Below are positions 1 to 34,865 of a DNA stretch of 34,865 nucleotides, in pieces. A model generated the notes under the pieces. It made no database searches. It worked only from the letters and a program-made list of their open reading frames with translations, and was not told the DNA's origin. How positions within the stretch are numbered: the stretch's first letter is position 1; each line of letters opens with the position of its first letter. A program made the position numbers and the translations under genes. This DNA comes from Alphaproteobacteria bacterium (GTDB taxonomy: Bacteria; Pseudomonadota; Alphaproteobacteria; GCA-2731375), in NCBI GenBank assembly GCA_030747035.1, contig JASLLM010000015.1:1-34865 (forward strand). Direction: 5' to 3'.

Positions 1-99
1 AATGTCACGGGAAAGGTGCAACATCGCCCCGGCCAGCCCGCGTTCGCGAATGCGGCGCTGTAATTCAGCCAGTCGCTCCTGCCGAGACTTCATTATCAT
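1..99 (-). CDS. M24-family peptidase (Xaa-Pro dipeptidase/creatinase-like), N-terminal fragment
   Basis: Only the first 31-33 codons are present; the gene runs off the left edge. Two in-frame ATGs are possible, at 99-97 and 93-91, with a GAGAG ribosome-binding site just upstream. The visible residues (KSRQERLAELQRRIRERGLA, then GAMLHLSRDI) match the usual start of the creatinase N-terminal domain found in prolidases, aminopeptidase P, creatinase and ectoine hydrolase. In these proteins an opening helix leads into a strand of the type 'gldallv'. The gene begins about 20 bases after the stop of the GMC oxidoreductase and is probably the third gene of that minus-strand operon. The catalytic domain lies outside the window, so the substrate cannot be judged. 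Confidence 0.6.
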   Translation of the reverse strand, partial: MIMKSRQERLAELQRRIRERGLAGAMLHLSRDI

Positions 100-118
100 T
101 TGGCTCTCGGGCAGTGAC

Positions 119-1729
119 CTACCGGTTTCGTTCGCCGCGGATCATATCGGCGCATTTTTCACCGACCATGATCGAAGGCGCATTGGTGTTGCCCGAGGTG
201 ATCACAGGCATGATCGAGGCGTCGGCGATGCGCAGGCCCGACAGGCCGCGTACGCGCAGGCGGTCGTCCACCACGCTCATCTCGTCATTGCCCATCTTGC
301 AGGTGCCCACGGGATGATAAATCGTCGCCGCGCTGTTGCGGATATGCTGGATGATCTCCTCGTCCGTCTGGGCCTCGGCGCCGGCGCCATGTTCGCATTC
401 CAGATATTCGGCGAACGGTTGCGTATTAAGGATCTGGCGCAGGATCTTCACGCCCCGCAGCATGCCCTGCACATCCTCGTCCCGGTCCAGATAGTTGGGC
501 TGGATCGCCAGGCGTGTGCCGCCGTTCGCCTTCACCAGGCGCACATCACCCCGGCTTTTCGGGCGGGTGAAACAGATCGACGCGGTGCCGCCGGGGAAGG
601 GATGGAAGACGAAACCGCCTTCGGAGGAATAGTCGAAGCTGAAGGGCCGGTAGTTGATCTGTATATCCGGGCGCCCGCCCGCCTGCCGGGAATCCAGAAA
701 ACCGCAAATCTCCGTACTGGTCAGCCCAAACGCACCCGTACGCGTTATGCCATAGCGCAACAGCTCGAAGCCCATGCGCGGTTTGTTGCTGAGCATCTGG
801 TTCAGCGTGGGATAGGCCGGTTTCAGGCGCGGCTGCAGATGCACGAAGGCATGGTCGTGCAGATTCTTGCCCACGCCCGGCAAATGATGGGTCGGTTCAA
901 TACCCACTTCCTGCAATTCGCCACTGTCACCGATGCCCGATTGCAGCAGGATCTGCGGCGAACCGATGGCGGAGGCCGCCAATATGACCTCCCGCCCCGC
1001 CTTCCCGATTGTCGTGGCACCACCGTCATCGGTGAATTCAACGCCGCTGACGCGGTTGCCGTCCAGCAGGATGCGGGAAACGTTGGCGCCGGTGCGGATG
1101 GTCAGGTTGGCGCGGTTGCGGGCCGGCTTCAGATATCCTTGCGCGGTGGAGGCGCGGCGGCCGTTGCGGATGGTGCCCTGCACCTTGGCGATGCCGTGCT
1201 GATCGCCGGTATTCAGATCATCAATCCGCGGGATCCCGCTGGCCACGGCGGCCTCCAGGAACTTGAAGGAGGACTCGTTGCTGGGCAGGGTGTTGGAGAC
1301 CGCAATGGGCCCGCCGACGCCATGGCTGGCGTTCTCACCGTGCTGGTGATCTTCCATTTTGCGGTAAAACGGCAGCACATCGTCCCAGCCCCAGCCCTCG
1401 TTGCCGGAATCCCGCCAGTCGTCGTAATCCTGGGCCTGACCCCGGATATAGAGCATGCCGTTGATCGAGGAAGAGCCACCCAGCACCTTGCCGGAAGGAA
1501 AGAACATCGGCCGGCCGTTCAGGCCCGGCACCGGCTCCGACTTGCGCAGCCAGGTGGTTTTGGGGTTGGTCAGTAGATGGGGAAACAGCACGGGGATATG
1601 GATGAATGGGTGGCGGTCCTTGCCCCCCGCCTCCAGCAACAGGACGGAGACACTGCCGTCCTCGGACAGGCGTCCCGCCGCCGCCGCACCACCCGAACCC
1701 GAACCTATGACGATATAGTCGTATTGCAT
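119..1729 (-). CDS. GMC-family FAD-dependent oxidoreductase (choline dehydrogenase-like)
   Basis: This is a 536-residue flavoprotein that should oxidise an alcohol to an aldehyde or ketone in the cytoplasm or at the inner membrane. The Rossmann motif GSGSGG is at residues 9-14. GMC signature 1 (GKVLGGSSSINGMLYIRG) is at about 80-97 and signature 2 (GSPQILLQSGIG) at about 252-266. The catalytic His of YHPVGTCKMG is near 470 and the partner Asn of SGNTNAPS near 512. An in-frame TTG at 1744 extends the frame, but the ATG at 1729 has a GAGAGGG site and starts directly with the FAD-binding strand, so I chose it. It follows the LysE exporter by 11 bases. The family includes choline, glucose and polyethylene-glycol dehydrogenases; the substrate is not determined. 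Confidence 0.93.
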   Translation of the reverse strand: MQYDYIVIGSGSGGAAAAGRLSEDGSVSVLLLEAGGKDRHPFIHIPVLFPHLLTNPKTTWLRKSEPVPGLNGRPMFFPSGKVLGGSSSINGMLYIRGQAQDYDDWRDSGNEGWGWDDVLPFYRKMEDHQHGENASHGVGGPIAVSNTLPSNESSFKFLEAAVASGIPRIDDLNTGDQHGIAKVQGTIRNGRRASTAQGYLKPARNRANLTIRTGANVSRILLDGNRVSGVEFTDDGGATTIGKAGREVILAASAIGSPQILLQSGIGDSGELQEVGIEPTHHLPGVGKNLHDHAFVHLQPRLKPAYPTLNQMLSNKPRMGFELLRYGITRTGAFGLTSTEICGFLDSRQAGGRPDIQINYRPFSFDYSSEGGFVFHPFPGGTASICFTRPKSRGDVRLVKANGGTRLAIQPNYLDRDEDVQGMLRGVKILRQILNTQPFAEYLECEHGAGAEAQTDEEIIQHIRNSAATIYHPVGTCKMGNDEMSVVDDRLRVRGLSGLRIADASIMPVITSGNTNAPSIMVGEKCADMIRGERNR

Positions 1730-1740
1730 GCCTATCCCTC

Positions 1741-2361
1741 TCAACGCCGGGCCAGGGCCAGGCCAATGCCGGTGCCAATCAAAAGGGCGCCGGTAATACG
1801 GCTCCGGATTCTGGCCCGCCGTCCACCCGTCAGAAACCCGCGCAGCCGTCCCGCCAACAGGGCATAGCCGGTATCGAAGGTGGTCGCGATGACGACGAAA
1901 CTTACGCTCATGAGAACCAATTGCGGGCCCAGGGGCGCTCCTGGGTCAATGAACTGCGGAAAGAAAGCGGCGTAGAACAGGATCGTCTTTGGATTGGTGA
2001 TGGCGACGACGATACCCTGCCAGAACACCGCCGTCTTGGTGCGCCGTGCGCCGGCTTCCGCGTCATCCAGGGTTCCGCCCCTGGCGCGCCATTCCCGTAG
2101 ACCGAGGTAAATCAGATAAGCCGCACCGAGCCAGCGGATCAGCTCGAACAAATCGGCCAGCAGCACGAAGGCGGTGGATAAACCCAAGGCGCCAGCCGCC
2201 ACCAGCATGGCATTGCCCAGGCTGGAGCCCGCCACCGTGGCCAGGCCGGTGCCTGTGCCATGGCGCAGCGACTGGGCCACCACCAGGGTAACGATGGGAC
2301 CGGGCATCAGGATCAACACCGCCGTCGCCAGGCAAAAGGCCAAATACAGTTCAATGCTCAT
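1741..2361 (-). CDS. LysE/RhtB-family amino-acid exporter
   Basis: This is a 206-residue inner-membrane protein with about six hydrophobic segments. The N-terminus (MSIELYLAFCLATAVLILMP) followed by GPIV is the hallmark of LysE/RhtB translocators, which export amino acids or their derivatives. The central loop (REWRARGGTLDDAEAGARR), then FWQGIVVAITNPKTILFYAA, is also typical: the NPK and 'FFPQF' motifs are present. An ATG three codons upstream (2370) is possible. Neither start has a clear Shine-Dalgarno site. I prefer 2361 because family members normally open with a short polar stretch and then the first helix. It is the first gene of the minus-strand operon with the GMC oxidoreductase and M24 peptidase, and it is divergent from the acyl-CoA ligase genes. 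The exported substrate is unknown. Confidence 0.88.
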   Translation of the reverse strand: MSIELYLAFCLATAVLILMPGPIVTLVVAQSLRHGTGTGLATVAGSSLGNAMLVAAGALGLSTAFVLLADLFELIRWLGAAYLIYLGLREWRARGGTLDDAEAGARRTKTAVFWQGIVVAITNPKTILFYAAFFPQFIDPGAPLGPQLVLMSVSFVVIATTFDTGYALLAGRLRGFLTGGRRARIRSRITGALLIGTGIGLALARR

Positions 2362-2482
2362 GCGGCACATTTAACGGCAGAACGGGCAACACGGCAATAT
2401 GCGGCCTTGGCATCCCCGCCCGACAACAGGCATTATAAGCGCATAAAAACAATAAATGCCGCGAACGGGAGCTTGGGAGCCG

Positions 2483-4114
2483 ATGACGGTAGACACATCG
2501 AACTGGACATTGACCGGTTTGGCCCAACGTCAGGCCGAAAAACATGGCGAGCGCGAGTTTATGTCGTTTGAGCACGGCACCTCGCTCACCTTTGCATCAT
2601 TGCACCGTGACAGCGACCGTCTGGCCGGAAATCTGGCCAGCCTGGGCGTGGGGCCGGAAGACCGGGTCATGGTGATGTTGAAGAACCGCATTGAACTGAT
2701 GCTGGCGATGTTCGCGATCATGAAACTGGGCGCCATCTTCGTGCCCATCAACACCGACCTCAACGGCGCCTTCCTGCAACACCAGATGCGCAACGCCGAA
2801 CCACGGGTGCTCTTCCTTGACGCCGATCTCGCCGATGCCTTTGACGCGGTTCAGGGCGGCAACGAAAGCCTTGCCGCCATCGTCTATGTGGCGGGCGAGG
2901 TACCGGCGGAACGGCCCGATGTCCTGGCAGGGGCGCCGGCCATGACTTTCGCGGCATTCTCCGAACTTGCCGGGTCCCAAGATGATGTGCTGGTCACGCC
3001 CAAGCCCGAGGACATCGCCTGTATCATGTACACATCCGGCACCACGGGGCCATCCAAGGGCGTCCTGCTGCCGCATGCCCATTGCTATCTGTTCGGCCGG
3101 GGCATGGCCCGCGCCATGGAAATGACGGAACAGGATTGCCAATATGTCTGCATGCCCCTGTTCCATGCCATGGGACTGTTGATGCAGGTGATGAGTTCCC
3201 TGCTGACCGGTTCCAGGGTCTATTGCATCGAACGCTTTTCACCGCAAAGTTGGCTGGACGATGTGCGGGCCTGCGGAGCGACCGTATCGAACGCACTTGG
3301 CGTCATTCCCGAGTTCATCTTCCGCAGTCCCGAATCCGAGTACGACCGCGATCACAAACTACGCCTGGTGGCCGCCATTCCCATCGCCGCCGAGTGGGGC
3401 GAGGCCATGCAGCAACGTTTCGGCTTCAAATTCATGCAGCTCTACGGCATGACTGAGATCAACATAGTCTCGTATACCAATCAGGACGATCCCCTGCTGC
3501 CCGGTCTGGCCGGTCATGTGCTGGACGATTTTTTCGAGCTGCGCATCGTGGATACGGCAACCGATACCGCCCTGCCCCGGGGTGAAATCGGCGAAATCCT
3601 GGTCCGGCCCAAGGTGCCGTTCTGCCTCAACCAGGGCTATTTCCGCATGCCGGAGAGGACCGTCGATGCCCGGCGCAATTTGTGGTTCCACACTGGAGAC
3701 GCGGGCTATTTCGATGACCAGGGACGGCTCTACTATGCCGACCGGATCAAAGACCGAATTCGGCGCCGGGGCGAGAATATTTCCAGCTTCGAGATCGAGC
3801 AGGTCCTGAACGATCATCCGGACGTCAATGAAAGCGCCGTAGTCGGCATCAAGGTCGAGGACGCGGGTGGCGAGGACGAGGTCAAGGCCTACATCGTCAC
3901 CGACGGCGGCGCTGACATCGACAATGTCGCCTTGCTGGACTATTGCGTCGAACAAATCCCCCGTTTCGCGGTACCCCGTTATATCGAAGCGGTCGAAGCC
4001 ATTGGCAAGACCGCGACGGGCAAGATTCAAAAGGAGCCGCTACGACAGGCCGGCGTGACCAACCGCACTTGGGATCGGGAGTCCGTCGGCTACAAGATCG
4101 CCCGGCGGGTTTGA
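2483..4114 (+). CDS. AMP-forming acyl-CoA ligase, crotonobetaine/carnitine-CoA ligase-like (copy 1)
   Basis: This is a 543-residue member of the ANL superfamily. It should activate a carboxylic acid with ATP and join it to CoA. The AMP/ATP loop YTSGTTGPSKG is at about 182-192. The A5-type motif (QLYGMTE) follows, then FHTGD and the hinge YADRIKDRIRRRGENIS. The C-terminal catalytic Lys lies in TGKIQKEP at about 512-519. An upstream ATG at 2456 is in frame, but I chose 2483 because the next gene starts with the matching sequence M-T-x-D-x-SNWTLTGL and both proteins are then 543 residues. A GGGAG site lies three bases upstream, which is tight. The overall pattern resembles CaiC, but no caiA, caiB or caiD is nearby, so the acid substrate is open. 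Confidence 0.92.
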   Translation: MTVDTSNWTLTGLAQRQAEKHGEREFMSFEHGTSLTFASLHRDSDRLAGNLASLGVGPEDRVMVMLKNRIELMLAMFAIMKLGAIFVPINTDLNGAFLQHQMRNAEPRVLFLDADLADAFDAVQGGNESLAAIVYVAGEVPAERPDVLAGAPAMTFAAFSELAGSQDDVLVTPKPEDIACIMYTSGTTGPSKGVLLPHAHCYLFGRGMARAMEMTEQDCQYVCMPLFHAMGLLMQVMSSLLTGSRVYCIERFSPQSWLDDVRACGATVSNALGVIPEFIFRSPESEYDRDHKLRLVAAIPIAAEWGEAMQQRFGFKFMQLYGMTEINIVSYTNQDDPLLPGLAGHVLDDFFELRIVDTATDTALPRGEIGEILVRPKVPFCLNQGYFRMPERTVDARRNLWFHTGDAGYFDDQGRLYYADRIKDRIRRRGENISSFEIEQVLNDHPDVNESAVVGIKVEDAGGEDEVKAYIVTDGGADIDNVALLDYCVEQIPRFAVPRYIEAVEAIGKTATGKIQKEPLRQAGVTNRTWDRESVGYKIARRV

Positions 4115-4185
4115 GGCCGCCGGCGGGGATGATGTATTTTGATCGGGTGTGCGACAATTTTTGACAGTGGGGAGCCAAAGAGGCC

Positions 4186-5817
4186 ATGACGCAGGATATT
4201 TCCAATTGGACCCTGACCGGTTTGCTGCAACGGCAGGCGGAAGCCCAGGGTGAGCGGGAGTTTATGTCGTTCGAACACGGCACCTCGCTCAGCTTCGCCT
4301 CGCTGCACGCCGACAGCAACCGCCTGGCGCGCAATCTGGCTAGTCTGGGCGTGACGCCGGGGGACCGGGTCATGGTCATGCCGAAGAACCGCATAGAGTT
4401 CATGCTGGCCATGTTCGCGATCATGAAACTGGGCGCCATCTTCGTCCCCGTGAATACGGAACTGAAGGGCGCCTTCCTGAGCCATCAGATGCGCAATGCC
4501 GAACCTTGCATGGTTTTCCTCGATCACGATCTACGCGATGCCTTCGATGCTGTTCAGGGCGGCAACGACAACCTTGCCTCGGTGATTTATGTGGCGGGGC
4601 ATGTCCCCAAGGAACGCCCGGCGGTCTTCGCCGACGCGGAAGCCATGACGTTCGAGAATCTATTCGCGCTCGCGGGTACGACGGACGATGTTATTGTCAC
4701 GGCGGAACCACAGGACATCGCCTGCATCATGTATACCTCCGGCACCACGGGTCCCTCCAAGGGCGTGCTGATGCCGCACGCCCATTGTTATCTGTTCGGC
4801 CACGGCATGGCGCGGACCATGGCGATGACCGAAAAGGACTGCCAGTATGTCTGCATGCCCCTGTTCCATGCCATGGGGCTGTTGCTGCAGGTGGTCAGTT
4901 CCCTGATCACCGGTTCCAAGGTCTTTTGCATAGAGCGCTTTTCGCCGGCCCGCTGGCTTGATGATGTTCGCGAAAGCGGCGCCACGGTGACCAATGCACT
5001 TGGCGTCATTCCAGAGTTCATTTTCCGCACTCCGGAATCCGAATACGACCGTGATCATAAATTGCGCGTCGTCGTGGCCGTGCCGATCGCGGCGGAATGG
5101 GGCGAGGCCATGGAGAAACGCTTCGGCTTCAAGTTCATGCAGGCCTACGGCATGACGGAGGTAAATATCCCCTGCTACACCAGCGAGGCTGACCCGCTGC
5201 TGCCGGGCATGGCCGGACACGTCATTGATGACTTCTTCGAGGTTCGGGTGGTAGATGCCGAAACGGATGCCGTCATGGCGCAAGGTGAAATCGGTGAAAT
5301 CGTGGTTCGTCCCAAAGTGCCGTTCTGCTTCAACCAGGGCTACTTCCGAATGGAGGAGCGCACCGTCGAGGCCTGGCGCAATCTTTGGTTCCATTCCGGC
5401 GATGCCGGTTATTTCGACGAACAGGGCCGGCTGTTCTATGCCGACCGTATCCGGGACCGCATCCGCCGGCGGGGCGAGAATATCTCCTCGTTCGAGATTG
5501 AACAGGTCCTGAACGATCATCCGGACGTCCAGGAAAGTGCCGTGGTGGGCATCCGCGTCGAGGGCGCGGGCGGCGAGGACGAGGTCAAGGCCTATATCGT
5601 CACCGCCCGAGGCGAGGATATCGATAACGTCGCGCTGCTGGATTATTGCGCCGTGAATATTCCGCGCTTTGCCGTTCCCCGCTATGTGGAAGCGGTCGAG
5701 GAAGTGCCGAAGACCGCTACCGGCAAGATCCAGAAGGAGCCGCTGCGCCAGGCTGGCGTGACCAACCGCACCTGGGACCGGGAGTCAGTCGGCTACAAGA
5801 TCGCCCGGCGGGTCTGA
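4186..5817 (+). CDS. AMP-forming acyl-CoA ligase, crotonobetaine/carnitine-CoA ligase-like (copy 2)
   Basis: This 543-residue protein is collinear with the preceding gene over its whole length, so the pair is a tandem duplication. It has the same landmarks: YTSGTTGPSKG at about 182-192, AYGMTE, FHSGD, YADRIRDRIRRRGENIS and the C-terminal TGKIQKEP near 512-519. The last stretch (TNRTWDRESVGYKIARRV) is identical between the copies, while the substrate-pocket half differs more. Examples are QLYGMTEINIVSYTN in copy 1 against QAYGMTEVNIPCYTS in copy 2. The start has GGGGAG and GAGG sites within 20 bases. The 71-base gap after copy 1 has no obvious terminator, so the pair is probably co-transcribed. 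Different acid substrates for the two copies would be a reasonable expectation but are not shown. Confidence 0.92.
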   Translation: MTQDISNWTLTGLLQRQAEAQGEREFMSFEHGTSLSFASLHADSNRLARNLASLGVTPGDRVMVMPKNRIEFMLAMFAIMKLGAIFVPVNTELKGAFLSHQMRNAEPCMVFLDHDLRDAFDAVQGGNDNLASVIYVAGHVPKERPAVFADAEAMTFENLFALAGTTDDVIVTAEPQDIACIMYTSGTTGPSKGVLMPHAHCYLFGHGMARTMAMTEKDCQYVCMPLFHAMGLLLQVVSSLITGSKVFCIERFSPARWLDDVRESGATVTNALGVIPEFIFRTPESEYDRDHKLRVVVAVPIAAEWGEAMEKRFGFKFMQAYGMTEVNIPCYTSEADPLLPGMAGHVIDDFFEVRVVDAETDAVMAQGEIGEIVVRPKVPFCFNQGYFRMEERTVEAWRNLWFHSGDAGYFDEQGRLFYADRIRDRIRRRGENISSFEIEQVLNDHPDVQESAVVGIRVEGAGGEDEVKAYIVTARGEDIDNVALLDYCAVNIPRFAVPRYVEAVEEVPKTATGKIQKEPLRQAGVTNRTWDRESVGYKIARRV

Positions 5818-5822
5818 CGCCC

Positions 5823-6686
5823 GTGGTCCAACTGATCGACAGCGACATCCGCACCCGCGAGGTGCTGGACTGGCGGGGCCTGCATATTCTGCATGCGGGC
5901 ATGTCGTCCTGTTCGCAAAAGTTGCGGATATTCCTGAACCTGAAGGGCATCGAGTGGCAGGGCCACGAAATGAACCTAGCCGCGAGCGAGACCTATGGGG
6001 ATTGGTTTCTCGGCATCAATCCGCGCGCGCTGGTACCCGTCCTGATCTGGGATGGCGCCGTTCATATTGAAAGCAATGATATCCTGACCTTGCTGGATGG
6101 CGCTTTCCCAGAGCCCCGCCTGATTCCATCGGAGCAAGCGGCGGAAATCGCCGCAATGTTGCAGCAGGAAGACGAGCTGCATCTGGATATGCGGACGCTG
6201 AGCTTCCGCTTTGTCATGGCGCGAACCAAGTCCAATAAAACGCCGGAGATGCTGGCCCGATATGACGACGGAACCGGTACTGTCAATGGCGCATCAGACC
6301 ACGAGAATCGCGCCCACCAGATCGAATTTTACCAACGCCTGGCGGCCGAAGGCATCACCGATGAGGCGGTCCGTGCCTCGGCCCGGAAATTCCGAACCGC
6401 TTTCGATGATCTGGAGCAGCGCCTGTCCGCCACGCCCTATCTCCTGGGCCAAACTATCACCGTCATGGACATCGCCTGGTACGTCTACGCGACCCGGCTG
6501 CAATTCGCGGGCTATCCGCTGGACAGGCTACACCCGCATGTCCGGGCCTGGTGGGGGAAACTGAACGATGACGAACGCTTCTCCCGCGAGGTTCAGCCAC
6601 CGCAAGCGATACTGGAGACCATCGCCCGAAACCACGCGGAATGGGCCCAGACAGGTAACGCCCTGACCGACATAACGGGTTTCTAA
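5823..6686 (+). CDS. Glutathione S-transferase-like protein
   Basis: The predicted protein has 287 residues and should be cytoplasmic. An N-terminal thioredoxin-like domain starts with LHILHAG. It contains SSCSQKLRIFLNLKG (the usual catalytic Ser/Cys position), the cis-Pro region NPRALVPVLIWDG and the glutathione-contact motif ESNDI. The helical C-terminal domain carries the N-capping box ITVMDIAWYVYATRL. No ATG precedes the first beta strand, so I used the GTG at 5823. It lies five bases after the stop of ligase copy 2 and is probably read by translational coupling. The next ATG (about 5901) would cut into the fold. The protein is longer than a typical 200-230 residue GST because of an insertion (TKSNKTPEMLARYDDGTGTV) between the domains. 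The context suggests conjugation, isomerisation or thiolysis of a CoA-pathway intermediate, which is inference. Confidence 0.8.
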   Translation: MVQLIDSDIRTREVLDWRGLHILHAGMSSCSQKLRIFLNLKGIEWQGHEMNLAASETYGDWFLGINPRALVPVLIWDGAVHIESNDILTLLDGAFPEPRLIPSEQAAEIAAMLQQEDELHLDMRTLSFRFVMARTKSNKTPEMLARYDDGTGTVNGASDHENRAHQIEFYQRLAAEGITDEAVRASARKFRTAFDDLEQRLSATPYLLGQTITVMDIAWYVYATRLQFAGYPLDRLHPHVRAWWGKLNDDERFSREVQPPQAILETIARNHAEWAQTGNALTDITGF

Positions 6687-6689
6687 GGA

Positions 6690-7196
6690 CTATCCTTCGC
6701 GCCGGTACTGCTGGCAGAATTCCAGATAAGCCTTGAAATACTCGCCGATCTGGCCGCCGGTGGTGACGCGGCTGGAATCCCGCGGCACAAAGACCTTGCG
6801 TACCTGGAACAGCCAGCGCCGACCATCACGGACGTAGTCATCCTCGTACCAGCCCTGCAGATTGTTGTAGATCGCCTCCGGCCGCAGCAGAAACTCGTTC
6901 AACTCGCATTTTCCGCTGGCCCTATCGCCATCCACATCGATCATCACATTTGTCATGACGTGGTGCAGGCCGGGGATGGTGCGCTGCAGCCCGGCGGCAA
7001 ATTCCTGCAGTGCCTGCCTGCCCTCGACCACCACTTTCATGATGGGAATTTCGAAGCGCCCATCCTCGGCGAACAACGCGGCCCAGGCGCCCGGATCATT
7101 GGTCTCGTAATCGGCGGCAAAGGCATAACGGCCCAGCAGATCGTGGATCATTACCCGGTCGGCGGCTTCCTGAATGTATTGCTCGTCCAGGGCCAT
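6690..7196 (-). CDS. SnoaL-like / NTF2-fold protein
   Basis: This 168-residue protein has the NTF2-like pattern of SnoaL-type polyketide cyclases and ring-hydroxylating dioxygenase small subunits. It opens with a helix (EAADRVMIHDLLGRYAFAAD) and then has the acidic motif DPGAWAALFAEDGRFEI. A strand with HHVMTNVMIDVDGD and late strands with YEDDYVRDGRRWLFQVRKVF follow. Such proteins act as small hydratases, cyclases or isomerases, or as non-catalytic partners. It starts 14 bases after the sirtuin stop and has a GGGAAG site, so it is the last gene of the Fe-ADH/sirtuin operon. Its stop lies three bases from the stop of the GST-like gene (tail to tail). The substrate is unknown. Confidence 0.75.
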   Translation of the reverse strand: MALDEQYIQEAADRVMIHDLLGRYAFAADYETNDPGAWAALFAEDGRFEIPIMKVVVEGRQALQEFAAGLQRTIPGLHHVMTNVMIDVDGDRASGKCELNEFLLRPEAIYNNLQGWYEDDYVRDGRRWLFQVRKVFVPRDSSRVTTGGQIGEYFKAYLEFCQQYRREG

Positions 7197-7210
7197 GGAG
7201 ATCTTCCCGC

Positions 7211-7975
7211 CTAGTTGACCGCGACGGCATCGCCCAGGGTCGGGCCGATCTCGCCATTGATCACCAGATCAGCATACTGATCCAGGTCCGTCGGCTCCCG
7301 ATTCAGAATAATCATTCCGGATCCGTTTTGTTTTGCCATGACCGGAAAACCAGCCGCCGGGTAGACCACCAGGGACGATCCGATGGCAATGAACAGATCG
7401 CAAGCCAGGGTTTCCCGTTGTGCCCGGGCCATTTCCTCTTCCGGCATGGACTGGCCAAAGGAAATGGTCGCGGTCTTCATGTACTCGCTGCCGCAGCCGG
7501 TGCAGATGGGCATGGTTTCATCGGCCAGAAAGGCCTCCTTGATGGGTTCCAATTCATGCCGCAGGCCACAGCCGAGGCATTTTGCGTAGGTGGAATTACC
7601 ATGCAGTTCTATGACCTGCATATCCGGCACGCCCGACGCCTGGTGCAAGCCGTCCACATTCTGCGTGATCACGGCGGAGACCTTGCCCGTATCCACCAGG
7701 CGGGCAACGGCCCGATGGCCCCGGTTCGGCTCGGCCGTGGTCATGGTCCGGTCCATGGCGAACTTGCGGCGCCATGATTCCCGGCGCATTTCTTCCGAGG
7801 CCATGAAATCGCTGAAATCGATCGGCTTATACTTGGTCCACAGACCCCCGGGGCTACGAAAATCGGGGATACCCGATTCCGTGCTGATACCCGCGCCGGT
7901 GAAAATCACCACGCTCCCCGCCGCCTCGATCAGTTCGTGCAGCCGCCGTACATCGTCTTGATTCGCAAAAGCCAT
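7211..7975 (-). CDS. cobB: Sirtuin-type NAD-dependent protein deacylase
   Basis: This 254-residue enzyme removes acyl groups from protein lysines using NAD. The NAD-binding loop GAGISTESGIPDFRSPGGLW is at 27-46. The motif TQNVDGLHQASG at 104-115 carries the catalytic His111. The zinc site is C133-x2-C136 and C158-x2-C161, and GSSLVVYPAAGFP at 199-211 closes the NAD site. The open frame extends upstream, but the ATG at 7975 has a GAGGAG site and gives the normal length. It lies between the iron alcohol dehydrogenase (19-base gap) and the SnoaL-like gene. One use could be deacetylation of metabolic enzymes, such as the acyl-CoA ligases nearby, as CobB does for acetyl-CoA synthetase. That link is only inference. 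Confidence 0.93.
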   Translation of the reverse strand: MAFANQDDVRRLHELIEAAGSVVIFTGAGISTESGIPDFRSPGGLWTKYKPIDFSDFMASEEMRRESWRRKFAMDRTMTTAEPNRGHRAVARLVDTGKVSAVITQNVDGLHQASGVPDMQVIELHGNSTYAKCLGCGLRHELEPIKEAFLADETMPICTGCGSEYMKTATISFGQSMPEEEMARAQRETLACDLFIAIGSSLVVYPAAGFPVMAKQNGSGMIILNREPTDLDQYADLVINGEIGPTLGDAVAVN

Positions 7976-7994
7976 CCTCTCACTCCTCAATCGT

Positions 7995-9128
7995 CTAGCC
8001 CAGTGTTTCCTTGAACAACGCCTGGTAATCCGCCGCCGCAAGCGGCCTGGGATTGGAGGCGGTGGTGTGATCCGCCACCGCGTGGGGGATCAACGGTTCG
8101 ACCATCGCCTCATCAACACCCATTTCCCTGAGGTTGGCGGGTAGGCCCAGGCGGGCATTCAGGGCCGCCCCCTCTTCCGCCAGGTTGGCATTGTCCGGCA
8201 GGCCCCAGATCCGTTTGACCCAATCGTATTTGTCCCCGACAGCATCAGCGTTATAGCGGATCACCGCCGGCAGGCAGACCGCGTTCAGGGTGCCATGATG
8301 CAACACCGGATCCTTGATCGAGCCCAATGGATGTGACATCCCGTGCACCGCGCCCAGCCCCTTTTGAAAGGCCATGGCGCCTTCCATGGACGCCATCATC
8401 ATCTGCCAGCGGGCTTCCTTGTCGCTACCATCGGCCACCGCCTGTTCAATGAAGCGAATGGCACGGCCAAGGCCATCGGTGGCGATGGCGTCCGCCGGTG
8501 GATTGATCGCGGAAGCGCAAAAAGTTTCGAAACAATGGGCAAACGCATCCATCCCCGTTCCCGCGGTCAACATCTTGGGCATGGAGAAAGTCAATTCGGG
8601 ATCGCACAGGGCCACCTTGGGGATGACGTGGGGGCTGCCGAAACCCAGCTTGCGGCCATCATTCAGGATCATGATGGCGCCACGGCCGACCTCGCTGCCG
8701 GTACCCGCTGTTGTCGGAATCGCAATCACCGGCGCGATCGCGTCGGTGATCTTGGGCGCGCCGCCCATGATCATCATGTATTCCGACAATTCACCGGGAT
8801 GGGTCGCCATCAAGGCAATGGCCTTGGCCAGGTCCATGGAAGAACCGCCGCCGATACCGATCACGCCATCACAATCGGCCTCGCGATATTGCGCCAATGC
8901 GGCCGTCATCGCCGCTTCCGTCGGGTTTTCCGGCGTGCCATCGAATATTTCCGCCGGACATTGATTGGGCAACTGTTCCATGACCCGGTCCAGCAGACCG
9001 GCCGCACGAATGCCCTTGTCGGTGACCAGAAGGGGACGGCTCATGCCCAACTCGGCCATTTCCGATGCCAGCAATTGCACCGCGCCGAATTCGAACTGAA
9101 TCTTGGTCAAATAGGTGATGGTCGCCAT
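7995..9128 (-). CDS. Iron-containing (group III) alcohol dehydrogenase
   Basis: This 377-residue NAD(P)-dependent dehydrogenase interconverts an alcohol and an aldehyde. The N-terminal Rossmann part has GIGGGSSMDLAKA at 91-103 and PTTAGTGSEVGRGA at 138-151. The metal-binding part has GMDAFAHCFETF, with D194 and H198, then VHGMSHPLGS with H262 and H266, then HHG at 277-279. Together these give the usual Asp-His-His-His set seen in FucO. It is the first gene of a minus-strand operon with the sirtuin and SnoaL-like genes. The 480 bases upstream carry an FNR/FixK box and a series of hairpins. This suggests induction under low oxygen, but the transcript might stop before the gene. The substrate is not known. 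Confidence 0.93.
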   Translation of the reverse strand: MATITYLTKIQFEFGAVQLLASEMAELGMSRPLLVTDKGIRAAGLLDRVMEQLPNQCPAEIFDGTPENPTEAAMTAALAQYREADCDGVIGIGGGSSMDLAKAIALMATHPGELSEYMMIMGGAPKITDAIAPVIAIPTTAGTGSEVGRGAIMILNDGRKLGFGSPHVIPKVALCDPELTFSMPKMLTAGTGMDAFAHCFETFCASAINPPADAIATDGLGRAIRFIEQAVADGSDKEARWQMMMASMEGAMAFQKGLGAVHGMSHPLGSIKDPVLHHGTLNAVCLPAVIRYNADAVGDKYDWVKRIWGLPDNANLAEEGAALNARLGLPANLREMGVDEAMVEPLIPHAVADHTTASNPRPLAAADYQALFKETLG

Positions 9129-9214
9129 GCGCCGCTATCCCTTTTGCTATCACTAAATTGCCGGTAGGGCCGACGCCATCATCGCGCCTCGTCAACGGTG
9201 CTGGCAAGAGGAAG

Positions 9215-9283
9215 CTTCATTCCCGGTCCAAGATTGGAGATCGCCGCACCCGTGAAGCGGGTTCAAGAGTAGCCTGAATGAAG
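9215..9283 (-). other. Possible three-way-junction RNA fold in the Fe-ADH leader
   Basis: The 8-base arms CTTCATTC (9215-9222) and GAATGAAG (9276-9283) are exact reverse complements. They enclose two smaller hairpins: TCCA/TGGA (9227-9238) and ACCCG/CGGGT with a five-base loop (9248-9262). The layout is symmetrical on both strands, but on the minus strand it begins one base after the strong hairpin 9314-9285 and lies ahead of Fe-ADH. It could be a structured 5' leader. Part of this may be chance; covariation in relatives would decide. Confidence 0.3.
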
Positions 9284-9284
9284 A

Positions 9285-9314
9285 AATGGCCGCGTCGATC
9301 ACGACGCGGCCATT
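9285..9314 (-). terminator. Candidate rho-independent terminator (minus strand)
   Basis: There is a perfect 13-base inverted repeat, AATGGCCGCGTCG / CGACGCGGCCATT, with a four-base loop. On the minus strand it is followed by TCTTCATTC, a moderately U-rich tail that reads AUUUCUUCAUU with the last stem bases. On the plus strand it is followed by CCTAATGG, which is not terminator-like. The tail is weaker than a classical run of U, so partial read-through into the Fe-ADH operon is plausible. Confidence 0.5.
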
Positions 9315-9323
9315 CCTAATGGT

Positions 9324-9353
9324 GAGGGCTGCGGATGGGGGGCCGCAGCCCTC
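9324..9353 (-). other. 11-base-pair hairpin with C-rich loop
   Basis: Arms GAGGGCTGCGG (9324-9334) and CCGCAGCCCTC (9343-9353) are perfectly complementary around an eight-base loop. The loop reads ATGGGGGG on the plus strand and CCCCCCAT on the minus strand. No U-tract follows on either strand, so a simple terminator is unlikely. It lies just upstream of the terminator-like hairpin in the minus-strand transcript. Confidence 0.6.
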
Positions 9354-9487
9354 GGCGCTTGCAGGGGATTGCAGCGCCAGGGGACTCTTCGGTGGCGATC
9401 CTTGGACCAACCACCTGACTGCTGCCGTCTTATTCTGCTGGTGCTCGAACCAGATTGGGAAAAACGTTCAGCAGCGAATTTGTAGTT

Positions 9488-9493
9488 AAAATA
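9488..9493 (-). promoter_or_regulatory. -10 element of the FNR/FixK-type promoter
   Basis: TATTTT on the minus strand. Placed at -12 to -7 it predicts a start at 9481, which puts the FNR/FixK box centre at -41.5, the standard class II activator position. Confidence 0.5.
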
Positions 9494-9515
9494 CAAAGGC
9501 GGGCGATGTTCGACA

Positions 9516-9529
9516 TTGATCTAGGTCAA
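9516..9529 (-). promoter_or_regulatory. FNR/FixK/DNR-type operator
   Basis: The sequence TTGATCTAGGTCAA matches the CRP/FNR-family consensus TTGAT-N4-ATCAA at all but one position and is otherwise palindromic. It is the kind of site used by FNR, FnrL, FixK and DNR regulators in alphaproteobacteria for low-oxygen or nitric-oxide control. A plus-strand -10 (TAATGC at 9551) could also be served, but nothing coding lies downstream on that strand for several hundred bases. Confidence 0.7.
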
Positions 9530-9610
9530 GCCAGTATTTTTTTCCGCCGATAATGCACCGGCAATACACAGGCTCAGCCGCTCCCCCACTCTAAGTAGAA
9601 TGCAAGACGC

Positions 9611-9958
9611 TTACTTGCGCCGCTCCCCCCGCGCGCGGTCGTCTTCCGCCTTCACTTCACCATAGACGCCACTCAACATGCGTGCCAGTTGGTTGCGTCC
9701 CTGCTCTATAGCTTGTTCCACGGCACCGAGAATCTTGTCCGACAGGCGCCGCTCATACCGGCCTTTGCCGGTACTTTGGCGGATGTACTGGCGAACCTTC
9801 AACCAATGGAGAACTTCCTCCATTGCGCCGCCGTCCAAAACCTGGATCATTTTTTCCGTCGTGGCATTTTCAACTTCCGCGCCATAGCGCGCGATCAACT
9901 CTTCCCCCGCTTCGCGGATTTCCGCGTCGACTTCATCCGGCGGCACTTGATCGGCCAT
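9611..9958 (-). CDS. Conserved-looking hypothetical protein, 115 residues
   Basis: I do not recognise this protein. It is a small, acidic-to-mixed, mostly helical protein without a signal peptide or membrane segment. The N-terminal helix region (DEVDAEIREAGEELIARYGA) is followed by EVLHWLKVRQYIRQSTGKGRYERR and a long helix (KILGAVEQAIEQGRNQLARM), with a charged tail ending ARGERRK. The frame extends upstream, but the ATG at 9958 has an AGGAAG site at good spacing and the upstream part is low in coding character. It is divergent from the DUF2336 gene. The basic and acidic helices would fit a nucleic-acid or protein-binding accessory factor, but nothing specific can be claimed. Confidence 0.65.
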   Translation of the reverse strand: MADQVPPDEVDAEIREAGEELIARYGAEVENATTEKMIQVLDGGAMEEVLHWLKVRQYIRQSTGKGRYERRLSDKILGAVEQAIEQGRNQLARMLSGVYGEVKAEDDRARGERRK

Positions 9959-10208
9959 AAAATTCCAACTTCCTGGTTCAACGATGCAACAACTGGCCGC
10001 ACTCTTTCGCGATGTGGAGCCGAAGACGGCACGGCAGCCAATTGTGCGCCAGTCAGGCCGGGAATTCGAGCCCAAAATTGAGCATTTTTGTACGATATTT
10101 CATATTTCATTAAGACCTCGCGCGCTAGGCTTGGGCGTGCGGAAAGGCATGGCCTTATTTCAGGCCAGAGCAGTCAAAAGCGATTTTTGGTGCAAGAAAG
10201 AGTCCGGT

Positions 10209-11351
10209 ATGAAGGGCATGCTCGCAAAAGCTATACAACAGCCCGTGAATGACTCCGAGGTAAGGAGTCTATTCAAGCTCGCGCACGAAAAATCGAAAGA
10301 GGGCCGGGAATCGCTTTACAATGCGATCGGCGACCTTTTCGAACGCCGGGCCAATGAATTGCAGGCCAACGAACGCGGATTGATGATCGACATCCTGGAG
10401 CGGTTGAGCCAGGAAGTGGAAATGTCGGTACGGGTCAACCTGGCCAACCGTTTGGCGGAACAGGGCGATGCACCTGGTGACCTGATCCGCATGCTGGCCA
10501 ATGACGACGTTCAGGTGGCTTACAAGATTCTATCCACCAGCCCGGTCCTGCACGACACCGACCTGATCGAAGTGGTGCGCCACCGTACCATGCAGCATCA
10601 ATTGGCGGTCGCCATCCGCAAGGACGTCAGCGAGGAGGTCTCGGCCGCCCTGGTTGATACCGGTACGGAAGACGTTATCGTAACCTTGCTGAACAACCAG
10701 GACGCCCGCATTTCATCGGATGTTCTGGAGTATCTGGCCGATGAGTCCAAACGCGTCGACAGTTACCAAAAACCGATGGTGCGGCGTCCCGACCTGCCGT
10801 CGGATCTGGCCGAACGCATGTATTATTGGGTATCCGCCGCGGTACGGAATTATATCGTTGAAAACTTCGACGTGGATATCGACAGCCTGGATGATGAGAT
10901 GTCGGCAACGGTCAACGATGTGGTCGAGGCCAATGATGAAGAGCCCACCGTCGCCGCCGAGCGTCTGGTCGATCGACTTTATGACGGCGGCAGCGTATCC
11001 GCCGAATTTGCCCTGAAATCACTACACCAGGGACAGGTTTCAATCTTTGAATTCGCCTTTGCCAAGATGGTCGGCATCCGGCCGGTATTGGCCCGGCGCA
11101 TCATTTACGAACCGGGGGGCGAAGCCTTGGGCATTGCCGCCCGCGCCATCGGTTTGGAACGTTCGATCTATCTGCAGATCTATCAATTGACCCGCAAGGC
11201 CCGGGGCAGCGACAACCGTCTGTCCAAGGATGAAGTGGTGCGCCTGACCAAATTCTATGAATCCATCACGCGTGAATCGGCATTTTTGGTGCTGCGTAAA
11301 TGGCAGCGCGACCCACGCTATCTGAACGCCGTCCGGCAAATCAGAAAATAG
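10209..11351 (+). CDS. DUF2336 domain-containing protein
   Basis: This is a 380-residue soluble protein of the alphaproteobacterial DUF2336 type, built of repeated helices that look HEAT-like. It has the usual run of short helical pairs (MIDILERLSQEVEMSVRVNL, VAYKILSTSPVLHDTDLIEV, HRTMQHQLAVAIRKDVSEEV) and the late motif SIFEFAFAKMVGIRPVLARR. No enzyme motif is visible, and the family's function is unknown to me. The open frame extends upstream and an ATG at 10149 is possible. I chose 10209 because the family normally begins shortly before the SEVRSLFKLA helix. It is followed by moaA after a hairpin-rich gap. A weak promoter-like pair (TTGAGC 10078, CATATT 10101, spacer 17) lies upstream. Confidence 0.85.
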   Translation: MKGMLAKAIQQPVNDSEVRSLFKLAHEKSKEGRESLYNAIGDLFERRANELQANERGLMIDILERLSQEVEMSVRVNLANRLAEQGDAPGDLIRMLANDDVQVAYKILSTSPVLHDTDLIEVVRHRTMQHQLAVAIRKDVSEEVSAALVDTGTEDVIVTLLNNQDARISSDVLEYLADESKRVDSYQKPMVRRPDLPSDLAERMYYWVSAAVRNYIVENFDVDIDSLDDEMSATVNDVVEANDEEPTVAAERLVDRLYDGGSVSAEFALKSLHQGQVSIFEFAFAKMVGIRPVLARRIIYEPGGEALGIAARAIGLERSIYLQIYQLTRKARGSDNRLSKDEVVRLTKFYESITRESAFLVLRKWQRDPRYLNAVRQIRK

Positions 11352-11363
11352 CCCGCCGGGACC

Positions 11364-11400
11364 TTTTTGCCCAACACGGGCAATTGAATCTGGGCAAAAA
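11364..11400. terminator. Inverted repeat after the DUF2336 gene, possible terminator
   Basis: TTTTTGCCCA (11364-11373) and TGGGCAAAAA (11391-11400) are exact 10-base complements around a 17-base loop. A competing inner hairpin, TTGCCC/GGGCAA with loop AACAC, overlaps the left arm. The arms provide A and U runs but there is no separate U-tract after the right arm, so this may be a terminator, an attenuator or a leader element for moaA. Confidence 0.4.
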
Positions 11401-11412
11401 TAAGACTGCCAA

Positions 11413-11474
11413 AATGCCGCAGGGCATTGCATAATCAGACAGGTTATAGAATACCAGGTCGTCGTTTCGACCTG
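11413..11474 (+). other. Two hairpins in the moaA leader
   Basis: AATGCC/GGCATT with loop GCAG (11413-11428) and CAGGTCG/CGACCTG with loop TCGTTT (11455-11474) lie in order upstream of moaA. With the 11364-11400 repeat they fill most of the 187-base gap. A molybdenum-cofactor-sensing leader is known upstream of moaA in other bacteria, but I could not match its conserved bases here. Confidence 0.35.
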
Positions 11475-11538
11475 CGTATATGCTTGCCTTGTCGGCCGGC
11501 ACAATTTTGTCACAGGGAATGTTCGGGGCTAATCTGCA

Positions 11539-12573
11539 ATGTCCGACAACAGTTTGAATGAACCCACGCGGAGCGGTCGCGATTTGATCGACCCCTTTGG
11601 ACGCCACGTGGACTATCTACGCGTTTCCGTCACCGACCGGTGTGATTTTCGCTGCGCCTATTGCATGTCAGAAGACATGTCGTTTTTGCCCAAGGCCGAG
11701 GTTTTGAGCCTTGAGGAACTGGAACGACTGTGCCGTACTTTTATCAACCTGGGCGTCCGGAAACTGCGTATCACGGGCGGCGAGCCCCTGGTGCGGCGCA
11801 ATGTGATGTGGCTGTTCCAGCAATTGGGCCGGAATTTGGACACGGGCGCCCTGGATGAATTGACGGTTACGACCAACGGTTCGCAACTGTCCCGCTACGC
11901 GACCGAGCTATATGCCGCCGGGGTACGCCGGATCAATGTCTCCCTGGACACTCTCAATCGTGATAAATTTCTGGCCATTACCCGTTGGGGCAAATTCGAC
12001 CGCGTGATGGCCGGCATAGATGCCGCGCAGGAAGCCGGTCTGGCAGTCAAGCTCAATGCCGTGGCCATGCGCAATTTCAATGAAGACGAGTTGGATCAGA
12101 TGCTCACCTGGTGTGGTGAGCGCGGCATGGACATGACCCTAATTGAAGCAATGCCCTTGGGAGATATCGGCTTGAACAGGGCCGACCAGCATCTGTCCCT
12201 GGCGGAAGTAAGGCAAAACCTGGAACAACATTGGACATTGCAGCCCAGCGATCACCAAACCGGCGGCCCGGCGAATTACGTCACGGTGGCCGAAACCGGG
12301 CGCAGATTGGGTTTCATTACGCCGCTAAGCCACAATTTTTGTGAATCCTGTAACCGGGTGCGTCTGACCTGCACCGGTACCTTGTTCATGTGTCTTGGTC
12401 AGGACGATGCCGCTGATTTACGCGCCCAGCTGCGTGCTTCGGCCGATGATGGCCTACTCGCCCAGGCCATTCAAAATGCCATTGCCCGCAAACCGAAGGG
12501 TCATGATTTCATTATCGACCGCGACACCGCGGACCCCGCCGTCACCCGCCATATGAGCGTGACCGGCGGCTAG
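11539..12573 (+). CDS. moaA: GTP 3',8-cyclase (molybdenum cofactor biosynthesis)
   Basis: This 344-residue radical-SAM enzyme converts GTP to 3',8-cyclo-GTP, the first step of molybdenum cofactor synthesis. The SAM cluster motif C35-x3-C39-x2-C42 lies within [16 protein letters not shown]. The second 4Fe-4S cluster is C268-x2-C271-x13-C285 ([10 protein letters not shown] to MCLG). The protein ends in the GG dipeptide needed for activity in Moa[12 protein letters not shown] is the SAM-contact GGEP motif. Length and motif spacing are standard. The other moa genes are not in the window. The leader carries several hairpins that may be regulatory. Molybdoenzymes often serve anaerobic respiration, which fits the FNR/FixK box 2 kb away, although no direct link is shown. 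Confidence 0.97.
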
Positions 12574-12619
12574 CGTCGAGTTTGGCATCCTGCCCGGAGC
12601 ACTTATTCCACCATCCGGC

Positions 12620-14188
12620 ATGCCAGGGCCCTGCCCCCGGCCATTAAATAGACGCATCTCACCCCGCAGAGCGGCGGCGGGTCTAGGCTACACTAGGAGG
12701 GCTTCTAAATCCTGGCTGGTATTGCTCGTCCTCGTTGCCGGTCTTTGCTGGCCAGCCTTGTACGGAACCGCTTGGGCGGTCGATGCCTTGATCGTGGCCC
12801 AGGCGGAAATCAAAGCTCCGGTTAGTGGCAAGGCACCACCGCCCCGCAAGGCGATCCATTTGAGCGTGCCCTATCTGGACAACGCCCTGTCGCCGGCGGC
12901 GGCATCGACCGTGCGCGCCATTAGGGACAACGTACCGCGTCTGGTCCGTGAAGACCTGGGCCAGACCATTGCCGGCGACAACCGTGACGTTCGTGCGGCA
13001 GCGAAGGCCGTGGCACGCTACGAACGTGCCGCTGATCAGGGCTATGTCATGGCGCATTACAATCTGGGCCGCGCCTTGGCCGAGGGCGCCGGGGTCAAAC
13101 GTGATTTTCGCCGCGCCTCGGAAAATTTCTCCACGGCGGCCCGATTGGGCAACGTCCCCGCCATGCTGCGATTGGCGGAATTTCATCTCGCCGGCCTCGG
13201 GACGCCCAAGGACAGGGTGGAGGCCTTAGCCCTGTACTATGTTGCCGCCAGTATCGACGAACAGGGCGCGGCGCGGGCGAGATCCCTGCTGGCCTTGCAT
13301 CTCAGTCATGCACAACTGGAGCAGGCGCGCGAGCGGGCCCGTGAAATCAGGGCTCAGATGCCGCGGGTCGATTTGGTCCTTCAGCGCACCAAGGAGCAGG
13401 ATCTGCTGGCGGCCGCAGCAAATGGCGATCTCGACACCGTCAATAGCTTGATCAAGGAAGGCGTTGACGCCAACGCCATCAACAGTTTGGGTCGAACCGG
13501 CATAATCGCGGCAGCCTGGCGCGGCCATTACGAGGTCGTCAAATCGCTGCTGGAAGCCGGCGTGGATATTAACGCGGTCGACAATCAGAGGGGAACCGCC
13601 CTGACATGGGCTTCGGTGAATGGACATCCTAAAATCGTCGAACTCTTGCTGCGGGAATCCGCCCTTATCGACGCGCGGGACACCAAGGGCGCCACTCCGT
13701 TGATACGCGCCGCCTGGAATGGTCATGACGTGGTCGTCAAGTTGCTGGTTGATGCAGGCGCCGACGTGAATGCGGTGGATGACAGCGGCAATACCGCGAT
13801 GGATCGCGCAACTTCAATGAATGAGCGAGATATTATCACTATTCTGCAGTCGGGACCGAAGCGGCGGGGCACATTGAGCATGGCCCTGCTGGAAGACGAT
13901 GATAGCAGCCTGGGCGCCTTGGCTGTATTGGGCCACGACGGCCCCGGACAGGACATCATCGTGGATAGGGCCAACCAGTTGCTTCAGATTGGTCCGGGCG
14001 GCGGTGTCCAGAGCCGTATCGCCACCAGAGAGGAACTGGAGGCGCTGTTCGGCTCCGTCCTGACCGATATGCCCCCCGATCCGACCAAGGGCGAGAACGA
14101 GCTACCGGAAGATTGGCTGTTTATCCTGATCGGCGTGCTGATAGCTTTGGCCATCGCGGCGCTCATTTGGTTCTTCGTATTCAGATGA
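12620..14188 (+). CDS. Exported protein with Sel1-like and ankyrin repeats and a C-terminal anchor
   Basis: The protein has 522 residues from the ATG at 12620, but the start is uncertain. A hydrophobic segment (SWLVLLVLVAGLCWPALYG) after basic residues looks like a signal peptide or anchor ending near AWAVDA. Then comes a Sel1/TPR-like region (ARYERAADQGYVMAHYNLGR; RRASENFSTAARLGNVPAML). About four ankyrin repeats follow from LLAAAANGDLDTVNSLIKEG to AMDRATSMNERDIITIL. The C-terminus (WLFILIGVLIALAIAALIWF) is a membrane helix. It is probably periplasmic and membrane-anchored, acting as a protein-binding scaffold. It is paralogous to the next gene from 'VPYLD' onward. An AGGAGG site at 12695-12700 has no standard start codon at normal spacing. 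The ligand and role are unknown. Confidence 0.8.
   Translation: MPGPCPRPLNRRISPRRAAAGLGYTRRASKSWLVLLVLVAGLCWPALYGTAWAVDALIVAQAEIKAPVSGKAPPPRKAIHLSVPYLDNALSPAAASTVRAIRDNVPRLVREDLGQTIAGDNRDVRAAAKAVARYERAADQGYVMAHYNLGRALAEGAGVKRDFRRASENFSTAARLGNVPAMLRLAEFHLAGLGTPKDRVEALALYYVAASIDEQGAARARSLLALHLSHAQLEQARERAREIRAQMPRVDLVLQRTKEQDLLAAAANGDLDTVNSLIKEGVDANAINSLGRTGIIAAAWRGHYEVVKSLLEAGVDINAVDNQRGTALTWASVNGHPKIVELLLRESALIDARDTKGATPLIRAAWNGHDVVVKLLVDAGADVNAVDDSGNTAMDRATSMNERDIITILQSGPKRRGTLSMALLEDDDSSLGALAVLGHDGPGQDIIVDRANQLLQIGPGGGVQSRIATREELEALFGSVLTDMPPDPTKGENELPEDWLFILIGVLIALAIAALIWFFVFR
12695..12700 (+). promoter_or_regulatory. Perfect AGGAGG without a matching start codon
   Basis: A full Shine-Dalgarno core sits just before the hydrophobic segment of the Sel1/ankyrin protein. 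The in-frame codons after it are GCT TCT AAA TCC TGG CTG. The nearest unusual starts are CTG at 12716 and TTG at 12722, 15 and 21 bases away. It may be coincidental coding sequence, a sign of a non-canonical start, or a base change in the start codon. Confidence 0.35.
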
Positions 14189-14191
14189 TGC

Positions 14192-14222
14192 AATGTTTCA
14201 ATGGACATGACATTGAAACGTT
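14192..14222 (+). other. Hairpin between the two Sel1/ankyrin genes
   Basis: AATGTTTCAATG and CATTGAAACGTT pair over 12 positions (one G-U) around a seven-base loop, starting three bases after the stop of the first gene. No U-run follows, so it could be a weak terminator or an mRNA-stabilising element that sets the ratio of the two paralogues. Confidence 0.4.
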
Positions 14223-14275
14223 CCGCAGTTTGACACAGATTATTAGGAGCAAGGCGGAGCAACGATCCAGCAACA

Positions 14276-16210
14276 ATGATTGCGGTTGATCACCATAGCC
14301 CGGTGCCCGGGCAGCTACATATCTTGGATTGGCCGCTGGCCCTTTTGGGCGCGACCGCCGTGCATGTCCTGTTGCTTTACGGCCTGGTCGGCTTCTTGCG
14401 AGAACCGTCACTGGACCTGCCGCCGACCATTGAGGTTGAAGTGGTGGCCCTGGCACCGGATCTTGAGCCGGAACGGCCATCCGAAAAGACACCGCCGCCG
14501 CCGCACGCCAAGGCTAAGACTTCACCCACGAAACCATTGACACCGGCGCAGACAAAAGCCGTCGCCGTCAAGAAAGAGCCGATCCCCGCCAAACCCAAGC
14601 CCGTGCCGCCCACAGCAAGTAAACCGGTGGCGAAACCGAATGACCAAACGGAAAGCGCGCCAGCTATAAAGCGCTCCGCGGCGAAAACGGCCTCCGATAC
14701 AAGGACGGAAACCAATGCGCCGGCGCCAGCCAAGCCCAAGGTGAAACCGCCGGAGCCATCGAAACCCGTGGCAAAATTGCAAGTCCGCCCGGCATCTCCT
14801 GCCAAGACGCGGGCCCGGCCAGAAACCAAATTGAAACCGCCATCGCCGTCCGAACCCGAGGTAAAGGCAAAGACAAATACAAAAGCCAAGGCGAAACCGC
14901 CGACGCCACCCAAAACAGAGGAGAAATTACAGGCCCGGGTGACGCCCAAGGCAAAACCGCCGGTGCCGTCCAAACCGAAGGCGAAGACCGAGATCAAGAC
15001 ACGGGCCATGGCGAAACCGCTGTCTCCTTCCAAGGCAAAGCCGAAACCGCTGACCCCGTCCAAGGCCAAAGCCAAACGGCTGGCCCGGCTGACGCCAAAA
15101 GGAAAATTGGCAGCAACGTCCAGGCCAGGGTCAAAAAGCAATGCTCGGCAGCAGGCAGTCCATCATGGCGTACCTTATTTGGACGATGCCGTTACGCCTG
15201 CGGCAGCGGCAGCGATCCGCGCTGTCCGGCAGGGAAGCTCCCGTATTGTCCACGAAGACCGGCGCCAGAATATCGTTCAAACCGGGCGCCGGACGGACGC
15301 CGCCAAACGCGCCGTTGCGCGCTATGAGTCCGCCGCCGACCAAGGTTACGTGATGGCGCTCTACAACCTCGCCCGTGCGCAGGCAACCGGGCATGGCACC
15401 GAGCGGAATTACAAGAAGGCCGCCGAGAACTTTCGCGCGGCATCCATGCAGGGTAACATCCCGGCAATGTTGCGCCTGGCAGAAATGCATCTGGCCGGTC
15501 TTGGCGGTCCCGAGGACCGGGTCGCCGCGCAGGCGTTGTACTATGTCGTGGCCGGAATTGAGGGTGGAAGCTCCATTGGTGTCGAGAGCGGAAGCTCCAA
15601 CGATGGTGGAGCCGCCCGGGCCAAGACGCTATTGGCAACCCATCTGGACAATGAACAACTGCAAGAGGCACGTGACATAGCGCTCCGCCTGCGCTCGGGA
15701 ATGCCGGCCATGGACCTGAATTCGCAACGAAGCAGGGAGCTGGCGTTGCTGGCGGCTGCCGCGAGCGGTGATTTGGAGATGGTTGAAAATTCGCTTAAGA
15801 CCGGCGTCGATGCCAATGCCATTGACGAATTGGGCCGCACGGCCACTGTCTCCGCCGCTTGGCGCGGCCACAAACGAGTTATCCAGGTGTTGATCGACTC
15901 GGGCGTCGAGATCGACGCCGCCGATAATCAGGGGCGAACGGCCTTAACCTGGGCCGCCATTAACGGCCATCCGGAAATCGTCGAAAAGCTGCTTGCCGAG
16001 GTGGCGACGGTCGATGTACGGGACGAGGACGGCTTGACGCCATTGATCCGCGCCGCCTGGAATGGCCATGAAGAGATCGTGGCGGCTCTAATCGCCAGTG
16101 CGGCGGACGTCAACGCCACCGACAATCAGGGCGTTAGCGCCCTGCGCCGCGCCGAAACACAGAATGAGACGCGCATCATCGAAATGCTACGCGCGGCCGG
16201 CGCCCGGTGA
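14276..16210 (+). CDS. TonB/TolA-like front end fused to Sel1-like and ankyrin repeats
   Basis: This 644-residue protein has three parts. Residues 18-40 (DWPLALLGATAVHVLLLYGL) form a single inner-membrane anchor, followed by IEVEVVALAP and a proline-rich stretch, as in TonB. Residues about 60-290 are Lys/Pro/Ala-rich with a degenerate unit of the type xKPPxPSKPxAK, able to span the periplasm. From VPYLDDAVTP the sequence parallels the preceding gene: Sel1-like repeats (ARYESAADQGYVMALYNLAR), then about four ankyrin repeats from LLAAAASGDLEMVENSLKTG to the end. There is no TonB C-terminal domain and no C-terminal helix, so it is not an ordinary TonB. An insert rich in Gly/Ser (GGSSIGVESGSSNDGG) interrupts the Sel1 part. 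It may be a periplasm-spanning adaptor; partners are unknown. Confidence 0.82.
   Translation: MIAVDHHSPVPGQLHILDWPLALLGATAVHVLLLYGLVGFLREPSLDLPPTIEVEVVALAPDLEPERPSEKTPPPPHAKAKTSPTKPLTPAQTKAVAVKKEPIPAKPKPVPPTASKPVAKPNDQTESAPAIKRSAAKTASDTRTETNAPAPAKPKVKPPEPSKPVAKLQVRPASPAKTRARPETKLKPPSPSEPEVKAKTNTKAKAKPPTPPKTEEKLQARVTPKAKPPVPSKPKAKTEIKTRAMAKPLSPSKAKPKPLTPSKAKAKRLARLTPKGKLAATSRPGSKSNARQQAVHHGVPYLDDAVTPAAAAAIRAVRQGSSRIVHEDRRQNIVQTGRRTDAAKRAVARYESAADQGYVMALYNLARAQATGHGTERNYKKAAENFRAASMQGNIPAMLRLAEMHLAGLGGPEDRVAAQALYYVVAGIEGGSSIGVESGSSNDGGAARAKTLLATHLDNEQLQEARDIALRLRSGMPAMDLNSQRSRELALLAAAASGDLEMVENSLKTGVDANAIDELGRTATVSAAWRGHKRVIQVLIDSGVEIDAADNQGRTALTWAAINGHPEIVEKLLAEVATVDVRDEDGLTPLIRAAWNGHEEIVAALIASAADVNATDNQGVSALRRAETQNETRIIEMLRAAGAR
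14738..15078 (+). repeat. Degenerate Lys/Pro-rich tandem repeat inside the TonB-like gene
   Basis: Successive units at protein level are VKPPEPSKPVAK, LKPPSPSEPEVK, AKPPTPPK, AKPPVPSKPKAK, AKPLSPSKAKPK and KPLTPSKAKAK. The matching DNA repeats the core aaaccgcc(n)(n)cc(g)tcc with drift, which suggests growth by slippage or unequal recombination. Copy number may vary between strains. Confidence 0.7.
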
Positions 16211-16255
16211 GCCGCACTGGAAAGTAAAAAGCCGCTACGGGAAAAGACCGGCCAC

Positions 16256-16750
16256 CTATTGCAGGTCAATGCGGTGGGCGTAATTTCTTCCATCGCTGAC
16301 GGTAATCTGCCTGAAGCCCAGCATTTTGGCCAAATCGAAAAAGGTGAACAAATCCTCCACCGCCATGTTTCGGAACAACGCGCTGCCTCTGGCCGAGGCG
16401 GTCAATTGTGCCATCACCGCACGGGCCCGAAACAGGGTGGCGAAGCTGTGTTCGTCCAACCCGATGATGATTAGTTTTTCGGCCTCGTCGCCCTTGGCAA
16501 ACATGGCGAATCGAGGCGGATACTGCAGCTGCCGCTGGCCAGAGGTTTGTGCCACGACAAAGCCGATCCGGGTTTCACGGTTTGCACTGCTCATGGCGGG
16601 AGAGCGCGCCTGATAGACTTCCTGACTGGTGATGGCAGGATAGTAGTAGCCGGCATGGTTTTCCGCCGCCCAGGCAACCGGCGTGGCGGTCAGCAGCGGG
16701 CACAACAGCAATCCGATCAACAGAGCGGCCGGTAACTTTCGGCGCGGCAT
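16256..16750 (-). CDS. Small exported protein of unknown function
   Basis: This 164-residue protein has a clear signal peptide: basic MPRRK, then a hydrophobic core (LPAALLIGLLLCPLLTATP) and the cleavage-like site AWA-AE at about 27-29. The mature part starts NHAGYYYPAITSQEVYQAR. It includes RIGFVVAQTSGQRQLQYPPR, AMFAKGDEAEKLIIIGLDEH and FFDLAKMLGFRQITVSDGRN. I have the impression that this is a conserved alphaproteobacterial family and cannot give it a function. No Cys suitable for a lipoprotein box is present. It faces the ankyrin gene tail to tail and is divergent from nadK. A periplasmic location is likely. Confidence 0.8.
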   Translation of the reverse strand: MPRRKLPAALLIGLLLCPLLTATPVAWAAENHAGYYYPAITSQEVYQARSPAMSSANRETRIGFVVAQTSGQRQLQYPPRFAMFAKGDEAEKLIIIGLDEHSFATLFRARAVMAQLTASARGSALFRNMAVEDLFTFFDLAKMLGFRQITVSDGRNYAHRIDLQ

Positions 16751-16897
16751 AATTTCTTCCCTATGGTATCGCGGTTATCTGTCATTATGTCGTGGCGGCC
16801 ATGATTTGGCCAACCATGTCTGACGAATACAGCGTCTGACTATATAGTGAAGCGGAAACGTGGGACGTTTGTGAATATGAAGGATGGTGGATAGCGG
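16751..16897. promoter_or_regulatory. Divergent intergenic region between the exported protein and nadK
   Basis: The gap holds a TATATAGT sequence at 16841-16848 that could be the -10 of the nadK operon; no good -35 is seen. The ribosome-binding region before nadK contains GGATGGTGGA. No operator was recognised. Confidence 0.35.
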
Positions 16898-17665
16898 ATG
16901 GCCCGCGACAAACTGACATTCATGGCGAGTGAAACGCCAGAGGCCCGCGAGGCGCTGCAACAACTGCGCCAGCGCTATGAAGATGTGGGCAGCGAAAAGG
17001 CCGACGTCATTGTCGCCCTGGGCGGTGACGGCTACATGCTGAGCGTGCTGCATGAGACGCGCCATCTATCCTTGCCGATCTATGGCATGAACCAGGGCAC
17101 GGTTGGTTTTCTGATGAACGCATTTTCACTCGATGATCTGCCAAACCGGTTGCGGTCGGCGCAAAGAGCCCTGGTACATCCCCTGGCCATGACCGCCACG
17201 GACGCGACCGGTGCGCTTCATCAGGCCATCGCCATCAATGAAGTATCGGTCTTTCGCGAGACCCGACAGGCAGCCAAGATCAGCATTACCATCGACGGCC
17301 AGGTGCGCCTTGATGAATTGGTCTGCGACGGCGTCCTCGTCGCCACGCCGGCGGGCAGTACCGCCTATAACCTGTCGGCACATGGCCCAATTCTGCCGCT
17401 GGAGGCGGATGTTCTCGCCCTAACGCCAATTTCGGCCTTCCGGCCCCGGCGATGGCGCGGTGCGCTGTTGCCTGGTTCGGCCAGGGTCCGTTTTGATGTT
17501 TTGGAACCGGACAAGCGCCCGGTTTCCGTGGTCGCCGACAATCAGGAATTCCGCACCGTCGTCCAGATCGAGGTCGCCGAGGACCAAACCACCGAACTGC
17601 ATCTGCTGTTCGATCCGGAGCATAACCTGGAAGAACGCATCCTAAACGAACAATTCATTCCATGA
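16898..17665 (+). CDS. nadK: NAD kinase
   Basis: This 255-residue enzyme phosphorylates NAD to NADP using ATP. The catalytic GGDG motif is at residues 42-45 in [12 protein letters not shown]. It is followed by [13 protein letters not shown], the [16 protein letters not shown] segment with the NE motif near 113-114, and the conserved [20 protein letters not shown] block. [12 protein letters not shown] and [10 protein letters not shown] near the end are the form seen in the short NadK of alphaproteobacteria. An ATGA overlap couples it to the M81 metallopeptidase gene, so it heads a five-gene run. That position is unusual for a housekeeping gene and may reflect supply of NADP to the pathway or simply promoter sharing. 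Confidence 0.95.
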
Positions 17666-19173
17666 CCCAACCCGCAACCCGTTTGGCAATCGGCGGATTG
17701 GTGCATGAAACCGTCACCTTCCTGCCCCAGGATACCGAACTTGAAGCGTTCGAGCACCGGGCTGTCCGCGGCGACGAGATTATCCCGGCGTTTGCCGGTT
17801 CCAACACGGTCTACGGCGGTTTCCTTAAAGTCTGCCAGGACAATGACGTCACGGTGGAGGGTCTGTTGTGCGCCGAATGCGCACCTTCCGGCCCGGTCAC
17901 CGCGAAAGCCTATGACACTCTGGCGGACGAACTTGTTTCCCGCGCCGTGTTATGGCGGGAGGAGGCGGATGGCCTGCTGCTGCATCTGCATGGCGCCATG
18001 GTCTGCCGCGGCGATCCCGATCCCGAACGCACCCTTTTGCTGCGCCTGCGCTCGGTCCTGGGTGAGGATTTTCCCATCGCCGTGGCCATGGATCTGCATG
18101 GCAACGTGGGCGTGGAAAAAGCCATGTTAGCCGATATCGTCTGTGGCTTTCGTCACAGCCCCCACACGGACATGGCGGAAACCGGAGAGCGGGCGGCCAA
18201 GCTGCTGATGGGAAAACTGTCCGGTGGGATCAAGCCGGTGAAGGCGCTGGCCCGGCCAGGTCTGGTCCTGCCATCGATCTTCACCGCGACGGAAATTTCA
18301 CCGCTGCGCGACATCATGGCCGAAATGCGGGCCGAGGCGGAACAACCGGGCATCCTGGATATCACGCTGTTTACCGGCTTTGCCTATGCGGATGTGCCGG
18401 AAATCGGCGCCACGGTCCTGGCCATTGCCGATGGTGACGAGGCCCTGGCGATCCGCACCGCCGAACGTTTAAGCGCCCGCCTGGTGGAGGCGCGGGAAGC
18501 ATTGTACCACGCTGCACCGTTGTACGATCCTTACGCCGCGCTGGACAAGGCGGCCGCCTTGCTGGCGGAGGGGGTCCGCCCCGTAGTCCTGCTGGAACAC
18601 GCCGATAGGGGCAACGATTCCACGCACCTGCTGGAAGCCATGTTGGCGCGCCGGGTGGGCCGGACAGCGGTGCCATACCTGCACGACCCCATTGCCGCGC
18701 AGGCGGCAACCTCCGCCGGGGTCGGCGGCCAACTGATGCTGACCTTGGGCGGCAAATCGTCGGAATTGGCCGGCCTGCCGCTGCTGTATACGGGCCATGT
18801 CAAGTTTGCCGCGCCTCTACGGTACAGAATTTCTGGGCCATACCGAACCGGCGAACAGCTTGATCTGGGACAAACCGCGGTGATTGACGATGGCGATATC
18901 GCGGTCATCGTAACCACACAGAACGTTACGGCAGTCGATACGGACCCGTTTTCCCAATGTGGCCTGGATATAGATGAATTCGACATCATCGCGCTGCGCT
19001 CCAAGACCCATTTCCGGGCCGCCTATGAACCGATTGCCGGCGCCATATTGATCGTGGAAACCCCCGATTGGGGGCCCGCCGACCTCGTCACCCTGCCCTA
19101 TCGCAATGCCCCGCCGGGCATCTATCCCATAACCATGGCGCCGCCAGACGATGGATTAGACGATGACATATGA
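17662..19173 (+). CDS. M81-family metallopeptidase (MlrC/microcystinase C-like)
   Basis: This 503-residue protein shows the M81 landmarks: [12 protein letters not shown] at 11-22, [28 protein letters not shown] and [17 protein letters not shown]. These His/Asp motifs supply the zinc site in MlrC. The C-terminal half fits the MlrC C-terminal domain ([40 protein letters not shown]). MlrC cleaves linear microcystin fragments in Sphingomonas, but most relatives sit in catabolic clusters with unknown amide or peptide substrates. It is coupled by ATGA to nadK and overlaps the next gene by 11 bases. It should be cytoplasmic, since no signal peptide is visible. The substrate is unknown. Confidence 0.9.
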
Positions 19174-20407
19174 TGCCCTGCCAAGTTGGCAAAATGTGGA
19201 TGATGACCGGCCGACCTTCGTCACCCACCTGGAATGCGGCCTGAGTGGCGAAGAGGTTCCCCCGGACCGCCTGCATGGGCTTTCAACCGTCGGAAGGCCC
19301 TTTCTGGTACGCTACGACCTGGCCGCGATGGCCCGTAGTTTGAACAAGGAAACCTTGGCGGCGCGGCCGCCGGACATGTGGCGCTACCGCGAATTCCTGC
19401 CCGTGCGGGCCAACGAAAACATCATTTCCCTGGGCGAATGCATGACGCCACTGATGCCGGCACCGGGTGTGCCTGGCAACCTGTGGATCAAGGATGAAGG
19501 CCGCCTGCCCACCGGGTCATTCAAGGCCAGGGGCCTCTGTCTTGCCGTGTCCATGGCCAAGGAACTCGGCGTTAAGCGCATGGCCATGCCCACCAACGGC
19601 AATGCCGGCGCGGCCATGGCTGCCTATTGCCGGGCCGCCGGGATCGAAGCCTTTGTCTTTTGCCCCGATGACACGCCCGAAACCAATATCCGTGAAATTG
19701 CCCTGCAGGGCGCCCGGATTTATTGCGTCAACGGCCTGATCAACGACTGCGGCAAGATCGTCGGCGACGGCAAGGAGGCGATGAACTGGTTTGACGCCTC
19801 GACCCTGAAGGAGCCCTACCGCATTGAGGGCAAGAAAACCATGGGCCTGGAGCTGGCCGAACAGTGCGGTTGGCAACTGCCCGACGCGATTTTTTACCCC
19901 ACGGGCGGTGGTACCGGTCTGATCGGCATGTGGAAAGCCTTCGATGAGTTGGAAGCCATGGGCTGGATCGGCTCTAAACGGCCAAAAATGATCGCCGTGC
20001 AGGCATCCGGCTGCGCGCCCATCGTCAAGGCCTTCGAAGACGGTGTCGAACATGCGGAGCTGTGGCCCGATGCCCATACTCAGGCCGCCGGCATCCGGGT
20101 CCCCGCGGCGGTCGGCGATTTTCTAATCCTGCGCGCAGTGCGGCAGTCGGGCGGCTTCGCCATCGCCATTGATGACGAGACGATCTTCGCCGCCCGTGAC
20201 GACATGGCCAGGAACGGCGGCATGCTGTTGTGCCCGGAGGGCGCGGCGACCTACGCCGCCTGGCAGGCAGCCGTGGCGGACGGACGGATTGGCGCCCAGG
20301 ACCGCTCCATCCTGTTCAATTGCGCCACCGGTCTGAAATATCCCATGCCCGAGGCCGGCCAGACGCTGGATCGTCATCAGACCATCGATTATGGAGCCAT
20401 GGCATGA
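19163..20407 (+). CDS. Threonine-synthase-like PLP enzyme
   Basis: This 414-residue fold-type II PLP protein has the Schiff-base Lys121 in PTGSFKARG and the substrate loop PTNGNAGAAMAAYCRAAG. The phosphate-binding loop is FYPTGGGTGLIGMWK. The N-terminus keeps the pattern LECGLSGE...LVRYDL seen in threonine synthases, but only one Cys of the usual zinc-like Cys pairs remains. Family members include threonine synthase, threonine/serine dehydratase and diaminopropionate-type lyases. Its position between an amide hydrolase and a deacylase suggests amino-acid elimination or replacement in a catabolic route rather than threonine biosynthesis. That is inference. It overlaps the M81 gene by 11 bases and the deacylase gene by ATGA. 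Confidence 0.85.
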   Translation: MTYDALPSWQNVDDDRPTFVTHLECGLSGEEVPPDRLHGLSTVGRPFLVRYDLAAMARSLNKETLAARPPDMWRYREFLPVRANENIISLGECMTPLMPAPGVPGNLWIKDEGRLPTGSFKARGLCLAVSMAKELGVKRMAMPTNGNAGAAMAAYCRAAGIEAFVFCPDDTPETNIREIALQGARIYCVNGLINDCGKIVGDGKEAMNWFDASTLKEPYRIEGKKTMGLELAEQCGWQLPDAIFYPTGGGTGLIGMWKAFDELEAMGWIGSKRPKMIAVQASGCAPIVKAFEDGVEHAELWPDAHTQAAGIRVPAAVGDFLILRAVRQSGGFAIAIDDETIFAARDDMARNGGMLLCPEGAATYAAWQAAVADGRIGAQDRSILFNCATGLKYPMPEAGQTLDRHQTIDYGAMA

Positions 20408-21366
20408 GCAAACCGGACGCGGGAGCGGCGCCGGTACTCGAACTGACGCCGATCGATATTTCCGGCTACCGCGCCGGCAATAAGGGTGTCGACTACATCC
20501 ACCGCTTTGACAGCGGCCAACCGGGGCCGAATGTCCTGATCAATGCCCTGACCCACGGCAACGAGGTTTGCGGCGCCCATGCCCTGGCCGTTCTGTTCGA
20601 GAACGATATCCGTCCCGCCCGTGGCAGCCTGACCCTCAGTTTCGCCAATGTTGATGCCTATCACTCCTTCGATGCGGAAAATCCGTCGGCCTCCCGCTTT
20701 GTTGACGAGGATTTCAACCGTCTGTGGTCCGACGAAATACTGGATGGCGAGCGACAGTCATCGGAATTGAGCCGGGCGCGGCAGATGCGCGGCGTCGTCG
20801 CCCAGGCAGATTATCTGCTTGATCTGCACTCCATGCATCTGCCCTGCGCACCCTTGATGTTGTGCGGCACGGCGGCGAAGGGACGGCGTCTGGCCTTTGC
20901 CATGGGTGTGCCCGAACATGTGGTAGCCGATCCCGGCCATGCCGCCGGGCCCCGCATGCGCGACTACGGGCCATTCGCCAGGGATGATGCCGAACAGACC
21001 GCATTGTTGATTGAATGCGGACAGCATTGGGAAGACAGCTCCCGCCAGGTCGCGATCAGGGCGGTGTTCCATTTCCTCGACAGCCTGAACCTGATTGAGC
21101 GGGAAACGGCGGCGCCTTTTCTCGCCGCCAATGCCCCATCGCAGCGCCTGATCGAGGTGGTGGGGCCGGTCACCATACAGACCGAGAACTTCCGTTTTCT
21201 GGAACAATTCACCGGCCTGGAAATCATCGCCAAAGCGGGCTCGGTCATCGGCCACGACGGCGCGCAGCCGGTTGTAACCCCACACGATGATTGCGTCTTG
21301 ATTATGCCGACCCATCGCCCCCGCCAGGGCCAGACAGCGGTGCGCCTGGGACGTTTCATTGCCTAG
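20404..21366 (+). CDS. Succinylglutamate desuccinylase/aspartoacylase-family zinc deacylase
   Basis: This 320-residue M14-like hydrolase should remove an N-acyl group from an amino acid. The first zinc motif is LTHGNEVCGAH with H51 and E54, and the third ligand is probably H142 in LLDLHSMHLP. The substrate-binding pair sits in DEDFNRLW (Asn-Arg), and the catalytic Glu is probably E204 in LLIECGQHW. The start ATG overlaps the preceding stop as ATGA, so I rejected a longer frame from 20230. Relatives include AstE, AspA and DoeB, the N-acetyl-diaminobutyrate deacetylase of ectoine breakdown. The remaining ectoine genes are not seen here, so the substrate stays open. Confidence 0.88.
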   Translation: MSKPDAGAAPVLELTPIDISGYRAGNKGVDYIHRFDSGQPGPNVLINALTHGNEVCGAHALAVLFENDIRPARGSLTLSFANVDAYHSFDAENPSASRFVDEDFNRLWSDEILDGERQSSELSRARQMRGVVAQADYLLDLHSMHLPCAPLMLCGTAAKGRRLAFAMGVPEHVVADPGHAAGPRMRDYGPFARDDAEQTALLIECGQHWEDSSRQVAIRAVFHFLDSLNLIERETAAPFLAANAPSQRLIEVVGPVTIQTENFRFLEQFTGLEIIAKAGSVIGHDGAQPVVTPHDDCVLIMPTHRPRQGQTAVRLGRFIA

Positions 21367-22438
21367 ATTTGCCCACGACACCTTCACCGGACTGGTACTG
21401 TCGCTTTGTCTTGGCGCCGTCGGCGGTGCGGTGTTCTTCTATTTCAACCTCCCCCTGGCCTGGATGCTGGGCAGCATGACCTTCACGACCATCGCGGCCC
21501 TGGGCGGCGCTCCGGTGCGCCTTTACATGCCCCTGCGCATGGCCATGGTGGCCGTTCTGGGCACCTTGCTGGGCAGTGCCTTCACGCCGCAGATCCTGGA
21601 GCAGTTGCAGCATTGGGGCGCCGGCGTGCTCACCATGATCGCCTTCGTCACGGTGATGACGGCGGTCTCGGTCACGTTTCTGATCAAGGTGGGCAAGCTG
21701 GACCGGACCACCGCCTATTTCGCCGGTACGCCCGGGGGCCTGGGCGAGATGACCATCGTCGGCGAACAGCAGGGCGGCGATACCCCCACCATCGCCCTGG
21801 TACATGCGACGCGGATTTTCGTTGTGGTGTTTATCCTGCCCCTTTATCTGCGAACGATCGAGGGCCTGGATATCCCCAACACGGCCAGGGTTCTGGGCGA
21901 CCGCCCCTCGGCCGAGGGCAGCGATTTGCTGATCCTGGGCGCCTGCGCGGTGATCGGCTATTTCGTGGGCCGTCATTTGCGCTTGCCCGGCAGTCAGATC
22001 CTCGGGCCCATGGTGATTTCCGCCATCGCCTACCTGAGCGGTATCGTCGATGGCCGCCCGCCGGCGCATTTGATTGCCGTGGCGCAGGTGGTGATCGGCT
22101 CCGCCATCGGGGCCAGGTTTGCCGGCCTGAACCTGCGCCAGACTGCCAGGCCGATCATCCTGGCCGTGTGTTCGGCCCTGGCCATGCTGGCCATGGCGGC
22201 CGTCTTCGCCACTATTGTATCGCCAATTTTGGGCCTGCCCATGCACGCCCTGCTTTTGGCCCTCTCGCCCGGCGGCCTGGCGGAAATGAGTCTGATCGCC
22301 CTGGCACTGGGCATCGATACCGCCTTTATCGCCACCATGCACCTGGTGCGCATACTATTGATTGTCACTCTGGCGCCACTATTCTTCCGCGTGACCGGTT
22401 TGGCCGCCGAAAGCCGCAAAAAACCGGGAAAAACCTAA
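21359..22438 (+). CDS. AbrB-family membrane protein (AbrB_dup transporter-like)
   Basis: This 359-residue integral membrane protein has two related halves. Each holds about five helices and the signature of the membrane AbrB duplication family: LAWMLGSMTFTTIAALGGAP with PGGLGEMTIVGEQQ in the first, and LPGSQILGPMVISAIAYLSG with SPGGLAEMSLIALALG in the second. Some members are labelled as regulators of ammonia monooxygenase, but the topology fits a transporter. The start is TTG at 21359, overlapping the stop of the deacylase by eight bases. No ATG is available before the first helix. As the last gene of the nadK-M81 run it may import the substrate of the pathway, which is inference. Confidence 0.85.
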   Translation: MPRFAHDTFTGLVLSLCLGAVGGAVFFYFNLPLAWMLGSMTFTTIAALGGAPVRLYMPLRMAMVAVLGTLLGSAFTPQILEQLQHWGAGVLTMIAFVTVMTAVSVTFLIKVGKLDRTTAYFAGTPGGLGEMTIVGEQQGGDTPTIALVHATRIFVVVFILPLYLRTIEGLDIPNTARVLGDRPSAEGSDLLILGACAVIGYFVGRHLRLPGSQILGPMVISAIAYLSGIVDGRPPAHLIAVAQVVIGSAIGARFAGLNLRQTARPIILAVCSALAMLAMAAVFATIVSPILGLPMHALLLALSPGGLAEMSLIALALGIDTAFIATMHLVRILLIVTLAPLFFRVTGLAAESRKKPGKT

Positions 22439-22577
22439 CAAAAAGCGACCAGACGAGCTATTCACCGGGCCGAGTATGGTGCTGTTTCCGATTTGTTAAT
22501 TCTTAAGGCAATATTTACCTCCGCGGCGCATTATGCCCTTGGGCTTACTGTGCTCGGATTATCTGTTCGGAACGTCA

Positions 22578-23858
22578 ATGATTACGCAAGAAATTCAACT
22601 CACTCTGGCGCGGCACCAACGTTGGCTCGATGGCCAATCTGGCGGTTCGCGCGCCAATCTGTCTTTACAGGAATTGGAGGGGATGGATTTCGGCGGTGCC
22701 AATCTGGAACAGGCGAAATTGACCGGCGCCCAGTTGGCGGAAGCTATACTGAGCAAGGTGAATTTTCACAAGGCCGATCTGTTTGCCGCCGATCTGCGCA
22801 ACACGGATCTGCGCGGCGCCGATCTTTCCAATTGCGATCTGCGCGGCACCCAATTGCGCGGCGCCGATTTGACCGACGCCAACCTGTTCGGCGCCGATCT
22901 GCGTGACGGCACCTTGATGACGGCGGCGGAAGAAGGCGGCACAAAGGTTGCCAATGCCGAAATTAGCAGCCTGGAGTTGGAGCGTGGCTCCTTGAAGGGC
23001 GCCAATTTGTCCGGTGCCCGGCTGGCGAATTCAGTTCTGACACAAACCGATCTGTCGGGCGCCATCCTGGCCAACGCGGTTCTGACCGATGCCGATTTGA
23101 GCGGCTCGATGATGGATGGCGCTGATTTGAGCGGCGCCGATCTTTCCGGCGCCAACCTGGAAGGCGCCAACCTGGGCGCCGCCAACCTAACCGGCGTGAA
23201 GGTGGAAAACACCAACATGCGCGGCGTGAAATTGAACAACACCTCCATGGAGGGGGTGGATCTGTCCGGTGCCGACCTGACGGGGGCGGAAATCGTCATC
23301 TCCGTGGACAGCCTGCCTGACGATCTGCGCGATACCATCCGGGCCCACGAGGAATGGATGGCCAGCTTCGGCGCCAAGGGCAAGCGCGCTGTCCTGGACG
23401 GCGCCGAACTGGACAATGTGGATTTTTCCGGCATCAACCTGTCCGGGGCATCCCTGGTCGGCGCCGCGCTGACCGGCGCGCGGTTCCTCGGATCGTCGCT
23501 GAACATGGCGGATTTGTCCGGTGCCAATCTCTACAAGGCCAAAATGGACCGGGCCGAAATGACCGGCGCCAATCTGGCCGGTGCAGATTTGACCGAGGCT
23601 TCTCTGGCAGAGGCCGATATCTCGGCCGCCGATATCAAGGACCGGGACGGCAACTCGACCGGCCGTTCCTGGCCCGCCAACCTGACCGATACAAATTTGA
23701 GCCGCAGCAATCTAGCCGCAACCCTGTTGTGCGGCGCCAACCTGTCAGGCAGCAACTTCAACGGCGCCAATCTGCGCGGTGCCGATTTGTCCAACTCCGC
23801 CATCGACGGCGCCCGCCTGCAAGGCGCCATCATTACCGAGGCAAAGCTGCCAAACTAA
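22578..23858 (+). CDS. Pentapeptide-repeat protein with two modules
   Basis: This 426-residue protein is made mainly of A(D/N)LxX pentapeptides, which should form right-handed beta-helices. Module 1 begins with a short helix ITQEIQLTLARHQRWLDGQ and then runs through ADLRNTDLRGADLSNCDLRG. Module 2 begins near residue 250 with a second, related helix (LRDTIRAHEEWMASFGAKG) followed by NVDFSGINLSGASLVGAALT. So the protein looks like an internal duplication of a helix plus solenoid unit. There is no signal peptide. The ATG at 22578 is preferred over an ATG at 22533 because it starts directly at the helix. Some pentapeptide proteins mimic DNA and protect gyrase; here the function is unknown. Confidence 0.88.
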   Translation: MITQEIQLTLARHQRWLDGQSGGSRANLSLQELEGMDFGGANLEQAKLTGAQLAEAILSKVNFHKADLFAADLRNTDLRGADLSNCDLRGTQLRGADLTDANLFGADLRDGTLMTAAEEGGTKVANAEISSLELERGSLKGANLSGARLANSVLTQTDLSGAILANAVLTDADLSGSMMDGADLSGADLSGANLEGANLGAANLTGVKVENTNMRGVKLNNTSMEGVDLSGADLTGAEIVISVDSLPDDLRDTIRAHEEWMASFGAKGKRAVLDGAELDNVDFSGINLSGASLVGAALTGARFLGSSLNMADLSGANLYKAKMDRAEMTGANLAGADLTEASLAEADISAADIKDRDGNSTGRSWPANLTDTNLSRSNLAATLLCGANLSGSNFNGANLRGADLSNSAIDGARLQGAIITEAKLPN

Positions 23859-23916
23859 GACTCCACGGATTGGTGCTATCCGGCGCATTCCATTTGCGCC
23901 ACTATGGCGTCCGAAT

Positions 23917-24849
23917 ATGGAGCGCCTGTTGGATAACAATCCCCGCAATTCCTGGTACGACCAACGCCTCTCCCTGGAACAGGGCCATTTTCTGTCAGCC
24001 CCCGACGGCCCCTTCAGAAAGCGAAAATGGGCCAGTCTTGACCCCGCGCTGAAGCTGTTCGAGCAGGTATTGCGGCTTTCTGGGCTACATGGGCGCGGCG
24101 TGAACAATGCGAAGAATGTTTCCCTGAAGCCCATCACATTTCAGCTGCCAAACTTGCCCGCGGCGTTCGATGGCTATCGGATCCTGCAGATCAGCGATCC
24201 GCATTTGGATTTGCTGCCGGATTTGAGCGAGCGCATCGTGTCGTTGCTGGGCGGCATATCGGTCGATCTGCTTCTGTTGACCGGCGATTACCGCGACCGC
24301 CATGATGCCGCGCCCGAAACCGGTCTGGCCATCCTGCGCCCCGTTCTGGCGGCCGTTGATGCTCCGGACGGAAAAATCGCCATCCTTGGCAATCACGATC
24401 CGGCCGCCGCGGTTCCTATTCTGGAAGACATGGGCCTGCGGGTGCTGCTCAATCAGACCATCGCCATTCAGCGGTGCGGGGAATCCTTGCACCTGACCAG
24501 TTTGGACGATGTGCATTCATTCTATACGGACGCAGCGCACCGTGCCCTACAGGAAACCGTAGAGGGCTGCCGCATCGCCGCCGTGCATTCGGCCGAAGTC
24601 GCCGACCTGGCGGCCGCCGCCGGGATTGATCTGTACCTGTGCGGCCATACCCATGGCGGCCAAATTCGCCTGCCCTGGGGCGGCCCGCCCGTCAGGAACC
24701 TGCGCCGCTGCCGCGACTACAGCCACGGCCAATGGCGGCACGGTGCGATGCAGGGCTATACCTCCAACGGCGCCGGCGTCGCGACCATTCCCATTCGCTA
24801 TAACTGCCCGGCCGAAGTCGCGCTGATCACCCTGCGGCGGCCGGGCTAA
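23917..24849 (+). CDS. Metallophosphoesterase
   Basis: This 310-residue calcineurin-like phosphoesterase has the metal motifs D94-x-H96 (ISDPHLD), GD at 123-124 (LLTGDYRDRHD), GNHD at 158-161, HSAE (AAVHSAEVAD) and GHTHGG (LCGHTHGGQIRLP). The late block CRDYSHGQW is followed by GYTSNGAGVATIPIRYNCPAEVALI, resembling the YkuE/YaeI class that acts on phospholipid or lipid A intermediates. The first 80 residues are an extra domain (MERLLDNNPRNSWYDQRLSL onwards) without a membrane helix. The start at 23917 follows the pentapeptide gene by 58 bases, so co-transcription is likely. The substrate is not known. Confidence 0.9.
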   Translation: MERLLDNNPRNSWYDQRLSLEQGHFLSAPDGPFRKRKWASLDPALKLFEQVLRLSGLHGRGVNNAKNVSLKPITFQLPNLPAAFDGYRILQISDPHLDLLPDLSERIVSLLGGISVDLLLLTGDYRDRHDAAPETGLAILRPVLAAVDAPDGKIAILGNHDPAAAVPILEDMGLRVLLNQTIAIQRCGESLHLTSLDDVHSFYTDAAHRALQETVEGCRIAAVHSAEVADLAAAAGIDLYLCGHTHGGQIRLPWGGPPVRNLRRCRDYSHGQWRHGAMQGYTSNGAGVATIPIRYNCPAEVALITLRRPG

Positions 24850-24982
24850 GTTTCCATCCATTCCCGTGCATGGGCGTTGCCACGAAACCCTCGCACCTGG
24901 AATTAATGACACTACATAAAAAGTGCATCGCCTATAGTATTGGCCTGACAAGGCATTGGGGCAACATTTCACGGATTTCGCC

Positions 24983-25447
24983 ATGACGGACATGGAAGAC
25001 AACGAATTGACACAGCTGGGTCATGCGGTCGATGCACCACAAACACCCGAGGAAGCGGTTCTGGAGCGGGTGGCGAACCCGCACCCGGGCGATGACTATC
25101 TGATCCGTTTCACCTGCCCGGAATTCACTTCCGTCTGTCCGGTCACCGGACAGCCCGATTTCGCCCATCTGGTGATCGACTATTTGCCCGGCGAATGGAT
25201 CGTCGAGAGCAAATCCCTGAAGCTTTTCCTGGCGGCGCACCGCAATCACGCCGCCTTCCATGAAGGCTGCACCGTCGCCATTGCCAAGCGTCTGACAGAT
25301 TTGCTGTCGCCCAAATGGCTGCGCATCGGGGGTTATTGGTATCCGCGCGGCGGCATTCCCATTGACATATTTTACGCCACCGGTGAACCGCCCGCGGGCG
25401 TATGGATACCGGATCAGGGCGTCGCCGCCTATAGGGGGCGCGGTTGA
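24983..25447 (+). CDS. queF: NADPH-dependent 7-cyano-7-deazaguanine reductase
   Basis: This 154-residue type I QueF reduces preQ0 to preQ1 in queuosine tRNA modification. The catalytic Cys52 lies in [13 protein letters not shown] with Asp59 close by. The QueF motif ESKSLKLFL begins at Glu75 and binds NADPH. The end ([20 protein letters not shown]) is typical. ATGs at 24983 and 24992 are both possible; an ACGGA site favours the first. The gene is followed after 32 bases by cystathionine beta-synthase. A TATAGT -10-like element lies at 24933-24938. I looked for a preQ1 riboswitch in the leader and did not find a convincing one. Confidence 0.95.
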
Positions 25448-25479
25448 TAAAGGACTGATCGATACCGGAGGAGCCAACC

Positions 25480-26856
25480 ATGAGCGCTTATGCATCCGTA
25501 ATCGATATGATCGGCAATACGCCCATGTTGGAGTTGCGCAACTTCGACACCGGGCCTTGCCGATTACTGCTGAAACTGGAAAGTCAAAATCCGGCCGGCT
25601 CCATCAAGGACCGCATCGGCCTGTCCATGATCGATGCGGCGGAGCGGGAGGGCAAGATTCTGCCCGGCGGCACCATTATCGAGGCAACGGCGGGCAATAC
25701 CGGCCTGGGCCTGGCCCTGGTGGCGGCGCAAAAGGGTTACAAGATGCTGGTCATCGTGCCAGACAAAATGAGCCAGGAGAAAATCTTCCATCTCAACGCC
25801 CTGGGTGCCCAGGTGATGATGACCCGCTCGGACGTCACCAAGGGTCATCCGGACTATTACCAGGACGTCGCCGAGCGTCTTTCGAACGAAATCGAGAACA
25901 GCTATTGGGTCAACCAGTTCGCCAATCCGGCCAATCCCGACGCCCACGAACATGGCACCGGACCGGAGATTTGGGCCCAGACCGAAGGGCGGATCGACGC
26001 CATGGTCTGCGGCGTCGGCTCGGGCGGCACCATCACCGGATTGGCGCGGTATTTCAAGGGCGTAAAACCGGCCGTGGAGATGATCCTGGCGGACCCGGAA
26101 GGCTCCATCCTGGCCGGCCTCGTCAACGATGGGGTGGCAGGCGATCTCGGCGCCTGGGTGATCGAGGGCATTGGCGAGGATTTCGTGCCGCCGAACTGCG
26201 ACATCAGCCTGATCAGCCGTGCCTATACCATTCCGGATCAGGAAAGCCTGGCCACGGCACGGGAATTGCTGGCCAAGGAGGGCATTCTCTCCGGCTCATC
26301 CTCGGGCACCCTGTTGGCGGCGGCGTTGCGCTATTGCCGGGAGCAAACGGAAACGAAGACCGTGGTCAGCCTGATCCCGGATTCGGGCAACAAATACCTT
26401 TCCAAGATGTACAACGACTATTGGATGACCGATCAGGGCTTCATCCAACGGCCGCAACATGGTGACCTGCGGGATTTGATATCGCACCCCTTCGATGACC
26501 GGGCCGTGGTCTCGGCCAGCCCCAGCGATACTCTGTTGAGCGCCTATGGCCGCATGCGCATGGCCGATGTCAGCCAGCTGCCGGTGCTGGATGGCGACCA
26601 AATTCTTGGCATTATCGACGAGAGCGATCTGCTGCTGTCCCTCTACCACAATGCCGAACGCTTCGATGCCCCGGTTTCGGACTTCATGGCGGACCGCCTG
26701 GAAATGCTGAGCCCCGAGGCGCCGCTGGAAGATCTTTTGCCCATTCTGCGCGCCGACCGGGTTGCCATTGTTGTCAAGGATGGCCATTTCCTGGGCCTGA
26801 TCACCAAGGTTGATCTGTTGAACCATCTGCGCCGCAAGGCCGCGGTCGAGAATTGA
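25480..26856 (+). CDS. cbs: Cystathionine beta-synthase with C-terminal CBS domains
   Basis: This 458-residue PLP enzyme condenses serine (or O-acetylserine) with homocysteine to cystathionine. The Schiff-base Lys43 is in NPAGSIKDR, the TAGNTG loop is at about 70-75, the phosphate loop is GVGSGGTITG, and SGSSSGTLLAAAL follows. After KYLSKMYNDYWM, two CBS domains cover about 330-458 (HPFDDRAVVSASPSDTLLSA; ITKVDLLNHLRRK) and may sense adenosyl ligands. The heme-binding N-terminus of animal CBS is absent. A GGAGGAG site precedes the ATG. The next gene, 18 bases on, is a cystathionine lyase/synthase, so the pair forms reverse transsulfuration from homocysteine to cysteine. Confidence 0.93.
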   Translation: MSAYASVIDMIGNTPMLELRNFDTGPCRLLLKLESQNPAGSIKDRIGLSMIDAAEREGKILPGGTIIEATAGNTGLGLALVAAQKGYKMLVIVPDKMSQEKIFHLNALGAQVMMTRSDVTKGHPDYYQDVAERLSNEIENSYWVNQFANPANPDAHEHGTGPEIWAQTEGRIDAMVCGVGSGGTITGLARYFKGVKPAVEMILADPEGSILAGLVNDGVAGDLGAWVIEGIGEDFVPPNCDISLISRAYTIPDQESLATARELLAKEGILSGSSSGTLLAAALRYCREQTETKTVVSLIPDSGNKYLSKMYNDYWMTDQGFIQRPQHGDLRDLISHPFDDRAVVSASPSDTLLSAYGRMRMADVSQLPVLDGDQILGIIDESDLLLSLYHNAERFDAPVSDFMADRLEMLSPEAPLEDLLPILRADRVAIVVKDGHFLGLITKVDLLNHLRRKAAVEN

Positions 26857-26874
26857 AGTAAGAGAAAGAAGATC

Positions 26875-28032
26875 ATGTCACGGAACCGTCACGGCATCGC
26901 CACCCGGGCCATTCACGCGGGGCAAGAGCCCGACCCCACGACCGGTGCCATCATGGTGCCGATCTATGCCACCTCCACCTACGTCCAGGACAGCCCCGGT
27001 GTGCACAAGGGCTATGAATATTCCCGCAGCCAGAACCCGACCCGCATGGCCTACGAAGCCTGCGTGGCGGACCTGGAAAACGGCGCCCAGGGGTATGCCT
27101 TCGCCTCCGGCCTGGCGGCCAGCGGCACGGTGCTGGAGCTGCTCGACAGCGGCGATCATGTCATCGCCATGGACGATCTCTATGGCGGCACATATCGGCT
27201 GTTTCAGGACGTGCGCAAGCGCTCCGCCGGGCTGGATTTCAGCTATGTTGATCTTTCCGACGAGGCGGCGCTGGAAGCCGCCATCCGGCCCAATACAAAG
27301 ATGATCTGGATCGAGAGTCCAACCAACCCCATGTTGCGTCTGGTGGATTTCGCCGCCATCGCCAAGATTGCTGCGCCCAGGGGCATTCTGACGGTAGCGG
27401 ACAACACCTTCGCCTCCCCCGTGGCCCAGCGGCCCCTGGATTTCGGCTTTGACATGGTGATGCACTCGGCCACGAAGTACCTGAACGGCCATTCGGACAT
27501 GGTCGGCGGCATGGTGGTGGCCCGGGACGACGGCGATCTGCGCCAGCGCCTGGCCTATCTCCATAACGCGGTCGGTTCCGTAGCCGGGCCTTTCGATGCC
27601 TTTCTGGCCATGCGGGGCCTGAAGACCCTGCCCTTGCGTATCCAGCGGCACAGTGAAAACGCCCTGGCCATCGCCGAATTTCTGCACGCCCACGAGGATG
27701 TGGAGACGGTCTATTACCCTGGTCTGGCCAGCCATCCCCAGCATCGGCTGGCGGTGCGGCAGATGGACTATTTCGGCGGCATGGTCACGGCGGTGCTGAA
27801 AGGCGGGCTGGAGAAAAGCCGCCGCTTCCTGGAACGGACCACGCTGTTCGCCCTGGCGGAAAGCCTAGGCGGGGTCGAAAGTTTGATCGAACATCCCGCC
27901 ATTATGACGCACGCATCGATACCGCCGGAAATCCGCGCAGAGCTGGGTATCAGCGACGGCCTGGTGCGCCTGTCGGTCGGTATCGAGGATGGTGAAGATC
28001 TGTTGAATGATTTAAAATATGCATTAACTTAA
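26875..28032 (+). CDS. Cystathionine gamma-lyase / gamma-synthase (Cys/Met-metabolism PLP enzyme)
   Basis: This 385-residue fold-type I PLP enzyme begins with IATRAIHAGQEPDPTTGAIM and shows YEYSRSQNPTR, FASGLAASG and DLYGGTYRLF. The Schiff-base Lys201 is in HSATKYLNGHSD. The C-terminal MTHASIPPEIRAELGISDGL with RLSVGIED is standard. With cystathionine beta-synthase 18 bases upstream, a cystathionine gamma-lyase role (cystathionine to cysteine, 2-oxobutyrate and ammonia) is most likely. Sequence motifs alone do not exclude gamma-synthase. The coding sequence ends in an AT-rich stretch. Confidence 0.9.
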   Translation: MSRNRHGIATRAIHAGQEPDPTTGAIMVPIYATSTYVQDSPGVHKGYEYSRSQNPTRMAYEACVADLENGAQGYAFASGLAASGTVLELLDSGDHVIAMDDLYGGTYRLFQDVRKRSAGLDFSYVDLSDEAALEAAIRPNTKMIWIESPTNPMLRLVDFAAIAKIAAPRGILTVADNTFASPVAQRPLDFGFDMVMHSATKYLNGHSDMVGGMVVARDDGDLRQRLAYLHNAVGSVAGPFDAFLAMRGLKTLPLRIQRHSENALAIAEFLHAHEDVETVYYPGLASHPQHRLAVRQMDYFGGMVTAVLKGGLEKSRRFLERTTLFALAESLGGVESLIEHPAIMTHASIPPEIRAELGISDGLVRLSVGIEDGEDLLNDLKYALT

Positions 28033-28080
28033 ATTGATTATACGATTTTCTTAATCTAAATGATTAAAATAACATTATTC
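28011..28080. other. AT-rich island around the end of the cystathionine lyase gene
   Basis: Only 11 of 70 bases are G or C (my count), while neighbouring DNA is strongly GC-rich. It covers the last four codons of the lyase gene, the gap, and the first seven codons of the small membrane gene. A hairpin TTAATC/GATTAA (28051-28066) places the ATG at 28060 next to its loop. It could be a promoter with an UP-like element or a site bound by an H-NS-like protein; no clear -35/-10 pair stands out. Confidence 0.55.
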
Positions 28081-28242
28081 AAATTGCCACCTTGGCGTCA
28101 CTGGCCGCTGGTTTTTGCCGCCCTGGTGGCGCTGTTTCTATGGTGGCTTGGGCCGACCGGGCTGGCCATTTTTTGGCCCCTGGTTCTGGTCGCGCTATTT
28201 GCCGTGGGCCTTTGGATTTTGGAACTTCGAAGCGATGCGTAA
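28060..28242 (+). CDS. Small membrane protein, 60 residues
   Basis: The peptide begins MIKITLFKLPPWRHW and has two hydrophobic stretches, PLVFAALVALFLWWLG and GLAIFWPLVLVALFAVGLWI, so it is probably a two-helix hairpin in the inner membrane with both ends inside. No Shine-Dalgarno site is visible. Its stop overlaps the start of the M15-like gene by eight bases, which supports it being translated and coupled. I do not recognise a family. It could be a membrane partner of the downstream protein. Confidence 0.5.
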   Translation: MIKITLFKLPPWRHWPLVFAALVALFLWWLGPTGLAIFWPLVLVALFAVGLWILELRSDA

Positions 28243-28852
28243 ACCGGGCAGCATGAAAGGCTTGGAGGAATTTGGCCGGGTGCGCCTGTCGCCCTCGTTC
28301 TTCATGCGGGATTTTCTCTACAGCGAGATTTCCGTCTTCTATGGCATCCCCAATATCCCTGATAATCCGGATCTGGCCATCGCCGCCGGCGGAAGGCTGT
28401 GCAACGAGTTGCTGGAACCATTGAAGGCCAGCTTTAGCGATCTGTCGATCCGCTCCTCCTACCGCAATGCCGCCGTTAATGCCTTCGGCAACAAGAACGG
28501 CCTGAACTGCGCTAATCCCGAGCGCGCCAAGGGCCGTCATGTCTGGGATCATCTGGACAAGAACGGCCACATGGGGGCCATGGCCTGCGTCGTCGTGCCC
28601 TGGTTCACCGACCGTTACGCCAACGGCGCTGACTGGCGGGCCCTGGCCTGGTGGATCCATGACCATTTGCCCTACAGCCGGCTGCAGTTCTTTCCCAAAC
28701 TCTGCGCCTTCAACATCGGCTGGTCCGAGGCGCCGGAGCGCCGCATCGACAGTTTCATCGCGCCACGGGGGCTGCTAACCAAGCCGGGCATGGGCAACCA
28801 CGGCGGCGATCACGGCGATTGGTACGGAGACTTCCCAATCTTCAGGGGTTGA
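28235..28852 (+). CDS. Peptidase M15-like protein, probably non-catalytic
   Basis: The protein has 205 residues. The order of motifs follows the M15_3 (D-Ala-D-Ala carboxypeptidase-like) fold: LSPSFFMRDFLYSEI, then PDLAIAAGGRLCNELLEPLK, then LSIRSSYRNAAVN. In active members the next block is H-x2-G-x-A-x-D and a later W-x-H. Here the matching places read HMGAMACVV and FNIGW, so the Asp and second His ligands appear lost. Conserved-looking blocks (RHVWDHLDKNGHMGAMACVV; LAWWIHDHLPYSRLQFFPKL) suggest a retained binding role. ATGs at 28235 and 28253 are possible; the first overlaps the small membrane gene. Its end overlaps the MaoC gene tail to tail by 11 bases. Confidence 0.7.
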   Translation: MRKPGSMKGLEEFGRVRLSPSFFMRDFLYSEISVFYGIPNIPDNPDLAIAAGGRLCNELLEPLKASFSDLSIRSSYRNAAVNAFGNKNGLNCANPERAKGRHVWDHLDKNGHMGAMACVVVPWFTDRYANGADWRALAWWIHDHLPYSRLQFFPKLCAFNIGWSEAPERRIDSFIAPRGLLTKPGMGNHGGDHGDWYGDFPIFRG

Positions 28853-29279
28853 CCAGCCATTTCATGATGTGTTCGGCCACGCCAACGGTCTCGCCACGCT
28901 GGTTGGTCGCCGTCAGGGCGGAGCGGCTGCGCTGGCGCTCCGTCTCCAGTTCCTTGACTTCGTAGGTGACCGTGATGGTATCGCCGATCAGCACCGGGGC
29001 GACGAAACGCACCCGGTCATAACCCAGGGATACGGCCGTCAAATCGTCCCGCCCCTCCAGCATCCTCGCGCCAAGAATGGCCGAGGCCGTGGACATAAAG
29101 CCGACGATCAGGGCGCCATGGGCAATGCGCTGGCCATATTGCGAATTCTTCATGAATTCCTCGTTGGTATGGGGCGCGGCGAAATCGCCGGTCAGACCGG
29201 CAAAGCCATAGATGTCGCATTCGGCAACGGTCTTGGTGAACGAGGCGTTGTCGCCAACTGCGATGGGCAGATCCAGCAT
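28842..29279 (-). CDS. MaoC-like (R)-specific enoyl-CoA hydratase/dehydratase
   Basis: This is a 145-residue hot-dog-fold protein. The hydratase motif GDFAAPHTNEEFM at 31-43 carries the catalytic Asp32 and His37. It is followed by RIAHGALIVGFMSTASAILG, the usual helix of the (R)-hydratase family. VGVAEHIMKW ends the protein. It should hydrate or dehydrate short acyl-CoA thioesters. An AGGAGG site precedes the ATG. It is the second gene of a two-gene minus-strand operon, 22 bases after the luciferase-like oxidoreductase. The substrate is not known. Confidence 0.9.
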   Translation of the reverse strand: MLDLPIAVGDNASFTKTVAECDIYGFAGLTGDFAAPHTNEEFMKNSQYGQRIAHGALIVGFMSTASAILGARMLEGRDDLTAVSLGYDRVRFVAPVLIGDTITVTYEVKELETERQRSRSALTATNQRGETVGVAEHIMKWLVNP

Positions 29280-29301
29280 GATGTTTCCTCCTAGATATTT
29301 A

Positions 29302-30171
29302 TCAGCCGACGGCGTCGGCCAGTTTGCGCATGGCGTCGAGATGTTGATCGATATGGGTAAAACCAGACTCCGAAGTTCGGAAGGTTACCGAGGTCGCGCC
29401 CATCTCCCGCCAGGCGGCGGCCTCCGACAGCCATTCGTTGGGGCCCCGGTCTTCGGCAAATACGGTGGCATCGATGCCCAGCTCCGCTGGATCGCGTCCC
29501 ACCGCCCTTGCGGCCTGGTGAAATACTTCGATCTTTTGTTTCATTACATCATCGGGCTTGGTCCGCGGGCTCATCAGCCAGCCGTCGCCGATCCGGGCTG
29601 CCCGGCGGATCGCGACATCCGCCATGGCGCCGAACCAGATGGGTATGGGCCGCTGGATGGGCAGCGGGTTCATGCCCATATCGGACATTTCATGCCATTG
29701 ACCCTTGAAATCCACCAATTCATCGGTCCACAGGCGGCGCAATAGATCCACCTGCTCCTCAATGCGGTCTCCCCGGTTGGCAAAATTCATCCCCAGGGCC
29801 TCGAATTCGGATTTGCTCCAGCCCACGCCGATGCCCAGCACCATGCGTCCGCCGGTCAGAATATCGATCTCGGCGGCCTGTTTGGCGACCAGTTCCGTCT
29901 GCCGTTGCGGCAGCACCACATTGGCGGTGACAAGCTGGATTTTCTCCGTGAAACCGGCGATCCAGGCGAACAGGGTCATGGGCTCGTGAAAGCCGTACTC
30001 GATGGTGTAATGCACGGCCCAGGGCGCGTCCCTGGCCTCCTTCGCGCCCAGAATATGGTCCACCAGGGTCAGACGTTGAAAGCCAAGTTCCTCGGCCGTG
30101 GTCACGAAATTGCGGATAACGGCAGGGTCGTTGCCGATCTGGGTTTGTGGGAATGATATGCCGAAGTCCAT
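29302..30171 (-). CDS. Luciferase-like (LLM) flavin/F420-dependent oxidoreductase
   Basis: This 289-residue TIM-barrel oxidoreductase of the bacterial luciferase family begins MDFGISFPQTQIGNDPAVIR. It contains the typical QLVTANVVLPQRQTELVAKQ, DILTGGRMVLGIGVGWSKSE and PIPIWFGAMADVAIRRAARI blocks. Members use reduced FMN or F420. The AxxDxLSGGRL-like segment with GVGW fits the TIGR03619-type subgroup, but I cannot separate FMN from F420 use. It heads the operon with the MaoC gene and is divergent from the N-carbamoyl hydrolase. The start ATG at 30171 has a GAGGG site. Confidence 0.88.
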   Translation of the reverse strand: MDFGISFPQTQIGNDPAVIRNFVTTAEELGFQRLTLVDHILGAKEARDAPWAVHYTIEYGFHEPMTLFAWIAGFTEKIQLVTANVVLPQRQTELVAKQAAEIDILTGGRMVLGIGVGWSKSEFEALGMNFANRGDRIEEQVDLLRRLWTDELVDFKGQWHEMSDMGMNPLPIQRPIPIWFGAMADVAIRRAARIGDGWLMSPRTKPDDVMKQKIEVFHQAARAVGRDPAELGIDATVFAEDRGPNEWLSEAAAWREMGATSVTFRTSESGFTHIDQHLDAMRKLADAVG

Positions 30172-30246
30172 GTCGCCCTCATTTTGTTGCCCCTCCGATC
30201 ATAACGTCTGTTTCCATTCCTGCCAGCTTGGGTGCAGAATGGCTCA

Positions 30247-31197
30247 ATGGCAAAGTCAAACCGCATGGTCACCGTGGGGGCGGCGCAGCTGGGTCCCATC
30301 GCACTGGACGAAAGCCGCGCCGAGGTCGTCGATCGCCTTCTGGCGCTGTTGCAGCGGGCGCACGAGCGCGGCTGCGACCTGGTGGTTTTTCCCGAGCTGG
30401 CCCTGACGACATTTTTCCCGCGCTGGCATTTCGAGGATCAGGCGGAGATCGACCGTTTCTTCGAATCTGCCATGCCGGGGCCGGAGACCCAGGCCCTGTT
30501 CGACCGGGCAGCGGAATACGGCATCGGCTTTTGCCTCGGCTTCGCCGAAATGCTTGAGGAGGCAGGCGAAACGAAACGCTTCAACACCTGCATTCTGGTG
30601 GATAAATCCGGCGAGATCGTCGGCAAGTACCGCAAGGTGCACCTGCCCGGCCATGCCGAGCATCTGCCGGAGCGGAAATGGCAGCATCTGGAAAAAGCCT
30701 ACTTCGATGTGGGCGATCTAGGCTTTCCGGTCTGGCGCACCATGGGCGGCATCATGGGCATGTGCATCTGCAACGATCGGCGCTGGCCGGAAACCTACCG
30801 CATGATGGGCCTGCAGGGCGTGGAGATGATCATGCTGGGCTACAACACGCCGGCGACGGAGCCGCCGTGGGGCTTCGAACCCACCCATCTGGCCGGCCTG
30901 CATAACAATCTATCCATGCAATCGGGCGCCTATCAGAACGCCACCTGGGTGATCGGCGTGGCCAAGGCGGGCCGGGAAGAGGGCTGCGATATGCTGGGCG
31001 GGACGCTGATTATCGCGCCGACCGGGGAAATCGTTGCCCAAGGCCGCACCCTGGATGATGAATTGGTGGTTGCCGATTGCGATCTGGATGCGTGTAATCA
31101 CTACAAGAACACGGTGTTCAACTTCGCCGAACACCGCCAACCCGATCAGTACGGGCTGATCACGGAAACCGCCGGGGTGATATTGCCGCCCGAATAA
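30247..31197 (+). CDS. N-carbamoyl-D-amino-acid hydrolase-like nitrilase-superfamily amidase
   Basis: This 316-residue protein is close in order and wording to the Agrobacterium N-carbamoyl-D-amino-acid amidohydrolase as I remember it. The shared blocks are [56 protein letters not shown] and [15 protein letters not shown]. The catalytic triad is Glu50, Lys130 and Cys175. It would split an N-carbamoyl amino acid into amino acid, CO2 and ammonia. A GTG at 30232 could extend it by five residues; I took the ATG at 30247. It lies 22 bases before the hydantoinase subunit A gene, so ring opening and decarbamoylation are probably co-expressed. Confidence 0.9.
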
Positions 31198-31219
31198 AGA
31201 AACTGGGGAAAGAAACAAA

Positions 31220-33292
31220 ATGAAACTGATCGGCGTCGATGTCGGCGGCACCTTCACGGACGTGATGTATGGCGATATGGAAAGCCAGGACGTCGCCATT
31301 CACAAAGTTCCCACCACCCCAGAAGATCCCAGCCGGGCGGTGATCCAGGGCATGTGCGAAATCTGCGAGCGCTTCGGCGTGGACAGGGGCGCGGTCGACC
31401 ATGTCCTCCATGGCACCACCATCGCCACCAACGCCGTGCTGGAATACAAGGGTGCGGCCACCGGCATGGTCACCACCGAAGGTTACCGCGATATCCTGCA
31501 TATTGGCCGCCACCAGCGCCCGCAGCATTATTCCATTATGCAGGACGTGCCCTGGCAGGACCGGCCCCTGGTGCAGAGACGGCATCGAAAAGTGGTTGCC
31601 GAGCGTCTCAGTCCGCCCGATGGCGCGGTGCTGACGCCGCTGGATGAGGACGCCGTGCGAGTGGCGGCGCGGGAGTTGCGCGATGCCGGCGTCGAAGCCA
31701 TCGCCGTCTGCTTCCTGTTCGCCTATATCAATTCAGACCACGAAGACCGGGCGGCGGAAATTATAGCTGAGGAATACCCCGGCTGTTTCGTTACCACATC
31801 ATCCACCGTCTCGCCGCAGTTCCGCGAGTTCGAGCGCTTCACCACCGCCGCCATAAACGCCTTCATCGGGCCCAAGGTACGGACCTATGTCCAGGATTTG
31901 GAAGGCGCGCTGGCGGATAACGGTTTCAAGGCGGAGCTGCATGTCATGGGCTCCAACGGCGGTGTGGCGACGGGGGCCATGGTTTCGGAACGGCCCATCC
32001 TGACCCTGCTGTCGGGTCCTGCGGCGGGCGTGCTGGGCGGTGCCATGAGTGGTGAGCGTTCGGAGCGCAGCCGCTTGATCACTTTTGATATCGGCGGCAC
32101 CTCCGCCGATATCGGCCTGGTGGTGGACGGCCAGTTCGCGGAAGCGACCGCAAGAGATACCTGGATTGGCGGTTATCCCGTGATGGCGCCGATGATCGAT
32201 ATTCACACCATCGGTGCCGGTGGCGGCTCCATCGCCCACTTGGACGCCGGCCAGGCCTTCCGCGTCGGCCCGCAATCGGCGGGCGCCCAGCCGGGCCCGG
32301 CCGCCTATGGCCGGGGCGGCGCCGCGCCAACGGTGACGGATGCCAATGTGGTGCTGGGCCGATTGCAGCCGGGCAATTTCCTGGGCGGCGAGATGAACCT
32401 GGAGGCGGATGCAGCTCACAAGGTCATGCGCGAATTTGGCGAACAAATGGGCCTGGGGGCGGAGGCCGCCGCCGACGGCGTGCTGACCATCATCAACGCC
32501 AACATGGCCAACGCAATCCGCTCCCGCACCGTGCAAAAGGGCCACGATCCCAGGGAATTCTCCCTGGTCGCCTTCGGCGGCGCGGGACCATTGCATGGCG
32601 TCGAGGTGGCGCGGGATCTTGGCATACCGGAGGTCATCGTGCCCCCCTACCCCGGCATCACCTCGGCTGCCGGGCTATTGACCACGGATCTGAAGTACGA
32701 TGCCATCCGCACCGAGTTTCAGACCAGCGGCAACGTGGATGGCGATCGCCTGAGCCGGGATTTCGATGCCATGCGCGACGGCCTGGCGGCCCAGTTCAAG
32801 ACCGACGGCCTGGACGAAGGCGCGGTCACCTATCAGCGCAGTGGCGATCTGCGCTATGTGGGCCAGGGTTATGAGCTGCGCGTGCCCGTGGCCGACGGCC
32901 CCGTGGATGAGGCGTCGCTGGCCGATATCTTCAAGGCCTTCGAAGATATCCATACCACCGAATACGGCCATGTCTTCGAGGACAACCCCATTGAAATCGT
33001 CAATATCCGAGTCACCGGCATCGGTCTGATGCCCAAGATCGCCCTGCCCGTGCTGCCCCAGGGCGGCGACCTAAAAGATGCGCTGTTGGACGAGGCGAAA
33101 TGTCATTTCCGCCTTGACGGTGAACTGCAGGCGGTGACGACACCGTTGTACGAGCGGGACAAGCTGCCCGTCGGACAGGCCTTTGAAGGACCGGCGATCG
33201 TGCTGCAGAAAGATACCACCACCGTCATCCCCCCCGGCGCCCAGGCCACGGCCCAGGCGGGCGGCAATCTGTTGATCGAGACAGGAGCCTGA
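31220..33292 (+). CDS. hyuA: ATP-dependent hydantoinase/oxoprolinase subunit A
   Basis: This 690-residue ASKHA-type ATPase subunit opens with [19 protein letters not shown], the phosphate-binding motif. [15 protein letters not shown] follows, then the central [12 protein letters not shown] and [15 protein letters not shown] motifs, and [20 protein letters not shown] with GPAAYGRGG. In the late part, [20 protein letters not shown] and [13 protein letters not shown] are typical. Length is standard. With subunit B it hydrolyses cyclic amides such as N-methylhydantoin or 5-oxoproline using ATP. The preceding N-carbamoyl amidase favours a hydantoin-type substrate, which is inference. It is separated from hyuB by two bases. 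Confidence 0.93.
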
Positions 33293-33294
33293 TC

Positions 33295-34865
33295 ATGAAT
33301 GAACAACCACGCAATGCCCCCGCCGTGGACCATGTCACTGCCTCGGTCATCCAGGGCGCGCTTGAGAACATCGCGGTTGAGATGGGCTATAAGTTGATGC
33401 GCATGTCCTATTCCTCGATCATCCGGGAATCGGAGGACTTCGGCGCCGGCCTGGTGGATGTACAAGGCCGGGGCCTGGCGGAATCGGCGCAGTCCACGCC
33501 GCTACAATCGGGACCCATCCCCGGCTATGTGCAGGGCATGCAAAAGATTCTTGGCGAACGGGGCGAGACGCTGAAGCCCGGCGATGTGATCATGCATAAT
33601 GATGCCTATTCCGGCGCCTCCCATGGCCCGGACGTGGGCTTCATCGTGCCGGTGTTCTACCGGGACGAACTAATCGCCTTTTCAGCCACCACGGCGCATC
33701 ATCTGGACATCGGCGCCCTGACGCCGGGTAGTTGCGGCATCGTCGATGCCATCGACGCCTACGCGGAAGGGCTGCAATTCAAGGCCATTCACGTCTATGA
33801 CCAGGGCGAAAAGGTTGAACCGGTCTGGCATATCCTGCGCGACAATATCCGGGTTTCCGACCTGGTGGTTGGCGATATGGAGGCGCAGATCGCCGCCGCC
33901 CGGATCGGCGCCGAACGCCTGGTGGAACTGATCGACCGCTATGGCAAAAGTGTCTTTCAGGCTGCCTGTGAAAGCGTCATGGAACATTCAGAAAGGCTGA
34001 TGCGCCAGGCCATCGCGGCCCTGCCCGACGGCACCTATTCCGCCACTACCTATATCGACGGCTATCTGGACGACCCCGAACCCAGCCGCAGGGAGTTGCC
34101 CTTGTGTGTCGCGATCACGGTCAGTGGCGATGAAATGGTCGTGGATTTGACCGGCACGGCGCCGCAGATCCCCGACAAACCTATCAATATGCCTCTGCAG
34201 GGCACGGTGGATATCGCCATCTGGCTGACCGTGCGTTCGGTACTCCTCGACACCGCGGTGCATGGCCATATCCCGGTCAACGACGGCCTGGTCCGGCCCA
34301 TCAAGATCGTCGCGCCGGAGGGCTGCCTGGCCAACCCGGTTTTTCCCGCACCGACCATTGCGCGGTTCTGCCCCGGCAATCAGCTGGCCGATACGGTGAT
34401 GAAGGCCCTGGCCGAAGTAGCGCCCAGCCAGGTCTCCGCCGGCATCGGCAACCTGCGGGTTATTGCATTTTCCGGCCTGCAGAACTCGGAACACTGGGTG
34501 CATATGGAGATCTTCGAAGGCAGCTATGGCGGCAGGGACGGCAAGGATGGCATGGACGCTGTCGATACCCTGTATGCCAACACCCGTAACAATCCCATTG
34601 AAGACATAGAATCCCATCTGCCGCTGAGGGTGGACCGTTATGAGTTGCGCGAGGATGTGTGCGGTGCCGGCCAGTGGCGCGGCGGCCTCGGCTCCGTCAG
34701 GGAGTTCGTCTATCTGGATGACGGCGGCGCCTCGGTCGAAGGCGAAGGCCACAAATTCGCCCCCTGGGGCTTCCAGGGCGGCGCGGACGGCGGTGCCGCC
34801 GGTCTGCGCCTGGACCGGGTTGACGGCAAGGGAGGCGAGCTACCCTCGAAGGTACCGCACACGCC
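33295..34865 (+). CDS. hyuB: ATP-dependent hydantoinase/oxoprolinase subunit B (cut by window end)
   Basis: About 523 residues are visible and no stop occurs before the window end. The start (AVDHVTASVIQGALENIAVE) leads to SSIIRESEDFGAGLVDVQGR and LKPGDVIMHNDAYSGASHGP. DLTGTAPQIPDKPINMPLQG and NPVFPAPTIARFCPGNQLAD follow, then EDVCGAGQWRGGLGSVREFV near the edge. These are standard subunit B blocks. The family is usually 520-590 residues, so most of the protein is here. An AGGAG site at 33283-33287 precedes the ATG. It acts with subunit A in ATP-driven ring opening of a cyclic amide. Confidence 0.93.
   Translation, partial: MNEQPRNAPAVDHVTASVIQGALENIAVEMGYKLMRMSYSSIIRESEDFGAGLVDVQGRGLAESAQSTPLQSGPIPGYVQGMQKILGERGETLKPGDVIMHNDAYSGASHGPDVGFIVPVFYRDELIAFSATTAHHLDIGALTPGSCGIVDAIDAYAEGLQFKAIHVYDQGEKVEPVWHILRDNIRVSDLVVGDMEAQIAAARIGAERLVELIDRYGKSVFQAACESVMEHSERLMRQAIAALPDGTYSATTYIDGYLDDPEPSRRELPLCVAITVSGDEMVVDLTGTAPQIPDKPINMPLQGTVDIAIWLTVRSVLLDTAVHGHIPVNDGLVRPIKIVAPEGCLANPVFPAPTIARFCPGNQLADTVMKALAEVAPSQVSAGIGNLRVIAFSGLQNSEHWVHMEIFEGSYGGRDGKDGMDAVDTLYANTRNNPIEDIESHLPLRVDRYELREDVCGAGQWRGGLGSVREFVYLDDGGASVEGEGHKFAPWGFQGGADGGAAGLRLDRVDGKGGELPSKVPHT

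Follow-up and report, generated by a model that had tools for sequence, protein, structure and literature searches.

A predicted FNR-controlled small RNA with C-rich loops in one alphaproteobacterial family

The minus strand of the intergenic stretch between an Fe-containing alcohol dehydrogenase (Fe-ADH) gene and a hypothetical protein gene very probably harbours the gene for a regulatory RNA not described before, about 205 bases long, which has loops rich in C and stands under an oxygen-sensing, FNR-type switch. Its synthesis is likely to set in once oxygen is exhausted. Taken as a whole, our preferred reading, which we consider probable from the sequence, is that positions 9481-9277 (minus strand) of the window (the entire stretch of DNA analysed, 34,865 bases) specify a C-rich, free-standing small RNA (sRNA) that is activated by FNR from a class II site at -41.5 and blocks G-rich ribosome-binding sites. 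In this mechanism, an FNR-type regulator would activate the RNA through the class II box when oxygen falls, and the C-rich single strand and loops would pair with the G-rich ribosome-binding sites of mRNAs unwanted without oxygen. Such pairing would block translation and give the RNA an FnrS-like role with an sX13/RoxS-like anatomy. The first-pass annotation of the region had offered two explanations, a low-oxygen-induced sRNA analogous to FnrS of Escherichia coli or a long structured leader of the Fe-ADH gene. Of these, the low-oxygen sRNA is well supported by the promoter footprint, by covariation and by conservation, and the predicted control fits the analogy with FnrS.

The promoter geometry was as the annotation had described it. 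The FNR/FixK-type box TTGACCTAGATCAATG (9514-9529, minus strand) follows the pattern TTGAN6TCAA and is centred at -41.5. Within it, TTGATCTAGGTCAA at 9516-9529 is nearly perfectly symmetrical, the half sites TTGATCT and TTGACCT (the latter reverse-complemented) being unlike at a single position. The box centre, 9522.5, lies at -41.5 relative to position 9481, and the minus-strand TATTTT at 9493-9488 occupies -12 to -7 if transcription starts there; the predicted start at 9481 (minus strand) was derived from these two elements. The pattern TTGAN6TCAA occurs only once in the 34,865 bases of the window. Shuffled windows contained on average 0.35 such sites, with at least one in 28 of 100 shuffles, and by itself the box therefore lies within what chance can produce (for TTGAYN4RTCAA, the mean was 0.14 and 14 of 100 shuffles reached one). 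The significance of the box comes instead from its conservation across relatives.

Twelve loci carrying the RNA were found, and in 11 of them the box was kept, as an exact TTGAN6TCAA located 128-156 nt upstream of the conserved RNA core. A TA-rich -10 element at the class II distance was in register in 10 loci and shifted by 1 nt in one (L049). No second exact box was present within 400 nt upstream (255 nt for L054). The ten in-register sequences displayed a clear footprint: mean pairwise identity rose from 28% over the 40 nt that precede the box to 89% within it (trailing TG included), fell to 34% over the first 20 spacer nucleotides, peaked again at the -10 hexamer (71%; 9488-9493 in the window), dropped to 38% just past it, and reached 89% in the RNA core. 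The exception was genome G008, in which the RNA was present with no box within 400 nt even when one mismatch was allowed; oxygen control of the RNA may have been lost there, to judge from this sequence. The G008 copy itself (L050, 4721-4924) has kept the RNA and its hairpin order, and lacks both the FNR box and a downstream Fe-ADH. In the window, an inverted repeat TTTGTA/TACAAA (9479-9497) overlaps the -10 element and the predicted start; it was not kept in relatives.

The consecutive hairpins seen in the first-pass annotation proved to be a strong property of the minus strand, whose minimum free energy was -107.5 kcal/mol compared with -70.2 ± 4.5 kcal/mol for shuffled sequences (z -8.2; 0 of 200 shuffles). 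The annotation had described a transcript with no protein gene in its first 350 bases. The distance holds, with the Fe-ADH start at 9128 lying 353 nt from 9481, but the conserved RNA ends near 9277 and is thus about 205 nt long rather than 350 (9277-9481; the 3' end is inferred). The 11 complete copies, folded singly, all showed the identical five-hairpin order, with whole-RNA z values of -5.9 to -8.9 (60 shuffles each) and values of -1.7 to -6.7 when the 5' domain was taken by itself; in some full-length folds, an enclosing pairing was added. The remaining copy (L048) is truncated at a contig end and stands outside this set.

From the 5' end, and all on the minus strand, the RNA begins with hairpin I (9418-9475), a long irregular stem recovered as a hairpin of its own in all 11 complete copies, and hairpin II (9391-9415), a stem of the GGTGG...CCACC type whose sequence differs between species. 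The single-stranded GUCCCC that follows (9380-9385), on the 5' side of hairpin III, was invariant in both the 12-sequence and the 11-sequence comparisons. Hairpin III (9354-9378) carries the loop AUCCCC (9364-9369), a motif found in or near this loop in the copies and replaced by an AUUCCCC-like one in L050; its 9 pairs were all present in 11 of 11 sequences, and one was changed on both sides. Hairpin IV (9324-9353) bears the C-rich loop CCCCCCAU (9335-9342) on a stem of 11 pairs; 99.2% of their cells were paired, and two of the pairs were changed on both sides. Hairpin V (9282-9317), with 16 pairs (98.3% of cells paired, three changed on both sides), is terminator-like, and its AUUUCUU tail lies partly within the stem. 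Its U run, short and partly paired, makes it a non-canonical terminator, and the terminator scan returned 2 sites against 1.2 in shuffles. Across three genera the stems of hairpins III and IV hardly varied, unlike the stems elsewhere, and all invariant unpaired parts, namely GUCCCC and the loops of III and IV, are UCCCC- or CCCC-like.

Covariation was assessed in the core alignment of 11 sequences, where 99.0% of the cells of 36 pairs were paired. Compensatory changes were spread over all three core helices, six pairs having changed on both sides. Four of five covariation measures were unmatched by any of 500 shuffles, which ignore relatedness; the fifth, the number of further pair types, was 14 versus 13.6 in shuffles and was reached by 259 of 500. 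Control structures slid along the alignment had only 37-50% of cells paired, a comparison that favours the real structure since it was derived from the same alignment. The pair counts come from the core only. The alignment of hairpin II (8 sequences) came out short, with one sequence out of register, and no pairs were counted there; the full-length alignment, which misaligns the 5' hairpins, was left out of the counts as well. G-U pairs made up 18 of 396 cells. On the opposite strand these would be A-C mismatches, so the G-U pairs fit the minus strand only and fix the strand of the RNA; an RNA on the plus strand was ruled out by these pairs together with the minus-strand U tail of hairpin V.

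The core, 63 nt long, is open in all three frames, which would be the point in favour of a short protein encoded there. We find this explanation barely credible: the start, frame and length of the open reading frames differed among the 11 copies, giving no conserved reading frame, and the copies in L053 and L050 have single-base indels, for which reasons we consider the RNA non-coding and rejected the small-protein reading. The compensatory nature of the changes in pairs also speaks against it.

The gene neighbourhood bears on whether the RNA is a gene of its own or a leader. In the window, the Fe-ADH gene (7995-9128, minus strand; Pfam PF00465) lies downstream of the RNA, and a 115-aa hypothetical protein (9611-9958, minus strand) with no Pfam match and a DUF2336 protein (10209-11351, plus strand; PF10098) lie upstream. 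No flanking gene was more constant than DUF2336, which stood upstream of the RNA in 11 of the 12 loci; the remaining one, L054, offers only 255 bases on that side. Downstream, a SIR2 gene was present in 10 of 12 loci, the contigs ending in the remaining two. The Fe-ADH gene proved an optional neighbour, standing between the RNA and SIR2 in 7 of 12 loci, the window included. The leader explanation holds that FNR starts an oxygen-regulated transcript of the Fe-ADH operon at 9481, whose hairpins control read-through into Fe-ADH. It draws on these seven loci, in which Fe-ADH shares the strand of the RNA and begins 200-389 nt beyond the point where the core pattern starts, and on the U tail of hairpin V, whose shortness and weakness make some read-through into Fe-ADH plausible. 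However, no Fe-ADH was found downstream in three of the ten loci with enough sequence (L048 and L051 end too early to show one): SIR2 follows in L050 (at 225) and L053 (at 189), and in L049 no Fe-ADH was found before SIR2 at 1360. Because the RNA is kept in all three, we regard it as a free-standing sRNA gene and not primarily a leader. The leader alternative raised in the annotation was therefore largely rejected, and we judge it very unlikely.

The distribution of the free-standing sRNA was narrow. A DNA search placed the region in 12 of 61 genomes, namely the one to which the window belongs, nine of the ten others of the genus, two of the four others of the family, and none of the 46 elsewhere in the class. 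The genus member with no match (G006) has a contig that stops inside DUF2336. A covariance model of the core (R1) gave strong matches of 66-145 bits in the same 12 of the 15 genomes of the order. A 13th genome listed by R1 (G012; four places, 33 bits) was judged unrelated by sequence, and in the stretch examined, G012 and G013 have DUF2336 relatives with neither core nor box. On the class sample, R1 listed 8 of 289 genomes, of which three of the same genus were strong; the other five (28-32 bits; one locus inspected each, L038-L042) had different hairpins and no core and were discarded. Among 84,980 species genomes, 11 records contained the exact core pattern. All 11 are metagenome assemblies with Alphaproteobacteria, Rhodospirillaceae or Proteobacteria in their titles; they are the same 11 relatives as in the DNA search and add no new cases. 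Plasmids and viral contigs gave no match. Within the genomes and samples searched, the RNA was thus found in one alphaproteobacterial family only. The isolate names SI072, BS150m, casp150 and Arabian10 suggest samples from Saanich Inlet, the Black Sea, the Caspian and the Arabian Sea, and by these names the related genomes would come from oxygen-poor marine waters. The 63-base core offers a marker to seek in existing metatranscriptomes.

As to the regulator, the window's genome (84.7% complete) encodes four CRP/FNR proteins above the Pfam cut-off. One of them has a C-x2-C-x7-C cluster and an ETVSR recognition helix, as read from its sequence, and its best NCBIfam match was FnrL, whose equivalog cut-off of 300 bits it did not reach with a score of 166 bits. 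The pattern TTGAYN4RTCAA occurs at 25 sites in the genome versus 4 for the reversed pattern. We inspected the surroundings of all 25 and named the proteins of ten frames, one of them a regulator. Boxes precede genes for NapF, NapA (a fragment), NirJ, IorA, a PorC-type subunit and cytochrome oxidase subunit II; NapF, NirJ, IorA, PorC/KorC and CoxB scored over the curated cut-off, while the NapA fragment and a NosR-like protein scored below. At least four of the 25 boxes lie within long frames (L065, L067, L074 and the nosR-like L080) and may be non-regulatory. Given an FnrL-like regulator and boxes before nap- and nir-type genes, the box upstream of the RNA is very likely part of a genuine FNR-type network in what is probably a denitrifier. 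An RNA layer in the oxygen switch, if true, would bear on denitrification in oxygen-poor marine waters; in the window's genome, boxes of this type precede both nap and nir genes. Two FNR-type boxes (L070, 270-1002; contig C61 of G000) stand 719 bases apart in what looks like a nap operon, one before napF and one before napA. Another box (L083, 2007-2020; contig C309 of G000) lies 111 nt before the gene for CoxB, cytochrome c oxidase subunit II (over cut-off), possibly a repressed aerobic gene.

Boxes of the TTGAN6TCAA kind serve both FNR and DNR/NnrR regulators, and so the sequence does not separate an oxygen signal from a nitric oxide signal. The same sRNA might have as its main activator another CRP/FNR protein, of the nitric oxide-responsive DNR/NnrR type, instead of the oxygen-sensing one. 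The presence of four CRP/FNR proteins and of boxes before denitrification genes is compatible with such an activator, as is a protein (L059) with no N-terminal cysteine cluster encoded beside a molybdopterin oxidoreductase-like frame. The genome does, however, encode the FnrL-like protein with both the cysteine cluster and ETVSR, and we hold the DNR/NnrR alternative to be somewhat unlikely.

Oxygen control by FNR places the RNA among several known systems. FNR-driven sRNAs are known from gamma- and betaproteobacteria (FnrS of E. coli and a gonococcal case), and RoxS/RsaE of Bacillus and Staphylococcus have C-rich regions, their size and fold being unlike those of the window RNA. FnrS is itself a family in the Rfam library, and cmscan with Rfam gave no covariance-model match between it and the window RNA, which differs from it in having five hairpins and C-rich loops. 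In Rfam 15 as a whole, no family reached its gathering score, and the five sub-threshold matches at E up to 10 had a best E of 0.17. This best match was sX13 of Xanthomonas (RF02232), at 19.6 bits against a threshold of 50. RoxS/RsaE, which are Gram-positive, had no Rfam match to the RNA, and the alpha-r7 sRNAs were absent among the cmscan matches at E up to 10.

FnrS is likewise a small RNA gene under FNR that is made anaerobically, and through it FNR switches off functions unneeded without oxygen (PMC8139620). RoxS/RsaE are redox-controlled, RoxS by ResDE (PMC8139620). Similar in anatomy is sX13, whose apical loops are C-rich (4C, 4C, 5C) like those of the window RNA and which represses mRNAs that bear G-rich (GGGG) motifs close to the start (PMC3771888); the window RNA is distinguished from it by a further two hairpins at the 5' end, by one C motif in single-stranded form and by the FNR promoter. 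The alpha-r7 sRNAs, too, have three stem-loops with apical C-rich motifs (PMC3771888). Among alphaproteobacterial sRNAs tied to low oxygen or denitrification, the consulted portions of the review name "PrrA, FnrL (indirect?)" as the regulators of PcrZ and give that of DenR as unknown; neither is listed with a direct FNR activator, which by description sets them apart from the window RNA, and no other alphaproteobacterial sRNA is listed there with one (PMC8139620). We found no mention of this RNA in the literature searched, including passages of PMC3771888, PMC8139620 and PMC4842269. Judged by these comparisons, we regard the RNA as a new family of a known kind.

With regard to the mode of action, the genome encodes Hfq (PF17209, 112 bits), and sX13 acts without Hfq (PMC3771888). 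We searched for complements of the C-rich parts ahead of start codons. In ten of the genomes with the RNA, CAGGGGA-N3-9-ATG occurred at 70-117 sites each; the counts were 66 and 40 in the other two carriers (G008 and G014), 73 and 37 in G012 and G013, where the RNA was not found, 74 in G006, whose contig is cut at the locus, and 13-60 in seven genomes of other families. That the motif is frequent in G012 and less so in the carrier G014 we counted against the pairing reading. As a reversed-pattern control is unfair for ribosome-binding sites, we claim no enrichment. Among the matches listed, 69 of 70 sites in G004 and 80 of 100 in G010 were examined; an open reading frame of at least 40 aa followed the ATG at 31 and 36 of them, respectively, and the two genomes shared a single, unconvincing homologous pair (99 and 54 aa). 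The longer complements of 9-10 nt, GCAGGGGATT-N0-15-ATG and CCAGGGGAC-N0-15-ATG, were searched in 15 genomes, and 60 loci were examined among the matches listed. A frame of at least 60 aa was present in 24 of the 64 examined site-ATG pairs. The sole homologous group among these loci (L237, L249, L252 and L253) looks as if it lies opposite a coding gene, and one member, L253, is from G012, a genome without the RNA. Thus, the three short exact motifs before ATG yielded no convincing conserved target in the part of the sites examined. In a single genome (L238, G001), a NuoK-like start, named by eye, follows GCAGGGGATT, the perfect complement of loop III and its closing pairs.

The same results can be read in terms of a protein partner, with the RNA binding Hfq, an RNase or the ribosome through the invariant double hairpin rather than pairing with mRNA. 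The near invariance of both stems and loops across three genera, together with the lack of a convincing conserved target in the motif searches, would suit such binding, and the stem sequences are indeed more conserved than loop pairing needs, which we counted against C-loop pairing. The invariant single-stranded parts are nevertheless UCCCC-like, as in sX13 acting on G-rich start-proximal sites (PMC3771888), and we think protein binding in place of pairing quite unlikely. A broader conjecture, also unlikely in our estimation, is that an alphaproteobacterial family combining a class II FNR promoter with a multi-C-loop RNA might use the invariant double hairpin broadly under anoxia, to brake GGGG-type ribosome-binding sites in general or to trap an RNA-binding protein, rather than to act on a few mRNAs. 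C-loop pairing by an FNR-controlled sRNA combines the loop action of sX13 with the control of FnrS and for this reason appears to us the best explanation.

Elsewhere in the window, we observed a tandem pair of AMP-ligase-like genes (2456-5817) whose proteins closely resemble each other. Another tandem pair (12620-16210) encodes proteins with Sel1-like and ankyrin-like repeats, the second of which has a long K/P/A-rich N-terminal stretch. A 441-aa protein encoded at 22533-23858 consists mostly of pentapeptide repeats.
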